This document shows, piece after piece, positions 1 to 64,000 of a stretch of DNA of 64,000 nucleotides (position 1 is its first letter; each line of letters starts with the position of its first letter). This DNA is from Borreliella spielmanii (GTDB lineage Bacteria; Spirochaetota; Spirochaetia; Borreliales; Borreliaceae): contig NZ_JACHFA010000002.1 in NCBI RefSeq assembly GCF_014201705.1, positions 346,674-410,673 on the forward strand, given 5' to 3'. Both the position numbers and the translations under genes were made by a program. Below the pieces are notes generated by a model, which saw only the letters and a program-made list of their open reading frames with translations, was not told where the DNA came from and did not search any database.

Positions 1-1
1 T

Positions 2-1192
2 TTAAAAGACGAGATAAAAAATTATGATCAAATTGTAGAGTTTGAGCAAGTTTTAGCTGATATGCAAACCGATTTCGATGATTTTTCGTATATTACAGGT
101 TTTGTTCCAGCTGAAAGTCAAGAATCTCTTAAAAGCTCGGTTTTAAAAGCAGGTTTTGCAGTTCAATTTGCAGATCCTGAAGAAAATGATATTATTCCAA
201 CTTATATAAAAAGAAAAGGAATTGCCAATTTAGCTGCACCTATTTTTAACATTTTAGAGACAATTCCTGGTTATAAAGAAAGAGATATAAGTTTTATTTT
301 TATGTTATTTTTCTTTGTATTTTTTGGTATGATAATAGGTGATGCGGCTTATGGAGTGATATTTTTTTTGATAGGAATTTTGCTTAGTTTGAGTTTTGTT
401 CTTAAAGGCAAGCCCCTAACTTCAGTTCATGGATTAATATTTTATCTTAGTGTATCATCAATCCTTTATGGTTCTATGACTGGTACTTGGTTTGGAAGTC
501 CTTTAATTCTTGAAATGTTTCCTATTTTAAATTTATTTAAAGTTAATTATTTGACAGAGAAAAATAGTGTGCAAAATATTATCTTTATCTGTTTTTCAAT
601 AGGAGTTTTGCAAATTTCATTGGCGCATGCTTGGAATTTTTTCAAACAAGTAAAAGAAAAGCCCCATATTCATTCAATTGCACAGATTGGCTGGCTTATA
701 TGTATACTTGGTCTTTATTATCTTGTTTTGAATTTGATACTAAGTCAATCTCGATTTCCCATGTATAATGCTGTTTATAATACAATATATTTGGGTGTTG
801 CACTTGTATTTGTTTTTGGCAAACAAGATGGTTCAAATTTTTTTAAGTGCATATTTAAAAGTTTTGGGGGTATTATAGAGCAATTTTTAACTACTGTGTC
901 GGGGTTTGCAGATATAATATCTTATATTAGACTTTTTGCAGTTGGACTTGCTGGGCTTTCAATCTCAGCAAGCTTTAATGCTATGTCAATGCCTTTGTTA
1001 AAATCTTCTAATATTGGTTTTGTAATAGTTGGAATTATTGTTATACTTTTTGGGCATGTTTTAAATATAATGTTATCTTTACTTTCAGTAATTGTTCATG
1101 GAGTAAGGCTTAATATGCTTGAGTTTTCAAACCATTTAGGGCAAGAATGGAGTGGATATGCTTATAAGCCTTTTAGAAAAATAAAAAAATAA
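2..1192 (+). CDS. ntpI: V-type ATPase subunit I, C-terminal part (cut by window start)
   Basis: This is the membrane stator subunit of the V/A-type ATPase, which forms the ion half-channels facing the K ring. The reading frame is open to the left edge, so the true start lies outside the window and about 396 residues are visible. The visible part has a soluble stretch followed by about seven hydrophobic segments. The SYIRLFAVGLAG motif near base 920-950 carries the conserved arginine that interacts with the K-subunit carboxylate. A late histidine-containing helix (VIVHGVRLNMLEF) is also typical of the family. Subunit K follows after 16 bases with its own Shine-Dalgarno, which fits the usual ntp operon order. 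Confidence 0.93.
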   Translation, partial: LKDEIKNYDQIVEFEQVLADMQTDFDDFSYITGFVPAESQESLKSSVLKAGFAVQFADPEENDIIPTYIKRKGIANLAAPIFNILETIPGYKERDISFIFMLFFFVFFGMIIGDAAYGVIFFLIGILLSLSFVLKGKPLTSVHGLIFYLSVSSILYGSMTGTWFGSPLILEMFPILNLFKVNYLTEKNSVQNIIFICFSIGVLQISLAHAWNFFKQVKEKPHIHSIAQIGWLICILGLYYLVLNLILSQSRFPMYNAVYNTIYLGVALVFVFGKQDGSNFFKCIFKSFGGIIEQFLTTVSGFADIISYIRLFAVGLAGLSISASFNAMSMPLLKSSNIGFVIVGIIVILFGHVLNIMLSLLSVIVHGVRLNMLEFSNHLGQEWSGYAYKPFRKIKK

Positions 1193-1208
1193 ATAAAAAG
1201 GAGTACTT

Positions 1209-1643
1209 ATGGATATAGGTTTAATAGGGGTTAATTCAGCTTTGACAATCTCAGCAATAGGGTCTGCTCTGGGCATGGGAGCAGCAGGTAGTGCTGCTAT
1301 TGGAGCATGGAAGAGGTGCTATATGCAAGGAAAGCCAGCACCATTTTTATTGATTGTTTTTGTATCAGCACCATTGACTCAAATAATATATGGATATATT
1401 TTAATGAACACGTTATATGAGGTAATGATGCAGACAAATCCGTGGTTATTACTTGGAGCTGGTCTTGGTGGTGGATTTGCGATCGCTGTTTCTGGATTTG
1501 CTCAAGGTAAAGCGGCAGCAGGCGCTTGTGATGCTTTTTCTGAGACTGGTAAGGGATTTGCTACATACCTATTAGTTTTGGGTTTAATAGAATCTGTTGC
1601 TCTTTTTGTAATGGTATTTTTAATGATATTTAAGTTTGTTTGA
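1209..1643 (+). CDS. ntpK: V-type ATPase subunit K (rotor ring proteolipid)
   Basis: This is the rotor-ring proteolipid of the V-type ATPase. The 144 residues form two helical hairpins, as in V-type c subunits. Only the second hairpin keeps the ion-binding carboxylate (E128 in LGLIESVALF). The equivalent place in helix 2 has Q58. Residues T57, Q58, Y61, Q99 and E128 match the Na+-ligand pattern known from Enterococcus hirae NtpK (T64, Q65, Y68, Q110, E139), which suggests Na+ coupling; that is inference from a by-eye alignment. A clear AAGGAG-type site sits just before the ATG. The gene ends the ATPase cluster, and a 77-base AT-rich gap follows. Confidence 0.95.
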   Translation: MDIGLIGVNSALTISAIGSALGMGAAGSAAIGAWKRCYMQGKPAPFLLIVFVSAPLTQIIYGYILMNTLYEVMMQTNPWLLLGAGLGGGFAIAVSGFAQGKAAAGACDAFSETGKGFATYLLVLGLIESVALFVMVFLMIFKFV

Positions 1644-1720
1644 TTTTAATTTATTATCTCTTTTAATTTTAATATTAAATTTTCTCGTAATTTATGAGTT
1701 AATTTAATATATTTATTATT

Positions 1721-2692
1721 ATGAGAAATTTGGTTTTATTTTTTTTTGCCCTGCCTTTTTCTATTTCTTTGAATTCTTCAAGTAATAGAAATTTTCCGTA
1801 TTGGATTTTACTTGAAAAAGGTAGGCAATTTCTTTATTCTAAATCTGAATTTAGTAAGTCTAATCTTACACATGCTATTAATTATTTGCAGGAAGCTTTG
1901 CTTAGAAAAGGTGTTTATCCTGAAGCCAGTTATTATTTGTCAGTAGCTTATGGCATGTCTGGCAATTCTGTTCTTGAAAAATTAAACCTTTACAAGTCTT
2001 TTGAAGACAAAGATTATTTACTAGATGAATCTTTTGAAAAAAAAATACTTTTTTCTTTGGCCAAAATGGCTGAACTTGAGAATAATTATGTTGATACGAT
2101 TGATTATTTAAATGATATATTAAATAAGTTTTCAACTAAAAAAGATTATTATAGTTATCATGATTATTCTCAAGGCGAGAATAGCACATCAAACAATAAA
2201 TTTAATGTTTCATTTTATCTAACTTCTTATTTAAAACAAGTAAGAGGAGCTTTTGGAATTGATTTTACTTTTAATCTTTACAGATTTAAAAACTACAATG
2301 TTATTGATACTCACGAATTATTGTCAAAAGTTTATTTGCGCTTAAAAGCTTATGAGCTTTCAATTACTCATGGACTTATAGCTGCGGTAGGGATTTTAAC
2401 AAGAATGTATGAGTATGTTTGTTATTATGAACCTGTGTATCAGTTTAGAAATTTAAGATCTTTTGTTAAAAAAATTAATGAGTATAAGGCAATAAAAAGT
2501 GCCTTTGAATCTACAGATTTTTGGGAAATAGTTTATAATGTTGCTGTTGCTACTTATGCATATTCTAATGGTAATTATAAATTTAGAGCAATAGATACTT
2601 GGAAATTAATAGTGGATCTTGCACCAAGATTTTCTCCTTATATTGCGAAATCAAGAAGTCAAATTAAAAATTTTGTATTTAAAAAAAGGTAA
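1721..2692 (+). CDS. Secreted TPR-like protein of unknown function
   Basis: A 323-residue protein with a short hydrophobic N-terminus (LVLFFFALPFSISLNSSS) that reads as a signal peptide. The rest is helical. Segments such as residues 48-75 (AINYLQEALLRKG, then a paired helix) and 104-136 look like degenerate tetratricopeptide repeats. I do not recognise a specific family. There is no good Shine-Dalgarno before the ATG, and TAATAT lies only 10 bases upstream, so the transcript leader may be very short. lepA follows 33 bases later. Its position between the ATPase and lepA gives no clear hint of its job. Confidence 0.8.
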   Translation: MRNLVLFFFALPFSISLNSSSNRNFPYWILLEKGRQFLYSKSEFSKSNLTHAINYLQEALLRKGVYPEASYYLSVAYGMSGNSVLEKLNLYKSFEDKDYLLDESFEKKILFSLAKMAELENNYVDTIDYLNDILNKFSTKKDYYSYHDYSQGENSTSNNKFNVSFYLTSYLKQVRGAFGIDFTFNLYRFKNYNVIDTHELLSKVYLRLKAYELSITHGLIAAVGILTRMYEYVCYYEPVYQFRNLRSFVKKINEYKAIKSAFESTDFWEIVYNVAVATYAYSNGNYKFRAIDTWKLIVDLAPRFSPYIAKSRSQIKNFVFKKR

Positions 2693-2725
2693 ATTTTTAA
2701 GTCTTGATTTGTATTTCAGGAAGGA

Positions 2726-4531
2726 GTGAGTATTAGTATTCGTAAGAAAAATTTTTGTATTATTGCACATATTGATCATGGTAAATCGACATTAGCCGAT
2801 CGATTTATTCAAAAGGCTAAAATAATAGCCGATCGTGATTTTAAAAGTCAAATGCTTGACAGTATGGAGATTGAGCGAGAAAGAGGAATTACAATAAAAA
2901 GTCAAGCAGTAACAATTACTTATAAAAGTAATGATGGAGATTTTTATGAGTTAAATTTTGTAGACACCCCAGGTCATGTTGATTTTTCTTATGAAGTCTC
3001 AAGAGCAATTTCATCTTGTGAGGGCGCTCTTTTATTAATTGATGCAAGTCAAGGAATACAAGCTCAGACAGTTTCTAATTTTTATATGGCTTTTGAGCAT
3101 GATTTAGAAATTATTCCTGTTATTAATAAGATAGATCTTCCAAATGCTAATATTGATTTTGTAAAAAAGCAAATAAAAAATGATTTAGGACTAAATGAAG
3201 AAATTGCTATTTCGATTTCTGCTAAGAATGGAATAGGAATTGATGATTTGCTTGAAGCTATTTGTAAGTATGTGCCATCTCCTAAAGGAAGTATTAAGGA
3301 TCCATTAAGGGCATTAATTTTTGATTCACATTATGATTCTTATAGAGGAGTTGTTGTTCACTTTAGAATTTTTGAAGGCCAAATCAAGACAGGCGATAAG
3401 ATTAGGTTAATGCATACTAATAGTGAGTATTTAATTGAAGAAATTGGGGTTTTTAAAATATTGCTTGAAAAAAAAGATAGATTAGAAGCAGGGGATGTTG
3501 GGTATTTTATTGCGGGAATAAAAAATATATCAGATGTGAAGATTGGAGATACAGTAACTCTTTGTGATTGTCCTGCGTTATCCCCCCTTGAGGGATTTAA
3601 AGAAGTTAAGCCTGTAGTGTTTTCTTCAGTGTATCCTGTTGATGCTAATCAATATGATGATCTTTTAAGGGCAATGGATAGATTAAAGCTTAATGATGCA
3701 TCGTTAACATTTGAAAAAGATTCATCATCAGCTCTTGGACATGGGTTTAAGTGTGGATTTCTTGGTCTTTTACATTTAGAAGTTATTCAAGAACGTATTG
3801 AGCGCGAATTTGATTTAAATGTAATATTGACTTCTCCTTCTGTTAGATACAAAATAATTCCCAAAAAGGGAGAATCTTATTTTATTGAAAGTCCTGAACA
3901 GTTTCCCGGAAATGAAGCTATTGAAAGTGTTCTTGAGCCTTATATTAGAGCTAATATTATTGTTCCTACAGAATTTTTAGGAAATATTATGAGTGTGTGT
4001 TTATTAAAAAGAGGAGTTCAGATAAACTTAATTTATCTTGATACTAAGCGTGTTGAACTTATTTATAAAATGCCTCTTTCTGAAATCCTTTTTGATTTTT
4101 ATGATAAGATTAAATCTGTCAGTCGTGGATATGCTTCTTTTGATTATGAACTTTTAGATTATGAATATACAGATTTAGTAAGATTAGATATATTAGTCAA
4201 TGGGGATAGGGTTGATGCACTCTCTCAATTGGCTTTTAAAGATAGTGCAAGAACTAAGGCTATTGGAATTTGTAAAAAGTTGAAAGATGAAATAGCAAGA
4301 CAACAATTTAAAATAGCCATTCAAGGTGCTATTGGCTCTAACGTTATTGCTAGAGAGACAATCTCTCCTGTTAGAAAAGATGTTACTGCAAAGTGTTATG
4401 GCGGTGATATTACTCGTAAGCGAAAACTTTTGGAAAAGCAGAAAGAAGGTAAGAAGCGAATGAAGATGGTAGGAAATGTGGAAATTCCACAAAGCGTTTT
4501 TCTTTCAGTTCTAAAATCCAATGATAATTAA
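2726..4531 (+). CDS. lepA: Elongation factor 4 (LepA), ribosome back-translocase GTPase
   Basis: LepA binds stalled ribosomes and promotes back-translocation or initiation-phase correction. The 601 residues hold all GTPase motifs: G1 AHIDHGKST at 14-22, DTPGH at 80-84 and NKID at 134-137. EF-G-like domains follow, with a conserved basic C-terminus (DVTAKCYGGDITRKRKLLEKQKEGKKRMK region) that is diagnostic of LepA rather than EF-G. The start is uncertain. The GTG at 2726 overlaps the best Shine-Dalgarno (AAGGAG, 2721-2726), leaving only AGGA at 2718 to serve it. An ATT at 2732 sits 5 bases after AAGGAG. I keep GTG as the conventional choice. Confidence 0.95.
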   Translation: MSISIRKKNFCIIAHIDHGKSTLADRFIQKAKIIADRDFKSQMLDSMEIERERGITIKSQAVTITYKSNDGDFYELNFVDTPGHVDFSYEVSRAISSCEGALLLIDASQGIQAQTVSNFYMAFEHDLEIIPVINKIDLPNANIDFVKKQIKNDLGLNEEIAISISAKNGIGIDDLLEAICKYVPSPKGSIKDPLRALIFDSHYDSYRGVVVHFRIFEGQIKTGDKIRLMHTNSEYLIEEIGVFKILLEKKDRLEAGDVGYFIAGIKNISDVKIGDTVTLCDCPALSPLEGFKEVKPVVFSSVYPVDANQYDDLLRAMDRLKLNDASLTFEKDSSSALGHGFKCGFLGLLHLEVIQERIEREFDLNVILTSPSVRYKIIPKKGESYFIESPEQFPGNEAIESVLEPYIRANIIVPTEFLGNIMSVCLLKRGVQINLIYLDTKRVELIYKMPLSEILFDFYDKIKSVSRGYASFDYELLDYEYTDLVRLDILVNGDRVDALSQLAFKDSARTKAIGICKKLKDEIARQQFKIAIQGAIGSNVIARETISPVRKDVTAKCYGGDITRKRKLLEKQKEGKKRMKMVGNVEIPQSVFLSVLKSNDN

Positions 4532-4560
4532 ATGTGTTTTTAATTTTTTAAGGTATATGA

Positions 4561-4590
4561 TTGGCAAAGCTCTTAGAAATGAGATAAAAT
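4561..4590 (+). promoter_or_regulatory. Predicted sigma-70 promoter of ldh
   Basis: TTGGCA (4561-4566), an 18-base spacer and TAAAAT (4585-4590) form a good vegetative promoter. It would start RNA near 4597 and leave a leader of about 55 bases before the ldh ATG. It lies in the 120-base gap after lepA, so ldh can be expressed apart from lepA. Confidence 0.6.
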
Positions 4591-4648
4591 ACTTTTATCA
4601 TTGCTTATTTAAAATTAGTTGTATGTAGTTTGATTTTATAGGGAGTAA

Positions 4649-5602
<954 letters not shown>

Positions 5603-5606
5603 TTTC

Positions 5607-5631
5607 AAAACCCCAATATTTGGGGGTTTTT
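5607..5631. terminator. Shared terminator between convergent ldh and comM
   Basis: AAAACCCC, a short AATATTT loop region and GGGGTTTTT form a strong GC stem in otherwise AT-rich DNA, flanked by A and T runs on the two sides. It can therefore work as an intrinsic terminator in both directions. It lies between the ldh stop and the comM stop. Confidence 0.85.
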
Positions 5632-7165
5632 ATTTTTCAAGCATATTTTCTCCGTTTTTTCTATGTTCAATTGCTTCAAGTAAAGCTTCTCTTGAAATAT
5701 TTTTCTCTTCCTTTAAGTCAGATATTGTTCTTGCAATTTTTAATATTGAATGTGTTGCTCTTGAAGATATGTTAAGTTTGTTTAAAATGTAAATCAAATC
5801 ATTTTTTAAGATTGCACTTAATTCGCAAAATTCTTCAATGTGATCAGAATTCAGATCAGAATTTTTATTTATGTTTGCAAAATTTTCGTATCTTATATTT
5901 TGAATGTTTCTTGCTTTTATTATTCTTTGTTTTATTTCGCTTGAACTTTCGCTTGTTTCACCAAGTAATTTTTCGTTATTAATTGCTCTTGTTGGGACCC
6001 TAATATCAATTCTATCAAGCATTGCAGCTCCAAGTTTTTTCCAATAATTTGAAATTTCTTGTTGCGAGCAGAAACAGTCTGTGTTTTTTTTGCCAAGATT
6101 TCCACAAGGGCAAAGATTCATTGCAAGCATTAGTTGGAAATTGGCGGGGTATTTAAATAATTTAGAACTTGCCCTTGAGATTGAAATTGATTTATCTTCA
6201 ATAGGTTCACGTAAAGATTGTAAGATAGACTTTTTAAATTCTAAAGCTTCATCTAGAAATAATATCCCGTTGTGGGCAAGAGATACTTCTCCAGGCAAAG
6301 GATTAGGCCCCCCCCCAATTATTCCTTCTTTACTAGCAGTGTGGTGAGGATTTCTAAAAGGTCTTTGTTTTATTATCTTTCTGTCTATTAATTTTCCTGA
6401 GATTGACCATATTCTATTTGTTTCTATCAATTCTTTGTTTGTAAGTGGAGGAAGAATAGATTGAGCGCACTTAATACTAAGCGTTTTTCCGCTTCCAGGC
6501 GGACCAAATAGCATGATGTTATGCCCACCGGCAATTGCTATTTCAATTGCTCTTTTTACTCTTTGTTGTCCTTTTATATTTTTAAAGTCATAATCTAAAA
6601 CATAATCTTGTTCAATTGCTGTTTGTGGTTTAATATTTATTCTTGGAGGAAGTATGTTGTCATTTAATTGTTCTATTATTTTTATAGTTTCTTTTAAATC
6701 TTTAACACCCCAAATATTCAAGCCATCTATTAAGTGAGCTTCTTCTAAATTTTCAAGAGGAACTATTGCAAATTTTATTTCCTTTTCTTTAGCAAGAGCA
6801 ATGGCAGGTAAAACTGCTTTTATTGATCTTATTTTGCCATCTAGCTGCAATTCTCCCAGTATTAAGATTTCTAAATTGTGATTATTTTTCTTTTCTTGGA
6901 TTTTAATGATGCTAATAGCAATTGAAAGGTCAAGAGCTGTTCCAAGCTTTTTAACTCCAGCTGGTGCAAGATTTATTAGTATTCTATCTTTAGGAAAATT
7001 AAAATTTGAATTCTTGATGGCTGATTTTACTCTTTCTCTTGATTCTTTAATTTCGCTTCCAGCAAGTCCTACAATATCAATTCCTGAAATTCCTTTTTTA
7101 ATGTCTATTTCAATCTCAATTAGTTCTCCTTCATATCCAATTGCTGAGTGTGAATAGATTTTCAT
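5630..7165 (-). CDS. comM: ComM/YifB-family AAA+ ATPase
   Basis: A 511-residue member of the Mg-chelatase-like YifB/ComM family. ComM is a hexameric helicase that drives branch migration during homologous recombination of incoming DNA. The N-terminal Lon-like domain covers about 1-170. Walker A is GPPGSGKT at 221-228, the Walker B region LFLDE is at 302-306, and a cysteine cluster (NLCPCG, then CFC) follows. The HHTAS and GGGPNPLPGE motifs near 274-293 are family hallmarks. The GGG at 284-286 is written as nine consecutive G. It is the last gene of a sufS-sufU-comM run, 13 bases after sufU. Borrelia is not known for natural transformation, so its job here is open. Confidence 0.92.
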   Translation of the reverse strand: MKIYSHSAIGYEGELIEIEIDIKKGISGIDIVGLAGSEIKESRERVKSAIKNSNFNFPKDRILINLAPAGVKKLGTALDLSIAISIIKIQEKKNNHNLEILILGELQLDGKIRSIKAVLPAIALAKEKEIKFAIVPLENLEEAHLIDGLNIWGVKDLKETIKIIEQLNDNILPPRINIKPQTAIEQDYVLDYDFKNIKGQQRVKRAIEIAIAGGHNIMLFGPPGSGKTLSIKCAQSILPPLTNKELIETNRIWSISGKLIDRKIIKQRPFRNPHHTASKEGIIGGGPNPLPGEVSLAHNGILFLDEALEFKKSILQSLREPIEDKSISISRASSKLFKYPANFQLMLAMNLCPCGNLGKKNTDCFCSQQEISNYWKKLGAAMLDRIDIRVPTRAINNEKLLGETSESSSEIKQRIIKARNIQNIRYENFANINKNSDLNSDHIEEFCELSAILKNDLIYILNKLNISSRATHSILKIARTISDLKEEKNISREALLEAIEHRKNGENMLEK

Positions 7166-7178
7166 CTAATAGCGCTCC

Positions 7179-7589
7179 TTAAGGCTTGTAATTTTCCAAA
7201 CTATCTCTTAATGATATGTATGGCAGTAAAAAACAGTCTTTTCTGTTTGTATTTGTAAACGTGTTAAAAATTTTTAAACTTGAGTCAATTTCTTCTAGAT
7301 TTTCAAAATCTCCGTTTATTACTTTTTGCACTAAGTTTAGGATTTTGGATTTTGGCTTGTTATTACACAATTTGCTTAAAGCGTTTGCGCTTGCAAGTAA
7401 AATCATGCATCCAGATGCATGATGTTTTAAATTAAATTTTCCGTTATTTTCTTCTGTTGTTTGGAATAAGATTTGATCTCCACATTTAGATTGATGTTTG
7501 AAATTTTGGCTTGTTTTTACTTTGTGTATTATGTAAGTATTTACTTTACTAAGCCTTATTAATTTTCTTTTAGCGTTTTCAGTGAGCAT
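7179..7589 (-). CDS. sufU: SufU/NifU-like iron-sulfur scaffold or sulfur acceptor
   Basis: A 136-residue protein with the spacing of SufU/IscU: C36 and D38 in KCGD, C61 in HHASGC, an ASANAL segment and C119 in NRKDC. In SufU these residues bind zinc and take sulfur from SufS, while in IscU they build a [2Fe-2S] cluster. It lies directly downstream of the cysteine desulfurase and 13 bases before comM, so SufS-SufU pairing is well supported. The protein is diverged: the usual G before the second cysteine is kept, but the sequence around the first is shortened. No Shine-Dalgarno is evident before the ATG. Confidence 0.82.
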   Translation of the reverse strand: MLTENAKRKLIRLSKVNTYIIHKVKTSQNFKHQSKCGDQILFQTTEENNGKFNLKHHASGCMILLASANALSKLCNNKPKSKILNLVQKVINGDFENLEEIDSSLKIFNTFTNTNRKDCFLLPYISLRDSLENYKP

Positions 7590-7696
7590 AATTTAATTTT
7601 ATTTTCTTTGATTTATTAAATCAATAATAAAAGAGAATATGAAGATTTTTAAATAAAAATTTTTAAAAATATAGTTGAAATTGTTTTGATATTTTT

Positions 7697-8965
7697 TTAT
7701 GAGAGTTCTTTTATTACTTTTTTTAATCCTGATATGAAAATATCAATTTCTTCTTGTGTATTATAAAAATAAAAACTAATTCTTAAAAGATGGTTTTTGT
7801 TTAAATTTTCTGGAAAAAATGCTACATAGGAACAAGTTTTCCCGGCTCTAGTTGCTATTCCCATTGTATCTAGATAGGTTTCAATATCGTGTGAGTGAAT
7901 ATTTTTTACTGTAAATGATATTATTGAATTTCTTTTAAGATTTGTATTTAGTAAAAATTCAACTTCATCAAGCTCTTGTAATTTTTTCACTCCATATTCG
8001 ATTAATTGCTGATCATGCTCTAAAATAAAATCCATAGAAATATTATTGATATATTTTATTGCCTCTTTAAGACCGATAATTCCTGCAATATTTGGAGTTC
8101 CTGATTCAAATTTATTGGGGGCATCAAGCGATTTAAATTTAATTTTTTTATTTTCTATGAATATTTCTTCTACAGTATTTCCCCCTAATTTTGAGCTATT
8201 AAGTTTTTCAGCCATATTATTTGAAATGTATAAAATTCCTATTCCTGTTGGAGCAAGCATTTTATGTCCAGAAAATACCAAAAAGTCACAGCCAATTTTT
8301 TTAACATCTATTTTTAAATGAGGTGCCATTTGGGCAGCATCTACAAAAAGACTTATATTGTATTTTTTTGCGATTTTTCCAATAGATTCCAAATCATTGA
8401 CGGTTCCCAAGGTATTATTTGTTCCTGAAATACTGATGAGCTTTGTTTTTTCTGTAATAAGTTTTTCAATTTCTTCAGGGGTAATAATTCCCATTTCATT
8501 GAATTTAGCGAATTTAATTGTTAGATTAACTAATTTTGCAAGATTTGCCCATGGCAGCAAATTGCTATTATGTTCAAGAGTTGTAAGAATAATTTCATCT
8601 TTTTTTTTAAAGTATTTTGAGCAAAAAAATGAGTTTGCAATGGTATTAATTCCATCTGTAGTTCCAGAAGTAAATATTATATTTTTTGCAGATTCTGCAT
8701 TAATGAAGTTTTTTACAAGTTCTCTTGTTTTTTCTATTTTTATGCTAGATTGAATTGCAAATTTGTGACCGCTTCTATGTACATTTGCGTTGTAATTTTC
8801 ATAATATTCAATGCTGGAGTAAATTACTTTTTGGGGTTTTTGAGAGGTTGCTGCGTTGTCAAAATAAATTATAGGCTTATTATTAAACTGTTTATTTAAA
8901 ATAGGAAAATCTTTTCTTAAAAGCTTGACTTTTTCTGCATTGCTTTTTATTTGTTTGAAATCCAT
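7697..8965 (-). CDS. sufS: Cysteine desulfurase (SufS/Csd type)
   Basis: A PLP enzyme that removes sulfur from cysteine for Fe-S clusters or thiolated tRNA. It has 422 residues. H132 (TTLEHNSN), D209 and Q212 (VDAAQ) and the PLP lysine K235 (FSGHKM) are all present. The persulfide cysteine is C378 in RAGKTCS, where most SufS proteins read RAGHHCA. The preceding YFDNAATS motif at 34-41 is typical. sufU follows, so the pair is a minimal SUF-type sulfur system. No sufB, sufC or sufD is seen in this window. Confidence 0.93.
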   Translation of the reverse strand: MDFKQIKSNAEKVKLLRKDFPILNKQFNNKPIIYFDNAATSQKPQKVIYSSIEYYENYNANVHRSGHKFAIQSSIKIEKTRELVKNFINAESAKNIIFTSGTTDGINTIANSFFCSKYFKKKDEIILTTLEHNSNLLPWANLAKLVNLTIKFAKFNEMGIITPEEIEKLITEKTKLISISGTNNTLGTVNDLESIGKIAKKYNISLFVDAAQMAPHLKIDVKKIGCDFLVFSGHKMLAPTGIGILYISNNMAEKLNSSKLGGNTVEEIFIENKKIKFKSLDAPNKFESGTPNIAGIIGLKEAIKYINNISMDFILEHDQQLIEYGVKKLQELDEVEFLLNTNLKRNSIISFTVKNIHSHDIETYLDTMGIATRAGKTCSYVAFFPENLNKNHLLRISFYFYNTQEEIDIFISGLKKVIKELS

Positions 8966-9007
8966 AATTTTTACAATTTCCTTTGGTTTGTTTTTTCGTT
9001 TTTAATT

Positions 9008-9034
9008 ATTATAGCATTGTTTTGAATTTTACAA
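9008..9034 (-). promoter_or_regulatory. Predicted promoter of sufS-sufU-comM
   Basis: On the minus strand TTGTAA (9034-9029), a 15-base spacer and TATAAT (9013-9008) are preceded by TG at the extended -10 position (TGCTATAAT). The extended -10 would make up for the short spacer. Transcription would begin about 35 bases upstream of the sufS ATG. Confidence 0.55.
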
Positions 9035-9110
9035 AAAAAGTTTAAAATGATTATTAATTAGTAATCATTTTTTTTTGAAATTGAGATTTTTTTTATATAA
9101 ATTTTGTTTA

Positions 9111-9139
9111 TTGGCTATGTTTTTTGATTATGATATACT
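9111..9139 (+). promoter_or_regulatory. Promoter that appears to yield a leaderless mRNA
   Basis: TTGGCT (9111-9116), an exact 17-base spacer and TATACT (9134-9139). The -10 box ends 7 bases before ATG 9147, so the predicted start point falls on or next to the start codon and leaves no room for a Shine-Dalgarno. Confidence 0.65.
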
Positions 9140-9146
9140 CGTTTAT

Positions 9147-9467
9147 ATGAAAGAAGTAATTTATAGGTTTGAAAAAACCGAAGATTATAAATTAGTTCCT
9201 GTTAATAATATTTATGGGAATGTAACTAATACAGGGGAGATTTTTTGTGATCTTGTTTTCGAGTCTACAGAGATTTCTGAGGAGATTGCTTACACAAAAA
9301 CCAAAGAAGGTGTTTTAGAAGAGGCTTCAAAAGAATTAAAACGCGGAGAAGAGGGTAAAATAGTATTAATCAACTCTTTTATAGGAATTTCTATTACAAA
9401 GACTACTGCTAGGAATATTGCTTATTGGCTTTTAAAAAAAGTTGATGAATTAGAAGATAATGAATAG
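9147..9467 (+). CDS. Small conserved protein of unknown function
   Basis: A 106-residue soluble protein beginning MKEVIYRFEK. The frame is open upstream to 9075, but the promoter boxes lie inside that extension, so 9147 is the likely start. The sequence has alternating strands and a helical end (TARNIAYWLLKKVDEL). It has no signal peptide, no membrane segment and no cysteine-rich site apart from one Cys in GEIFCDLVF. I do not recognise the family. Its stop overlaps the next gene by 8 bases, so the two are translationally coupled. Confidence 0.75.
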   Translation: MKEVIYRFEKTEDYKLVPVNNIYGNVTNTGEIFCDLVFESTEISEEIAYTKTKEGVLEEASKELKRGEEGKIVLINSFIGISITKTTARNIAYWLLKKVDELEDNE

Positions 9468-10755
9468 TAAAACATCTGAAGATAGAATTAAAATTTATTT
9501 ATCAAAACTTAGGAAACATAGAAATAAAGTTTTAAGCAAAAAGAGTATTAAAAATATCATTGAAATATCAGATATTTCTGATAATGATATTGAAAATATT
9601 GGACTTCATTTTAGAAGATCTTATGCGAGAGTTAAAAGATTTTTTGATATGGGTAAGATAGATGTTGCTTTTAGAGAGCTTGAATCTATTTATTTTTATT
9701 CTCTTCACGATAAATCAATGTTTAGTTTATTTTTTTTTCTTTTTAAAGAGATTACTGATAAAGTAAATACTAAAGAATCTAAAAAAAAAATGATCCATGT
9801 AAGTTTACAAGCAAAAGAATTTGGGATAAGAAATGATTTAGATTTAATCGACTATTATGAATTTAAAAAATCTAAGAATAGAATGTTAATATTGACTTTG
9901 AGTTCTATTTTGATATTTTTTATTTCTTTGATTACTTACAGATCTTTTAAGAGTTTCGTTAGTGTAAATGGAAATGGTAAAATGGCTTTAAAAGAAAAAT
10001 CTACTCCTTATTCTGTATCACAAGGTCTTCCCCCCATTACTATGGCTACGGATTTAGTAGTCGAAGCCGTCAATCTTATTTCACATCCCAAAGACTCATA
10101 TTATATAGAAATAGAGGATGCTAAAGTTTTAGTTTTTGAAGATGCGCATTTGTATCAGCTTAAAGCTGGAGTTGTATCAACAACACATCCTGTTAAAAAA
10201 ATTTCTTATAAAGTGACAGTTTATGATGATCTTGGTAAATCTGTGTTTAATCAGGTTTTTGCCAAAGAAAGTGATTTTTTTGCGAAATGGGGTAAAAATG
10301 TTTACATTCCAATTGATGTTATATCAAGTATACCAAGAGCTATTGATGTTAATCCTAAAAAAATAGTATTAGATATTATTGAGGTTGATTTTTTTAAGGA
10401 TGTTGATGATAAAATTGGTGTAAATCTTGACTCAGATTCTTTTATATTAAAATTTAAATATATTGGAAATTATTTTAAAAAGTCTTTTGGGATTTGTAAG
10501 GCAAATACCGTGATAGAAGTTTTCAATTCTTCAAAAGATGTTGTTAAAAATTTAGAGATTGAAATTGATTATATTGATAAGGAAGGTAGAATTATTAGGT
10601 CTTTGAGACGCAAATTAATCTCTTCTGCGAATTCTTTTTTAAAATCTAAATCCAAACAGAGTTTTACAATTAGTACGATTTTTCCAAATGAGATTTATCC
10701 TACAATTGAAAATGATTTTTCATCTATTAAAATTTATAATGTGATAATTAAATAG
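9460..10755 (+). CDS. Membrane-anchored protein of unknown function
   Basis: A 431-residue protein with a basic cytoplasmic N-terminal domain of about 140 residues, one membrane helix at about 143-163 (MLILTLSSILIFFISLITY) and a large beta-rich outer part. The layout suggests a sensor or scaffold crossing the inner membrane, but I see no kinase, receiver or enzyme motif. It is coupled to the upstream small gene by an 8-base overlap. The end faces the Lol-like permease gene tail to tail, only 9 bases away and without a clear hairpin. Confidence 0.78.
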   Translation: MNSKTSEDRIKIYLSKLRKHRNKVLSKKSIKNIIEISDISDNDIENIGLHFRRSYARVKRFFDMGKIDVAFRELESIYFYSLHDKSMFSLFFFLFKEITDKVNTKESKKKMIHVSLQAKEFGIRNDLDLIDYYEFKKSKNRMLILTLSSILIFFISLITYRSFKSFVSVNGNGKMALKEKSTPYSVSQGLPPITMATDLVVEAVNLISHPKDSYYIEIEDAKVLVFEDAHLYQLKAGVVSTTHPVKKISYKVTVYDDLGKSVFNQVFAKESDFFAKWGKNVYIPIDVISSIPRAIDVNPKKIVLDIIEVDFFKDVDDKIGVNLDSDSFILKFKYIGNYFKKSFGICKANTVIEVFNSSKDVVKNLEIEIDYIDKEGRIIRSLRRKLISSANSFLKSKSKQSFTISTIFPNEIYPTIENDFSSIKIYNVIIK

Positions 10756-10764
10756 AGCTTTAAA

Positions 10765-12018
10765 CTATCTCAAAATTTCTTTTTCTTTTAGATTTGAGAC
10801 AATGTTAAGCGGAATCATTGTAGTTAAGATGTTTATTAATATATATAAACCAAGAAGTGTTAAGCTAAAGCTCAAGCTTAAATGTATTTGAAATTCAGAT
10901 ACGTAATATTCTGAGTTTAATATTTCAGAATTTTCTTCTCCAAATATTTTTAAAAAAAAGTTTAAAACATTATCAACAAAGTTTATTAAATAAGATATTT
11001 TAAGTGTTAAATAATTTCCAATTATTATTCCAATTCCACAAAAGGTGGTGCTTAATGTGAGTGATATCAAAAGAAATATTATTTTTATGTTTAAATTATT
11101 CATTCCAATTGATTTTAGTATTGCAATTTTCTTTTTATTTTCAAAAATAAGCATTGAAAGGGACGAAGATATATTAATGCTTGCAAATATTATAATCAAA
11201 GCCATAATGAATATTAAAAGTTTTTTACTTATATCTAGATTATTGTATTTATTTAAGTAAAGTTCATAAAATGTTTTTATTTGAAATTCTTGAAATTCAG
11301 TTTTTAAATTCTGTTTCAAAATTTCATTGTTTTTTATGGAATGGAAATTTGTTTTAAGTCCAACTATGTTTTTAGAAAACTTTTTTGACATTAAATTTTC
11401 GTTTTCAAAAGAAATTAACACTAAATTATTATCAATATCCTTTAGTCCGGTTTCAATTATTCCTGAGATATTAAACTTTTTTATTCTTGGCATTATTTTA
11501 TTGTTTTTTGTATTTGGAATCAAAATGTCAATTTTTTCATTGAGATTTAAATTAAGTTTATTTTTTATTTGATTTGAAATGAGTATAGAATCCTTTTTTA
11601 AATTTTTAGTACCTTTTATTAATTTTATTGATTTGTTTTCCAATATGAATTCATTTTCTATTGCTCTTATTAGTACACCTTGTTTTTTATTATTTCCAAT
11701 AATTCCATAAGTTCTTTTCTCAAAAAAATAATTTAAATTCTTGTAATTATATTTTTTTTTAAATGAGATTAATCTATCTTTTAGTTGACGAGTTTTGTTT
11801 ATGTCATTATATTCTATTTGCGTAGAAAATCCTTCACTTTCAATATATTTATTAATAGTAGAAGTCATAATATTACTAGACATATAGTAGACAATAATTA
11901 ATGGGATCATTACTAAACTTAATGATATTCCAGAACCTATTAAAGCTATTTTGTTTGTTGAATTTTTAAAAATTAAATACGCAATTTTTGTAATTTCTGT
12001 TAGTTTTAAAAGCATCAT
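10765..12018 (-). CDS. FtsX/LolE-type ABC permease
   Basis: A 417-residue permease with one N-terminal helix, a periplasmic domain of about 200 residues and three C-terminal helices, the FtsX-like (MacB/LolC/LolE) architecture. It is encoded last in a permease-ATPase-permease cluster and overlaps the ATPase stop by 4 bases. In Gram-negative bacteria LolCDE releases lipoproteins from the inner membrane to LolA. Borrelia depends heavily on surface lipoproteins, so this role is plausible, but I assign it by family and context only. Confidence 0.82.
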   Translation of the reverse strand: MMLLKLTEITKIAYLIFKNSTNKIALIGSGISLSLVMIPLIIVYYMSSNIMTSTINKYIESEGFSTQIEYNDINKTRQLKDRLISFKKKYNYKNLNYFFEKRTYGIIGNNKKQGVLIRAIENEFILENKSIKLIKGTKNLKKDSILISNQIKNKLNLNLNEKIDILIPNTKNNKIMPRIKKFNISGIIETGLKDIDNNLVLISFENENLMSKKFSKNIVGLKTNFHSIKNNEILKQNLKTEFQEFQIKTFYELYLNKYNNLDISKKLLIFIMALIIIFASINISSSLSMLIFENKKKIAILKSIGMNNLNIKIIFLLISLTLSTTFCGIGIIIGNYLTLKISYLINFVDNVLNFFLKIFGEENSEILNSEYYVSEFQIHLSLSFSLTLLGLYILINILTTMIPLNIVSNLKEKEILR

Positions 12019-12707
12019 AGTTTTTTTAATGTCCTATCTTTGAATTCATATTTTGAATCTGCTTTGTTTGCAAATTGAGGGTTATGACTAACTAGTATTA
12101 AGGTTTTTTTAAAATTTTTTGCTGTATTGATAAGAAGATTTTCTACAGTTTTAGCTGTATTTAAGTCTAAATTTCCTGTAGGTTCATCACACAAGATTAT
12201 ATTAGGTTCATTGATTAACGCTCTAGCAATAGCAACCCTTTGCGATTCGCCCCCCGAGAGTTCTGAAGGGTAATGTTTTGCTCTGTTTTCTATTTTTAGT
12301 ATTTTCATTAGATTTAAAGCTTTTTTATTTATTGTTTCTTTTGTTTCTTGTCCTGAGATAATTTTGGGTAAAATTATATTTTCAATTACATTAAACTCAT
12401 TTATTAAATTATAATTTTGGAATACTAAACCTATTTGTTTGTTTTTATACAAACTTAATGTTTTTTCATTAGCATTTTTCAAAAATATTCCACACGATAT
12501 TATTTCTCCAGAATCTATTTTATCAATTCCTGAAATCATATTAAAAAGAGTTGATTTTCCGCAGCCACTTTTTCCTTGGATTGAAATAAATTCACCTTTT
12601 TTTACAGTTAAGTTTAAATTTTCTATTACTTGAATTTTTGTTTTATTTTTTTTGTAGGCTTTGCAAAGATTTTTTATTATTAATATATTTTCCATTTTAA
12701 GATCCAT
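12015..12707 (-). CDS. lolD: ABC transporter ATPase, LolD-like
   Basis: A 230-residue ABC ATPase of the LolD/MacB branch. Walker A is GKSGCGKS (45-52), with a Q-loop at Q97, the signature LSGGESQ (150-156), Walker B ILCDEPTG (171-178) and the switch histidine H208. Two FtsX-type permease genes flank it, overlapping by 10 and 4 bases, which fits LolCDE. The start could be ATG 12707 or the in-frame ATG at 12695, which follows the upstream stop by one base. The longer form is given. Confidence 0.88.
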   Translation of the reverse strand: MDLKMENILIIKNLCKAYKKNKTKIQVIENLNLTVKKGEFISIQGKSGCGKSTLFNMISGIDKIDSGEIISCGIFLKNANEKTLSLYKNKQIGLVFQNYNLINEFNVIENIILPKIISGQETKETINKKALNLMKILKIENRAKHYPSELSGGESQRVAIARALINEPNIILCDEPTGNLDLNTAKTVENLLINTAKNFKKTLILVSHNPQFANKADSKYEFKDRTLKKL

Positions 12708-13950
12708 TTATAGTTTCAATGTTTTTTTGACTTCCAATTTTTTTTGTTGCTTTCATACTTGAATATATTGTAGAAAAGCATGCAAAGCAGAAAGTAAATG
12801 CTAAATCGCTTAAAAATAATTTAGGAGTAATTATATTTTTTACTATTTGTATTTTAATGCTGTCTATTTTTAAATCAAATATTTGGTTTAAAAAATTTAT
12901 TGAAGTATTTACCAGATTGTCAATTATTTTTAAAATTTCATTTATATTCAAAGAAATTGAAATTCCTAGTATCAAACCAATAAGTCCCCCTATGGTGCAG
13001 ATTATTATTGAGTGAATAATAAAAATTTGCTTTATTTTTTTTATTCTAAGGCCCATGGCTAATAGTATTAAAATAGCTTTATTTTTGTTTATTATTATTC
13101 TTTTTTGTAGATAATATGAATTAACGGCAATAACAATAAAAATGCTTGCTAAAATAATTAACATTGTATTTCGTTCTATTTTTAATGTTTTATAGAATTC
13201 TTTATTGTATTCGTTCCAAGTTTTTACTTTGATTTGTGGATTAATAGCTTTGATCTTTTCAATTAATTTGTTGCTTGGATTTAAATTTTTTGTTTTTATT
13301 TGGTAATTAATGCTAGAATTATGTAGAATTTTATTTTTAATAAAATAGTCTATATTCATAAAAATTAAAGCTTCATTTATTTTTGCATAATTACTTTTGA
13401 AAATTGATTTTATTTTAAAGTTTTTTATATCATTTTCTAATGATATAAAGTTTTTTATCTCATCCGTGATTATTAATCCCAGGTAGTCATTTTCGAATAA
13501 GTTGAAATTGTAAGAGAGTACATTTCCGATAATGATTTCATTGTCTTTAAGATCCAGTTCAGTCTTGTCAAGTCCTGTAAATGAAATAAAATTTTGGTCT
13601 TTTTTAAGATCTTTAATATCAATTGCAATGATATTTAAAATAGTTGGATAATAATAATTTTGAATTCCAATGCCTTGTGTTTCGTACATTTTATTTATAT
13701 GGTTTATTCCCTTAATTTTTTTAATTTCTAGGAGTTCTTCTTGTGTAAGTTCATTTTCTATTTTTAAATTCCCACTTTCTACATTTGTAATGCTAAGAAA
13801 AAAATCGTTTTGAAAACCATTCATGATTGATATTGTTAGGATAATTATTATTTCACCTAAAGTAATGCTTAATATTATTACAATTGTAAGAGCTAGGCTA
13901 TTTTTTTCTTCTAATATTAATTTTTTAAGCAAAAAATTTTTTATACCCAT
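12697..13950 (-). CDS. FtsX/LolC-type ABC permease
   Basis: A 417-residue permease with the same layout as the gene after the ATPase: an N-terminal helix near 20-43, a periplasmic domain, then three helices from about 255 on. The two permeases are only distantly alike, as expected for LolC and LolE. The ATG directly follows the stop of the upstream repeat protein gene (TAAATG), so translation is probably coupled. The complex would be a heterodimer of the two permeases with two LolD-like ATPases. Confidence 0.82.
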   Translation of the reverse strand: MGIKNFLLKKLILEEKNSLALTIVIILSITLGEIIIILTISIMNGFQNDFFLSITNVESGNLKIENELTQEELLEIKKIKGINHINKMYETQGIGIQNYYYPTILNIIAIDIKDLKKDQNFISFTGLDKTELDLKDNEIIIGNVLSYNFNLFENDYLGLIITDEIKNFISLENDIKNFKIKSIFKSNYAKINEALIFMNIDYFIKNKILHNSSINYQIKTKNLNPSNKLIEKIKAINPQIKVKTWNEYNKEFYKTLKIERNTMLIILASIFIVIAVNSYYLQKRIIINKNKAILILLAMGLRIKKIKQIFIIHSIIICTIGGLIGLILGISISLNINEILKIIDNLVNTSINFLNQIFDLKIDSIKIQIVKNIITPKLFLSDLAFTFCFACFSTIYSSMKATKKIGSQKNIETINGS

Positions 13951-14979
13951 TTAATTTGTTCCTATTGGTTTTTCTTCGGTGACTTTCCCATTTTTGTGTT
14001 TTACTCTAAGAGCAGGTTTTTTATTGTAGTATATTTCTTCTTCATATTCATTATCGTTGTGGTATTCGGTTTTTAGATAAATTATATCGTTTTCATAAAT
14101 TTTTTTGCTTTTTAATTGATTGTCTTGGCTATATTCATATTCAATTTTAGTATTGGTATATTTGTCTTTATCCTTTTCTTTAATGTTTTGAAGAATTATC
14201 ATATCAGATGAGTTGTATTGAAAATCATTTATTTTTATAAGTTCATTATTTTTATATATTTCTTCTTTAATTAAATTGTTTCCTTGATAGGTAGATATGA
14301 TTTTTGTATTTTCTTCTTCAAAAATATTTACTGTTTTTTGTTCATCTAGATATTGGTTTTTTTCTTTAGATTTTATTTTATTATTAACAATGATTGTACT
14401 GTCTAAATTTCTTTTTTTGTCGTCATATTTTATTACTTTTGTTGTTAATTTTTTAATGTCAAAATATGTAGATTTTATGTCGCCATTAATTCCATAGTTC
14501 CAAATTTGAAAATCCGATCCTGTTATTTTTAGCAATTTACCATTTTCATCTTTAAAATAATATATTGATTTTGGTTTTTGGTTTTTGGTTTTTAAATTTT
14601 TGGATATTAAGTTGCCGTTTTCATAAAAGTAATTTACTGTTTCAAGAATTTTTCCTTTATTGTCATATTCAATTTCTTGTATTTTATTATTTAAATTGTC
14701 GTAAATTTCTTCTTTTATTTTTGTATCTTTTGTATCATAATATGTGATTTTTCTTGTGTTTTCTATGATTTGAATTGTCTTGTATTTTATTAAATTAGTT
14801 TCTTTATATAAGTAGAATTTTTCGATATCATCAATAAAATGATACTCAATGTAAAATCCGGTTTTGGGGGTTTCGGTTAATTTTTGGTATTTATTAAAAA
14901 ATGCATCAGATGCAAAATAGCTTTTTGAATAAATAATTTGTGGTATAAATAGAAGAAGTATTAATTGGTTTTTTTTCAT
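13951..14979 (-). CDS. Secreted protein with YwqK/MORN-like repeats
   Basis: A 342-residue protein with a signal peptide (LILLLFIPQIIYSKS) and many short beta repeats of the form Y-x-x-N/D-G-x-L/I, for example around 105-150 (YDNKGKILETVNYFYENGNL) and 245-310. Such repeats occur in MORN-like and YwqK antitoxin-like proteins. The protein is rich in Lys, Asn and Glu. It overlaps ftsY by 4 bases and abuts the Lol permease gene, so it is made together with the secretion machinery. A role in envelope or lipoprotein handling is inference only. Confidence 0.75.
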   Translation of the reverse strand: MKKNQLILLLFIPQIIYSKSYFASDAFFNKYQKLTETPKTGFYIEYHFIDDIEKFYLYKETNLIKYKTIQIIENTRKITYYDTKDTKIKEEIYDNLNNKIQEIEYDNKGKILETVNYFYENGNLISKNLKTKNQKPKSIYYFKDENGKLLKITGSDFQIWNYGINGDIKSTYFDIKKLTTKVIKYDDKKRNLDSTIIVNNKIKSKEKNQYLDEQKTVNIFEEENTKIISTYQGNNLIKEEIYKNNELIKINDFQYNSSDMIILQNIKEKDKDKYTNTKIEYEYSQDNQLKSKKIYENDIIYLKTEYHNDNEYEEEIYYNKKPALRVKHKNGKVTEEKPIGTN

Positions 14980-15821
14980 AGCAATTTATTAAGATATTCA
15001 TTGATATCAAATTCTTTAATGTCTTCTAGTTTTTCTCCAAATGTAGTAAAGTATATAGGTTTTTCAAGAATTTTTGAAATATTTATTATTGTACCTGCTC
15101 TGGAGGATGAATCAAGTTTGGTGATTATTATTCCGTCTATTTCTATTGATTTATTAAAAATTTCTGCTTGGCTATTTGTATTTTTTCCAATAGTAGAATC
15201 GATTACAAGTATTTTTTGATAATTTATATTGGTATTTTTTACTTGCTTTAATATTACATTGTTTATTTTTTGAAGCTCTTTTATTAAATTTTCTTTATTT
15301 TGCAATCTTCCAGCTGTGTCAATGATTAATGCATCGTAATTTTTAAGCTTAGCGCTTGAGATGCTGTCGAATATCACAGCTGATGGATCGCTTCCTTGGT
15401 TTTGAGATATTATTTTTACTCCGATTTGTTCCCCATAAATTTTCATTTGTTCAATTGCGGCTGCTCTGAATGTATCAGCAGCTGATATTAATATATTTTT
15501 ACCTTCATTTTTTAATTTATTTGCTAGTTTTGCTATGCTTGATGTTTTTCCAATCCCATTTATGCCAACTATTAACAAAATGTTTAATTTATTATTTTCT
15601 AGAGTAAATTTTTTTGTGTTGATATAATCACTTAAAAGTTCTTTTAGTTTTTCAATAATAGTTTTTTCGGTTTTATTTTTTTCTTTTGTTAATTTGTTTA
15701 TTATTTCTATTACAATCTCATTATTAATGTCTGATTCTAATAAAATGTCTTCTAAATTTTCAAGAATGTTTTCTTGTTCTCTGCTTTTAAATAAATTTTT
15801 TATTTTTTCAAAAATGCCCAA
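14976..15821 (-). CDS. ftsY: Signal recognition particle receptor FtsY
   Basis: The membrane-bound SRP receptor GTPase for co-translational insertion. The 281 residues contain the N domain (1-75) and the G domain: GINGIGKT (86-93), DTFRAAA (116-122), DTAGR (168-172) and TKLD (234-237), and end with the usual FGEKLEDIKEFD segment. The acidic A domain found in E. coli is absent. The start is TTG with GGGAG 9 bases upstream. The stop overlaps the next gene as ATGA. Confidence 0.95.
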   Translation of the reverse strand: MGIFEKIKNLFKSREQENILENLEDILLESDINNEIVIEIINKLTKEKNKTEKTIIEKLKELLSDYINTKKFTLENNKLNILLIVGINGIGKTSSIAKLANKLKNEGKNILISAADTFRAAAIEQMKIYGEQIGVKIISQNQGSDPSAVIFDSISSAKLKNYDALIIDTAGRLQNKENLIKELQKINNVILKQVKNTNINYQKILVIDSTIGKNTNSQAEIFNKSIEIDGIIITKLDSSSRAGTIINISKILEKPIYFTTFGEKLEDIKEFDINEYLNKLL

Positions 15822-15857
15822 AAGTTTGTTCTCCCATTTTATTTCTAATTGCTAAAT

Positions 15858-17267
15858 CTATTCTCCCAGATTTGCTTCTTTAATATATTCTACCAAATGA
15901 GTTATTAATGAAATAAAGCTACCAATAGTTAAAGTGATGCCTGTTCCAAATAGAAATGTTGCAGTCATTTGTTCTGCTTTTGCCACATAAACATCTTCAG
16001 CTGTTAATTTTTTATTGATAAAGTGATTGCCAGTTATTTTATAAAGTGCTTCTGCATTGTTAAGTAATGTTCCTGCAAAAATGGTTCCTATTGTGCTTAA
16101 TGTGAAAACAGCCAAATTAACATAAAATTTATCTCTTGTATTGCTAAGTCTATTTTTACTAGTCTTTATCATTTCTATTTCTACTTGATCTTCTTCTTTA
16201 TTTATTAACTTGAATTTATCTTTATATCCTTCAGATTTAAGCAAAATGATGTCTTGATTTTCTGGTTTTTCAATTTCAATTGGGGTTTCTCCCATAAATA
16301 TGCCTTTTTTGAAAACTTTAGATTTTACATTGCTTGTAATCTCTACTTTTTTAGAGATTGTTCTTTTTAGGTCAATATTTAATGTTATTGAATCTGCATT
16401 TTTTACCTTTTTTTTAATAGAGTAGTTTTCGAAATTTGTACTTGTGATTTGTATTTCAATTTCTTTGTTTGGTATTTTAGAAATATCAAAAATATTATCG
16501 TAATAGATTCCTTTTGAAACAAATTTTTCATTAATATAGATTTTTGCATCTGGATTGTTTTTGACATTAATATTGATTTTTAAAAATTCTCTACCTAGTA
16601 TTTCTTTTAAACTATGTGTTGTTATTGTTTCTGCAATTTCATTAACAGAAGATGATGTTTTAAATACTGCTTTTTTACTCTCAATTTTCTCAGGAGTGAT
16701 GTTGCTAATTTCTAGCAAATAATAATTTTCTATTTTTTTTAGTTCAATATAGTTAATAAAAAATAATTCTTCTCTTATGCAAAATTCTTTATTTAAATTT
16801 GAGATGTTTGTTTGTTCTTCGATTTTTTTATATTTTACTTTTAATTTCTTTAAATTGTGAAAATATTCAGCAAATCTTTTTTTTTTGCTGTTAATATTTT
16901 GAATGTTTTTTTTAAGCGCATCAATTTTGGTTTTGGTGTCATGCTTTTCTTTTGCGGTTATTATGTTTTGAAGTTTTTTTTTATCCATTTCTTTTTTTAA
17001 TTTGCTAATTTCAAGTTCTGTTTTTATTATATCTTGATTTATGTAAATATCTTCAATAATATTCTTGTCATCATTGGTTACAATATGTTCTGTTATTTTG
17101 TTATAGATTTTGTCCAATTGTTTTTCAATTCCCTTTTTAAGGTCAATATTTTCTTTTTTTGTATTAATGATATAGGAAAAGTTGTATTCGATATTACTTT
17201 GAGAATGTATTTTGTATATTGTAAATATTAGCAGCGGTATTACTAGTGTTAGTTTAAGCTTTTCCAT
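15858..17267 (-). CDS. Membrane protein with coiled coil and PEGA-type domains
   Basis: A 469-residue protein with an N-terminal hydrophobic segment (LTLVIPLLIFTIY), a long Lys/Glu-rich coiled coil at about 80-165, then two PEGA-like beta modules (about 240-300 and 310-365; note KIYINEKFVSKG and KGIFMGETPIEIEKP). Two further hydrophobic segments lie near the C-terminus (about 375-395 and 430-455). PEGA modules often sit on the outer face and bind cell wall or surface partners. The first 19 bases overlap the end of prfB. Confidence 0.78.
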   Translation of the reverse strand: MEKLKLTLVIPLLIFTIYKIHSQSNIEYNFSYIINTKKENIDLKKGIEKQLDKIYNKITEHIVTNDDKNIIEDIYINQDIIKTELEISKLKKEMDKKKLQNIITAKEKHDTKTKIDALKKNIQNINSKKKRFAEYFHNLKKLKVKYKKIEEQTNISNLNKEFCIREELFFINYIELKKIENYYLLEISNITPEKIESKKAVFKTSSSVNEIAETITTHSLKEILGREFLKININVKNNPDAKIYINEKFVSKGIYYDNIFDISKIPNKEIEIQITSTNFENYSIKKKVKNADSITLNIDLKRTISKKVEITSNVKSKVFKKGIFMGETPIEIEKPENQDIILLKSEGYKDKFKLINKEEDQVEIEMIKTSKNRLSNTRDKFYVNLAVFTLSTIGTIFAGTLLNNAEALYKITGNHFINKKLTAEDVYVAKAEQMTATFLFGTGITLTIGSFISLITHLVEYIKEANLGE

Positions 17268-18326
17268 TTTAAATACTCTTCTATGAAATTATCTATATTA
17301 CCATCCATAACTGAAGTGGTGTTTGAATTTTCAAATTTTGTTCTGTGATCTTTTACTAAATTGTAAGGTTGAAATACGTAAGATCTTATTTGGTTGCCCC
17401 AAGAAATTTCTTTTTTTGTGTCTTGCTTGGATTTGTTTTTTTCATCCTCTTTATTCTTATAGTATTCGTAAAGTCTTGATTTTAAAACTTTCATTGCCAT
17501 GTCTTTGTTTTTGTGTTGACTTCGGTCGCTTTGGGATTGAGTTACTATTCCTGTTTCAATGTGAGTTATTCTTACAGCAGAAGATGTTTTGTTGACGTGT
17601 TGTCCTCCGGCTCCTGATGCTCTGTATGTATCAATTCTTATATCTTCTGGTTTGATTATTATTTCTATTTTTTCGTCAATAACAGGGTCAACAAATACTG
17701 AGGCAAAAGAGGTATGTCTTTTTTTAGCAGCATCAAACGGAGAAATTCTTATAAGACGATGTATTCCGACCTCACTTTTTAACAGCCCATAGGCGTACTC
17801 GCCTTTAATTTCTATTGTAACAGATTTGATTCCACCTTCTGCTTCAAGCAGATCAATAAGTTCTGTTTTGTATTTTTTCCTCTCAGCATATCTTGAATAC
17901 ATTCTGTAAAGCATTGCAACCCAATCACATGCTTCAGTGCCTCCAGCGCCAGAATGAATAGTTAAAAAAGCTCCGTTTGCGTCAAGCTCTTCTTTAAAGT
18001 AAGAAATTGTTAGTAAATCTTTGTATTGTTTTTCAAGCACATTAAATTCGATTTCCAAGCTGTTAATATCTTTTTCATTTTCAATAATTTCACAAAGATC
18101 ATCCAAGTCTTTGATTTTGTTGATTAGCTCTACCCACGGATCAACTTTGTTTTTTAAAATGCTTTGAGCTTTGATAACTTCTTGAGCTTTTTTAGGATCA
18201 TTCCAAAAATTTTTTTGGTTTATTTCTTTTTCATATTTTTCGATTTTAGCTTGAATTTCTTTTTTGTCAAAGCTTCCTCCAAATGTCTTCGGCTTGCTCA
18301 AGCAGTATATTTATTTTTTCTTTCAT
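17249..18326 (-). CDS. prfB: Peptide chain release factor 2, made by programmed +1 frameshift
   Basis: RF2 ends translation at UAA and UGA. The main frame holds the SPF codon-recognition tripeptide (RISPFDAAKKRH) and the GGQ catalytic motif (GAGGQHVNKT). The true start is ATG 18326 in another frame, which encodes MKEKINILLEQAEDIWRKL and then meets TGA at 18269-18267. A +1 shift at CTT TGA C joins it to DKKEIQAK, giving about 358 residues with a normal RF2 N-terminus. A TTG at 18301 in the main frame would give an unnatural N-terminus and is not used here. The level of RF2 itself should control the shift. Confidence 0.95.
18266..18281 (-). promoter_or_regulatory. prfB programmed +1 frameshift site
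   Basis: Reading the minus strand, TGGAGG, AAG, CTT, TGA, C places a Shine-Dalgarno-like GGAGG 3 bases before the CTT slippery codon, followed by the in-frame TGA and C. This is the same arrangement as in E. coli prfB (SD, 3 bases, CUU UGA C). The ribosome slips from CUU to UUU when RF2 is scarce. Confidence 0.95.
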
Positions 18327-18344
18327 TTTTATTTCTCGCTAGTA

Positions 18345-18902
18345 TTAATTGTATATTAATATAATTATATTTGGAATTAAAGATAAAATAAACATTATAA
18401 AAAAATATATTGGTTCATTTTCTAATATTTTGATTTTTGGGTTTTTATCAAAGTTTTTTTTTATTGCTGTTATTAATATTAAAGCTATTAGTATGCCAAG
18501 TGCGGACAGAATAAGTATTTCTAATCCTTCAAAAAATCCGTTGTTTTTATCAAGTGCAAAAAATGTTATTGCAATTAAGCTGCTGTTTGAAAGCATAAAA
18601 TCGTTTGAATAATTTGATTTTTTATTGTAAACAATAAATATATCATTTAAAACTTTAAATAATAATATCAACATGTAAATTAAAGTTGTATAAAAAATTG
18701 GCATTAAGAACAATAAATTGTTATTTGCAAGTAGTTTATAAAAATAAAATGACATTGAATATATTAACAAAGAGGCAACCGTTATTGTAACATATTTTCT
18801 TATCAATATTGCATTATTTTTTATTTTTATATCCTCAAATCCAACAAAGTGTATTAAGGTTAGGTTGTTAATAATCAAGCATGTGATCAAATCATTAGTC
18901 AT
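18345..18902 (-). CDS. RnfA/RnfE-like membrane protein without Fe-S cysteines
   Basis: A 185-residue polytopic protein with about six helices. By eye it aligns with RnfA over its length: IINNLTLIHFVGF matches the NNFVLVKFLGLCP region and FMLSNSSLIAIT matches LITTNCAVLGVA. In Rnf/Nqr these two regions carry the cysteines that hold a [2Fe-2S] cluster inside the membrane. Here they read GFED and NSS, so both cysteines are missing. The ATG overlaps the stop of the RnfC-RnfD-like gene (ATGA), and prfB follows after 18 bases. RnfA and RnfE are paralogs and I cannot say which this is. Confidence 0.78.
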   Translation of the reverse strand: MTNDLITCLIINNLTLIHFVGFEDIKIKNNAILIRKYVTITVASLLIYSMSFYFYKLLANNNLLFLMPIFYTTLIYMLILLFKVLNDIFIVYNKKSNYSNDFMLSNSSLIAITFFALDKNNGFFEGLEILILSALGILIALILITAIKKNFDKNPKIKILENEPIYFFIMFILSLIPNIIILIYN

Positions 18903-21217
18903 AATTTTATTATATCCTTTTCATTTTCAAAAGGGGTTTTGAGAGCTTTTTCTTTATTTATTTTCCAAAAATGTATTATTTTTTTAATTTTAAAGGTCAA
19001 ACTGTATTTTTTTATTAGGTTTGAGCTTATTTGTAAAACAAAAATAGATATTATGGCCGATAAAGTTTCAAAAGGAATATAGCTTAATATTGAAAAGTAT
19101 ATAAATGCTAATAGTGATCCGTAGAGTATTTGCTCAAATTGGAAATGAGGTGCTACTTGTATTTCTGTTGCTATTGTAAATATTAAAAGCATTGGTATTG
19201 GAGAAATAAGTAATGTTAACATATCTGAGCTGATGTGGCTTAGAATTCCTATATTATGCATTATGTATGAAATCGTCATTAAACTTATGTAAAATGACAA
19301 TGGTATTAATTTGTTAATTATATATTTACCAACTATTAATAATAGTCCAAAATAAAGCAAGATTGGAGATATTTTTTTTTCATTATTAATTCCTAAAAGA
19401 CTTTCAATATGAAATCTTGTGACAATTATATTGAAAATGGAAAAAATGTTTTTATTTACGAAGTTTTCAATTGCATCGATTTTTTTGTTTTCATACCTTG
19501 TTAAGGTATTTAAACTTTTTAGATTTTTTATGTTTGGATTTGTGTCAATTATTTCATTCCAGGTTGGAATTATTGATGTTGAGTTTTTAAGCGATTCTTG
19601 ATAGGTTTGCTTAAAACTTAGTGGAAAATTTAATACAAAAAATATAAAAGAAATTAATATAGGATTTGCCAAAAATGCTGATAGCCTGGAAAAGTAAAAG
19701 AATACTAAAAAGGTAAATAATAAGGAGGTTATCTTTAGTGCAATTTCTAAATTTAAAGGCAATATAATGCTTATCATTAAGGCATTGTAAATAAAAAAAG
19801 ACAAGCATTTGTAATTAATTTTTAGCATTATTGGTATGTAAATTGCCATACTAATAAATATTAACAGCAAAGTGTCTATCATGAATTTTGTGTTATTTAG
19901 GAAAGAAAATATTAGACTAGGCAATAATGATAGTATAATAGTAAAGTATATGTCTTTTAAATTGTTTTCAGTATATATTACCCCATTTATTAGATTTTCA
20001 TTTAGAATTTTGCCTTTAATTTCTGTTTGAACTTTATGTATTTCTTCTTCTACTTCTTTGTCTGTATATTTAAATATTTTTAATTTACCGCTATCATCTT
20101 TTTTTTCATTCTTTAAGTATGAAAAAATAATATTTTCCATTTGCAATGGGGAAAAGCTAGATACAAACAATGCTCTAATTTTGTCATATATTGATTTTTT
20201 CTTTAATATGGTTAGGCTATAAATATCTCTTGTTATTGGTATGTTTAATGTTTCAATTTTTATTTTGTTGGTTGGGTTGTTTAAAAAAATTTCATATTTT
20301 TTTGTGTCAATTTTTTCATTTATTATTTGGCTGAAAGAAGTTCCAATTTTTACTTTAAGTATTCTACTTTTTATTTTTTTATTTCCATTTATAGCTACAA
20401 ATTTTTCTTTATAAGGATTGTTATTTTTTATAACAAGATTTGTGTTATATAGATCTTCAATATTTGCTAATAAAATATTGTTGTGGGGGTTTATATCATT
20501 TTTTGTGTTTTTATTGTTGTATAAAAAGTGCATTATCATTTCATGATTTGTATAAGGATATTCATTTTCTAAAGATTTAATTTTTATTTTTTTGTTTTTA
20601 AAAATACTCAATTTTTCTAATTCTTTTTTAAGTTTTTCTTTATTTGATATTATTGTTACTTCTTTGAATTTAAATATTTTGTCGATTATTTGGAATCCCG
20701 AAAGAATATCTTCTAATTTTTCCGCCATCAGTGCTTCTGAAATATTTGTAAACACATCTTTTCCGTTTGTTAATAAAATCATTTTGTCTATTTTTTTACA
20801 TTTGTTTATGAATTGAAATAAAGAATTCTCGTTAAACCAAGGAATTCCTAGTTGAATTAATTTTGCTAGGGTTTTTTCTCTTGAGCTTTCATCTTCTATT
20901 AGGGCTTTTTCGGTTTTTATTTTTCCTTGAAATTTGATTAATACTGATTTTAATTTTTTTCCATCTGGAAGGTTGGCTGTGTATATTTTTTCTACTATTC
21001 CAGATATTGGTGAATATGTGTATAGTTCTATGTTAGAATTTTTTGATAAAATTTGATTTTCTTCTATTTTTTGTTTTTCAATTATATATACTACAGATTT
21101 TGAATTTTCTGTTTCAAGGGGTATTAGAGCATATTCAGGTATTTGAATCTCGTCAATGTTTATTTCGTATTTATTATATTTTTTAAAAATTGTTTTTATT
21201 TTTTCTAACTCTAGCAT
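18899..21217 (-). CDS. RnfC-RnfD-like fusion protein without visible cofactor motifs
   Basis: A 772-residue protein. Residues about 25-375 follow RnfC: IPEYALIPL, SPISGIV at 69-74, SREKTLAKLIQLG at 112-124, NEYPYTNHEMI at 218-228 and the IGTSFSQIIN segment at 291-300. Residues about 415-740 form some nine membrane helices that follow RnfD (for example FTIATE at 680-685, matching FIATDP). The glycine-rich RnfC motif GLGGAGFPT is replaced by GIPWFNENSLF. The two CxxCxxCxxxCP clusters are replaced by a cysteine-free stretch (345-372). No S/TGAT flavin-attachment motif is seen in the RnfD part. The whole protein has two cysteines. An ancestral redox role is clear; the present function is unknown. 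Confidence 0.8.
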   Translation of the reverse strand: MLELEKIKTIFKKYNKYEINIDEIQIPEYALIPLETENSKSVVYIIEKQKIEENQILSKNSNIELYTYSPISGIVEKIYTANLPDGKKLKSVLIKFQGKIKTEKALIEDESSREKTLAKLIQLGIPWFNENSLFQFINKCKKIDKMILLTNGKDVFTNISEALMAEKLEDILSGFQIIDKIFKFKEVTIISNKEKLKKELEKLSIFKNKKIKIKSLENEYPYTNHEMIMHFLYNNKNTKNDINPHNNILLANIEDLYNTNLVIKNNNPYKEKFVAINGNKKIKSRILKVKIGTSFSQIINEKIDTKKYEIFLNNPTNKIKIETLNIPITRDIYSLTILKKKSIYDKIRALFVSSFSPLQMENIIFSYLKNEKKDDSGKLKIFKYTDKEVEEEIHKVQTEIKGKILNENLINGVIYTENNLKDIYFTIILSLLPSLIFSFLNNTKFMIDTLLLIFISMAIYIPIMLKINYKCLSFFIYNALMISIILPLNLEIALKITSLLFTFLVFFYFSRLSAFLANPILISFIFFVLNFPLSFKQTYQESLKNSTSIIPTWNEIIDTNPNIKNLKSLNTLTRYENKKIDAIENFVNKNIFSIFNIIVTRFHIESLLGINNEKKISPILLYFGLLLIVGKYIINKLIPLSFYISLMTISYIMHNIGILSHISSDMLTLLISPIPMLLIFTIATEIQVAPHFQFEQILYGSLLAFIYFSILSYIPFETLSAIISIFVLQISSNLIKKYSLTFKIKKIIHFWKINKEKALKTPFENEKDIIKL

Positions 21218-21224
21218 TAGCTAT

Positions 21225-22697
21225 TTATCCTTGAATGTATTTTTTATAGGTTTTTTCATTTATGTTTAAAAGAATTGTAAATCTTATTGCTTTAAATAGA
21301 AATAGCAATACAAAGAAAGGCAAAGAGAATAAGAAGAGCATTTTGTAATTTTTTTTGTCTATGTTGATATTATTCTTGTTTTCTTTATATATTAAGATTG
21401 GATTTTTATTTTTTAAAAACAGACTTGAAAGATCTTTTTTAAGGGTTTCGTCAATAAATGATCTGTTTACTTCATAAACAGTTTTAGAATTAATTTCTAT
21501 CTTGTCGTTTTTGATTTCAAAGTAATTTTCTTTTATATCTTTAGGAATTTTTCCATATTTAGCGGTAATATTGTACTTTAGTTCGTTTTGATAAATGATA
21601 TGGGATAGGTATCCCACAATATTGGGTATGTTCTTATTATATCCTAGCATTATATAAATATTATTAGGATTTAAATAATCAAAATAGTTTAACTTTTTAC
21701 TGTAAAGGTAGTTGATTTTTTTATAAGAGTTTAGCATGTAGCTTGAATAGGCGAATGGTATTAATGAGAATGTAAATAGCAGTAGATGTATTACTATTTT
21801 AAATTTTAAAGCTTTTTTTTCTTCTTTTGTTCTCTCTTTAATTTCGATCGGGAATAAAAATGTATCTTTAAAGTTGCTTTCTGTTTTAATCCAGCTGAAG
21901 ATTAGGAAAATACAAAGGGTTGGTATTGCAACAAATGCAATCAAAGTTGGATCAATATTTGTAGTAAAAAAGGTTGCAATTATAACGAAATATAGAGTTG
22001 CGAATATAAACAAAAATAATAAGTGCTTGATTTTTGTTATTAGTGTTAAAAAATTTATTTCTTTTAAATATATTTTATTGTAATTTTTGTTAAAATTATT
22101 GATTATTAAATATAACAAATAAGAGAGAACTGTAAATGGATAAAAATACATTATTTCTTTGCTTATTACAAAAGTAAGTGATGAAATTAATAGAAAAATT
22201 AAAGTAAATATAGAGTTTTTTGGGTCTAGAAAAATTAATAAAATTATTGTGATTGAAAATATTATGCTCGAAATGAAATTAATTTTTGTTTTGTAGTCAA
22301 GAGAATGCATGTCAACATTGATATTGAGATCTTTTTTTAGTTTTTTAAAATTTATAGTTTTAAACCTGTTTTCAACATATAGAAGTTTTTTATCTTCTAC
22401 GTTGAAAAGATTGGGGAGTTTTTTTAAAAATATATTTTTCCTCAGGTCAAGATTGTTGAGTTTATTTATTTCATTTATTGTGATTTTTTTATTTTCGGGA
22501 AAGTCTAAAATGTCAATTTTTGTTGTATATTCTGAGATTGTTTTATATCCTAGTGAATTTATATATTCATTAGCAGTTTTTAGATCGGCTTCATTTGTAA
22601 AATATAATGGGTTGTAATCCCCAAACTGAGCTACATTGCAGGAATTGATAAGTGGTATTGTTGTAATTAAACATAAAAAACTTAAAAAACGAACCAT
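21225..22697 (-). CDS. Polytopic membrane protein with N-terminal lipobox-like site
   Basis: A 490-residue protein I do not recognise. It begins with a signal-like helix ending LINSC (C20), which fits a spirochetal lipobox. An extracytoplasmic domain of about 140 residues follows, then at least five helices between about 162 and 270, another near 300-320, a second soluble domain (about 325-455) and a last helix at about 458-478. It ends 7 bases before the RnfC-RnfD-like gene, whose Shine-Dalgarno lies in its last codons, so the two are co-expressed. It could be a partner subunit of that module. It does not resemble RnfB, RnfG or RnfE. Confidence 0.75.
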   Translation of the reverse strand: MVRFLSFLCLITTIPLINSCNVAQFGDYNPLYFTNEADLKTANEYINSLGYKTISEYTTKIDILDFPENKKITINEINKLNNLDLRKNIFLKKLPNLFNVEDKKLLYVENRFKTINFKKLKKDLNINVDMHSLDYKTKINFISSIIFSITIILLIFLDPKNSIFTLIFLLISSLTFVISKEIMYFYPFTVLSYLLYLIINNFNKNYNKIYLKEINFLTLITKIKHLLFLFIFATLYFVIIATFFTTNIDPTLIAFVAIPTLCIFLIFSWIKTESNFKDTFLFPIEIKERTKEEKKALKFKIVIHLLLFTFSLIPFAYSSYMLNSYKKINYLYSKKLNYFDYLNPNNIYIMLGYNKNIPNIVGYLSHIIYQNELKYNITAKYGKIPKDIKENYFEIKNDKIEINSKTVYEVNRSFIDETLKKDLSSLFLKNKNPILIYKENKNNINIDKKNYKMLFLFSLPFFVLLFLFKAIRFTILLNINEKTYKKYIQG

Positions 22698-22713
22698 TTA
22701 TTTTTTCCCTGTT

Positions 22714-23175
22714 TTATAAATAGCATACAATATATGCGGAGGCTATTCCTATTATTATGCCTGTTAAAACTTCTTTTTTTTTGTGCCCTTTGACCACTTT
22801 TATTTTTGTTGTGTCAATTTTTATTTCTTTTTTTAATTTTTCTGATAATGCATTCAAATATTCTGCCTGAACCCCAGACATATATCTTACGCCAAAAGAA
22901 TCTCTTATTGTAATAAGGGCAAAGGCAAGAGCTATTATAAAATTTGTACCTACTCCTTCAGTTAGTGCAATTGAGGTTGAAAGAGCGGTGACTGTTGATG
23001 AATGACTGCTTGGCATGCCCCCCGTTTCTAAAAAGATTTTTTTTAAAAGATGTGTTGGAGTTAGCTTTAGCTTTCTTGTTTTTACGGTTTGTATACCATA
23101 TTTAATTATTTGAGCAGAAATTCCTGATACAAGACAAGATAAAAAAAGATCATTGGTAAGCAATGCCCTTATCAT
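22714..23175 (-). CDS. YuiD-family (DUF212) membrane protein, divergent PAP2 relative
   Basis: A 153-residue protein of the divergent PAP2/DUF212 family. The key pattern is GGMPSSHSST at 52-61, like the phosphatase histidine motif of PAP2 enzymes, plus RDSFGVRYMSGVQAEYLN and GHKKKEV at about 129-135. Helices lie at the N-terminus, in the middle and at the C-terminus. The biochemical role of this family is not settled; a lipid phosphatase-like activity is inferred from the motifs. An AGGAGG site precedes the ATG. It sits between pepS and the Rnf-like module with short gaps. Confidence 0.85.
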   Translation of the reverse strand: MIRALLTNDLFLSCLVSGISAQIIKYGIQTVKTRKLKLTPTHLLKKIFLETGGMPSSHSSTVTALSTSIALTEGVGTNFIIALAFALITIRDSFGVRYMSGVQAEYLNALSEKLKKEIKIDTTKIKVVKGHKKKEVLTGIIIGIASAYIVCYL

Positions 23176-23189
23176 TATTAAACCTCCTT

Positions 23190-24428
23190 TTATATTGCGA
23201 ATTTACCAGCTTTTATTATTATGTATTCTTTTCCATTTTTGCCCACACCAATAACATCCAAGTCATTGCTTCCAATCATTAAATCTGTATGTATTAATGA
23301 AACGTTGCATCCGTAATTTAGTTTATCGGTGTCGGTTTTTAAATCCCCTTCGTTGCTTAAACAAGATGGATATGCTGCTCCGAGTGCTATGTGGCAACTT
23401 GCATTCTCATCGTATAATGTGCTGTAAAAAATAAGATTGCTTTGATAAATAGGAGAACTACTATCAACTAGTGCTACTTCTCCTATATATTTTGCTTGAA
23501 TGTCGGTTTCAATATGTGATTTTAATATTTCTTTTTGTTTCTCATCATTGCAGCCAAAGTCAACTACTTTTCCATTTTCAAATTTTAACCATATCCCAGA
23601 TATTAGTGTTCCAAGCACCATGACAGGACGGGTGGCGTACACAATGCCTTGTGTTTTTTTATAGTTTGGAGTTGTAAAAACCTCTTCTGTTGGTATATTA
23701 GCATTAAATTCTATTTCTGTTTCTTTAATTTTCTCGCTTCCACCTGTCCATAGAGAAGTTTCAAGCAAATATACTTCCAAGTTTGTTTTTTCGTTTTTAA
23801 AAATTACCTTTTCTAGGTTAAGTTCATTTAATATTTTACATCTTTTGTGAAGTTTTTCTCCATGGGATTCCCACTCTTTTATTGGATTTTCCTTATCAAG
23901 TAACAATATTCTCTTTTGTACTTCGAAAAATTCTTCTAAAGTTTTATTTCCTTCTTTTTTATTTAAAACTTTGGAAGCCCATTTTGGACCTGGTGAACAA
24001 ACAACACACCAGGCTATTTCGTTGCTCATTATTGCTTGTGATAAGGTTTTGCTCGCTAGATTTAATGCTTTTTGATAAATTGACATTTTTTGACCTATGC
24101 TATCTTTTAAGTCTTCAAAATTTTCTGTATCATCGACATTTATTCTTGCCCATTTATCTTGAACCATTTCCTCTAAAAAGCTTTTTTCGGCATTTGGAAT
24201 AAATTCCAAGTTTTTTTCTTGTGAAAATTTTAATCTTGATTTTAAAATATTAATATCTTTAATATTTAGCTTGACATACTTAGCTCCATATTCATAAGCT
24301 TTTTTTGCTAATATTTGCAAAAAATTGTAATTTTCGATTGAACCTTGAATTAAAACACATTGATTTTTTTGCAAATTAATTCCCTTTAAAATTATAAGTT
24401 CTGCGTATTTTATTAAATCTTTCTCCAT
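23190..24428 (-). CDS. pepS: M29-family aminopeptidase (PepS/AmpS)
   Basis: A 412-residue cytoplasmic metallo-aminopeptidase of family M29, which trims N-terminal residues from peptides. Its function fits an amino-acid auxotroph that imports peptides. Family motifs near the C-terminus include ENASCHIALG and LIHTDLMIGS, and glutamate- and histidine-containing metal ligands are visible around 250-380. An AGGAGG site precedes the ATG. The gene is 9 bases after the HAD phosphatase gene, so the two share a transcript. Confidence 0.88.
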   Translation of the reverse strand: MEKDLIKYAELIILKGINLQKNQCVLIQGSIENYNFLQILAKKAYEYGAKYVKLNIKDINILKSRLKFSQEKNLEFIPNAEKSFLEEMVQDKWARINVDDTENFEDLKDSIGQKMSIYQKALNLASKTLSQAIMSNEIAWCVVCSPGPKWASKVLNKKEGNKTLEEFFEVQKRILLLDKENPIKEWESHGEKLHKRCKILNELNLEKVIFKNEKTNLEVYLLETSLWTGGSEKIKETEIEFNANIPTEEVFTTPNYKKTQGIVYATRPVMVLGTLISGIWLKFENGKVVDFGCNDEKQKEILKSHIETDIQAKYIGEVALVDSSSPIYQSNLIFYSTLYDENASCHIALGAAYPSCLSNEGDLKTDTDKLNYGCNVSLIHTDLMIGSNDLDVIGVGKNGKEYIIIKAGKFAI

Positions 24429-24437
24429 TTATTCCTC

Positions 24438-25319
24438 CTAAATAGGTTCTTCTAAAACATTCTCATTAATATAATTTGCAACAGCTTCTTCGTCATTTGT
24501 TCCTATTACTTCTAAGTAAGGTAGCATTGTTTTTAATCTATAATTTGCATTTCCCATTAGTAATCCTTTTTTTACATTTTCTAGCATATCAGTATCATTA
24601 AATCCATCGCCGAAAGCTATGGTTTCGCTTAAATCAATATTAATAGTTTTAAGAACCTCTTTTAATGCTTTTCCTTTTGAAACTTTGTGGTCTACAATTT
24701 CTAGCGAATTTGGAGTAGAAAGGTATGCATTTATTTCTCCTTTGTATTTGTCTAAAATCATAGCTTCATATTCTATTAGGCTTTCTTCTCTGCCAGCTAA
24801 TATTATTTTTGCAACATTTTCAAAATTTTTAAACTCGTTAAAGTCTTTAATTTCTTGAATTTTATTAATTGGACTAATTATTTCATGTCTGAAGGCATTA
24901 GATTCTTTTTTAAATTTTTGGCATTGATCGATTGCAATTTTAGTCTTGATGTCAATATTTAATTGGTCGTCGTATTGATCTGCTTTATGTAAAAAATGAG
25001 GTATGTGACTAAACTTTTCGTCTCTTAAATTTAAAATCTTTTTTACCACTTCAGGAGATAAATTATGACTTTTTATCAATTCCCATTTTTGGTTGTAAAC
25101 TTTTGCTCCGTTTAATGTAATGAAAAATGAAACTTGCAGTTGATCTATTTTTTTTGTAATTTGAATAATTTCGTTCTTGCTTCTTCCTGTTGCTATTATG
25201 AATTTCTTTTTTTCTTTTGTTAATTTTTTAATTACAAGTTCTGTAAAGGCTCCAATATAGCTTTTTGATAGCAAAAGAGTGCCATCAAGATCAGATGCAA
25301 CTGCTTTAATATTTTTCAT
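24438..25319 (-). CDS. HAD-superfamily Cof-type phosphatase
   Basis: A 293-residue HAD hydrolase of the Cof (IIB cap) group. Motif I is SDLDGTLL with nucleophile D10 and D12. Motif II lies near IIATGRS, and the final acidic motif is FGDGFNDTDML. Such enzymes dephosphorylate sugar phosphates or cofactors such as FMN and PLP; the substrate cannot be read from the sequence. It is the first gene of the long minus-strand run and starts from a divergent region shared with pepP. Confidence 0.9.
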   Translation of the reverse strand: MKNIKAVASDLDGTLLLSKSYIGAFTELVIKKLTKEKKKFIIATGRSKNEIIQITKKIDQLQVSFFITLNGAKVYNQKWELIKSHNLSPEVVKKILNLRDEKFSHIPHFLHKADQYDDQLNIDIKTKIAIDQCQKFKKESNAFRHEIISPINKIQEIKDFNEFKNFENVAKIILAGREESLIEYEAMILDKYKGEINAYLSTPNSLEIVDHKVSKGKALKEVLKTINIDLSETIAFGDGFNDTDMLENVKKGLLMGNANYRLKTMLPYLEVIGTNDEEAVANYINENVLEEPI

Positions 25320-25351
25320 ATTTTATCCTTTAGGGGTTAATTTCAAGCTAA

Positions 25352-25401
25352 ATTATATCAAATAATTTTTTTTTTTTAAATTGATAATTATTTGGTATAC
25401 T
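25352..25401. promoter_or_regulatory. Divergent promoter region with a T12 tract
   Basis: The minus strand has TATAAT (25357-25352) for the HAD phosphatase gene, with only a weak TTTAAA as -35. The plus strand has TATACT (25396-25401) for pepP, also with a weak -35. Between them runs an uninterrupted T12 (25366-25377). The homopolymer may act as an UP-like element or vary in length. Confidence 0.5.
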
Positions 25402-25432
25402 GGTATTAATAGATTTTATAAAGGGTATTTTT

Positions 25433-27211
25433 TTGGATATTAATAAAAGATTAGATTTGCTTAGAGATCATATGAGGGAAAATGGAGTTGATGCTTATTT
25501 GGTGGCAGGATATGATCCCCATTTTAGTGAATATTCTCATGAAAGGTATAGTACTCGCAAGTTTATTACAGGCTTTTCTGGTAGTTTTGGTACGGTAATT
25601 GTAACATTATCCAAAGCAGTTCTTTTCACGGATGGTAGGTATTTTTTACAGGCAGATCAAGAACTTGAAGGAACTGAAGTTACATTAATAAAGCTTGGGG
25701 TAAAAGGATTTCCTGATGTTTTTACGTATATAAATCTAAATTTACAAGGATTAAAGCTTGGAATTTATTCTGATGAGATTAGTATAAAGTTTTATAAAGA
25801 GTTGTGTGAAAAATGCAAAAATACAAATATCAAGGTTTTAAATCAAGATCTAATTGATTTAATTTGGAAATCTAGACCTCAGCTTGAGTTTAGTTATATA
25901 GTTGAATTGATTGATGTTGAGAAAAATAATAAAAGAGCTGAAAAGATTAAATCTATTTGTTTGATCTTAGAAAAAAATTTGGCAGATTTTTATGTTATTA
26001 CTGCTCTTGATGAGATTGCTTGGATATTGAATTTAAGAGGGTCAGATGTCAAAAAGTCAGCATTGTTTTATTCGTTTCTTTTAATATCTAGGAATGAAGA
26101 TCAAAAAAACGTTCTTTTTATTGATACAAAAAAACTTGATTTGGGGCTTAAAGAAACACTTGGAATGGAGAATTTTAAAATAGAGCCTTATAGTGATTTT
26201 TACTGTTTTCTAGATCGAATAAAACACGAGGGAAAATTTTTTGTTTCATTTTATACCAATGTCAAGGTTTTAAAAGTTCTTGGTGAGGCTAATATCGTTT
26301 TTGGAGAGAGTATTATAAGCAACCTTAAGGCAGTAAAAACCGATTATGAAATTCTTAAGATGAAAGAAGCGCATATTATTGATGCTATTGGTTTGATTAA
26401 ATTTTTACGTAAATTTAAAAGTCTAAGTAAGGTTGAATTAGCCGAATTAGATGAAATAGATATTTCTGATATGCTTTTGCATTTTAGGAAATTGAATAAA
26501 CATTTTTTTAGTTCTAGCTTTGATTCGATAGTTGGTTTTAAAGAGAATGGAGCCCTCCCTCATTATAAGCCTAAAAAAGGTAAAAAAATAAATACCAAAG
26601 GTCTTATTTTGATTGATTCTGGAGGTTCGTATTTTGGACTTGGTACGACAGACGTTACAAGAGTTTTTCTAATAGAGAGTGCTTCTAGTGAAGAAAAGCG
26701 TGACTATACTTTGGTTCTTAAGGCTTTTATTAGTCTTGCTTCTTTAAAGTTTCCATATGGGTCTTCAGGGGCTTTTCTTGATGGAATTTGTAGATTGCCG
26801 CTTTTAAAAAATGAGTTGAATTTTATTCATGGCACTGGGCATGGTGTTGGGTTTTTTCTTAATGTTCACGAACTTCCAGTTTCGATTAGTCCTAATTCTA
26901 GTTATTTATTTAAAGGGTCTGAGGTGGTTTCAATTGAACCCGGTCTTTATCGAACATTTAGTCATGGAATAAGGATTGAAAATTTAGTTTTTGTAAGACA
27001 AGCTTTTACAAATGATTTTGGATCTTTTTTAGAGTTTGAGAATTTAACTCTTGTTCCTTTTGAAAAAGAATTGATAGTAAAAGAGATGCTCTCAGAAGAT
27101 GAGTTAAATTATATCAATAATTATCATGAATGTGTGTTTTTAACTTTAAAAGAGTATTTTGATGATGAAGAGGAGTTGGAATTTTTAGCAAAGCTGACAA
27201 GTAAAATATGA
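25433..27211 (+). CDS. pepP: Xaa-Pro aminopeptidase (M24B)
   Basis: Removes N-terminal residues that precede proline. The 592 residues match the long, eukaryote-like aminopeptidase P form: two creatinase-type N-terminal domains and a C-terminal pita-bread catalytic domain. Metal ligands are D395 (LIDSGG), D407 (TTDVTR), the histidine in GTGHGVG, and glutamates in SIEPGLY and RIENLV. The start is TTG at 25433 with AAGGG about 8 bases upstream; no ATG is available nearby. The stop overlaps the next gene by 4 bases (ATGA). Confidence 0.93.
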   Translation: MDINKRLDLLRDHMRENGVDAYLVAGYDPHFSEYSHERYSTRKFITGFSGSFGTVIVTLSKAVLFTDGRYFLQADQELEGTEVTLIKLGVKGFPDVFTYINLNLQGLKLGIYSDEISIKFYKELCEKCKNTNIKVLNQDLIDLIWKSRPQLEFSYIVELIDVEKNNKRAEKIKSICLILEKNLADFYVITALDEIAWILNLRGSDVKKSALFYSFLLISRNEDQKNVLFIDTKKLDLGLKETLGMENFKIEPYSDFYCFLDRIKHEGKFFVSFYTNVKVLKVLGEANIVFGESIISNLKAVKTDYEILKMKEAHIIDAIGLIKFLRKFKSLSKVELAELDEIDISDMLLHFRKLNKHFFSSSFDSIVGFKENGALPHYKPKKGKKINTKGLILIDSGGSYFGLGTTDVTRVFLIESASSEEKRDYTLVLKAFISLASLKFPYGSSGAFLDGICRLPLLKNELNFIHGTGHGVGFFLNVHELPVSISPNSSYLFKGSEVVSIEPGLYRTFSHGIRIENLVFVRQAFTNDFGSFLEFENLTLVPFEKELIVKEMLSEDELNYINNYHECVFLTLKEYFDDEEELEFLAKLTSKI

Positions 27212-27894
27212 GATTTATAATTACATTTTTAATGATTTTGAATCAAGGATTTTTAGACTTGTTTTCTTTTTCAGAAGATATTATTTTTGAGAGTTCTTAC
27301 GATATTGCAATTAAAAAAGCTCAAAAATTGAATAAAAATGTTTTAATTTTGGTTGGCAGAGATATTAAAGAAAATTTAATAAAAGATTTTTTAAATTCTT
27401 TTAGGAATGATGAAATTATTCACACGGTATCTAAAAAAAATGTTCTTTTAGTTATAGATAAGGATAATGAAATTTTTAATAAAATCAATCTACAAAAAAG
27501 TCCAACTATTTTTTTTGTAGATTCTAAGAATGAGCAAATAAAGGTGGCTTATACAGGAACTGCTTTAAACAGTATTCAATTTGATAAGGATTTTTTAAGC
27601 TATGTTATGGGGGCTATAAAATCAACAAGTATTTTAAAAAAGCAAAAAAATTATGAAATTAATACTCTTGATGAGAGAATTTTTTTTTACAAAACATTAA
27701 AAGGTGATTGGCGATTAAAGTTTAATGGTAAGGACAGAAAGCTTGATCTTTTTGATACAAACCTTAAAGAATTTTTGGTTTTTAAAGATATTGATGAAAA
27801 CAAGCTTTATGCTATTCCTAAGTCTAGGACCGGTAATATTTATTTTTCATTATTAGGAAATGAGGAGTGGAAGCTTTTTGGAAAAATAAAATAA
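27208..27894 (+). CDS. Secreted thioredoxin-fold protein lacking CxxC
   Basis: A 228-residue protein with an N-terminal hydrophobic segment (FIITFLMILNQGFLDLF) and a thioredoxin-like domain at about 30-135. The helix that should carry CxxC reads LVGRDIKENLIKDF and has no cysteine. The cis-proline loop is present (KSPTIFFVD at about 97-105). The C-terminal third adds a beta-rich part (KGDWRLKFNGKDRKL). It therefore cannot do thiol exchange and is more likely a binding or chaperone module. It overlaps pepP by 4 bases and precedes def. Confidence 0.78.
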   Translation: MRFIITFLMILNQGFLDLFSFSEDIIFESSYDIAIKKAQKLNKNVLILVGRDIKENLIKDFLNSFRNDEIIHTVSKKNVLLVIDKDNEIFNKINLQKSPTIFFVDSKNEQIKVAYTGTALNSIQFDKDFLSYVMGAIKSTSILKKQKNYEINTLDERIFFYKTLKGDWRLKFNGKDRKLDLFDTNLKEFLVFKDIDENKLYAIPKSRTGNIYFSLLGNEEWKLFGKIK

Positions 27895-27928
27895 GTCTTT
27901 TTTTGTTTGAAAGGGGGGATGAGTTTTT

Positions 27929-28426
27929 ATGGAAATGGTATTTTATCCTAATGATTTACTTCGTGTTAAGACAAAACAAATTGATAATATTGATAATAAG
28001 ATTAGAGATTATGCAAAAAAGATGATAGAATTAATGGATATTAGTAGTGGAGTTGGACTTGCTGCTCCCCAGGTAGGCCTTGATTTGTCACTTTTTGTAG
28101 TTAGAGAGAATAAAATGGCAAAGCCTTTGGTTTTTATTAATCCTTTAATCACAGAAACTTCCTATGAGCTTAATTCTTATAAAGAAGGGTGTTTAAGTAT
28201 ACCGGGAGTTTATTATGATTTAATGAGACCCAAGACTATTGTGGTAAATTTTTATGATGAGAATGGAAAATCTTTTACTATAGAAAATTCTGATTTTTTG
28301 GCAAGAATTATTCAACATGAAATGGATCATTTGAATGGAGTTCTTTTTATTGATTATTACGAAGAAAGGATAAAAAAGAAATTATTAAAGCCTTATATGA
28401 AGGAAAGAGGTCTTAAGGCAAAATGA
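27929..28426 (+). CDS. def: Peptide deformylase
   Basis: Removes the formyl group from nascent protein N-termini. The 165 residues carry the three metal-site motifs: GVGLAAPQVG (about 41-50), EGCLSIPG with the ligand cysteine, and QHEMDHLNG (HExxH). A strong AAGGGGGG site lies about 10 bases before ATG 27929; a second ATG two codons later is also possible. The stop overlaps fmt by 4 bases, so the enzymes that add and remove formyl are coupled. Confidence 0.96.
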   Translation: MEMVFYPNDLLRVKTKQIDNIDNKIRDYAKKMIELMDISSGVGLAAPQVGLDLSLFVVRENKMAKPLVFINPLITETSYELNSYKEGCLSIPGVYYDLMRPKTIVVNFYDENGKSFTIENSDFLARIIQHEMDHLNGVLFIDYYEERIKKKLLKPYMKERGLKAK

Positions 28427-29376
28427 AAATATTTTTTGTAAGCTCTTCTTCTATTGCTTTAGAAGTTTTTAAGGAGATTGTAAGGCATTATGAAGTGGTG
28501 GGAGTTTTAACCTTGCCCGATAAGCCTAAAGGTAGAGGACAAAAATTAAGTCAAAATGTAATAAAGTTAGAGGCTGTTTCTAAGAATATTAAAGTTTTTG
28601 ATTCTTTGGTTCTTGATGGTAATACATTAAGTTTAATTAAAGACCTGAATCCAGATTTAATGTTAGTTTTTTCTTATGGCAAGATTTTTAAAAAAGAATT
28701 TTTAGATATTTTCCCAAAGGGTTGTATTAATATTCATCCTTCTCTTTTGCCCAAATATAGAGGTGTTTCTCCTATTCAATCTGCAATTTTAAATGGCGAT
28801 TGTGTTAGCGGTATTACTGTTCAGAGTATGGCTTTGGAAATGGATAGTGGGAATATTTTAGTGCAGAAAAATTTTAAAATAAAATCTTATGATACAAGCT
28901 ATGATATTTCAAAACTTGTATCAAATCTTAGCCCAAGACTTGTTTTAGAAGCTTTGGAAAAAATTGGCAAGGGTTTTTTGGGAATTCCTCAAAAATCTAG
29001 TGAAGCCACTTTTTGTTCTTTTTTTAAAAAAGAATCGGGATTTATAGATTTTAATCTAAGTGCATTTGAGATTAAAAACAGAATTAATGCATGCAATCCT
29101 TGGCCACTTGCAAGAGCTAGGCTTCTTGATTATGGCGATATTATTTTTCATCGTGCTGATTTTTTGAAAATAGATTTATATAAAGAGAAAAAAGTAGGAG
29201 AAATTGTTGATTTTGATCCTGAAAAAGGATTATTTGTTAATACCGGGGAAGGGATTCTTTTGCTCTTAGAAATTCAAAGGCCCGGAAGAAGGGTTTTAGA
29301 TTATAAGTCTTTTTATAATGGGAGCAGGCAGCTAATAGGACACGTGTTTTCTTCAATAAGAGGAGGGATATATTAG
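28423..29376 (+). CDS. fmt: Methionyl-tRNA formyltransferase
   Basis: Transfers formyl from 10-formyl-THF to initiator Met-tRNA. The 317 residues are full length. The catalytic core shows NIHPSLLPKYRG (N, H and the SLLP loop), the following DSGNIL segment and the C-terminal tRNA-binding domain. The formyl donor is made by folD, also in this window. Translation is coupled to def by an ATGA overlap. A strong AGGAGGG lies inside its last codons, apparently for the next gene. Confidence 0.96.
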   Translation: MKIFFVSSSSIALEVFKEIVRHYEVVGVLTLPDKPKGRGQKLSQNVIKLEAVSKNIKVFDSLVLDGNTLSLIKDLNPDLMLVFSYGKIFKKEFLDIFPKGCINIHPSLLPKYRGVSPIQSAILNGDCVSGITVQSMALEMDSGNILVQKNFKIKSYDTSYDISKLVSNLSPRLVLEALEKIGKGFLGIPQKSSEATFCSFFKKESGFIDFNLSAFEIKNRINACNPWPLARARLLDYGDIIFHRADFLKIDLYKEKKVGEIVDFDPEKGLFVNTGEGILLLLEIQRPGRRVLDYKSFYNGSRQLIGHVFSSIRGGIY

Positions 29377-29425
29377 TTTTAATAATAATGACAATTTAGA
29401 AAATAAATTTTCTAATGGAAGTCAA

Positions 29426-30427
29426 TTGTTGAAAAATGAATTAGATCTGATTCAGGGTGGCAGAAATTGTAATAATGAAATTTTGTCCAAAACCACAATC
29501 AAGGCATTGCTTTTGATTATTTTTGGATCTTTAATTATTTCTTTTACAATTTTCTTTATGGTTTTAGAAAATAAGGAGATTGTAGTTGTTCCAAATCTTT
29601 ATTCTCTTACCATTGAAGATGCTATTATTGAATTACAGAGAAAAGAGTTGATTCCCCACATTGAATTTAAATTTTCTTCAAGTGCTCTTGACAAAGGAAA
29701 AGTGATAGAGCAGGGTACAAAACCAGGAACTGTTTTAAGGCATGGCAATAAGGTTATAATTTTTATTAGCAAGGGGGCTATAATAAACAGAGTTGATAGT
29801 TTTATTGGCAAAAATATTGACGATGTTACCATTAATTTAAAAGCTAATTCTTTTGATAATTCCAAATTACTTTATCATATTGTTGAGCCTCTTGAGGTTG
29901 AGAGTGAATTACCAAAAGGTATAATAATTCGTCAAAATCCATCACCAGGTACCCAAATATCAAGTTTAACAGATCTGCAATTTTTAATTAGTAAGGGTAA
30001 AGATCGTTTAGATAAACATGTTAAGAATTATATTGGAATTTATTATAAAGATGCGATTGTTTCTCTTTTGAATGATAGTATTAGCTTTGACATTAATTTG
30101 GTAAACACAGGCGATTTTGGAAATATTGTTTTTCAGTCTATTCCACCTGGAACTAAAATAAATGAGTCAGATAAAATTACAATTACTATTGCAAAGCCTA
30201 AGGTTGACAATAAAATTGTTTTTGGAATTTTGACTTATAAATTAAAACAACATCCATCTTATGTTGATGTATCTGTTAGGCTAAAAGGTTTAGATGGTGA
30301 AAATTCTTTAATTTATTCCTTCAAGTCAAAAGGAGGGTTGATTAAGTTGCCCTATGAAGTTTACAAAGGCTCTGCGATCGAACTTTATATTTATGATAAG
30401 CTTATCAATCAAACAGTTATAAATTGA
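29426..30427 (+). CDS. Membrane protein with three PASTA domains
   Basis: A 333-residue protein with a short cytoplasmic tail, one helix (about 27-50, ALLLIIFGSLIISFTIFFMV) and three PASTA modules outside (about 54-118, 120-192 and 195-257; each ends with a GTxVxxGxKVxIxISKG-like edge). PASTA modules in Ser/Thr kinases and PBPs bind peptidoglycan fragments; no kinase domain is present here. The start is unclear. TTG 29426 or 29429 has GGAAG upstream, but the strong AGGAGGG (29361-29367) points to an in-frame ATT at 29372. Confidence 0.83.
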   Translation: MLKNELDLIQGGRNCNNEILSKTTIKALLLIIFGSLIISFTIFFMVLENKEIVVVPNLYSLTIEDAIIELQRKELIPHIEFKFSSSALDKGKVIEQGTKPGTVLRHGNKVIIFISKGAIINRVDSFIGKNIDDVTINLKANSFDNSKLLYHIVEPLEVESELPKGIIIRQNPSPGTQISSLTDLQFLISKGKDRLDKHVKNYIGIYYKDAIVSLLNDSISFDINLVNTGDFGNIVFQSIPPGTKINESDKITITIAKPKVDNKIVFGILTYKLKQHPSYVDVSVRLKGLDGENSLIYSFKSKGGLIKLPYEVYKGSAIELYIYDKLINQTVIN

Positions 30428-30477
30428 TTATGTTTAAATGGATTGATTTAAAATAATCAAAAAATTCCAACATAAAA

Positions 30478-31194
30478 TCATATACTAATTAGTTTCAAGG
30501 CAGTAATAATAGATGCAGCAATTATTGCTGTTTCTGTTCTTAGGATGTTTGATGATATACTGCAAGGGGAAAAATTATATTGCATTATTAATTGTTTTTC
30601 TTTTTCTGTAAACCCTCTCTCAGAGCCCACAATAATGGTTGCATTATTTGCTTGCTCTATATTAATTAATTTTTTTTTGCTATTTTTTTCAAGCAATATT
30701 TTTATTTCAAAATTTTCTTGTTTAATATATTTAAGGCTGGCTTGCAAATTTTTCATAATTTTTATTTTTGGTAAGTACGTTATTCCCCCTTGCATTGCTC
30801 CAGCTATTAAATGTTTTTCATAATTATTGTTTTTAAAGATTTTAGAATTTAAATATGATTTTTCAGTAAGTTCGGTGTTAAAGAAAATTATTTCGTATAT
30901 TCCAATGCTAGCAAGTTCTTTTATGATTCTCTTGGCAACAATTGGCCTTATTATTCCAATTAGTACACTTAAATTTTTTGGTTTATTAGATTCTTCTATT
31001 TTAAAGATTTTCTTGAAAAATAGTTTTTTATCTTTTTTATAAATGCAATGGTAAATGTTTTTTTCTCCAAGAATGCCAAATTTAAATTTATCGTTATCTT
31101 TTAATTTTAAGATTTTAACAAGATGTTCTGCTCTGGCGTCATTGAGCGAAATTCCTGTTTTAAATTCATTACAAGTTATTAACATTAGATTCAT
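30478..31194 (-). CDS. rsmE: 16S rRNA m3U1498 methyltransferase RsmE
   Basis: A 238-residue SPOUT methyltransferase acting on U1498 in 16S rRNA. The C-terminal knot carries VGSERGFTEKE and ILRTETAIIAAS, both diagnostic of RsmE. A PUA-like N-terminal domain covers about 1-70. It lies convergent to the PASTA gene and divergent from trxA. An AAGGAA site precedes the ATG. Confidence 0.92.
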   Translation of the reverse strand: MNLMLITCNEFKTGISLNDARAEHLVKILKLKDNDKFKFGILGEKNIYHCIYKKDKKLFFKKIFKIEESNKPKNLSVLIGIIRPIVAKRIIKELASIGIYEIIFFNTELTEKSYLNSKIFKNNNYEKHLIAGAMQGGITYLPKIKIMKNLQASLKYIKQENFEIKILLEKNSKKKLINIEQANNATIIVGSERGFTEKEKQLIMQYNFSPCSISSNILRTETAIIAASIITALKLISI

Positions 31195-31207
31195 TTTTTA
31201 TAATTCC

Positions 31208-31237
31208 TTATTATTAATATTGTATTTGTGATATAAT
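31208..31237 (+). promoter_or_regulatory. Predicted promoter of trxA
   Basis: A perfect TATAAT (31232-31237) with TTATTA (31208-31213) 18 bases upstream. The -35 box is weak. The RNA would start near 31244 and carry a GGGGGG run about 20 bases before the trxA ATG. Confidence 0.5.
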
Positions 31238-31267
31238 TTTAAGTCGATAGGGGGGCATATAGGATAT

Positions 31268-31621
31268 ATGGCTATTTCTTTAACTAAAGAGGATTTTATT
31301 GCTAAAGTTTTTGATTATAAGAATAATAAAGAGTGGAGTTTTAAAGGCAATAGGCCTGCAATAATTGATTTTTATGCTGATTGGTGTGGGCCATGTAGAA
31401 TGCTTTCGCCGATTTTTGAAAGACTTTCTAAAAAGTACGAGAATAGTATTGATTTTTACAAAGTAGATACGGACAAAGAACAAGATATTACTTCTGTTGT
31501 TGGAGTGAAAAGCCTTCCAACTATTTTTTTTATTCCTATTGATGGCAAACCGAAGGTTTCTGTTGGTTTTTTACAAGAAGATGCTTTTGAAAATATAATT
31601 AAGGATTTTTTTGGTTTTTAG
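31268..31621 (+). CDS. trxA: Thioredoxin
   Basis: A cytoplasmic thiol-disulfide reductant. The 117 residues are standard length, with the active site WCGPC (C40 and C43) and the cis-proline in SLPTIFF. An AGGA site precedes the ATG. The gene has its own promoter in the gap opposite rsmE. The following gap of 79 bases before ybeY shows no clear hairpin. Confidence 0.96.
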   Translation: MAISLTKEDFIAKVFDYKNNKEWSFKGNRPAIIDFYADWCGPCRMLSPIFERLSKKYENSIDFYKVDTDKEQDITSVVGVKSLPTIFFIPIDGKPKVSVGFLQEDAFENIIKDFFGF

Positions 31622-31700
31622 TTTGCAAATTAAAATAATTTAATTTATAGCAATTGTATATTTGTAAGTTATATGTGGATTATTCTAAGGTATAGTTAAT

Positions 31701-32168
31701 TTGTCCAAATTCGATTTGAATTTATTAGTAGAAAATATTAAATTTGAACATCTTAGTATTTTTTATGATTTTATTTTGTCTGTTTTAAATACTCTTTCTA
31801 TTAGTGATTTTGAACTTTCAGTTATTCTTTGTGATAATGTTTATATACAAAAATTGAACAATAAATTTAGAAACAAGAACGAGCCAACCGATGTTCTTTC
31901 TTTTAATTATAATGAAGATAATGAAGTTAACGAAGGTTTAGTTGATGGTATAAATTATAAAATACAAGGAGATCTTATAATTTCTTTTGAATATTTAAAA
32001 TTTAGTGCTCAAGAGTTTAATGTTGAAATTTATGAAGAACTTCAACGTGTCACTATTCATGGTATTTTACATTTAATGGGATATAAACATGAAACCAATG
32101 ATTTTCAAAAGGAAGGTATGTTGATTCTTCAAGAAAATATCTTAAGAAAAAATAAAAGGGTATTTTAG
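31701..32168 (+). CDS. ybeY: rRNA maturation endoribonuclease YbeY
   Basis: A 155-residue zinc endoribonuclease needed for 16S 3'-end processing and ribosome quality control. The three-histidine zinc site is [11 protein letters not shown] near residues 113-123. The [16 protein letters not shown] stretch ([14 protein letters not shown]) is also diagnostic. The start is TTG with TAAGG 10 bases upstream. The CorC-like gene begins directly after the stop, an order common in bacteria, though the phoH gene often found upstream is missing here. Confidence 0.93.
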
Positions 32169-32948
32169 ATGTTGGGATTTTTTAATTTTAAAAACAAAAA
32201 GAAGAAAAAAGGAAGCCCCAAAAATGATCTTGAAGATAAGTCGAATATTGAGACTTCTTTGATAAAAAATTTCAATGCTCTTAAAGAGACCATTGTAAAA
32301 GAGATTATGATTCCCAGAATAGGGGTTATATTTGTTGATTATGCTAAGAGCAAAGACGAGCTTTTAAAGGTTGTAACATCTAGTAGCCATTCAAGATTTC
32401 CTGTATATCATGGTACTATTGACAATATTGTTGGGATAATTCATACAAGAGACATATTATTGCATATGTGTAAAAAAGATTTCTACGAAATAGATTTAAA
32501 AGATATTATGCGAAAGGTTATGTTTGTCCCTGAGAGCAAAAAAACAGACTCTCTTTTAAAAGAATTTCAAGAAAATCATGTTCATATTGCAATTGTAGTT
32601 GATGAGTATGGTGGAGTTTCAGGGCTTGTAACTCTTGAAGATATTCTTGAAGAGATAGTGGGCGACATTCAGGATGAATTTGACAATGAGCTTGATGAAA
32701 TAGTTCGACTTGATGATGGGTCTTATCTTTGTGATGCTAGAATTTTAATAGAAGATTTAAATGAAAAGCTTAATTTAGATTTGCCAAATGGGGACTTTGA
32801 TACCCTAGGTGGTTTCGTTTACGATCTTTTTGGGAGGATTCCTTTGAAAAATGAAAAGGTAGAATATGGCAATTTGATTTTTTCGATTAAAAATATGCAT
32901 CAAAGAAATATTAAGGTGATAAAGATTTCCGAGAAGGAAGGTTTATGA
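32169..32948 (+). CDS. corC: CBS-domain protein of the CorC/TlyC family
   Basis: A 259-residue soluble protein: two CBS repeats (about 45-100 and 105-165, with the conserved motif MIPRIGV at 47-53 and VDEYGGVSGLVTLEDILEEI region) followed by a CorC_HlyC domain (DLPNGDFDTLGG). CorC assists Mg2+ and Co2+ handling; related spirochete proteins were named hemolysins (TlyC), a label that is not well founded. It has no membrane domain. It starts directly at the ybeY stop and overlaps the next gene by 4 bases. Confidence 0.92.
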   Translation: MLGFFNFKNKKKKKGSPKNDLEDKSNIETSLIKNFNALKETIVKEIMIPRIGVIFVDYAKSKDELLKVVTSSSHSRFPVYHGTIDNIVGIIHTRDILLHMCKKDFYEIDLKDIMRKVMFVPESKKTDSLLKEFQENHVHIAIVVDEYGGVSGLVTLEDILEEIVGDIQDEFDNELDEIVRLDDGSYLCDARILIEDLNEKLNLDLPNGDFDTLGGFVYDLFGRIPLKNEKVEYGNLIFSIKNMHQRNIKVIKISEKEGL

Positions 32949-34915
32949 ATTTTAATCGATTTTTAATGTTATTCCTTTTTAATTTTGGTGTTCTGTTGGG
33001 CAGTGATACTACAGCATTAGGGCATTATCAAAAGGCTAATGAGTATTATTTATCTAAAAGGTATTATGATGCTATTGACGAGCTTGTTGAGGCCATAAAA
33101 ATTAATCCCAATTATTATGAAGCTTATAAATTTATTGCATCAATTTATTATTCTCTTAAGATATATACTCAAGCACAATTTTTCATAGAAAAAGCTTATA
33201 AAATGTCTAACGAAGATATCGAGTATAAAATTCTTTATGCGAATATATTATTAAAAAATAATAAAATTGATCAAGCAAAAAAAATCTATTCTGAGGTTTT
33301 AATTAAACAGAGAAATAATATTGATGCTTTGGTTGGACTTGCTTCAATTTTTGAAAAAAATGGGTTATTTATAGCGGCTGCTAATTATTACTTATCTATT
33401 CTTGACTATAGTCAAAATAATTATAGTGCGTTTGAGCATCTTATTGATATTTATCAGAGATTGGGAATGCATGACAAGATTAGACATTTAATAAATAAAG
33501 TTAGAGTAAATTTTTTATCTTTTCCAGATTTTCATAAAAGAGTAGCTGAATTTTATATCAGCATTAATAATTTAGGGCTTGCTGAAAAGTATTCTTTAAA
33601 TTATTTAGCTTTGATTGAAAGTTCTTACAAGGATTTTGGAGTTGTTGATGCATATCGATTGCTTGCGCTTGTTTATTTGCATGAATTTAAATATGAGGAT
33701 GCAATAGAAGCATTACAAAAAGCTATTTTGGTTAATAAAGATTCTGATGAGCTTTATTATTTATTAGGGTATTCTTACTTGAAATTTGGGAATGTTGAAA
33801 ATGCTATTTTAAATTTAGAGCGAGCTAAAAATCTTAAAAAAGATTTAGAATTTTACAATATTGCCCTTGAGGAGAGTTTTTTTGCATCTAATTTTAGAAA
33901 TTTTTTAAAAAATGATTCCAATGCTAAAATTTCTAAGCATTATGAAAATGAAGGGTCTAAAGCTTTTAAAGCTTTGAATTTAAACAAAGCATTGTTTAAT
34001 GTAAAAAATGCTGTTGATATTTGGCCTGATAATGATAGTGCTAGGTTTTTGCTTTCAAAAATATATAAGCTTATGAATTTAGATATTATGGCTTATGAGC
34101 AGCTTTTTTATTTAGTAAAACAGAGAAATTCTACTGATTCTAGAATTTTGGATTTTTATGATGTTGTGTCTTTTGATGTTAGAAAGTCTTTATTTTATAA
34201 ATACGGATATAAAAGTATTGCTGATTTTAATAAACTTTACGATGACAGAATGGTTTATAAAATGGCTATTTTTACTCAGAGTGAGAATAAGTTTTTTGGC
34301 GCAAATGATTTGATATTAAGATACGCTGAAAGGGTGCTTGAGCGTAACTTAAATATAGAAATAGTTAACTATAATTTTGATTACAATAAAAATAAAGACT
34401 ATCTGATTAATAATTTTTCTGAAGGATTTTCTTATTCAAGAAATAATAATTTGGATTTATTTTTAATTTTTGATTTTAAGGCAGATATTTTGAAAAACAC
34501 AGCTACTTTAGTAGTAAATGTTTTTTCAGGAAAAACAGGGATTAAGGTCGGTTCTTTCTCTTATGATGTGGGGGGTGTTAATTATTTGAGTAACGCTTTA
34601 AATTCTTTTTCTGAAGATTTTCATGAGTATTTGCCAAAAAAAGGAAAGATTCTTCAAATTAAAAATGATGATGCTCTTATTAATCTCGGTCAAGTAAATA
34701 GTGTTGTAAAGGGTGATGTTTTTTTGATTCTCAAAGAAGGTGCTTTAAATAGTGGTACTAGAGATTCTAGTTTTATTGTTTATAAAAAATCAGATATTTT
34801 GGGGGAGATTTTAATTGAGGATGTAAGTGATTATATTTCTAGAGGTATTATAAAATCTTCTATGTTTTTAAAAGATTATATTCAAGAAGGAGCAACTGTG
34901 ATTGTAAAAAGATAG
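32945..34915 (+). CDS. Secreted TPR-repeat protein
   Basis: A 656-residue protein with a signal peptide (FLMLFLFNFGVLLGS) and at least five TPR units between about 24 and 320 (for example YYLSKRYYDAIDELVEAIKI and DELYYLLGYSYLKFGNVENA). A second, mixed part of about 330 residues follows and ends in a beta-rich domain (GKILQIKNDDALINLG). It probably acts in the periplasm as a protein-binding scaffold; partners are unknown. It is coupled to the CorC-like gene by an ATGA overlap. The gap promoter begins right after its stop. Confidence 0.85.
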   Translation: MNFNRFLMLFLFNFGVLLGSDTTALGHYQKANEYYLSKRYYDAIDELVEAIKINPNYYEAYKFIASIYYSLKIYTQAQFFIEKAYKMSNEDIEYKILYANILLKNNKIDQAKKIYSEVLIKQRNNIDALVGLASIFEKNGLFIAAANYYLSILDYSQNNYSAFEHLIDIYQRLGMHDKIRHLINKVRVNFLSFPDFHKRVAEFYISINNLGLAEKYSLNYLALIESSYKDFGVVDAYRLLALVYLHEFKYEDAIEALQKAILVNKDSDELYYLLGYSYLKFGNVENAILNLERAKNLKKDLEFYNIALEESFFASNFRNFLKNDSNAKISKHYENEGSKAFKALNLNKALFNVKNAVDIWPDNDSARFLLSKIYKLMNLDIMAYEQLFYLVKQRNSTDSRILDFYDVVSFDVRKSLFYKYGYKSIADFNKLYDDRMVYKMAIFTQSENKFFGANDLILRYAERVLERNLNIEIVNYNFDYNKNKDYLINNFSEGFSYSRNNNLDLFLIFDFKADILKNTATLVVNVFSGKTGIKVGSFSYDVGGVNYLSNALNSFSEDFHEYLPKKGKILQIKNDDALINLGQVNSVVKGDVFLILKEGALNSGTRDSSFIVYKKSDILGEILIEDVSDYISRGIIKSSMFLKDYIQEGATVIVKR

Positions 34916-34916
34916 T

Positions 34917-34946
34917 TTGACACTTGTTATTAATTTATGATTTAAT
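34917..34946 (+). promoter_or_regulatory. Strong sigma-70 promoter of gap
   Basis: A consensus TTGACA (34917-34922), an 18-base spacer and TTTAAT (34941-34946). It fits a highly expressed glycolytic gene and overlaps the end of the upstream TPR gene. The RNA would start near 34953, some 34 bases before the gap ATG. Confidence 0.7.
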
Positions 34947-34986
34947 AATTCTAGTAATAATAAAATCAAAAATTGGAGGATTTTGT

Positions 34987-35994
34987 ATGAAATTGGCTAT
35001 TAATGGTTTTGGTCGTATTGGTAGAAATGTTTTTAAGATTGCTTTTGAAAGAGGAATTGATGTTGTGGCAATAAATGATTTAACAGATCCTAAAACTCTT
35101 GCACATCTTTTAAAGTATGACTCAACCTTTGGAGTATATAATAGAAAAGTTGAGTCAAGAGATGGCGCTATTGTTGTGGATGGAAGAGAAATAAAAATTA
35201 TTGCTGAGAGAGATCCAAAAAATCTTCCTTGGGCAAAGCTTGGAATTGATGTTGTAATTGAATCAACAGGTGTTTTTTCATCAGCAACTAGTGATAAAGG
35301 GGGGTATCTTGATCATGTGAGTCATGCTGGGGCTAAGAAAGTTATTTTAACAGTTCCTGCTAAGGACGAGATTAAAACAATAGTTCTTGGTGTAAATGAT
35401 CATGATATTAATTCCGATTTAAAGGCTGTGTCAAATGCTTCATGCACAACTAATTGCTTGGCTCCCCTTGCAAAAGTACTTCATGAATCATTTGGAATTG
35501 AACAAGGGCTTATGACAACCGTTCATGCTTATACTAATGATCAAAGAATTTTAGATCTTCCTCACTCTGATCTTAGACGGGCAAGGGCTGCTGCACTTTC
35601 TATTATTCCAACTTCAACTGGTGCTGCAAAAGCAGTTGGACTTGTTTTGCCTGAGCTTAAGGGAAAATTGAATGGGACTTCAATGAGAGTGCCTGTGCCA
35701 ACAGGGTCAATTGTTGATCTTACAGTTCAACTCAAGAAAAAAGATGTTACAAAAGAAGAGATTAATTCTGTTCTCAAGAAGGCATCAGAAACATCTGAGC
35801 TTAAAGGTATTTTAGGATACACAGAAGATCCAATTGTCTCTTCAGATATAAAGGGAAATTCTCATTCTTCTATTGTTGATGGCCTTGAAACAATGGTTCT
35901 TGAAAATGGATTTGCAAAGGTGTTGTCATGGTATGACAATGAGTTTGGATATTCTACAAGAGTGGTTGATCTTGCTCAAAAATTGGTAAAATAA
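34987..35994 (+). CDS. gap: Glyceraldehyde-3-phosphate dehydrogenase
   Basis: Oxidises glyceraldehyde-3-phosphate to 1,3-bisphosphoglycerate with NAD+. The 335-residue form starts [14 protein letters not shown] after TGGAGG; an in-frame extension to 34924 covers the promoter and is rejected. The NAD fold has GFGRIG at 7-12, and the catalytic cysteine is C153 in SNASCTTNC. First gene of a gap-pgk-tpiA-secG run, so three successive glycolytic steps are made together. Confidence 0.97.
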
Positions 35995-36019
35995 GCAAAA
36001 ATGCTTGTAAGGTAATAAA

Positions 36020-37201
36020 ATGGGGATAAAAACACTAAAAGATTTTAATAGCTTTGCGGGCAAGCGAGCTTTAGTAAGATGTGATTTTAATGTTCCTTTA
36101 AAAGAGGGAAATATTAGCGATGATACTAGAATTAAGGCTGCATTGCCCACAATAGAGTATCTAAGAAAAAGAGGCGCCAAGGTTGTACTTGTGAGCCATT
36201 TGGGTAGACCAGAAGGTAAGAAAAATCTTAAATATTCTCTTAAACCTGTTGCCAATAGATTGTCAGAGCTTTTAGATCAGGATGTTAAGATGTTTTCTGA
36301 TTGCATTGGAAGCGAAATTGTAAATAGTACTTTGCAAATGAAGGATGGTGATATTGTATTGCTTGAAAATGTAAGGTTTTATGCAGAGGAAGAAAAAAAC
36401 GATAAAAATTTTGCAAAAAAACTTTCTGAGAGTGGAGATGTTTTTGTAAGTGATGCCTTTGGTGCAGCTCATAGAGCTCACGCTTCAACGGTGGGGGTTT
36501 CTGAGTATTTGCCATCTTTTGGTGGATTTTTAATGGAAAAAGAAGACAAATTTCTTGGGGGAGTATTAAAAAATCCTGAAAAGCCATTTGTTTCGATTAT
36601 TGGTGGGTCTAAAGTTTCTTCAAAGATTGCAGTACTGGAATCGCTTTTATCAAAGTCAAATGTAGTTGTGATTGGTGGTGGGATGGCATATACTTTTTTG
36701 TATTCTAAGGGATATTCCATAGGGAAATCTCTTTTAGAGATTGAATATATTGATACAGCTTCTTCTTTTTTAAGGAAGGCAAAAGAGTTGGGCGTTAAAG
36801 TAATTTTACCACTTGACCATATTGTAGCGGACGATTTTAATAAAAATTCTACTCCTGAGTATGTTGATTCCTTTAATATTCCTGAAAACAAGATTGGTAT
36901 GGATGTTGGAGTTAATACTTTGAAAGAAATTGAAAAGGTTGTAAAAACAGCTAAGACTATAATATGGAATGGTCCTCTTGGTGTATTTGAATTTGATTCC
37001 TTTTCAAAAGGAACTGCAAAGGTTGCTGAAATGGTGGCATCTTGTCCGGGGTTAACTGTTGTTGGTGGGGGAGATTCTGTTGCAGCTGTTAATAAATTTA
37101 ATTTATCTGATAAGATCACCCATGTTTCAACAGGTGGTGGTGCATCGCTTGAGTATCTTGAGGGGAAGATTTTACCAGGTATTAAGGTTTTGGAGAAGTA
37201 A
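36020..37201 (+). CDS. pgk: Phosphoglycerate kinase
   Basis: Makes ATP from 1,3-bisphosphoglycerate. The 393 residues are full length: RCDFNVPL at about 19-26, SHLGRPEG at 60-67 and the nucleotide-binding GGGDSVAAV and [13 protein letters not shown] segments near the C-terminus. AAGG lies 7 bases before the ATG. tpiA starts one base after the stop. Confidence 0.97.
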
Positions 37202-37202
37202 A

Positions 37203-37964
37203 GTGAGAAAAACTTTTTTAGCGGGAAATTGGAAAATGCATTATACAAGTGAAGAGGCTTCTATTGTTGCAAAACAAATTGCAACTGAAGTTAAAACTTT
37301 AAAAGATGATTTTGTAATAATGCTAACTCCCCCATTTACAGCTTTGTCTAAGGTTTCAGAATGTATTAAGGGTAGTAATATCCTTCTTGGTGCTCAAAAC
37401 ATGTCTTATATGGAAAGTGGAGCAAGAACAAGCGAGATTTCGCCTTCAATGCTTTTAGAATTTGGAGTGGAGTATGTTATACTTGGTCATTCTGAATGTA
37501 GATTGTATTTAGCAGAAACAGATGAAATAATAAATAAAAAGATTCTTGCAGGGCTTAAGCATTCTTTTAAGTATTTAATCCTTTGTGTTGGAGAGACTCT
37601 TGATGAAAGAGATTCTGGGAAAACTTTAGATGTTGTTTTAAATCAGGTTAAAAAGGGGTTAGATTGTGTTTCTGAATCAGATCTTAAAAGAATAATTTTG
37701 GCTTATGAACCTGTTTGGGCAATTGGAACGGGCAAAACTGCAACTAAAGAGGAGGCAGAAGAAGTTCATAAGGCAATTAGGCTTGAGATTATGAAGCTTT
37801 ATTCAAAATCGGCTTCAGATAATATTATAATTCAGTATGGCGGCTCTGTTAATGCTAGCAATATAAAAGAGCTTATGAATGAACCTAATATTGATGGTGC
37901 TTTAATAGGTGGAGCATCTTTGAAGGCCGAATCTTTTTTATCTATAATTAATAATGTTCGTTAG
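37203..37964 (+). CDS. tpiA: Triosephosphate isomerase
   Basis: Interconverts dihydroxyacetone phosphate and glyceraldehyde-3-phosphate. The start is GTG 37203 ([11 protein letters not shown]), with GGAG 7 bases upstream inside the end of pgk; the open frame further upstream runs through pgk and is ignored. N9 and K11 are in NWKMH, the catalytic histidine is in GHSECR and the glutamate is in [11 protein letters not shown]. The phosphate loop GGSVN follows. 253 residues. Confidence 0.97.
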
Positions 37965-37979
37965 TTAAAGAGGTTTGTT

Positions 37980-38333
37980 TTGGATTTAATTAGATTTTGT
38001 ATTTTTATAATTTTTGTTATTGTTTCAATTTTTATTGTCCTTTTAATTTTAATTCAAGATGAGCAGGGTGATGGAATAGGCGGTGTTTTTGGAGGTGGTA
38101 GTTCTTCTATTTTTGGGGCAAAATCTTCAAGTGTTGCTGTAAAAATTACTGGGTTTTTTATAGCATTATTTTTTATTTTTGTAGTTTTGTTATCTTTTAT
38201 GAACACTAGAAGAGCAGATAATAGCTTTCTAAATGACATAAAGACGGAAAATAATAATAGTTCAACTTTTTGGGATGATGAGAAGAGTAATGAATTAGAT
38301 ACTAATGTTAATAAAGTTGAAGAAAAAAAATAA
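37980..38333 (+). CDS. secG: Preprotein translocase subunit SecG
   Basis: An accessory subunit of the SecYEG channel. The 117 residues have two helices (about 5-25 and 55-75) joined by the typical Gly/Ser-rich loop (GGVFGGGSSSIFG) and a charged tail. The start is TTG with AGAGG upstream. Its place after tpiA follows a common bacterial order. A 91-base gap with an inverted repeat separates it from the opposing ung. Confidence 0.93.
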   Translation: MDLIRFCIFIIFVIVSIFIVLLILIQDEQGDGIGGVFGGGSSSIFGAKSSSVAVKITGFFIALFFIFVVLLSFMNTRRADNSFLNDIKTENNNSSTFWDDEKSNELDTNVNKVEEKK

Positions 38334-38347
38334 AAGAAAAATAGAAG

Positions 38348-38376
38348 TTTACGTAGAGAGTTTTTCTTTACGTAAA
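38348..38376. repeat. Inverted repeat between convergent secG and ung
   Basis: TTTACGTA and TACGTAAA pair perfectly over 8 bases around a 13-base loop. It lies 14 bases after the secG stop. It lacks a clean T run, so it is either a weak terminator or an RNA 3'-end hairpin. Confidence 0.5.
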
Positions 38377-38424
38377 ATGATTTTAAATCGTAACTATTAT
38401 TACTATTATTAAATTTATCAATTT

Positions 38425-39096
38425 TTATTGAAAGTTTATTTTGTTTTTATTGTGTTTTTTTAAGTACTCTAAAGCACTGCTGAAGTGGTTTGATCCTAAA
38501 AATCCATTGTTTGCTGAATATGGAGATGGGTGGCTTGTTTCAAGAATTAAATGCTTTGTTGGGTCGATTAGCTTTTTTTTACTTCTTGCTAAATTGCCCC
38601 AAAGCATAAATACAATGTTTTTCAAATTTTTAGAAATTATTTTTATTACTTCGTCTGTGAAAATTTCCCATCCAATGTCTTTGTGAGAAGAAGGTTTGCC
38701 TTCCTCGACTGTTAAGATTGTATTTATTAGAAATACACCCTGAATTGCCCACCTTTTTAAATCTCCGTTTGGAATGGGTTTTATTTTTAAACTTTTTTCT
38801 ATTTCTTTAAATATGTTTTGTAAAGATGGTGGAATTTTGATTTTTGAATCTACAGAAAAAGCAAGTCCATTTGCTTGGTTTTTTCCATGATATGGGTCTT
38901 GTCCAATTATTACCACTTTTATGTCTTTAAATGGTAAAGAATTAAAAGCATTGAATATAAGTTTTGGAGGGGGAAATATTTTCCCGTTTTTTGTTTTATA
39001 TTCATGTTTTATAAACTTAACGAGCTTTTTAAAGTATTCTTTATTAAATTCATTGTTTAAAACTTCTTTCCAAGATTCTTCAATTTTTACTATCAT
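38425..39096 (-). CDS. ung: Uracil-DNA glycosylase
   Basis: Removes uracil from DNA. The 223 residues contain the water-activating motif GQDPYHG (about 60-66), the LLLN-type segment as FLINTILTV and the HPSPYSAN minor-groove loop. The ATG lies only 6 bases after a TATAAT box, so the mRNA seems to be leaderless; no Shine-Dalgarno is present. Confidence 0.95.
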
Positions 39097-39102
39097 TTTT
39101 GT

Positions 39103-39131
39103 ATTATATAAGAAATAGTTTGTAATTTGAA
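39103..39131 (-). promoter_or_regulatory. Promoter giving an apparently leaderless ung mRNA
   Basis: On the minus strand TTCAAA (39131-39126), a 17-base spacer and TATAAT (39108-39103). The box ends 6 bases before the ung ATG (39096), which places the predicted start point at the ATG itself. Confidence 0.6.
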
Positions 39132-39177
39132 ATATATTAAAGAGTGGCCTTACTATTTTTGAAATTTGATTTTTATT

Positions 39178-39834
39178 ATGGATAATGATGCATTAAAGAG
39201 AATAGATGTTTTGTCTGAATTTATTACAGATGGAAAAAAAGCCAGGATTGAAGAAGTATTAAGTAGACGCACTAATTATTTAACATTTGTACTTGAAGAT
39301 ATTTTTCAACCCCACAATGCAAGTGCTACTATTAGAACAGGGGAAATTTTAGGGCTTAGCGATGTTCATATTATTGAAAAAAATAATAAGTGCACTTTAA
39401 ATCCAGATATTACTTTAGGATCTTCACAATGGATAAATTTAAATAAGTATAAAAATACTAAGCTTGCAATTGATAGGTTGAAATCTAATGGATATATTAT
39501 AGTGGCTACATCTTTAAATGAACAATCAGTAAATCTTGAAAATTTTCCAATTAACAATAAAATGGCGGTATTTTTTGGCACAGAGTTAACGGGGCTTAGT
39601 GCAGAAGTCTTGGGAGCTGCTGATTTATGTGTGAAAATACCTATGTATGGATTTACTCAAAGTTATAATATTTCTGTAGCTGTTGCGATAGTTATGTATT
39701 CTTTATTGATTCGTTTAAGAGAAAGTGGTGTTGATTATTTGTTAAATGAAGTTGAAAAATCAAATTTGAGATTAAAATACTATAGACAAGTTGTTAAAAA
39801 TTATCAAATTATTGAAAATCTTATTAATTTTTAA
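39178..39834 (+). CDS. trmH: SpoU-family tRNA 2'-O-methyltransferase (TrmH-like)
   Basis: A SPOUT methyltransferase of about 218 residues, most like TrmH (Gm18 of tRNA). The three SpoU motifs are [27 protein letters not shown] and [17 protein letters not shown]. The last usually reads SLNVS; here it is QSYNIS. I start at ATG 39178 rather than TTG 39166, though neither has a clear Shine-Dalgarno. The last 4 bases overlap the opposing transporter gene. Confidence 0.9.
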
Positions 39835-40532
39835 ACTTCTCTTATCTTTTTCCAAGAATTTAAAAATAGATAAAAAATGGTATCGATTGTAATTATTATT
39901 AATGTAATAATTAGAGAACCTTTTGTAAGTTCAATATTATTTGTTTCAGGATACAATTTAAATATTGTATTTATAGATATTGAAACTAGTAAATTAGCTA
40001 AATATCCAGAGATTAGCCTTGATAGAGGATGTATGATCCATAAAGATTTTATTTTTATTTGTTTAAAATAATCATATAGTAAGATGTTTATATATTGAGA
40101 TAAAAAAAGTACATAAGTTCCAATTAATATTGTTAAAATGTATGTAAAGTTATTGAACAATATTTTAAGATGAATGTCAGCAGTGTCTAATTTATTATGA
40201 TTGAATACTATCATAAAATTAAGCATAATTGTAAAAGTTATGTTTAACAAAAGACTTAATATTATGGAATTTGTTGCTTCTTTTTTGTTATATTTTTCTA
40301 CCATTAAGTTTAAAGAGAATAATGCTGATAAAAAAGTAATACCCGATAAATTTAAAGATATTCCAAATGTTTTTAAGTTTCTTAGTATTATAATATTTGA
40401 TATTGTTGAAATAATTGCATTGAAACAAAAAAGACCAGATTTCCCAAAAAATCGGTAAAGAATCCCTAAGGTTATGTATGTAAAGAGAAACACTCCTATC
40501 CACAAGCTTAAGTCAAACATATCTTCATTCAT
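39831..40532 (-). CDS. Diverged YhhQ/VUT-family transporter paralog
   Basis: A 233-residue protein with about six or seven helices, alignable along its length with the next gene upstream. Family signature positions are changed. The ATDILSEFYG-like loop reads LFSLNLMVEKYN, SQLND becomes SQYIN, the RTNGST stretch becomes HPLSR and LIDT becomes LANL. It therefore either carries a different substrate or has lost transport. It ends overlapping trmH tail to tail by 4 bases. The ATG at 40532 has no strong Shine-Dalgarno; an ATG four codons in is also possible. Confidence 0.75.
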   Translation of the reverse strand: MNEDMFDLSLWIGVFLFTYITLGILYRFFGKSGLFCFNAIISTISNIIILRNLKTFGISLNLSGITFLSALFSLNLMVEKYNKKEATNSIILSLLLNITFTIMLNFMIVFNHNKLDTADIHLKILFNNFTYILTILIGTYVLFLSQYINILLYDYFKQIKIKSLWIIHPLSRLISGYLANLLVSISINTIFKLYPETNNIELTKGSLIITLIIITIDTIFYLFLNSWKKIREV

Positions 40533-40596
40533 AGCATTTAATTTTACCAGAATAATTATCTTAGATAAAGTTTTTTATTTGTTTAAATTAACTTTT

Positions 40597-41271
40597 TTAT
40601 TTTTGAAGTTTTATATATTTCGCAACATATATAAAAGGTGTTCCCAAAATTCCTGCTAAACCTTTAATTAGGTATGTGGAAATTACTATATCTAGCAAAG
40701 CTTCCTTTGGAAATACCTTAAAATAGGTTGCTATGCTTACAAAAATTATTGTGTCTATTAATCCGCTTATTAAAGTTGATCCATTAGTTCTGAAAAATAA
40801 AAATCTAGGAAATTTATTTTTAATAAACTGATATAGATATACATCGTTTAATTGGGATACTAGATATGCAACAAGCGAAGCTAATAGTAAAGCGGGTATT
40901 GATGAGAAAATGTTTTCTAAGCTTTTAAAATTTTCTTGAGTTCTATTTGATGTGAATTGAACTTGAGCATTTGTTAATACCGCAAAGATAATGAAGCTGA
41001 TAAATCCAATGTAAACGGCTTTTTTTGAAGTTTTTTTCCCATAAAATTCTGATAGAATGTCTGTTGCAATGTATGACGATGCATAAATAATGTTGCCTAA
41101 TGTAGCATTAATTCCAAATATTGTGATTTGTTTTAAAACTTGAATGTTAGCTGTAATAATTGCTACTGCAACCCACGCAAATAGTCCATTTTTTTTAAAA
41201 AAAAGGAATATAATAGTCAAGAATGAATAGGTAGTAATTAGCATAACAAACCATAAAATCTCATTAAACAT
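40597..41271 (-). CDS. YhhQ-family queuosine precursor transporter
   Basis: A 224-residue inner-membrane protein of the VUT/YhhQ family, which takes up queuosine precursors (preQ0, preQ1 or queuine). The signature ATDILSEFYGKK is at about 69-80, followed by SQLNDVYLYQFIK and RTNGSTLISGLIDT. Borrelia keeps late queuosine steps but, as I recall, not the early ones, so uptake would be needed. The diverged paralog lies 64 bases downstream and is probably co-transcribed. Substrate is by family, not shown here. Confidence 0.85.
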   Translation of the reverse strand: MFNEILWFVMLITTYSFLTIIFLFFKKNGLFAWVAVAIITANIQVLKQITIFGINATLGNIIYASSYIATDILSEFYGKKTSKKAVYIGFISFIIFAVLTNAQVQFTSNRTQENFKSLENIFSSIPALLLASLVAYLVSQLNDVYLYQFIKNKFPRFLFFRTNGSTLISGLIDTIIFVSIATYFKVFPKEALLDIVISTYLIKGLAGILGTPFIYVAKYIKLQK

Positions 41272-41339
41272 AAAATTCTCTTTTAGTAATATCGGATTTA
41301 TTATAAAATTTTAGTTTAGTTTTTGCAAATAAGGAAGTA

Positions 41340-41368
41340 TTGTTGTTTTTTTGAAACTATGGTAATAT
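41340..41368 (+). promoter_or_regulatory. Predicted promoter of ssrA (tmRNA)
   Basis: TTGTTG (41340-41345), a 17-base spacer and TAATAT (41363-41368) with TG one base before the -10 box. Transcription would begin near 41375, about six bases before the mature tmRNA 5' end. Confidence 0.6.
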
Positions 41369-41380
41369 GGCTTTGCACTA

Positions 41381-41739
41381 GGGGATGTTTTGGATTTGAC
41401 TAAAAATGCTAATATTGTAAGTTGCAAGCAGAGGGAATCTCTTAAAACTTCTAAAATAAATGCAAAAAATAATAACTTTACAAGCTCAAACCTTGTAATG
41501 GCTGCTTAAATTAGCAGAGAGTTTTGTTGAATTTGGCTTTGAGATTCACTTATACTCTTTTCGACATCGAAGCTTGCTTAAAAATGTTTTCAAGTTGATT
41601 TTTAAGGACTTTTATACTTGAGAGCAATTTGGCGGTTTGCTAGTATTTCCAAACCATATTGCTTAATAAAATGCTAGATAAGCTTGTAGAAGCTTATAAT
41701 ATTGTTTTTAGGACGCGGGTTCAATTCCCGCCATCTCCA
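41381..41739 (+). ncRNA. ssrA: tmRNA (ssrA)
   Basis: Rescues stalled ribosomes by tagging the unfinished protein. The 5' end GGGGATG pairs with CATCTCC at 41732-41738 to form the tRNA-like acceptor, and GGTTCAATTCCCGCC is the T arm. CCA is not encoded. The tag frame is 41462-41509, starting at GCA and ending at TAA, and encodes AKNNNFTSSNLVMAA. The hydrophobic MAA end fits recognition by Clp-type proteases. SmpB, its partner, is encoded at 57.0 kb. The stretch from 41272 to 42063, which has no protein gene, is filled mainly by this RNA and tRNA-Gly. Confidence 0.97.
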
Positions 41740-41842
41740 TGTATTTTATTTTTTTATTTACACTTTAAATGCAATCCTTAAAAAGCACTGCTAAATTTAG
41801 AAGGCGTGTAATGAAATTGTGTAATTATTGTTTATTATTTAA

Positions 41843-41914
41843 AGCGTCCTATCGGAATCGAACCGACATCATTAGCTTGGAAGGCTAAGGTAATAGCCAT
41901 TATACGAAGGACGC
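41843..41914 (-). tRNA. tRNA-Gly (anticodon UCC)
   Basis: A 72-base cloverleaf on the minus strand. The acceptor GCGTCCT pairs with AGGACGC, the anticodon loop is CTTCCAA with anticodon TCC, and the T arm is TCGGTTCGATTCCGA. The discriminator base is T, usual for bacterial tRNA-Gly. CCA is not encoded. It reads GGA and, by wobble, other GGN codons. Confidence 0.96.
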
Positions 41915-41928
41915 AGAGCAATACTCTA

Positions 41929-41957
41929 CTTATATAAAAAAAATCAATTTATGTCAA
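41929..41957 (-). promoter_or_regulatory. Promoter of tRNA-Gly
   Basis: On the minus strand a consensus TTGACA (41957-41952), a 17-base spacer and TATAAG (41934-41929). Transcription would start about 8 bases before the mature tRNA 5' end. Confidence 0.75.
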
Positions 41958-42063
41958 TAAGATTTATGTAATGTTATTTTTAGCTAGCATTTTTTTTTTT
42001 AAATAAGTACAATTAATTTAACTTAAATGTAGTCAAGTACAAAAACTTGTGTGGAGGAAATTG

Positions 42064-42432
42064 ATGGGAGAGAGAGGGGAAGTATACTCTGAGAAGTTAT
42101 TTACAGAGTCTGAGAGAACTTATTTTTTTAATGTCAAGGAAAATAGAAAAGGAGATTATTTTTTAAATATTGTAGAGAGCAAAAGAAGTCCAAGTGGAGA
42201 TTTTGAAAGGCATTCTATTTTTGTATATGAAGAAAATATAAGTGAGTTTGAATCCAATTTGCTTAAGGCAATAGCGGTTATTAAGCAGAAAGTGTCTACA
42301 GGGTCTGTTGATTCTTCTATGAGGCATAACAAAGGGTATGGTGAATATGACGAGAGATCTAAATTAGACGATTCTAAATTTCATAAGAAAACTCATTTAT
42401 CAGGCGGGAGATTTAAAAAGAAGGATTATTAA
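42064..42432 (+). CDS. bpuR: PUR-domain nucleic-acid-binding protein BpuR
   Basis: A 122-residue PUR-alpha-like (DUF3276) protein. It corresponds to BpuR (BB0047) of B. burgdorferi, reported to bind DNA and RNA and to affect expression of the Erp lipoproteins. The PUR core is [20 protein letters not shown], with a helix near 65-80; the tail (about 88-122) is charged and disordered. The start is ATG 42064, six bases after GGAGG; the upstream in-frame GTG overlaps that site. It stands alone between tRNA-Gly and the opposing rnhB. Confidence 0.9.
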
Positions 42433-42450
42433 TTTTTATTATTTATATTT

Positions 42451-42996
42451 TTAAATTAGTTTAAAACTTTTTCTATGAAGGCTTAAAACCCCATGTTTTT
42501 TTATTGCATTTTTATGTTCTTTTGTGGGGTATCCTTTATTTTTTTTGAGTAAATATAATGGATAAATTTTATCGTATTCATCCATAAGTTTATCTCTTTT
42601 AACTTTAGCAATAATTGAGGCAGCTTTTATTTCATCTATTATTGAATCTCCTTTAATTATTGCTTTAACAGTTTTTGCTGTTATTTTTGGAACAAATTTG
42701 CCATCTACAAATACTAAACTACAATTTAATTTTAGGTTTTCGTATGCAGTTTGCATTGCAAGAAGAGATGCGTTATGAATATTTATTTTTTCTATTGTTA
42801 TATTTGAAATTTCAGCGAATGCATAATATGAATTTTCAAGTATTAATGAGGATAGGTACTCCCTTTTTTCTTTTTTTAGTTTTTTAGAATCATCCAATTC
42901 TTTTATAAAGTTAGGTTTTTTTTTAAAAACTACAGCAGCACTTAGAATAGGTCCAAAAATGCAGCCTCTTCCAACTTCATCTATTCCGCAAATCAT
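42451..42996 (-). CDS. rnhB: Ribonuclease HII
   Basis: Cuts RNA in RNA-DNA hybrids and at single ribonucleotides. The 181 residues hold GIDEVGRGCIFGP at the N-terminus (first catalytic D and E), the aspartate in VFVDGK and the DEIKAASIIAKV segment with the last acidic residue. The protein is a little short for the family. It is divergent from smc and lies tail to tail with bpuR, 18 bases apart. Confidence 0.94.
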   Translation of the reverse strand: MICGIDEVGRGCIFGPILSAAVVFKKKPNFIKELDDSKKLKKEKREYLSSLILENSYYAFAEISNITIEKINIHNASLLAMQTAYENLKLNCSLVFVDGKFVPKITAKTVKAIIKGDSIIDEIKAASIIAKVKRDKLMDEYDKIYPLYLLKKNKGYPTKEHKNAIKKHGVLSLHRKSFKLI

Positions 42997-43006
42997 AATT
43001 GACCTT

Positions 43007-43035
43007 TTTATAAAAATATTTTTATTTATTATAAT
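43007..43035 (+). promoter_or_regulatory. Predicted promoter of smc
   Basis: TTTATA (43007-43012), a 17-base spacer and a perfect TATAAT (43030-43035). The RNA would start near 43042, just before the tandem repeats of the leader. Confidence 0.5.
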
Positions 43036-43049
43036 ATGGAATTGTAGAT

Positions 43050-43102
43050 TTATCAGTAATTGGTTATCAGTAATTGGGTTTTAATTTTAATTTTAATTTT
43101 AA
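43050..43102 (+). repeat. Two tandem repeats in the smc leader
   Basis: A 14-base unit TTATCAGTAATTGG occurs twice head to tail without mismatch (43050-43063 and 43064-43077). One G follows, and then four exact copies of TTTTAA (43079-43102). Both lie between the predicted promoter and the AGGAG site of smc (43105-43109). Confidence 0.9.
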
Positions 43103-43114
43103 TTAGGAGTTGGT

Positions 43115-45562
43115 TTGGTTTTAAAAAAAATAGCACTTTTGGGATTTAAGTCTTTTTTAAATAGACAAGAGCTTGAAATAGGTGAAAATTTAAGTTTTAT
43201 TGTGGGGCCTAATGGATGCGGCAAGAGTAATCTTATTGATGCTGTTCGTTTTTGTATGGGAGAAGATAATTTAAAATTTTTAAGAGTTGAAGATATTTCC
43301 GATTTAATTTCTGTTTCAAAATTAGGAAAATCCAATTTTGCAGAAATAACTCTTTTTTTTAGTAACATTGATGGTGAAAAATCGACTTTAAGGGAATTTG
43401 GGGGGGGGTTTTATATTCGCAGGCGTCTTTATAAGGATGGTTCGAGCGAGTATTATTTTAATAATAAAATTTTAAATTTCCAAGATTACAGCAGACTTTT
43501 GAATAGGTTCCAGTTTAAAAAATCACCTTATATGTTTATAACTCAAGGTAGGGTTGAAGACATTTCTTTAGGAAGAAATGTAAATCTTAAATCTTTGATT
43601 GAACAGGCAAGTGGAATAGATGTTTTAAAAATTGAAGAAGAAGAGGCTCTGAAAAATTTTAAGCAATCTAATCAAAATTTATCATCTTTGTTGGCCTTGC
43701 AAGAAAATTTAAGGCAAAAGTATGACAACATAAAAAGCGTTTACCTTTTGAGAAAAAAACATCAAGATTTAAGTCAAAAATTAGAAGCTTTAGAAAAAAC
43801 AATAACATTAAAAAGGCTTTTTAATATTAATTTTGATATTAATGTCTTAAAAGGTAAATTAAATTTAGATGGTTTGAGTAGATTTTTGTCTTCTGGTTTT
43901 AAGGAAAAGTTGGAATTTTATTCATTTAGAGAAAAAAATGTTGTTAGTAATATTCAAGCATTAGAAAAGGATCTTGAGCTTATGAAATCTAAAATTTTAG
44001 GATTAGAGATTAAGATTCAAAAATTAGAGCAAGAAAAGACGGCAAAGATAAATTTAGAAGATAAGTTTGTCAAGAGTAAATGTAAGTTTGAAGATAAAAA
44101 AAAATCTATAAATAACGATTTATATCAATTAAATAGCTTGCTTAAAGAAAAGAAAAATGATTTTTTTTCGTTAAGTGATGAGATTAATAGATATACTAAA
44201 AGTTTTTTTGAACTTGTTGATTTAATTATATCTGTATTAAAGAATGCTAAATTAGAAGAGCTTGTTTTATTAAAAGATAATATATTAGACTCTCTTAAAC
44301 TTTTTGAAGAATCATTGAGTATAAAATATATTAAAGAGATTAGAGTAAATTTAATAAAATATATAAGTAAAGATGAGAATCTTTTGGCTTTATTGAAGGA
44401 TAAAATTGAGCCTATTTTCAATCAAAATATTAATTTAAAAAAATTTTTGCTTGAAAAAAATGCTTTAAAATCAAATATTGCTAAAGAGATAACAAATATT
44501 GAAAGATTAATTGAAGAAAAGACACTTCAATTAAATGATGTATTAGGAGAGCTTGAATATATAGAGCTTTCTAAATTTAAAAATTTGGACGAAATCAAAC
44601 TTATAGATGGTAATTTAGAATTTTTATTTGAATCTAAGAATAGTCTTGATGAAGAGCTTAAGGATTTGTATTTAAAGTTTGAAAATTTAAATTTAGAAAA
44701 GAGCAATATTGAGCTTAGTTTAAGCAATCTTATTAGTACTTCAAAAGCCAGCAAAGAGTCTTTTAAGGAGAAAGATTTAAGCTCTTTAGGGTTTTTAAAT
44801 GATTTTAAAAAAACTAATTATTATGAATATATAAAAAAACAGACAGAATACGAATTTCTTTTGAATTCTAATGTAAGTATTAAGAGCGAAATAGAAAATT
44901 TCAATATTTCTAATAAAATGTCTGATAAATTTGAATTGGAAGAGGATCTTGTAACTAGAGAGCTATTATATAAAGAGATTGATTCAATCAATCTAGGTGA
45001 TTATGTATTTTTCAATATTGATAAAGAATTTGATGAAACTAAGGATCGTTTTGAAAAAGTAAGTTTACAAGTAGAAGATTTAAAGCTTTCAAAAAATTCA
45101 TTACAAAAGCTTCAAAAAAAAATAAAAAATGAGATTTATAAAAAATTTAGAGAATCATTTGATGAGATTAATAAAAATTTTTCTTACTTTTTTAAAAAAA
45201 TTTTCAAAGGAACTGCCATTCTTTTTTATAATGAAAATTCCGATAATGTTGAAATTAGAATAAATTTTTCAAACAAATTTATTAAAAATAACAACATGCT
45301 TTCAGGGGGTGAGAGCACTTTAGTTAGTATGGCCTTTTTGTTTGCGCTTTATTATTATTCCCCTGCTTGTTTTTGTATGCTTGATGAAATAGATGCAGCC
45401 CTTGATTTTGAGAACAGTAAAAAACTCTCTTTACTTTTAAAAGAATTGGGGAAAAAAATTCAACTTTTAGTAATAACCCATAATGCATATGTTTCTGAGG
45501 GTGGTGAAAATTTGATAGGTATTACGCTTGATAATGGTGAAAGCAAGGTGTTTAATATATAA
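43115..45562 (+). CDS. smc: SMC-family chromosome segregation ATPase, short form
   Basis: Organises and segregates the chromosome. Residues 1-170 match the SMC head: GFKSF at 10-14, Walker A GPNGCGKSN at 31-39 and FITQGRVEDIS near 140. The end carries the signature LSGGES (729-734), Walker B CMLDEIDAALD near 754-764 and VITHNAY. At 815 residues it is far shorter than the usual 1100-1200. The middle is coiled coil, and I cannot find the glycine-rich hinge domain. The start is TTG with AGGAG 5 bases upstream. A G9 run lies at codons 96-98. Confidence 0.9.
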   Translation: MVLKKIALLGFKSFLNRQELEIGENLSFIVGPNGCGKSNLIDAVRFCMGEDNLKFLRVEDISDLISVSKLGKSNFAEITLFFSNIDGEKSTLREFGGGFYIRRRLYKDGSSEYYFNNKILNFQDYSRLLNRFQFKKSPYMFITQGRVEDISLGRNVNLKSLIEQASGIDVLKIEEEEALKNFKQSNQNLSSLLALQENLRQKYDNIKSVYLLRKKHQDLSQKLEALEKTITLKRLFNINFDINVLKGKLNLDGLSRFLSSGFKEKLEFYSFREKNVVSNIQALEKDLELMKSKILGLEIKIQKLEQEKTAKINLEDKFVKSKCKFEDKKKSINNDLYQLNSLLKEKKNDFFSLSDEINRYTKSFFELVDLIISVLKNAKLEELVLLKDNILDSLKLFEESLSIKYIKEIRVNLIKYISKDENLLALLKDKIEPIFNQNINLKKFLLEKNALKSNIAKEITNIERLIEEKTLQLNDVLGELEYIELSKFKNLDEIKLIDGNLEFLFESKNSLDEELKDLYLKFENLNLEKSNIELSLSNLISTSKASKESFKEKDLSSLGFLNDFKKTNYYEYIKKQTEYEFLLNSNVSIKSEIENFNISNKMSDKFELEEDLVTRELLYKEIDSINLGDYVFFNIDKEFDETKDRFEKVSLQVEDLKLSKNSLQKLQKKIKNEIYKKFRESFDEINKNFSYFFKKIFKGTAILFYNENSDNVEIRINFSNKFIKNNNMLSGGESTLVSMAFLFALYYYSPACFCMLDEIDAALDFENSKKLSLLLKELGKKIQLLVITHNAYVSEGGENLIGITLDNGESKVFNI

Positions 45563-45587
45563 TTAAGTTAGATTTAAGGAAATTAGC

Positions 45588-45989
45588 ATGCAAGATAGAA
45601 AGTTTAGTTTTAGAAAATATTTTTTAATTTTAATATTTTTGATTTTTATTGTTTCAGGTATTACTTATTTCTATTCAACACAAATGTTAGAGAAATCTCA
45701 AAAGTTTGTTGAAGATAATTTAGACGCTAAGGTTAAATTAGTTGATATGGAAGATTTTTATTTTGATTTAAATGAGTCTTTAAATATGGATGATTTTTTT
45801 ATTCCAAGACCCGATTTTTTCAATGAAAATTTAAATAAAAATTTGGTTATTGATGGGTTGATTAAAAATCAATTTCTTGATGAGAATTTTTTTAAAAACC
45901 TTTGGATTAAAAAAGAAAATTTATTTAATATTGATATTGAGAAGGAGAATGAAAAATTAATAGATAAGATTTTAGAAATTTCCAAATGA
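45588..45989 (+). CDS. Small single-helix membrane protein of unknown function
   Basis: A 133-residue protein with a basic start, one helix at about 10-30 (YFLILIFLIFIVSGITYFY) and an acidic, helical outer part rich in Asp, Glu, Asn and Phe. No family is recognised. AAGGA precedes the ATG. The stop overlaps the next gene by 4 bases, so the two secreted or anchored proteins are coupled and may interact. Confidence 0.8.
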   Translation: MQDRKFSFRKYFLILIFLIFIVSGITYFYSTQMLEKSQKFVEDNLDAKVKLVDMEDFYFDLNESLNMDDFFIPRPDFFNENLNKNLVIDGLIKNQFLDENFFKNLWIKKENLFNIDIEKENEKLIDKILEISK

Positions 45990-47017
45990 TTAAAAAATAT
46001 TTGATTTATATAAGTTTGCTATTTATTGTTTTTGAAGTTTGTCCTGAGCCAACTTTTATAAGTCAAGGTGATTCTTATGAGCTTGACTTTAGCAGTAGAG
46101 AAGTAGATATTAATGTAAATACCAATTCAAAGTTTAACCTTTCTTTTAAAGATGAGTCTTGGATTTATGTCAAAAGCAATGAAAATGGAGTTTTTATTAA
46201 GCTAATTGGAGAATCTTATGAGAACGGGGCCGTTTTTACTTTTCAAACTTTTAAAAAAGAAGGCAAAATTAAGTTAATTTTCAGCTACCAAAATGTTAAA
46301 GATTCAAGGGAATTTAATAAAATAGTTGTCTTGAAAATTACAAAGAAGTTTGAAGTTGAAAATCCATATGGTGGTGGCTCTGATAAGAATAAGGACATCA
46401 GAAGTAACAATAACCTTCAATTTGGAAGGGACAGTATTAAGCCAACCTATTTAGAAGTTGTTACCAGAGCTTTGAATTTATCTTATATAAATGATTACAA
46501 AGGAGCAATAGATTTGCTTAATAAGTATAATTTTAATGATGATAAATATATTTTATTAAAGGCGGAAATTTATTATAAAAATAGAGATTATTTAAAATCT
46601 TATGAAAATTATTTGAAGTTGAAGAGCAGATGCTTTCAAAGCATTGTTTTTGATTTAATTAAGCTTGGTATAAAATTAAATATTAAAGAAGAGGTCTTAG
46701 AGAACACCAGATATTTAGTTGAAAAGAATATTGATTTTTCTGAGAGTGTTTATCTTGAGATCTTTGAATTCTTATTAACAAAGGGGGAGTATGAGTTTGC
46801 TTTAAACTTTAGTTCTCTTTACTTTCCTAAGTATATTAATTCAAGCTTTTTAGATAAATATAATTATTTGTTGGGAAAACTTTATGAGTCTGAGAGTAAA
46901 CATAAAGATTTTTTAAAGGCTTTACATTGTTATCAATTAGTTATTGATAATTACCCTTTTAGTGATTATTACGAGAGAGCCAAGATAAGATATTTATTTT
47001 TAAAGCGGTTTTTTTAG
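45986..47017 (+). CDS. Secreted beta-domain plus TPR protein
   Basis: A 343-residue protein with a signal peptide (LIYISLLFIVFEVCPEP). A beta-sandwich-like domain of about 100 residues (VDINVNTNSKFNLSF and following) is joined by a Gly/Asn-rich linker near 122-140 to a TPR array (about 150-340; for example YKGAIDLLNKYNFNDDKYILLKAEIYYKNRDYLKS split over two helices). It is probably a periplasmic adaptor. It is coupled to the small membrane protein upstream, and phoU starts 10 bases after its stop. Confidence 0.8.
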   Translation: MIKKYLIYISLLFIVFEVCPEPTFISQGDSYELDFSSREVDINVNTNSKFNLSFKDESWIYVKSNENGVFIKLIGESYENGAVFTFQTFKKEGKIKLIFSYQNVKDSREFNKIVVLKITKKFEVENPYGGGSDKNKDIRSNNNLQFGRDSIKPTYLEVVTRALNLSYINDYKGAIDLLNKYNFNDDKYILLKAEIYYKNRDYLKSYENYLKLKSRCFQSIVFDLIKLGIKLNIKEEVLENTRYLVEKNIDFSESVYLEIFEFLLTKGEYEFALNFSSLYFPKYINSSFLDKYNYLLGKLYESESKHKDFLKALHCYQLVIDNYPFSDYYERAKIRYLFLKRFF

Positions 47018-47027
47018 GAGATATGAT

Positions 47028-47699
47028 ATGATACGAAGAAGGCTTACTAAACAACTTGAAATAATAAAAGATTATCTTTGGGATATGAAAGAATGTGTGC
47101 TTAAAATTATAGATGACTCTTTAATAGCCTTAGAATCTAAAGATAAAAGTTTAGCTAAAAAAATAATCAATGAAGATGAAAAAATAATAGATGATTATCA
47201 ATATGATATTGAGGATTTGTGCGGGAGAATAATTGCGACTGAGCACCCTGTTGCTACAGAGCTTAGAGAAATTTTAGCAATTATTAAAATAATAAGTTCT
47301 CTTGAAAGGATTGCAGATCATGCTACTAAGATTGTAAGAGTTGTTCTTCTTCTTGAATCAGATTTGGACGATTTCGATTTTCTTAATCTGTATTTTAAAC
47401 CTTTAAGAGAAATGGCCGATACAGCTAAAGAGATGTTATCTGATATTTTTGATGCGTATTTTGATGGAGATTTTACTAAAATATTAAAGATAGTTAAGTA
47501 TGACAATATAATAGATAAATTATTCTCAAAGCAAAAAAGTATTGTTGTTGATGCAATGAAAAAAAATCCTGAAAATTTGGATTATCTTTTAAACATATTA
47601 TTTTTAAATAGTTTTTTAGAAAGAGTGGGTGATCATGTAGCAACAATTGGCGAGTTGCTCTATTTTATTAGAATAGGTGAGAAAGTAAATTTAACCTAG
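47028..47699 (+). CDS. phoU: PhoU-like phosphate regulator
   Basis: A 223-residue all-helical protein with two PhoU repeats. Each has the E/D-x-x-x-D metal pattern (for example IIDDYQYDIED and the second-half FLERVGDHVATIGE). PhoU curbs phosphate uptake through the Pst transporter and its signalling in other bacteria. No pst gene is near it here. AGGAG lies 7 bases before the ATG. Confidence 0.9.
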   Translation: MIRRRLTKQLEIIKDYLWDMKECVLKIIDDSLIALESKDKSLAKKIINEDEKIIDDYQYDIEDLCGRIIATEHPVATELREILAIIKIISSLERIADHATKIVRVVLLLESDLDDFDFLNLYFKPLREMADTAKEMLSDIFDAYFDGDFTKILKIVKYDNIIDKLFSKQKSIVVDAMKKNPENLDYLLNILFLNSFLERVGDHVATIGELLYFIRIGEKVNLT

Positions 47700-47709
47700 T
47701 GGCATTATT

Positions 47710-47737
47710 TTTAGACTTTTTAATCTAAATAATTTTT
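47710..47737 (+). terminator. Possible terminator after phoU
   Basis: A 6-base stem TTTAGA / TCTAAA with an 8-base loop, followed by TAATTTTT. It is AU-only apart from one G-C pair and therefore weak, but it is well placed 10 bases after the phoU stop. Confidence 0.45.
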
Positions 47738-47779
47738 ATAAGAAGAATTAATAATCATGATTATTAATTCTTCTTATAA
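47736..47779. repeat. 44-bp perfect palindrome at the phoU-cheR junction
   Basis: Both arms of 22 bases are fully complementary around a central CATG, without a loop. It covers the last five codons and the stop of cheR. It may act as a bidirectional transcription stop or a strong mRNA 3'-end hairpin. No T run follows in either direction, so it is not a classical intrinsic terminator. Confidence 0.85.
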
Positions 47780-48609
47780 GTGGCAGGCATTATGTATTCA
47801 AGATTTTTGTTTCCCCGAATTGTTTCTGAATGTCCAATTAAAAGATAAGAATCATTTTTCAGGTAGTAATTGAATTTATTGGCAAGGTTGTTTCTAGTTT
47901 TTTCGTCAAAATAGATCATAACGTTTCTGCAAAATATCAGATCAAATTTTTTGTTAAATGGAAATTTCTCATCCATTAAATTTAATTTTTTAAAGTAAAC
48001 CATTTTTTTTAAAATTTCTTTAACTTGAAATTTATCATATTGAAGTTGATTTAAATATTTATTTTTTAAATATTTGGGTAAATTTATTATACGATCTTCA
48101 GGATAAATCCCCTCATAAGCTTCGTGTAGAACGCTAATTGAAATGTCTGTTGCTAAGATTTTAACTTTAAAATTTACTTTATTATTTTCCATGTATTCTC
48201 TTAATATCATTGCAATTGTATAAGGCTCTTCACCACTTGAGCATCCGGCTGACCATATTCTAATTTCTGAGTTTTCCGATTTTAATATTTTTTCAGCAAG
48301 CTTGGGTAATATTTTGTTATTTAAGAAATCAAAATGTTTAGATTCCCTGAAAAAATAGGTATGATTTGTTGATATTTTGTCTACTAATTCAATTAATTGA
48401 AGATTCCCAGTGCTTTTTTCTAAAAAGTCAATGTATTCAGTAAAATTTTTAAAACCTTTAACCTTAAGAAGAGATGATAATCTACTTTCAATTAGCATCT
48501 TTTTTTTCTCGCTGAGATTGATTCCAAAATTATTGTAAACTATTTTTATTAATCTTAAAAGTTCGTCTTTAGTTATATTTATATTAAGGTTAAATTTGTT
48601 TTGATTCAT
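47764..48609 (-). CDS. cheR: Chemotaxis protein methyltransferase CheR
   Basis: Methylates glutamates of chemoreceptors using SAM. The protein of 281 residues has the N-terminal helical CheR domain and the SAM domain, with SAGCSSGEEPYTIAM (about 122-136), the ILATDIS segment and FDLIFCRNVMIYF. I prefer ATG 48609, which has AAGGA 9 bases upstream, over the GTG two codons earlier, which is only 3 bases from it. Borrelia has, from memory, a second cheR in a motility locus, and this copy stands alone. Confidence 0.93.
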   Translation of the reverse strand: MNQNKFNLNINITKDELLRLIKIVYNNFGINLSEKKKMLIESRLSSLLKVKGFKNFTEYIDFLEKSTGNLQLIELVDKISTNHTYFFRESKHFDFLNNKILPKLAEKILKSENSEIRIWSAGCSSGEEPYTIAMILREYMENNKVNFKVKILATDISISVLHEAYEGIYPEDRIINLPKYLKNKYLNQLQYDKFQVKEILKKMVYFKKLNLMDEKFPFNKKFDLIFCRNVMIYFDEKTRNNLANKFNYYLKNDSYLLIGHSETIRGNKNLEYIMPATYKKN

Positions 48610-48731
48610 ATTCACATATCCTTGAGTTCGTTCTCCTTTTTGATTCAGCGAGATTTGTTTTCATGTCAGAAATGTAAAAATTTCTTTTTTAGTTCTATAA
48701 TACTTAAACGTACATCTTAAGTTAGAGATTT

Positions 48732-48763
48732 CAATTGCAATAATTTTTCAATTGTGATAATTT
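48732..48763. repeat. Direct repeat upstream of the PpiD-like gene
   Basis: Two 15-base copies of CAATTGnnATAATTT (48732-48746 and 48749-48763) match at 13 positions with a 17-base period. They lie 45 to 76 bases before the ATG of the PpiD-like gene, just above a TATACT box (48781-48786). The 191-base gap between cheR and this gene holds nothing else clear. Confidence 0.55.
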
Positions 48764-48807
48764 AGTAGTTAAATTATTAGTATACTTACTTATTTAAAGG
48801 TTGTTTT

Positions 48808-50310
48808 ATGCGAAAAAGAAGTAGAAAAGTCAAGAATGATTTAGTTGTGCCTGAGTCTAAAGAAAAAAAAGTTGGTATGTGGGGTATTTTTGCTCTTATT
48901 TTAATTGTTTTCGGATTTATTATTGCACCTTTACTTCCAGGGATGTTTGATAATGCTCATTCATCTGGTTTAAAATTTGGTTCTTATAAAGGTCAACCTA
49001 TTTACTATGAAAAAGATAATAAGTTTGCCAAGTATGTTAATTATTATTCAAATCTTTATTCTAGATTACAAGGAAATGCTAAAAATATTAATATAGATTA
49101 TAACGCCTGGTATTTAGCATTTATGAAATATGTTGAGGATATTGCTTTTTTAGACTTGATAAAAAAATACAATTTTTATATTTCTAAGGAAATGTTGGAT
49201 AAAAATTTACTCAGATCACCTGAATATTTAGATCCTAATGGAAATTTTAGTTCTAAAAGATATAATAAAGTTTCTGATTATCGAAAAGTTAAAATTTATG
49301 ATGATATTGTAGAAAGCATACTGTTTTCTAATGTAAAAACTTTTTTAAATAATAATTTAATATTTCCCGATTCTCTTTTTAATATGATTAAAGATATGAG
49401 TACCGTAGAAAGGCATATTTCATATCTTTCTCTTTCTTATCATGACTTTTCTAATAAAGAGGCAATGTCTTATGCCGAGAAAAATTTAAATTTATTTAAA
49501 CGTTTATCTCTTGCGTCTATTCGGTTTAAAAATATGAGCGATGCTCGGAATGCTTATGATAAGCTATTAAACAAAACCCCATTTGAAGAGCTTGCTAAGC
49601 TTTATTCAGATGATATGGCTAATTTCAAAGGTGTTGTTTCTCTGGATAAATATTATTTTGACTTAGATCTTAATGTTGAAAATAAAGAAGATTTAAATTC
49701 TATTTTTTCTTTAAAAGAAGGTGAATTTAGCAAGCCTATTAAGACTAAAAATAAAAATGAATATCAAATATATAAGGCATTTAGTAATATTTATGATTTT
49801 GATAAAAATTCAGATCGAGATATTAGTGCTGTTAAAAATTATATTGAAACTTATGAACCAAGTATTATTGAGGGCTTTTTGGAAAATAAGTTAAATGATT
49901 TTCTCAGTGATGTTAAATTTAGCAGTTTAAGTCAAGCTCTTGAAAAACATCGGTTTAGTTTAAAAGAAGAAATTGTTAATTTATCTTACAATGTTAATAT
50001 TTATCCTAATACTTTAAAAGAGTTGGTTGAATTTAATAATAGCAAGTCTTTTTATAATATTGTTTTCGGATTAAAAGAAAATTCTTGGTCTAAGCCTTTT
50101 TTAGCGAATAAAAAAGTTTATTTATTTTTCCTTAAATCAGCTAAAAAAAGGTCTAACCAGCTTAAAGAAGAGATTAAAAATGAAACACTTCTTGACAATT
50201 TTAATATTGCAAATAGTGGTTTGATTACAGATTTTTTGTTGAATAAAAAAGATTTTGTTAATAATTTTAATGAGTCGTTTTTTGCTTTGCAAAACTTTAG
50301 TCAAAATTAA
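48808..50310 (+). CDS. Membrane-anchored PpiD/SurA-like periplasmic chaperone
   Basis: A 500-residue protein with a basic cytoplasmic tail, one helix (about 24-47, MWGIFALILIVFGFIIAPLLPG) and a large periplasmic part. Residues about 70-210 resemble the SurA/PpiD N-terminal chaperone region. Residues about 228-320 resemble a parvulin fold (ASIRFKNMSDARNAYDKL, FSLKEGEFSKPIK), but several catalytic positions are not recognisable. It most likely helps fold exported proteins. It is followed by a lipoprotein gene after 12 bases. Confidence 0.82.
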   Translation: MRKRSRKVKNDLVVPESKEKKVGMWGIFALILIVFGFIIAPLLPGMFDNAHSSGLKFGSYKGQPIYYEKDNKFAKYVNYYSNLYSRLQGNAKNINIDYNAWYLAFMKYVEDIAFLDLIKKYNFYISKEMLDKNLLRSPEYLDPNGNFSSKRYNKVSDYRKVKIYDDIVESILFSNVKTFLNNNLIFPDSLFNMIKDMSTVERHISYLSLSYHDFSNKEAMSYAEKNLNLFKRLSLASIRFKNMSDARNAYDKLLNKTPFEELAKLYSDDMANFKGVVSLDKYYFDLDLNVENKEDLNSIFSLKEGEFSKPIKTKNKNEYQIYKAFSNIYDFDKNSDRDISAVKNYIETYEPSIIEGFLENKLNDFLSDVKFSSLSQALEKHRFSLKEEIVNLSYNVNIYPNTLKELVEFNNSKSFYNIVFGLKENSWSKPFLANKKVYLFFLKSAKKRSNQLKEEIKNETLLDNFNIANSGLITDFLLNKKDFVNNFNESFFALQNFSQN

Positions 50311-50322
50311 GAAATAAATGCC

Positions 50323-51846
50323 ATGATAAAAGTTTTGATTGCTAGTGTAATTAATTTTAATAGGGAATTAATTTGGTTTTATAATTATTTTTATAGATTT
50401 TTATTTATATTCTTTTTTTTTATATTATTTGCTTGTTCTAAGGTAAACAAAGATTTTATTGTTTTTAACAAAGATGTAAAATCTGTTTCCAAGATTGAGA
50501 ATATAAGTTCTAATGTTTTAGAAATAAACAAAATGGAAGATTTTTTTGGAGATATTATAGATTTAAAGGGCTATAAAATTCTTGCAGTACAGCAAGAAAA
50601 TTTGAACTTAGATGTTTATTTTGAACAGGTAGTTTTAGCTCAAGATTTTTCAAATCTTAATGCATATTTGTTTATTATTGGTTTTGATCCCAAAATTAAA
50701 GTTGGAACGATTCTTTTTAAAACCCAAATAGATATTGATCCAAAAAATTCTTATAACATGTATCTTGAGGATATTACGGGTGATTACGATTTTAACATAG
50801 TTGTTCAAGGATTTTTAAAAGATAAATCTGTTTTATATGTTTTTCAAAAATCTGTTTTAAATGATGTATCTTCTTATAAACCCATATTTTTTGATAAAGT
50901 TAATGGCACTGTTCTTATCAATAAGTATGCAAGATCTTCAGCATATGAAGAAAATAGATCAAGAGAAAGTTATCCTATTTCTTTAGAAAAATATGAAAAA
51001 GTGGGAGAAGATTTGATAATCAGTAAGATTGAAAAGTATGAATATTCTCATGTTCAAGGCAAATATTATCTTTCTTCTGTTAGTGAAAAAGTTGGCAAGA
51101 TTGATAATAATATTTATAAAACTTTAAAGAATTTAAGCAAAGATGAAGTTTATAGATTTTTACATGGAGTTTGGTATGATGCTCATGATTATAATAAAAA
51201 ACAAGATAAAGATATTAATGAGACTTTATTTTTATCTTTTGAAAGGCAATCAAGCGAGATTAATCTTTTTATAAAAAATTCTCAAGAAGTTGCAAAAATT
51301 AAATATATTTCAAAACCGGCTTACAACACTCTTAATATTAGTGCTAAGTCTCTTTTTTCAGATTTAATAGTTTACAACTTTTGGATAAAAATTGTAGACA
51401 AAGAAAACATTGAAGTCAAAATTGACACTAGTACAAATTCTTATGATAATAGTGGATTTTCGGGGGCATTTAAGAGATTTGATGAAGATGTTTTAAATGT
51501 TGAAAAAAATGGTAATAATATGTATTTTATTCCTATTGGGAATTATGTGTATAAGGACAAAATTTATGATTTTTCTTACCCACATTTAACTTATATTGAT
51601 GAAAACAAAATTTATTATGGCATTTTTAATATTTTCCCTTTAAAAAATAATTTTGTTCTCGAATATGAAATTGATATGGGTAGTCACAAGCTTGTTGAAT
51701 CTTTTTTTCTTGAACATAGCGAAAGAGTTGTTCAAAAGCAAAAATTTTCTACAATTATTCTTAATCCTATTAAAATTTTAAAAGATGATGTAAGCTTAGT
51801 TAAAGGGCAAAAATTAAAACTTGAGCGAATAGAAAAAATAGGATAA
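50323..51846 (+). CDS. Lipoprotein of unknown function
   Basis: A 507-residue protein whose N-terminal helix ends in the lipobox LFAC with C38, so it should be lipidated. Thirty-seven residues before the cysteine is long for a lipoprotein signal, so the real start may be further in, but no good alternative codon with a Shine-Dalgarno is seen. The mature part is beta-rich with no known motif. It sits between the PpiD-like chaperone and plsC, 8 bases before the latter. Confidence 0.8.
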
Positions 51847-51854
51847 TAGTTTTT

Positions 51855-52592
51855 ATGAAAATATTGAGAAGTATTATAGCTTATTTGAGTATTTTATTGT
51901 TCTTTTTAATTTTTATTTTTTTTTTATTTCCTTTTTACTTGGTTTGTAAAATTTTTTTGCTTGAGAGTTATGTTGTTAGGTTAAGTTTTGTTATGATGCG
52001 GGTTTGTATTAAGGTTGGTTTATGGCTTGCGGGAATTAAAATTATTGTTACAGGTTCTGAGAATATTCCTAAAAAAAGCAATATAATAATAATGGGAAAT
52101 CATATTGCGGCTATGGATCCTCTAATTTTTATTTATACTTTTGTTAATCCATTTGTAATATTGGCAAAACATTCTTTACTTAGGGTTCCTTTTGTGAATC
52201 TTATTCTAATTGTTATGGGCACTATTTTTGTTAATAGAAGGAGCATAAGATCTGCTGCTGCAGCTGAGGCTAAGGCAATAAAGGTTATGAGAGAGGGTAG
52301 AACTATTGGAATTTTCCCTGAAGGGACTAGAAATAGGGGGGGGGATACTAAGGTTTTTAAAAAAGGTGCAATTAAGATGGCATTAAAGACAGGAACACCT
52401 ATTCTTCCTGTTACTCTTTATAATACTAATAACTTTTTCATTAAAAACATTATTTTTAATTCTGGGCTATCTGTTTATGTCCATGTACATCCTTTGATAG
52501 ATATTTTAAAATTAAGTGAATATGAAAAAGAGAATCTTGCTAGTATTATTAGAGATCAAATAGTTAAAAAGCTTGAAACTATTAAAATTTAA
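51855..52592 (+). CDS. plsC: 1-acyl-sn-glycerol-3-phosphate acyltransferase
   Basis: Makes phosphatidic acid from lysophosphatidic acid at the inner membrane. The 245 residues have an N-terminal helix and the HX4D motif NHIAAMDPL (H83, D88). The FPEGTR substrate motif is at 154-159. Codons 161-164 (RGGD) contain a G9 run. The end is helical. parE follows after 20 bases. Confidence 0.94.
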   Translation: MKILRSIIAYLSILLFFLIFIFFLFPFYLVCKIFLLESYVVRLSFVMMRVCIKVGLWLAGIKIIVTGSENIPKKSNIIIMGNHIAAMDPLIFIYTFVNPFVILAKHSLLRVPFVNLILIVMGTIFVNRRSIRSAAAAEAKAIKVMREGRTIGIFPEGTRNRGGDTKVFKKGAIKMALKTGTPILPVTLYNTNNFFIKNIIFNSGLSVYVHVHPLIDILKLSEYEKENLASIIRDQIVKKLETIKI

Positions 52593-52612
52593 TTTATAAA
52601 GCAAGGATTTAG

Positions 52613-54412
52613 ATGAAGACTCAAAATTATGATGAAAGTAAAATAATTACTCTATCTTCTCTTGAACACATTAGATTAAGATCTGGTATGTATATTGGCC
52701 GCTTAGGGGATGGTTCTAATATTGATGATGGTATTTATATTTTAATTAAAGAGATAATAGACAATTCAATTGATGAGTTTATTATGGGTTACGGAAATGA
52801 AATTTTTATAAAAAAACAAAATAATCTAATTACTATTAGAGATTATGGAAGAGGAATTCCTCTTGGTAAAGTTGTTGAGAGTGTTTCAGTTATTAATACT
52901 GGAGCCAAGTATAATGATGATGTTTTTCAATTTTCTGTAGGTCTTAATGGGGTTGGAACTAAGGCGGTTAATGCCTTAAGTTCGAAATTTTTAGTAAGAT
53001 CAATAAGAAATGGCAAATCTTTTGAAGCTTTATTTTCTAAAGGAAATTTGCTGGAATCTAGAGAAATAGAATCTTCTGATAAAGATGGTACTTATGTTGA
53101 GTTTTTAGCAGATTCAGAGATATTCGGAAAATATTCTTACAGCGAAGATTTTCTAAAGAGAAGATTTTTCCATTATGCTTGTTTGAATAAAGGGCTTATA
53201 ATAAACTATAATGATCAAATTTTTGAATCCAAAAATGGTCTTTTAGATTTTTTGAATTCAGAAATTAAAAGTGATGATTTGCTTTATGATATTGTTTACT
53301 ATTCTAGCAAAACCTTAGAATTTGCTTTTTCTCATACAAATAATTATGGTGAGACTTATTTTTCATTTGTTAATGGGCAATATACCAACGATGGAGGCAC
53401 TCATCAGACTGGTTTTAGAGAAGGCTTTGTAAGGGCTATTAACGATTTTCTTAAAAAAACATATTCGTCGACAGATATTAGGGAAGGCCTTGTTGCAACT
53501 CTTTCTGTTAAAATTAAAGACCCAATATTTGAAAGTCAAACTAAGAATAAGCTTGGAAATATTGAAACTAGAGGAAATGTTGCAAAGGAAGTGCAAAAGA
53601 TAATTTCTGAAATTTTGTATAAAGATAAAATACTTGCAAAATTAATTGAGAAAAAAGTAGTTGACAATGAGCGACTTAGAAAAGAGTTAAGTAGTGTAAG
53701 AAAAGAAGCAAGAGAGAGAGCAAAAAAAATATCTTTTAAGATTCCTAAACTTAAGGATTGCAAATTTCATTTTAATAGTAGCAGTAATCAGTCAGAACAA
53801 ACTATGATTTTCTTAACAGAAGGGGACTCTGCAACCGGTTCAATGGTGTCTTGTAGAGATGTTTATACTCAGGCTATATTTTCTCTTAGAGGAAAACCTC
53901 AAAATATGTTTGAAAAAAATAAATCTGAAATATATAAAAATGAAGAGCTTTATAATATGATGGTGGCTCTCGGCATTGAGGAATCAATTGAAAATTTAAG
54001 GTACAATAAGGTTGTAATAGCAACTGATGCAGATTTTGATGGATTTCATATTAGAAATTTGTTGTTAACTTTTTTCTTGACTTTTTTTGAAGATTTAATT
54101 TTAAATGGTCATATGTATATTTTAGAAACCCCTCTTTTTAGGGTTAGGAATAAAAAAAACACAATCTATTGTTATTCTGAGGAAGAAAAGCAAAAAGCTG
54201 TTCTTCAGCTTAAGGGTGGATGTGAAGTAACAAGATTTAAAGGTCTTGGTGAAATTTCTCCAAATGAATTTAAAGGTTTTATTGATATTAATAGCATTAA
54301 GCTTACAAAAGTGGATCTTTTTAATATTAAAGAAATAAAAGATAAGTTGGGGTTTTATATGGGGCAAAATACTCCTGAAAGGCGGAATTTTATTATGGAG
54401 AATTTGATTTAA
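52613..54412 (+). CDS. parE: DNA topoisomerase IV subunit B
   Basis: ATPase subunit of topoisomerase IV, which separates linked daughter DNA. The 599 residues carry the GHKL ATP site (EIIDNSIDE near 45-53, GRGIPLG, then VGLNGVGTKAVNALS), a transducer domain and the TOPRIM motifs LTEGDSATG and TDADFDGFHI. It is shorter than GyrB and paired with a ParC-like subunit, so parE is preferred. The TAATG junction overlaps parC by one base. Confidence 0.93.
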   Translation: MKTQNYDESKIITLSSLEHIRLRSGMYIGRLGDGSNIDDGIYILIKEIIDNSIDEFIMGYGNEIFIKKQNNLITIRDYGRGIPLGKVVESVSVINTGAKYNDDVFQFSVGLNGVGTKAVNALSSKFLVRSIRNGKSFEALFSKGNLLESREIESSDKDGTYVEFLADSEIFGKYSYSEDFLKRRFFHYACLNKGLIINYNDQIFESKNGLLDFLNSEIKSDDLLYDIVYYSSKTLEFAFSHTNNYGETYFSFVNGQYTNDGGTHQTGFREGFVRAINDFLKKTYSSTDIREGLVATLSVKIKDPIFESQTKNKLGNIETRGNVAKEVQKIISEILYKDKILAKLIEKKVVDNERLRKELSSVRKEARERAKKISFKIPKLKDCKFHFNSSSNQSEQTMIFLTEGDSATGSMVSCRDVYTQAIFSLRGKPQNMFEKNKSEIYKNEELYNMMVALGIEESIENLRYNKVVIATDADFDGFHIRNLLLTFFLTFFEDLILNGHMYILETPLFRVRNKKNTIYCYSEEEKQKAVLQLKGGCEVTRFKGLGEISPNEFKGFIDINSIKLTKVDLFNIKEIKDKLGFYMGQNTPERRNFIMENLI

Positions 54413-56292
54413 TGGATATTAGAACTGTACTTAAAGATAATTTTTTGCAATATTCGTCTTATGTTATTAAAGATCGTGCTATTGCTAGTGTTGTTGATGG
54501 ATTTAAACCGGTCCAAAGAAGAATTATACATTCGCTTTTTGAAATGCATGATGGTAATTTTCATAAAGTCGCAAATGTTGTTGGTAATACAATGAAATAC
54601 CATCCTCATGGTGATACGTCAATTTATGAGGCTCTTGTTAACATTGCCAACAAGGATCTATTTATTGAAAAGCAGGGCAATTTTGGCAATTTGTTTACAG
54701 GTGATCCTGCTTCTGCTTCTAGATATATTGAGTGTAGGTTAACTCCTTTAGCTTTTGATGTTCTTTACAGCAAGGAGATAACAGTTTATGAATCTTCTTA
54801 TGATGGAAGAAATAATGAGCCTTTGCTTTATCCTGCAAAAATTCCTGTTATTTTAATTCAGGGAAGTGAGGGAATTGCTGTTGGAATGGCAGCCAAAATA
54901 TTGCCTCACAATTTTAATGAGATTTTAAATGCAGTAAGAAGCGAGCTTCTTGGAGAGACTTACGATATTTATCCGGATTTCCCAACAGGAGGAATAGTTG
55001 ATGTTAATGAATATGCTGATGGTAATGGTAAAGTTTTAGTTAGGGCTAAAATTGAAACTATAGATGAAAAAACAATTGTAATAAGGGAATTACCTTTTGG
55101 GGAGACTACTGAGAGCTTGATATCTTCAATTGAAAAAGCAATTAGAAAAAATTATATTAAAGTTTCAAGCATTAATGATTTTACTGCTGAAAATGTGGCC
55201 ATAGAGCTGTCTTTGCCGCGGGGCGTTTATGCGAGTGAAGTGATTGAAAAGCTGTATCATTATACAAATTGTCAAGTATCAATTTCTGTTAATTTATTGT
55301 TGCTTAGTGAGAGGTATCCAGTTGTTTATACTATTAAAGATCTTATTAAGTTTCATGCAGCTCATCTTCAAAAAGTTTTAAAAATGGAGCTTGAATTGCA
55401 AAAAAGCAAGATTCTTGAAAAAATATTTTATAAGACACTTGAGCAAATTTTTATTGAAAAAAAAATTTATAAACTTCTTGAAACAATTTCTAAAGAAGAA
55501 AATATTGTAAGTATAATATTGTCAGAGATTTTAAGATGCAAAGAATCTTTTTCAAGGGAAGTTTTGAAAGAAGATGTTGAAAATTTGCTTAAGATTCCAA
55601 TTAGGAAAATAAGTCTTTTTGATATTGATAAGAATTCCAAGGATATTAAAATTTTAAATAAAGAATTAAGGACTATAAATAGTAATATTTCCTCAATAAA
55701 AGGATATTCAATAAATTTTATTGATTTATTACTTGCAAAGTATTCTAAAGATCATCAAAGAAAGACCGAAATTTCTTTAATCAAATCAAAAAATGTAAAA
55801 GAAATAGCTACAAAGAATATGAAAGTTTATTTAAACTTAGCAGAAGGTTTTGTAGGGACTAGTCTTTTTGATGGTGAATTTATTGGAAGTGCTAGTTATT
55901 ATGATAAAGTATTGGTTTTCAGAAAAAATAATTATGTTTTAAAAAATATTGAAGACAAGGCATTTATAGATAAAAAGAATATATGTGCTTTAGTTTATGA
56001 TATAAATAATTCAAAAGAACAAATATTTTCAATAATTTATCTTAACAAACTTGACAATTTTTATTATGTTAAAAGATTTAAAATAGATAAATTTATTACA
56101 GATAAAGTTTATGAATTTTTAGGAGAAAATGATGAATTTGTTGATTTTTCATTGAGTCCTAAATTTGTAGAATTTTCGACAAATAAAGACATTATTAAAA
56201 GAATTGAAATTACTAATTTTATAGTCAAATCAAGAAGCTCTATTGGTAAGCGAATTTCAGGTAACAATTTGAAAAAAGTTAAATTTAAATAG
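54412..56292 (+). CDS. parC: DNA topoisomerase IV subunit A, short form
   Basis: The DNA-cutting subunit. The active-site tyrosine is Y105 in ASASRYIECRL, and the winged-helix and quinolone-region motifs (YHPHGDTSIYEAL) precede it. At 626 residues it is shorter than E. coli ParC (752). The C-terminal beta-pinwheel is reduced to about 150 residues, and no GyrA-box (QRRGGKG) is seen, which separates it from GyrA. Coupled to parE. Confidence 0.93.
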   Translation: MDIRTVLKDNFLQYSSYVIKDRAIASVVDGFKPVQRRIIHSLFEMHDGNFHKVANVVGNTMKYHPHGDTSIYEALVNIANKDLFIEKQGNFGNLFTGDPASASRYIECRLTPLAFDVLYSKEITVYESSYDGRNNEPLLYPAKIPVILIQGSEGIAVGMAAKILPHNFNEILNAVRSELLGETYDIYPDFPTGGIVDVNEYADGNGKVLVRAKIETIDEKTIVIRELPFGETTESLISSIEKAIRKNYIKVSSINDFTAENVAIELSLPRGVYASEVIEKLYHYTNCQVSISVNLLLLSERYPVVYTIKDLIKFHAAHLQKVLKMELELQKSKILEKIFYKTLEQIFIEKKIYKLLETISKEENIVSIILSEILRCKESFSREVLKEDVENLLKIPIRKISLFDIDKNSKDIKILNKELRTINSNISSIKGYSINFIDLLLAKYSKDHQRKTEISLIKSKNVKEIATKNMKVYLNLAEGFVGTSLFDGEFIGSASYYDKVLVFRKNNYVLKNIEDKAFIDKKNICALVYDINNSKEQIFSIIYLNKLDNFYYVKRFKIDKFITDKVYEFLGENDEFVDFSLSPKFVEFSTNKDIIKRIEITNFIVKSRSSIGKRISGNNLKKVKFK

Positions 56293-56318
56293 TTTTAAAA
56301 ACCTTTTTTAAATTTAAT

Positions 56319-56336
56319 TAATATGCTACCATATTA
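56319..56336. repeat. Inverted repeat upstream of p13
   Basis: TAATATG, CTAC, CATATTA: a perfect 7-base repeat with a 4-base centre, 27 bases before the p13 ATG. It may be an operator half-site pair or a hairpin in the mRNA leader. Confidence 0.5.
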
Positions 56337-56363
56337 CCAGTTTTAATAAAGAGGTTTGTTTTT

Positions 56364-56900
56364 ATGAATAAATTTTTAATTGTTGTTTTGCTAGCCTTTT
56401 GTGTTTTCTCTAGCTTTGCTCAAGCGGGTGATTCTAAAAGCGCTTTTAATTTGGGCGCAGGAGAAAAACTTTTAATTTATGAAACTAGTAAGAAAGACCC
56501 TATTGTGCCATTTTTATTGAACCTTTTTTTAGGGTTTGGAATAGGTTCTTTTGTTCAAGGTGATATTTTAGGAGGTTTTCTTATTCTTGGATTTGATGCG
56601 GTTGGTATAGGGTTAATACTTTCGGGAGCTTATTTAGATATTAAAGATCTTAATAGTAATGCTAAAAAAGCTGCTTTTAAGTGGACTTGGGGTAAGGGAA
56701 TGATGTTAGCAGGTGCGGTTACTATGGCTGTGACAAGATTGACAGAAATTATTCTTCCGTTTACATTTGCTAATAGTTATAACAAGAAACTGAAAAATAG
56801 CCTTAATGTAGCTTTGGGAGGGTTTGAACCTAGTTTTGATATTAACATGGGTCAAGCTAGTGCTCTTGGGTTTGAACTGTCTTTTAAAAAAAGTTATTAG
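56364..56900 (+). CDS. p13: Outer-membrane channel protein P13
   Basis: A 178-residue integral outer-membrane protein. It matches P13 (BB0034) of B. burgdorferi, which forms channels and is processed at both ends, with the C-terminus trimmed by the protease CtpA. The signal peptide is LIVVLLAFCVFSSFAQA. The mature part has unusual hydrophobic stretches (VPFLLNLFLGFGIGSF, GGFLILGFDAVGIGLILSGA) rather than obvious beta strands. The charged C-terminal part (about 150-178) corresponds to the removed segment. AGAGG precedes the ATG. Confidence 0.93.
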   Translation: MNKFLIVVLLAFCVFSSFAQAGDSKSAFNLGAGEKLLIYETSKKDPIVPFLLNLFLGFGIGSFVQGDILGGFLILGFDAVGIGLILSGAYLDIKDLNSNAKKAAFKWTWGKGMMLAGAVTMAVTRLTEIILPFTFANSYNKKLKNSLNVALGGFEPSFDINMGQASALGFELSFKKSY

Positions 56901-56980
56901 TTTTATTTATTATGAAAATGAGTGATTGCAATTTTATATTGTGATTGCTCATTGTAATTAAAAATTAGAGCTTTTATTTA

Positions 56981-57433
56981 TTATTTGTATTTTATTTCTC
57001 TACTAAGGTCTTTTTTTATGCTTTTTTGTTTTAGTATTTCTCTTTTATCATACAATTTTTTTCCTTTACATATTCCAACTTCTACTTTAATTATTGATTT
57101 TTTTAAATAAAAACTAATAGGAATTAAAGTATATCCCTCTTTTTCTTTAAATTTTTTTAGTCTTTGCAGTTCCTTTTTTTTAATTAGAAGTTTTCTAGGT
57201 CTTAATTCATCATGATTAAAGATATTTCCTTCTTTATATTTTGATATGTGTAAGTTTTCAAGCCACAATTCTTCTTTTTTTATGCTTGCAAAGCTATTAT
57301 TAAATGATAATTTTTTTGCCTTTATTGATTTCACTTCGGTGCCTTTCAGTACTATTCCGCAACTTATTTTCTCTTCAATAAAGTAATTAAATTTTGCCTT
57401 TTTGTTTTCAAGAAGCAAAGTGTTTGTGTTCAA
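56981..57433 (-). CDS. smpB: SsrA-binding protein SmpB
   Basis: Binds tmRNA and the empty decoding site during ribosome rescue. The 150 residues hold the OB-fold motifs (FNYFIEEKISCGIVLKGTEVKSI region, split by strands), the HEKRxRKLLL-like segment as NHDELRPRKLLI and a lysine-rich C-terminal helix (DKREILKQKSIKKDLSR). It begins 2 bases after the upstream gene and is co-transcribed with it. Its partner ssrA is at 41.4 kb. Confidence 0.95.
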   Translation of the reverse strand: MNTNTLLLENKKAKFNYFIEEKISCGIVLKGTEVKSIKAKKLSFNNSFASIKKEELWLENLHISKYKEGNIFNHDELRPRKLLIKKKELQRLKKFKEKEGYTLIPISFYLKKSIIKVEVGICKGKKLYDKREILKQKSIKKDLSREIKYK

Positions 57434-57435
57434 AT

Positions 57436-58899
57436 CTATTCCTTTGATACAATCAATCTAAAACCAATGTTTGGAGAGCTCCAATTTTTCAAGAAAGAAG
57501 CTTTAGTTGATGGATTTAGTAAATTATTATTTTGATAAGAGTATGTCCTAATTTCTGTTATTAATGAATGAAAATTTGAATTTTCGTTATAAAAATTTTT
57601 TTCATTTTTAAATATTGCGATATCATTAAAAGACGAATTTTGCATTAGATTCCAAAATCCAACTTTTTTTGATATTTCATTAATATTTAATGGGTTTTTG
57701 TTTGGTTCTTTTTGGTACAATTCCCATTCTTGTGATATAGGAAGTCTTGCTTTGAATCCGTTGGGAAGTTTTTTAGAGTACCAATTGGCATATTCTATTG
57801 CTGAGAAATAAGATATTCCCGTGATAGCCTCATTTAAGCCTATTTGGTTAAAATTTTTAAGATAATTTTCATCTACAAGCTGTTCTTTTATTAAATTTTC
57901 TTTGTTATTTAATGTCCATTTTGGATTTTCTTTTAAAAAGTCTTGATACTCATATTTTGTAACATTTTGTTCTTGAATAAGAAATTCTTTTATACTATAG
58001 GTAGATTTTAATGAAATATTTTTTAAATCTAATTCATAGTTTTGAATTTTTTCGATTTTATTTGAATTTATTTTTTTAAATCCAGGTAACGTTATATTAA
58101 TTTTTTCATTTTTAGAAATTAATTGAATGTTTTCATTGTCTAGAGTTTTGGTTAATGTTTTAACCCATGGCTCATTTTTTGTTATCATTTTTAGATCTTT
58201 ATCTAAATTTTCTAAAAACCAAAAGATAGCTCTATTTTCTAAGTCAAAATTTGTTTTTAGAGAGTTCCATATTTCTTCTTGATTGGTATTGTGTGGGTCT
58301 ATTGAATACATGACTTTGTATGAATTTAGAAAATCCTTAAACATTTCGATTGAATTTAAGTAAGGTATGGAATTTTTTAGAAATTTTTTAATGTATTTAG
58401 GATGTTCTTTAAGTTCATTAGATATTAATGAAAATACAGGAATTAATTTTATATTTTCATTAGTATTTTTTATTTTCACCATTATAGAGAGCTCTTTTTG
58501 TCTTTGTTTGATGATCTTTTCAGGATCAACCAGTTCTAAATTTATTTGTAAATTGTAGCTTCCAAAGAATTTGTTGTTAATTTTTATGTTTTGCTCGTAG
58601 GTTTTAAATCCCATTCTTTTTGCTTTAATAATTCCTTCGGTGGTATTTATGTATTTATTAAGTGGAGTTCTACCTATATATTTTTCATTTAAGTAGATAT
58701 AAGTGTTTGCAATATTAGAATTTATTTTTAAATATGCTCCTGGATTTTTAAACTTGGGTATGATTATTAAAATTGACACTAAACTTAAAAGCAATATTAT
58801 TGTTATAAAAAATACGTAAATTTTGGGTGCTATTCCTAGAATTGGCTTTAATTTAACTTCAAAAAGCTCAATATTTGAATTCTCATCAATTTCCTTCAT
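57436..58899 (-). CDS. Membrane protein with PEGA and cysteine-free SUMF1-like domains
   Basis: A 487-residue protein: short cytoplasmic tail, one helix (about 27-48), a PEGA module (about 53-122, with YIYLNEKYIGRTPL), a helical linker and a C-terminal FGE/SUMF1-like domain (about 305-487; FLIQEQNVTKYEYQDFL, SAIEYANWYSKKLPNGFKARLP, ending NIGFRL). Formylglycine-generating enzymes need copper-binding cysteines; this protein has no cysteine at all, so it is probably a binding domain. The ATG lies 7 bases after a TATACT box with no Shine-Dalgarno, so the mRNA seems leaderless. Confidence 0.82.
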   Translation of the reverse strand: MKEIDENSNIELFEVKLKPILGIAPKIYVFFITIILLLSLVSILIIIPKFKNPGAYLKINSNIANTYIYLNEKYIGRTPLNKYINTTEGIIKAKRMGFKTYEQNIKINNKFFGSYNLQINLELVDPEKIIKQRQKELSIMVKIKNTNENIKLIPVFSLISNELKEHPKYIKKFLKNSIPYLNSIEMFKDFLNSYKVMYSIDPHNTNQEEIWNSLKTNFDLENRAIFWFLENLDKDLKMITKNEPWVKTLTKTLDNENIQLISKNEKINITLPGFKKINSNKIEKIQNYELDLKNISLKSTYSIKEFLIQEQNVTKYEYQDFLKENPKWTLNNKENLIKEQLVDENYLKNFNQIGLNEAITGISYFSAIEYANWYSKKLPNGFKARLPISQEWELYQKEPNKNPLNINEISKKVGFWNLMQNSSFNDIAIFKNEKNFYNENSNFHSLITEIRTYSYQNNNLLNPSTKASFLKNWSSPNIGFRLIVSKE

Positions 58900-58906
58900 C
58901 TTTTTA

Positions 58907-58936
58907 AGTATAGAAAAGTATTTAAATAAGTGTCAA
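58907..58936 (-). promoter_or_regulatory. Promoter giving an apparently leaderless mRNA for the PEGA/SUMF1 gene
   Basis: On the minus strand a consensus TTGACA (58936-58931), an 18-base spacer and TATACT (58912-58907). The -10 box ends 7 bases before the ATG at 58899, so RNA should begin at the start codon. smpB would share this transcript. Confidence 0.7.
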
Positions 58937-58969
58937 TATTTTGTATGATTTAATTCTTGAGGTTAGGTT

Positions 58970-59950
58970 ATGCATTTAAGAAGATTGGATAAATTTGCAT
59001 CTTTTTTGGTATATTCTATTGAGAGGTACTTGACATATCGAAAAAGAAAGAAGTATTTTTGCAAATTAAGAGCGAAGAAGCGAGGATTTTTGCGCAACTT
59101 TTTATTTGATTTTGTAGCTGCAGCAATTTTTGTACTGGTAATAAATCAATATTTCATTCAAGCTTATAAAATACCATCAGGTTCAATGGAAAATACTCTT
59201 CAAATAGGGGATTTTTTATTTGTGGATAAATTTTCTTACGGTCCTGAACTTTTGCCAGGATTATTTAAGATTACTGGTTTTAAAACCCCAGAAGAATCCG
59301 ATATTATTATTTTTGAAAATCCAGAGTATAAATCAAAGGGTGTTTTTTTTGATATCTTTCAAAGAATACTTTACATGTTAACGCTATCTTTTGTTGATCT
59401 TGATAGAGATGAATATGGCAATCCTAATGTTAGATTTCTAGTGAAAAGAGGCGTATTTGCAGACGGTAAAATTGTTAAATTTAACAGCGGTAAAGCTTAT
59501 ATTAAAAGAGAAGGCGAAGAAAATTTTATTTTAGAAGATTTTTATTGGGATTTAGTTGGTCAAAATTTTAATATTAAAAAAATTGTGGCAAATGAGGATT
59601 ATGGAATTTATAGTGATTTTGCTATGTTTGTTGCTTTAAGTCAGTTAAATATAAATTTAAACAGTACTCCCGATTTCTCATTTTTTGATGTTAGAGTGAT
59701 TGATAGGTTTGAGTTTGAAAGATTGGAATATAAGTATTTATCCGCTTTTATGCCTTATGTTGATTATTATATGGAAAAAGCTATAATAAGGGATTGCGGA
59801 ATTTATGTTCCTTATGGGTATATTTTGCCAATTGGAGACAATAGAGATAATTCCCATGATGGTAGATTTTTTGGAGTAATTAATAAGAATAAAGTGCTTG
59901 GAAGAACCCTGATAATATACCTTCCATTTTCTAGAGTAGGATTTATTTAA
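58970..59950 (+). CDS. lepB: Signal peptidase I (active form)
   Basis: Cleaves signal peptides at the outer face of the inner membrane. The 326 residues have one helix (about 47-66), the catalytic serine S72 in IPSGSM, the general base K159 in RFLVKR and box E GDNRDNSHDGRFFG near the end. The protein is longer than usual owing to inserts between S72 and K159 and before box E. A GAGG site precedes the ATG. A second lepB-like gene follows after one base. Confidence 0.94.
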   Translation: MHLRRLDKFASFLVYSIERYLTYRKRKKYFCKLRAKKRGFLRNFLFDFVAAAIFVLVINQYFIQAYKIPSGSMENTLQIGDFLFVDKFSYGPELLPGLFKITGFKTPEESDIIIFENPEYKSKGVFFDIFQRILYMLTLSFVDLDRDEYGNPNVRFLVKRGVFADGKIVKFNSGKAYIKREGEENFILEDFYWDLVGQNFNIKKIVANEDYGIYSDFAMFVALSQLNINLNSTPDFSFFDVRVIDRFEFERLEYKYLSAFMPYVDYYMEKAIIRDCGIYVPYGYILPIGDNRDNSHDGRFFGVINKNKVLGRTLIIYLPFSRVGFI

Positions 59951-59951
59951 A

Positions 59952-60587
59952 GTGGCTCCATATTTAACTTTCGAACAAAGGCTTTTAAGGAAAAAGCGAA
60001 GAAAAATTTTTTTAAAATATGCTTTAACATTTTTAATGTTAAATTTTTTTTTCACAAAGTTTATTTTGCAAATTTTTATGATTAAAGGTAATGATATGTT
60101 ACCAACAATAACAAAGAATGCTAGTTTATTTTTTGTTGCAACACATATAACATCTTTTTTTATTCCTTTAAAAATGAATGATATTGTTCTTTATGAAGAT
60201 TTTAGGTTAAGTGATAATTTTTTATTAACTTTAATAAAAGATTTCTTTTTTTTAAATAAAATTTTCAAAAGAGCAAGCTACAAAGTATCAAGAATAGCAG
60301 CTGTTCACGGCGATTCTGTGTATGTTAGGGGTTTGAATGTTTTGGTAAATAAAAAGGATACGGATTTTTTTTATTTGAATGGTAATTTGGTTAGTTATTA
60401 CAAGTTGAATAATTTTTTTAATACGGATGAAGTGGTTAAGTGTTTTATTTTGAAAAAAAATGAAATTTTTTTATTAAATGACAATTTAAGTGTTTTGAAT
60501 GATTCTAGAATATTTGGCCCTATTAATAAAAGTGCTATTGTTTCTTTTTTGGCCTTTAAAGTAGTGGATTATAAGATTGTTAAATAA
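59952..60587 (+). CDS. Signal peptidase I paralog without catalytic dyad
   Basis: A 211-residue S26-family protein with one helix (about 22-42). The serine motif reads KGNDMLPT, with D48 where the nucleophile should be. The lysine motif reads [10 protein letters not shown], with S113 where KR is expected. The box E region is partly kept ([18 protein letters not shown]). It should not cleave by the normal mechanism. It may assist or regulate the active enzyme encoded just before it. The start is GTG with AGTAGGA upstream. Confidence 0.85.
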
Positions 60588-61008
60588 AATTTTTGTTGAT
60601 GCTGATTCTTGTAATTTCAAAATAATAAAATTTTTACAAAAATTTATATTGTACAATAAATCAGAACTTATTATAGTTTCTAATAAGTTTTTGAGGTTAG
60701 AAAAGACAGAAAATGTTGCTTTAGAGGTGGTAGACAATGTTGATGCATTTATTTTAAATTTAGTAGACAAGTATAGCCTTGTGGTTACTCGAGATATTTT
60801 TTTTGCCAAACTTCTTTTAGATCTTGAGGTTAAGGTTATGAATGATGAGGGTCAAATTTTTAATATAAATAATATAAATTATTTACATTTTAGATCTAAG
60901 ATTAATTTCAATTTAAAAATTAAGATTAAAAAATATTATGATGAAGATTTTAACAAATCTAGATATGAGAAATTTATAACGAATTTTTATTCTTTATTCT
61001 TTAGTTAA
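60577..61008 (+). CDS. YaiI/YqxD-family (DUF188) PIN-like protein
   Basis: A 143-residue protein of the UPF0178 family. The hallmarks are the N-terminal FVDADSC (family: VDADACP), the central [16 protein letters not shown] and the VMNDEGQIF segment. The fold is thought to be PIN-like, but no activity is established. The start is TTG, overlapping the upstream gene by 11 bases, so it is coupled to the signal peptidase pair. Its end overlaps the opposing lipoprotein gene by 15 bases. Confidence 0.85.
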
Positions 61009-62043
61009 TTTTTTGTTTTCCAATTTCCATAGGCCTTTACCTTGAGTTAATATGTAAATTGTGTTGTTTGATACAGGAATAATATCGTTAAGACCCGTTT
61101 TGCTTAGCTGGGAACCGTTATAAGCTCCAGGCTCTACAGATTTTGAGGGTGCTTGTAAAGCAAAAATCCCTTCTTTATTTTTTGTGAACTCTGCAAACCC
61201 ATTATTACTTCCTATTAATATTGCATCATTAAATTCCCTTGCAAAGTAACTACTAAATTCACCCACTTCGTCTTGAGTAAATATTGGTGTTGCGTAATTA
61301 TTTGCACTTGAATAGACTTTAAACTTTGTGTCTAAATTATTATAACCGCCACTCATTACTAAAATTTCAGAAAAACCCCTAATATTTGTTTTAATGATAG
61401 GCATTATTTCTTTGGTTTGCTGGTGATCTATGTTTGTATATGTATTGTTATTTGTTTGCCATATTTTAAGAGAATTTCCTGTAATTAAGTTGTCTTCATT
61501 TGATATTTGATAAAATTTGTCATTTTTATTAGCTTGTGATGGAGTTTTGTCAGCTCCGTGTAGGTCTAAAATTCTCTCTTGATTATTTTTGTCTATAGCT
61601 AAAATATATGCTTCTTTTATGCCATCCTTTCCTACAGATTTTAAGAATTTATATGCGTTTAGCGGTTTTTTAAATTTTGATGTCCAATCTTTTCCATTTA
61701 GTTCGTAAACTTCTAGTTCTGAGTTTTTGTTTTGTGCTAAAAGATAGGTTTTGCCAGATACATTTACAATGTCATTTATAAACTCATAAGAATTACTCAA
61801 GTCAATTTTTTCAATTTTTCCCTTTTCTTTTTTAAATAAATGCATGGCTGCAATATAGAGAGTTTCTCCTACTAGAGAAATTCCGGTTGGACTTGAGCTT
61901 CCTAAAATATTATATTCATGATTTATTTTTTGAAGATTACCTAGTTGGGAAAATATGGATTCGCTTGAGCATGCTAATAGTAAAAATATTAATAGGTTTA
62001 AAATTAATCTTTTTTTAAAATAGTTTTCATATTTTTTTTTCAT
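60994..62043 (-). CDS. BAM-associated lipoprotein (BB0028 homolog)
   Basis: A 349-residue lipoprotein: the signal helix ends in LLLAC with C25 after a basic start. It corresponds to BB0028 of B. burgdorferi, reported as a lipoprotein partner of BamA together with BB0324. The mature part is beta-rich with repeating blade-like strands ([32 protein letters not shown] and so on), compatible with a propeller as in BamB, though it is not a clear BamB homolog. It is the second gene of an operon, 7 bases after a beta-barrel gene. Confidence 0.85.
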
Positions 62044-62050
62044 TTTTATC

Positions 62051-62689
62051 CTACAATTTATTTACATTTACTGTAACTGATAATGATACATTTGCAAAAT
62101 GTGCCATTTTAGCAGAATTTCCAAATTCAAACATCATCCACCAAGATGTTGTTACTCCAAAAGACCATTTATAGTTAAAATTCCATAAAATTCCAGATCC
62201 AAAAGAGATTGTAGGGAGTGCATCAAAAGTTCTTAAATTTGTAATATTATTATTTCTATCTCCATATGTATTAAGAGAAAATCCTACATTTGTGAAAACT
62301 GGAATTTGAAATAATTCGCCTATATCAAATATATAGTTTATTGAAAATGTAATAGGTACGCTATAAAAAATTTTGCCCACACTTGAATCTGGATTTAATA
62401 TATTAAAAGAATGGTTAATATCAAAATTAAACATATATCTTAGTTCAAGTCCAATTGCTAAATTGTTTAAAATATGATACTGGTATTTTATTGCCCCAAT
62501 GCCTCCTGGGTATAAATTAGTAGGATAAGCTTTTGATAAGTCATTGTAAAAAATGGGTATTCCAACACTTAAATCTATTCCTAAGGTAGAGTTTGTATGC
62601 CTATCAATATTAGCTACGGCTTCGATTTTTTTTATATTTACGCCAATTAGCAGGATTGCAATTAGTGTTATAAAAAGATACTTTTTCAT
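62051..62689 (-). CDS. Predicted outer-membrane beta-barrel protein
   Basis: A 212-residue protein with a signal peptide (LFITLIAILLIGVNIKKIEA). The mature part has about eight alternating amphipathic strands with aromatic girdles (for example AIKYQYHILNNLAIGLELRYMF, split by a turn, and YKWSFGVTTSWWMMFEFG), as in small 8-stranded barrels. The very end is VTVNVNKL rather than a C-terminal aromatic. It is co-transcribed with the BAM-associated lipoprotein. GGAG lies 5 bases before the ATG. Confidence 0.8.
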   Translation of the reverse strand: MKKYLFITLIAILLIGVNIKKIEAVANIDRHTNSTLGIDLSVGIPIFYNDLSKAYPTNLYPGGIGAIKYQYHILNNLAIGLELRYMFNFDINHSFNILNPDSSVGKIFYSVPITFSINYIFDIGELFQIPVFTNVGFSLNTYGDRNNNITNLRTFDALPTISFGSGILWNFNYKWSFGVTTSWWMMFEFGNSAKMAHFANVSLSVTVNVNKL

Positions 62690-62724
62690 TATTCTCCATT
62701 CTTTTAAAATTATTACCCCTGTTT

Positions 62725-62753
62725 ATTATAGTTGAAAATAAATTTAATTACAA
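62725..62753 (-). promoter_or_regulatory. Promoter of the beta-barrel / BAM-lipoprotein operon
   Basis: On the minus strand TTGTAA (62753-62748), an exact 17-base spacer and TATAAT (62730-62725). It leaves a leader of about 30 bases with GGAG before the ATG. Confidence 0.65.
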
Positions 62754-62836
62754 TTTGAAATTTAGTAGCTTAGCTTTTTTTATATTGACAATCTAAGTAT
62801 AATATTAATAACCCTATTAGGTTTAAGAGGTATATT

Positions 62837-63742
62837 TTGAATACTGTATTTAATGGGAAAGATTTTGCAAGTAAGTATTATTTAATGCTTAAGGAATTCT
62901 TAAAAGACCACAATTTGAAAAATAAAATTGCATTAAAAGTTGTTTTGGCAAATGATGAGCCTGCAAGCAATCTTTATGTTTCAATTAAGAATCGAGTTGC
63001 AAAAGAGATAGGCTTGAATGTTGAAGTAATTAAATTGTCTGCTAATTCTGTTCAAAGCGATGTTTTAAAAGTAATTGATAGAGAAAATAAAAATTTAAGT
63101 ACAGATGGAATTATTGTTCAATTACCTCTTTTGAAGGGTATGGATTTAAATTCTGTTTTAAATGGTATAGTTTCTTCAAAAGATGTTGACGGCTTATCTT
63201 TTGTTAATTTAGGTAAAATGATTTTGGGAGATAAAAAAGGATTTATTCCTTGTACAGCTCTTGCTGTATTAAAGATTTTGCGAGACGAAGGAATAAAAAC
63301 ATCTGGAAAAACGGTTGTTGTAGTCGGCAGAAGCCCTCTTGTAGGAAGGCCTATTTCAATATTACTCTCTTCAAAGCCTTATGATGCAACTGTTATTACA
63401 TGTCACAGTAAAAGCATTTATTTGGATGTTTATTTAAGACAGGCAGATATTGTTATTTCTGCTGTTGGTAAGCCCAAGTTAATAGACAAAAGTATGTTAT
63501 GTGGAAAACCTTACGTTATTGATATTGGTATTTCTGAAATTAAGACCAATAATGGGAAAGTTCTCTCAGGCGATACAGATTTTGAGAATATTAAAGATTG
63601 TGTTAAATTTATTACTCCTGTTAAGGGGGGAATAGGTCCTGTTACGGTTCTTATGTTAATGTTTAACACAATTAAAGCTCATTTGATTAATAATAATATG
63701 TTTAATATTTTAGATCGGTTGGAAAAATTGTTGGAGGTGTAA
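62837..63742 (+). CDS. folD: Methylenetetrahydrofolate dehydrogenase / cyclohydrolase
   Basis: A bifunctional enzyme that makes 10-formyl-THF, the donor used by Fmt. The 301 residues carry the substrate motif GIIVQLPLLKGMD (about 94-106) and the nucleotide-binding VVVGRSPLVGRPI (about 162-174), then CVKFITPVKGGIGPVT region near the end. The catalytic lysine region is near YVSIKNRVAKEIG. The start is TTG with AAGAGG upstream. yebC begins directly after the stop. Confidence 0.94.
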   Translation: MNTVFNGKDFASKYYLMLKEFLKDHNLKNKIALKVVLANDEPASNLYVSIKNRVAKEIGLNVEVIKLSANSVQSDVLKVIDRENKNLSTDGIIVQLPLLKGMDLNSVLNGIVSSKDVDGLSFVNLGKMILGDKKGFIPCTALAVLKILRDEGIKTSGKTVVVVGRSPLVGRPISILLSSKPYDATVITCHSKSIYLDVYLRQADIVISAVGKPKLIDKSMLCGKPYVIDIGISEIKTNNGKVLSGDTDFENIKDCVKFITPVKGGIGPVTVLMLMFNTIKAHLINNNMFNILDRLEKLLEV

Positions 63743-64000
63743 ATGTCTGGTCACAGCAAATGGTCAACAATAAAGAGGAAAAAAGGCGCTCTTGATGCAA
63801 AGCGTAATAAACTTTTTACAAAGTTAATAAGAGAAATAACTATTGCAGCTAAAATGGGGGGAGGAGATATTGAGTCTAATTCAAGACTAAGGGTTGCTGT
63901 TAATAAGGCTAAGATTGCTAATATGCCAAAAGATAATATTGAGAAGGCAATAAAAAAAGGCATTGGTGGTAATGAGGGGGTTGAATATTTTGAAATCACC
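63743..64000 (+). CDS. yebC: YebC/PmpR-family protein, N-terminal part (cut by window end)
   Basis: The frame opens with [20 protein letters not shown] and runs to the window end without a stop, giving 86 residues. This N-terminus, with [30 protein letters not shown] and [14 protein letters not shown], is diagnostic of the YebC family. Family members act as transcription regulators or, as recently found, help ribosomes through proline stretches. GGAGG lies 6 bases before the ATG, inside the end of folD. Confidence 0.95.

Follow-up and report, generated by a model that had tools for sequence, protein, structure and literature searches.

Rnf and Nqr complexes are the standard cases in which electron flow powers the movement of ions. 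In Rnf (Rsx in E. coli; A. woodii, 9eri; C. tetanomorphum, 7zc6), an antiparallel pair of RnfA and RnfE holds a 2Fe-2S site, which in A. woodii is redox-controlled and has been proposed to attract Na+. The RnfD subunit also carries a non-covalent riboflavin, contacted in A. woodii by N123 and D249, and an ion role has been given to T111 and N112 of RnfA (PMC11889175). The membrane core of Na+-NQR keeps covalent FMNs, riboflavin and 2Fe-2S. NqrA, the homologue of RnfC in Nqr, is described as a subunit without cofactors inside a redox-active complex (PMC12174285). For Treponema pallidum, a flavin-based RNF pump that energises the membrane has been proposed (PMC7512555). This 'noncanonical RNF', the operon with TP0151 (our locus L086), contains DUF212, C, D, G-like, E, A and GH57 genes, and its FMN(C), covalent FMN(D), GAT(G) and A/E cysteine sites are absent. 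ApbE and two FMN_bind matches are found elsewhere in the T. pallidum genome.

Here we describe a related locus in Borreliella spielmanii, an organism from the Borrelia group, which is not known to respire. The window is the whole stretch of DNA that was analysed, 64,000 nucleotides of contig NZ_JACHFA010000002.1, and all of the features discussed lie on its minus strand. As in Rnf, homologous C, D and A subunits are encoded, the order is C-D followed by a membrane subunit, and the C half has the RnfC fold. The Borrelia locus differs from Rnf in that C and D are fused, the FMN(C), 4Fe-4S, covalent FMN(D) and 2Fe-2S sites are missing, no B, G or E was detected, and a further protein, here called X, is encoded upstream; in place of the RnfA/RnfE pair there is an A-type protein only. 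In contrast to the NQR core, the covalent-flavin and iron-sulfur sites have been lost. The T. pallidum operon belongs to the same operon family, but its C and D genes are separate, the RnfC cysteines, E and the G-like gene are kept, and no X was found adjoining it. Where evolution has removed cofactor sites one after another and kept the membrane module, the resulting series would aid in separating the ion-moving part of such complexes from the redox part, and it bears on the use of Rnf-like genes by both T. pallidum, with its proposed flavin-based RNF, and Borrelia.

The RnfC-RnfD fusion and its RnfA-type neighbour

The gene at 18899..21217 encodes a protein of 772 residues and is present in all 36 Borreliaceae genomes; it and the gene next to it occur in spirochaetes of Lyme disease and of relapsing fever. 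Profile-profile comparison (hhalign) matched it to RnfC with E 9e-28 and to RnfD with E 6.7e-14 (reversed control 0.51), and reversed-sequence controls for the RnfC, RnfD and RnfA matches gave E values of 0.27-0.51; these and unrelated-family controls led to the rejection of chance similarity. The RnfC-like half (residues 15-343; 20189..21175) combines barrel-sandwich hybrid and Complex1_51K-like domains. In the Pfam searches, RnfC_N scored 26.5 bits (cut-off 25.6) and Complex1_51K scored 29.8 bits, slightly under its cut-off of 31.2, and TIGR01945 (rnfC) reached 87.6 bits over residues 15-343, far short of the curated 245.95. The RnfD-like half (residues 414-738; 19004..19978) matched NQR2_RnfD_RnfE (PF03116) at 36.5 bits (cut-off 27.7), indicating that the RnfD/NqrB membrane domain is present. 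Structure comparison assigned the RnfC fold to the C half, being well tested only for residues 4-397 of the fusion, and the model of the D half is weak (pLDDT mostly 30-65).

An ATGA overlap couples the stop of the fusion to the start of a gene for a membrane protein of 185 residues (18345..18902). Neither Pfam nor NCBIfam gave this protein a match to an Rnf family, and by single sequence its comparison with A. woodii RnfA reached only E 0.2. Profile-profile comparison gave E 1.4e-11 over 173 columns against RnfA and 0.22 against RnfE (reversed controls 0.27 and 0.12), by which it is classed as RnfA-type and an RnfE identity is rejected. The preliminary description had read the locus as RnfC and RnfD in one chain, coupled by ATGA to an RnfA/E relative; the fusion and the coupling are borne out, the profile searches place the Rnf matches well above their reversed controls, and the neighbour proved to be related to RnfA, not to RnfE. 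A dual-topology protein replacing both A and E was also considered and rejected, as the charge bias is one-sided (K+R 7 versus 2) and resembles that of RnfA. No RnfE-type gene was found in Borrelia; the PF02508 profile found nothing in the genome, the same profile also missing the 185-residue protein itself. Both RnfA and RnfE are needed for the ion path proposed in Rnf, yet only the RnfA-type gene was found, an observation that speaks against an ion path in Borrelia.

Cofactor sites, selection and missing partners

Several patterns typical of the Rnf cofactor sites (GG..[FV]P, [STD]GA[TS] and C..C) are absent from 30 Borreliaceae orthologues each of the fusion, the A protein and X. The RnfC motif columns read WFNENS--LFQF in the Borrelia fusion, with none of the eight cysteines, so that both the FMN glycine motif and the 4Fe-4S cysteines are missing, and the covalent-FMN threonine motif of RnfD was not found. 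In the A protein, the RnfA 2Fe-2S cysteine positions are occupied by E and S: E23 (18834..18836; 30/30) stands at the first of them, and S105-N106-S107 (18582..18590; conserved in 30, 28 and 28 of 30) at the position of the RnfA T111-N112-C113 motif. Displacement of the ligands to other parts of the chains was rejected, since among the 30 orthologues C140 is the sole invariant cysteine of the fusion and the A protein has none. Many of the fusion orthologues are named 'RnfABCDGE type electron transport complex subunit D' by NCBI, a label that the sequences do not support as far as electron transport is concerned.

The non-covalent riboflavin site of the RnfD half is not clearly lost. Its two contacts in A. 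woodii correspond to N518 (19664..19666), where N123 is retained, and to E685 (19163..19165), where D249 is replaced by Glu, each in 30/30 Borreliaceae orthologues, and with N and E at these contacts a flavin could still bind to the D half. The preliminary claim of a complex stripped of all redox cofactor sites thus holds for the replaced RnfC glycine motif and 4Fe-4S sets, the RnfD covalent-flavin motif and the RnfA cysteines, and goes too far for riboflavin. Its remark that RnfB and RnfG genes are missing from the neighbourhood agrees with searches of three Borreliaceae genomes, none of which gave a match to RnfB (TIGR01944), FMN_bind/RnfG (PF04205) or ApbE (PF02424).

As had been suggested, the fusion and A genes are kept; purifying selection acts on them and they are not decaying. 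Both are undisrupted in 36/36 Borreliaceae genomes; in three matches flagged for TAA, this codon is the normal stop of the gene itself, leaving interior stops in 0/36, and dN/dS is about 0.15-0.20 (0.15 for the fusion, 0.19 for the A protein).

Protein X and graded loss in spirochaetes

Upstream of the fusion lie the gene for X (490 residues; 21225..22697) and a DUF212/PAP2-like gene (22714..23175; PF02681, E 1e-35). X has a signal/lipobox-like start, an N-terminal soluble segment, a central transmembrane block, a second soluble segment and a C-terminal transmembrane segment. A structure model was poor (pLDDT 53.8) and found no PDB match at E 0.001. An earlier profile-profile test of Borrelia X on a small set of sequences yielded E 0.064; with 45 X proteins from outside Borrelia the match was E 5.8e-19 over 386 columns (reversed controls 0.06 and 0.12), with the same order of hydrophobic segments, and a profile built from the non-Borrelia proteins matched X in 0/36 Borreliaceae genomes. 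Three protein searches, including those for X and D, scored only about 8,000 candidates and hardly covered spread beyond spirochaetes; 30 proteins were listed for X, those with species names all being from Borrelia or Borreliella, and five for D.

The gene for X is the immediate upstream neighbour of rnfC in many spirochaetes, whether the operon is intact or stripped, and by its position and homology X belongs to the Rnf-derived system as a partner. DUF212 is present at 29 of the 30 loci that scored best with the non-Borrelia X profile (11 of these 30 also being among the wide loci), often upstream of X, an association only. By gene order and X homology the Borrelia locus follows the order DUF212, X, rnfC, D, membrane subunit of the X-Rnf operon family, a category set up in this analysis.

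When compared across spirochaetes, Borrelia is the endpoint of a graded loss of cofactor sites. Some families retain every scored site. In Treponema loci, including that of T. pallidum, the flavin sites are missing and hardly any 2Fe-2S cysteines are left, but the RnfC cysteines are kept; the sampled stripped operons of four families (f24, to which Treponema belongs, f8, f42 and f7) have no FMN(C), covalent FMN(D) or RnfA site and retain 8/8 RnfC cysteines. As judged from these cysteines and from an RnfB-like gene at 7/13 stripped f24 loci, the stripped operons outside Borrelia are not cofactor-free. The ion-site Asn is not conserved among Treponema RnfA-type proteins and so is no marker of the stripped class. 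Loss of sites had been linked to life with little iron, but it is not peculiar to Borrelia, and iron sparing as the whole cause is rejected by the 30/30 scored RnfC genes outside Borrelia with all eight cysteines. Since the stripped operons of the four families keep them too, iron sparing would account for the last step at most. In the RnfC tree, a 98/93 split has all stripped rows except those of f43 on the same side, but their branches are long (Borrelia 3.5, G049 3.2), which leaves a single origin of the stripped forms no more than possible. Titles and opening lines of abstracts yielded no report of cofactor-site loss in spirochaete Rnf.

Possible functions of the complex

Because the iron-sulfur and covalent-flavin sites are lost and the genes are nevertheless kept by selection, the retained job probably needs no electron transfer, and we are confident that this is a non-redox complex maintained for its function. 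Opinion is evenly balanced on the fuller proposal that the fusion, the A protein and X are derived from an Rnf operon of spirochaetes, without iron-sulfur or covalent-flavin sites, and form a membrane complex with a task other than electron transfer, probably as a cofactor-free ion carrier or conduit. The ion path itself, raised in the preliminary description as a gated path and the mechanism that we favour, is suggested tentatively. We infer that CD, A and X would come together in one complex, in which the RnfA-type protein would still alternate between inward-open and outward-open states; the invariant acidic E23 and the retained Ser-Asn pair would replace the redox-controlled 2Fe-2S site, the cytoplasmic side would be capped by the RnfC-like domain, and X would form the periplasmic part. 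More broadly, and with considerable doubt, spirochaetes may have made a non-redox membrane machine out of the Rnf redox pump of their ancestors: flavin and 2Fe-2S sites would have been lost stepwise, and all iron later in Borrelia, while the membrane module and X stayed on as an ion carrier that needs no cofactor. The 'RNF pump' of T. pallidum would then be a stripped complex that does not pump by electron transfer.

A different and rather unlikely explanation is that CD, A and X are a non-transporting membrane scaffold for an envelope process, in which X and the DUF212/PAP2 neighbour do the work. X has two sizeable soluble segments, and DUF212 stays with X whether the operon is intact or stripped, although a shared neighbourhood does not imply a common function. 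Gene order and numbering place bb0071 at what we take to be this locus. Mutants in bb0071 were present in the input culture and lost in ticks, and bb0072 and bb0073 are not named in the text of the paper (PMC6516651). A scaffold fits less well with the RnfD and RnfA membrane modules, which are under purifying selection with hydrophobic and charge patterns kept.

That the complex still passes electrons to some partner, with a non-covalent riboflavin of the D half and a C-half nucleotide as carriers, is improbable. The invariant N518 and E685 and the precedent of the cofactor-less NqrA in redox-active Nqr favour such a residual activity, but with the FMN motif, the 4Fe-4S, 2Fe-2S and covalent-FMN sites, RnfB, RnfG and ApbE all not found, riboflavin would be left without an electron partner in the complex; moreover, A. 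woodii Rnf variants that lack 2Fe-2S, B8, FMN(G) or the riboflavin site do not reduce NAD+ (PMC11889175). Lost sites, a gene fusion and absent subunits also resemble reduction, as would be expected of pseudogenes in slow loss, a reading that is hardly credible given the intact frames and low dN/dS described above, and against which the loss of bb0071 mutants in ticks also counts.

Gene order and Rnf ancestry in Borreliaceae

The genes of the 772-aa RnfC-RnfD fusion (18899-21217, minus strand) and of the 185-aa RnfA-type A protein (18345-18902, minus strand) lie where the preliminary description placed them, and the two ORFs overlap in a shared ATGA. Upstream on the same strand are the 490-aa membrane protein X (21225-22697, minus strand) and a DUF212/PAP2-like gene (22714-23175, minus strand), while prfB and a PEGA protein gene lie downstream of the A protein. 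All 30 Borreliaceae loci read out have X, fusion and A protein in this order, and both fusion and A protein are matched in 36/36 Borreliaceae genomes. The TAA flagged in three fusion matches is, from the reading frames, the gene's own stop (771 aa). At 18266-18326 (minus strand), ATG 18326 is a possible prfB start, with a possible RF2-type +1 frameshift at CTTTGAC; the listed TTG start is in the second frame.

Single sequences and curated profiles give weak to moderate evidence of Rnf homology. The fusion scores 36.5 bits against PF03116, 26.5 against RnfC_N, 29.8 against Complex1_51K (under cut-off) and 87.6 against TIGR01945 (cut-off 245.95); neither curated library yields an Rnf match for the A protein, which as a single sequence gives E 0.2 against Acetobacterium woodii RnfA. 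Profile-profile comparison settles the question. Against 31 non-Borrelia rows (for RnfC, 30 spirochaete loci plus E. coli) the C half gives E 9.2e-28 and the D half E 6.7e-14, and the A protein gives E 1.4e-11 against 25 RnfA rows and 0.22 against 26 RnfE rows; with the Borrelia profiles reversed, E is 0.12 to 0.51. Rows lacking the cysteine pair show one charge bias in RnfA (16/16) and the opposite bias in RnfE (17/17), and the Borrelia A protein has the A-type bias. The predicted fusion structure (mean pLDDT 57.3) is usable in the C half only, where 10-residue blocks are mostly 50-90, against mostly 30-65 in the D half; in structure it matches RnfC chains best, followed by NqrA. The homology of the fusion is not new, since many orthologues are already named 'RnfABCDGE type electron transport complex subunit D' by NCBI.

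Graded loss of cofactor sites

In a column-by-column comparison, WFNENS--LFQF in the C half stands opposite GLGGAGFPTGVK of E. coli, and all eight 4Fe-4S cysteines are missing. An ATPL-type motif is absent from the D half, and the 2Fe-2S cysteine positions of the A protein are E and S. Across 30 Borreliaceae orthologues, C..C, [STD]GA[TS] and GG..[FV]P occur in none of fusion, A protein or X, and C140 is the sole invariant cysteine of the fusion. Three Borreliaceae genomes searched gave no match for RnfB (TIGR01944), FMN_bind (PF04205) or ApbE (PF02424). The RnfD riboflavin contacts, given as N123 and D249 in A. woodii (PMC11889175), align with N518 and E685 of the fusion, each invariant in 30/30. 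Because of this exception, the earlier claim that all redox sites are lost is better worded as the loss of all iron-sulfur and covalent-flavin sites.

Borrelia is the furthest point of a graded loss. We compared 32 wide loci, a non-random sample chosen as weak-RnfC outliers or X matches and including one canonical locus (L085). The arrangement DUF212 - X - C - D - G - E - A - (B) - GH57 recurs among them, often with a divergent RluA-like gene upstream. Among loci of this selected sample with a scored C (omitting L137, at a contig end, and the split C of L131), the RnfC FMN motif is intact in 7/30, near-intact in 1/30 (L133) and gone in 22/30, and all eight RnfC cysteines are kept in 30/30 outside Borrelia. 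Leaving out subunits without an assigned ORF, the D site is Thr or Ser in 11/30 (Ser in two), and the RnfA cysteine pair is complete in 8/24. Position was the sole basis for naming certain G and E genes (L087, L088, L089, L090, L095). A GAT-type motif is found in 7/23 G or G-position genes, and RnfE has both cysteines in 8/25 and one in 3.

Families f2, f17, f22, f25, f26 and f32 keep every scorable site; scoring excludes E and A in L130, meets a split C in L131 and covers C only in L145. Within f43, L132 and L139 lack the C motif but keep the D site, L139 also keeps the A and E pairs, and L133 has variant C and D motifs. The f45 locus (L095) keeps A/E and RnfC cysteines. Stripped loci of f24 (13 loci; taken as the Treponema family), f8, f42 and f7 keep the RnfC cysteines with at most one Cys in E, and an RnfB-like gene persists in 7/13 stripped f24 loci and both f7 loci. 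Of the D rows outside Borrelia and E. coli, 28/30 retain the riboflavin Asn. Where the covalent-FMN site is missing (19 D rows), 7 rows have D or E at the Asp position and 12 have some other residue. Four genomes whose operon is stripped or partly so (G058, G042, G085, G200) encode, at another location, a further RnfC in which the motif is intact, and G108, G168, G173 and G228 have no RnfC above cut-off. In a tree of 47 RnfC rows, a 98/93 split places all stripped rows except those of f43 together on one side, on long branches.

Many of these operons open with a DUF212/PAP2-like gene and close with a GH57 alpha-amylase/glucanotransferase-like gene (L084, L086, L088, L089, L091, L092, L094, L095 and others). 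The f15 locus L087 resembles Borrelia in running DUF212 - X - C - D and in having prfB and PEGA genes close by; unlike Borrelia, it keeps the RnfC cysteines and the D site (SATPL). The gene that follows D in this locus encodes 208 aa and shows an RnfE-like charge bias.

Protein X as a candidate Rnf partner

A profile of seven non-Borrelia X proteins (E 0.01 per genome) matches 125/297 genomes drawn from the larger class, in 61/112 genera, and 0/36 Borreliaceae genomes. Profile-profile comparison of 45 non-Borrelia X with 21 Borreliaceae rows gives E 5.8e-19 over 386 columns (reversed profiles 0.06 and 0.12; eight other families against Borrelia X 0.13 to 0.59). In a comparison of four X proteins, those of Borrelia, G173, G049 and G079 have their hydrophobic segments in the same order and similarly spaced, with a longer N-terminal part before this pattern in G079, an intact-Rnf genome. 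X has no significant Pfam match where tested, and its structure, like that of the D half of the fusion, was predicted poorly. RnfC adjoins X in 30/30 best X-profile loci (L096-L125, 11 of them also wide loci), of which 0/30 have the FMN motif, and X also precedes intact rnfC in L126-L130 and L145. X lies directly upstream of rnfC in many Spirochaetia. This conserved adjacency in both stripped and intact operons suggests that X is an overlooked Rnf partner which persists after the redox sites are gone, and so a candidate subunit or assembly factor in spirochaetes. It is not universal in Rnf operons; none was recognised beside L085, L086, L088, L089 or L095.

Retention, mechanism and Treponema pallidum

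The Borrelia genes have been retained. In 153 pairs from 18 same-genus loci, the fusion has a Nei-Gojobori dN/dS of 0.154 (0.140 in the C half and 0.168 in the D half), the A protein 0.193 and X 0.195, the largest single-pair value being 0.63, in the A protein. Judging by gene order and locus numbering (BB0069 is the aminopeptidase, followed by DUF212, X, fusion, A and prfB), X is presumably bb0071; 'Lipoprotein' is the UniRef name of some X orthologues. In a Tn-seq study, bb0071 ('putative lipoprotein') is among 46 genes with mutants in the input library that were unrecovered from larval ticks, and bb0072 and bb0073 are not named in the paper's text (PMC6516651).

We infer that fusion, A protein and X assemble as a non-redox membrane complex, which may form a cofactor-free ion path; the main rival is a function as a scaffold or in the envelope that involves X and DUF212. 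The Na+ route proposed for A. woodii runs through RnfA/E beside the 2Fe-2S cluster by alternating access, not via RnfD (PMC11889175). Where A. woodii has T111-N112, the Borrelia A protein has S105-N106, and its residue at the first 2Fe-2S cysteine position is an invariant Glu. In an ion path, this fixed Glu might provide a permanent negative charge in place of the reducible cluster of Rnf. The detail is Borrelia's own, because in Treponema RnfA-type proteins the Asn is not conserved and the cysteine position is variable (E, D, K, N).

By inference, G108 is T. pallidum. Its D gene is taken as TP0151 because residue 260 is Val, with a codon 37 bases from the tp0151 Val260Ile place given in PMC7162541. 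Missing from the G108 operon (L086, 3434-10013) are the sites for FMN(C) and covalent FMN(D), the GAT site of G and the A/E cysteines; the RnfC 4Fe-4S cysteines are still there. The sole TIGR01945 matches of this genome are within its one RnfC gene; TIGR01944 (RnfB) has no match in the genome, and ApbE and two FMN_bind matches lie outside the operon. A flavin-based noncanonical RNF pump has been proposed for T. pallidum, its genes unnamed in the relevant text (PMC7512555). The site loss bears on this proposal, as the operon does not show the sites such a pump needs; the proposal is not refuted by sequence, because other proteins might supply flavin. The genome of L092 (G168, Treponema-like genus g62) has neither ApbE nor FMN_bind and retains C, D, a G-like gene, E, A and X, which makes it well suited to testing for an Rnf-like complex free of flavin.
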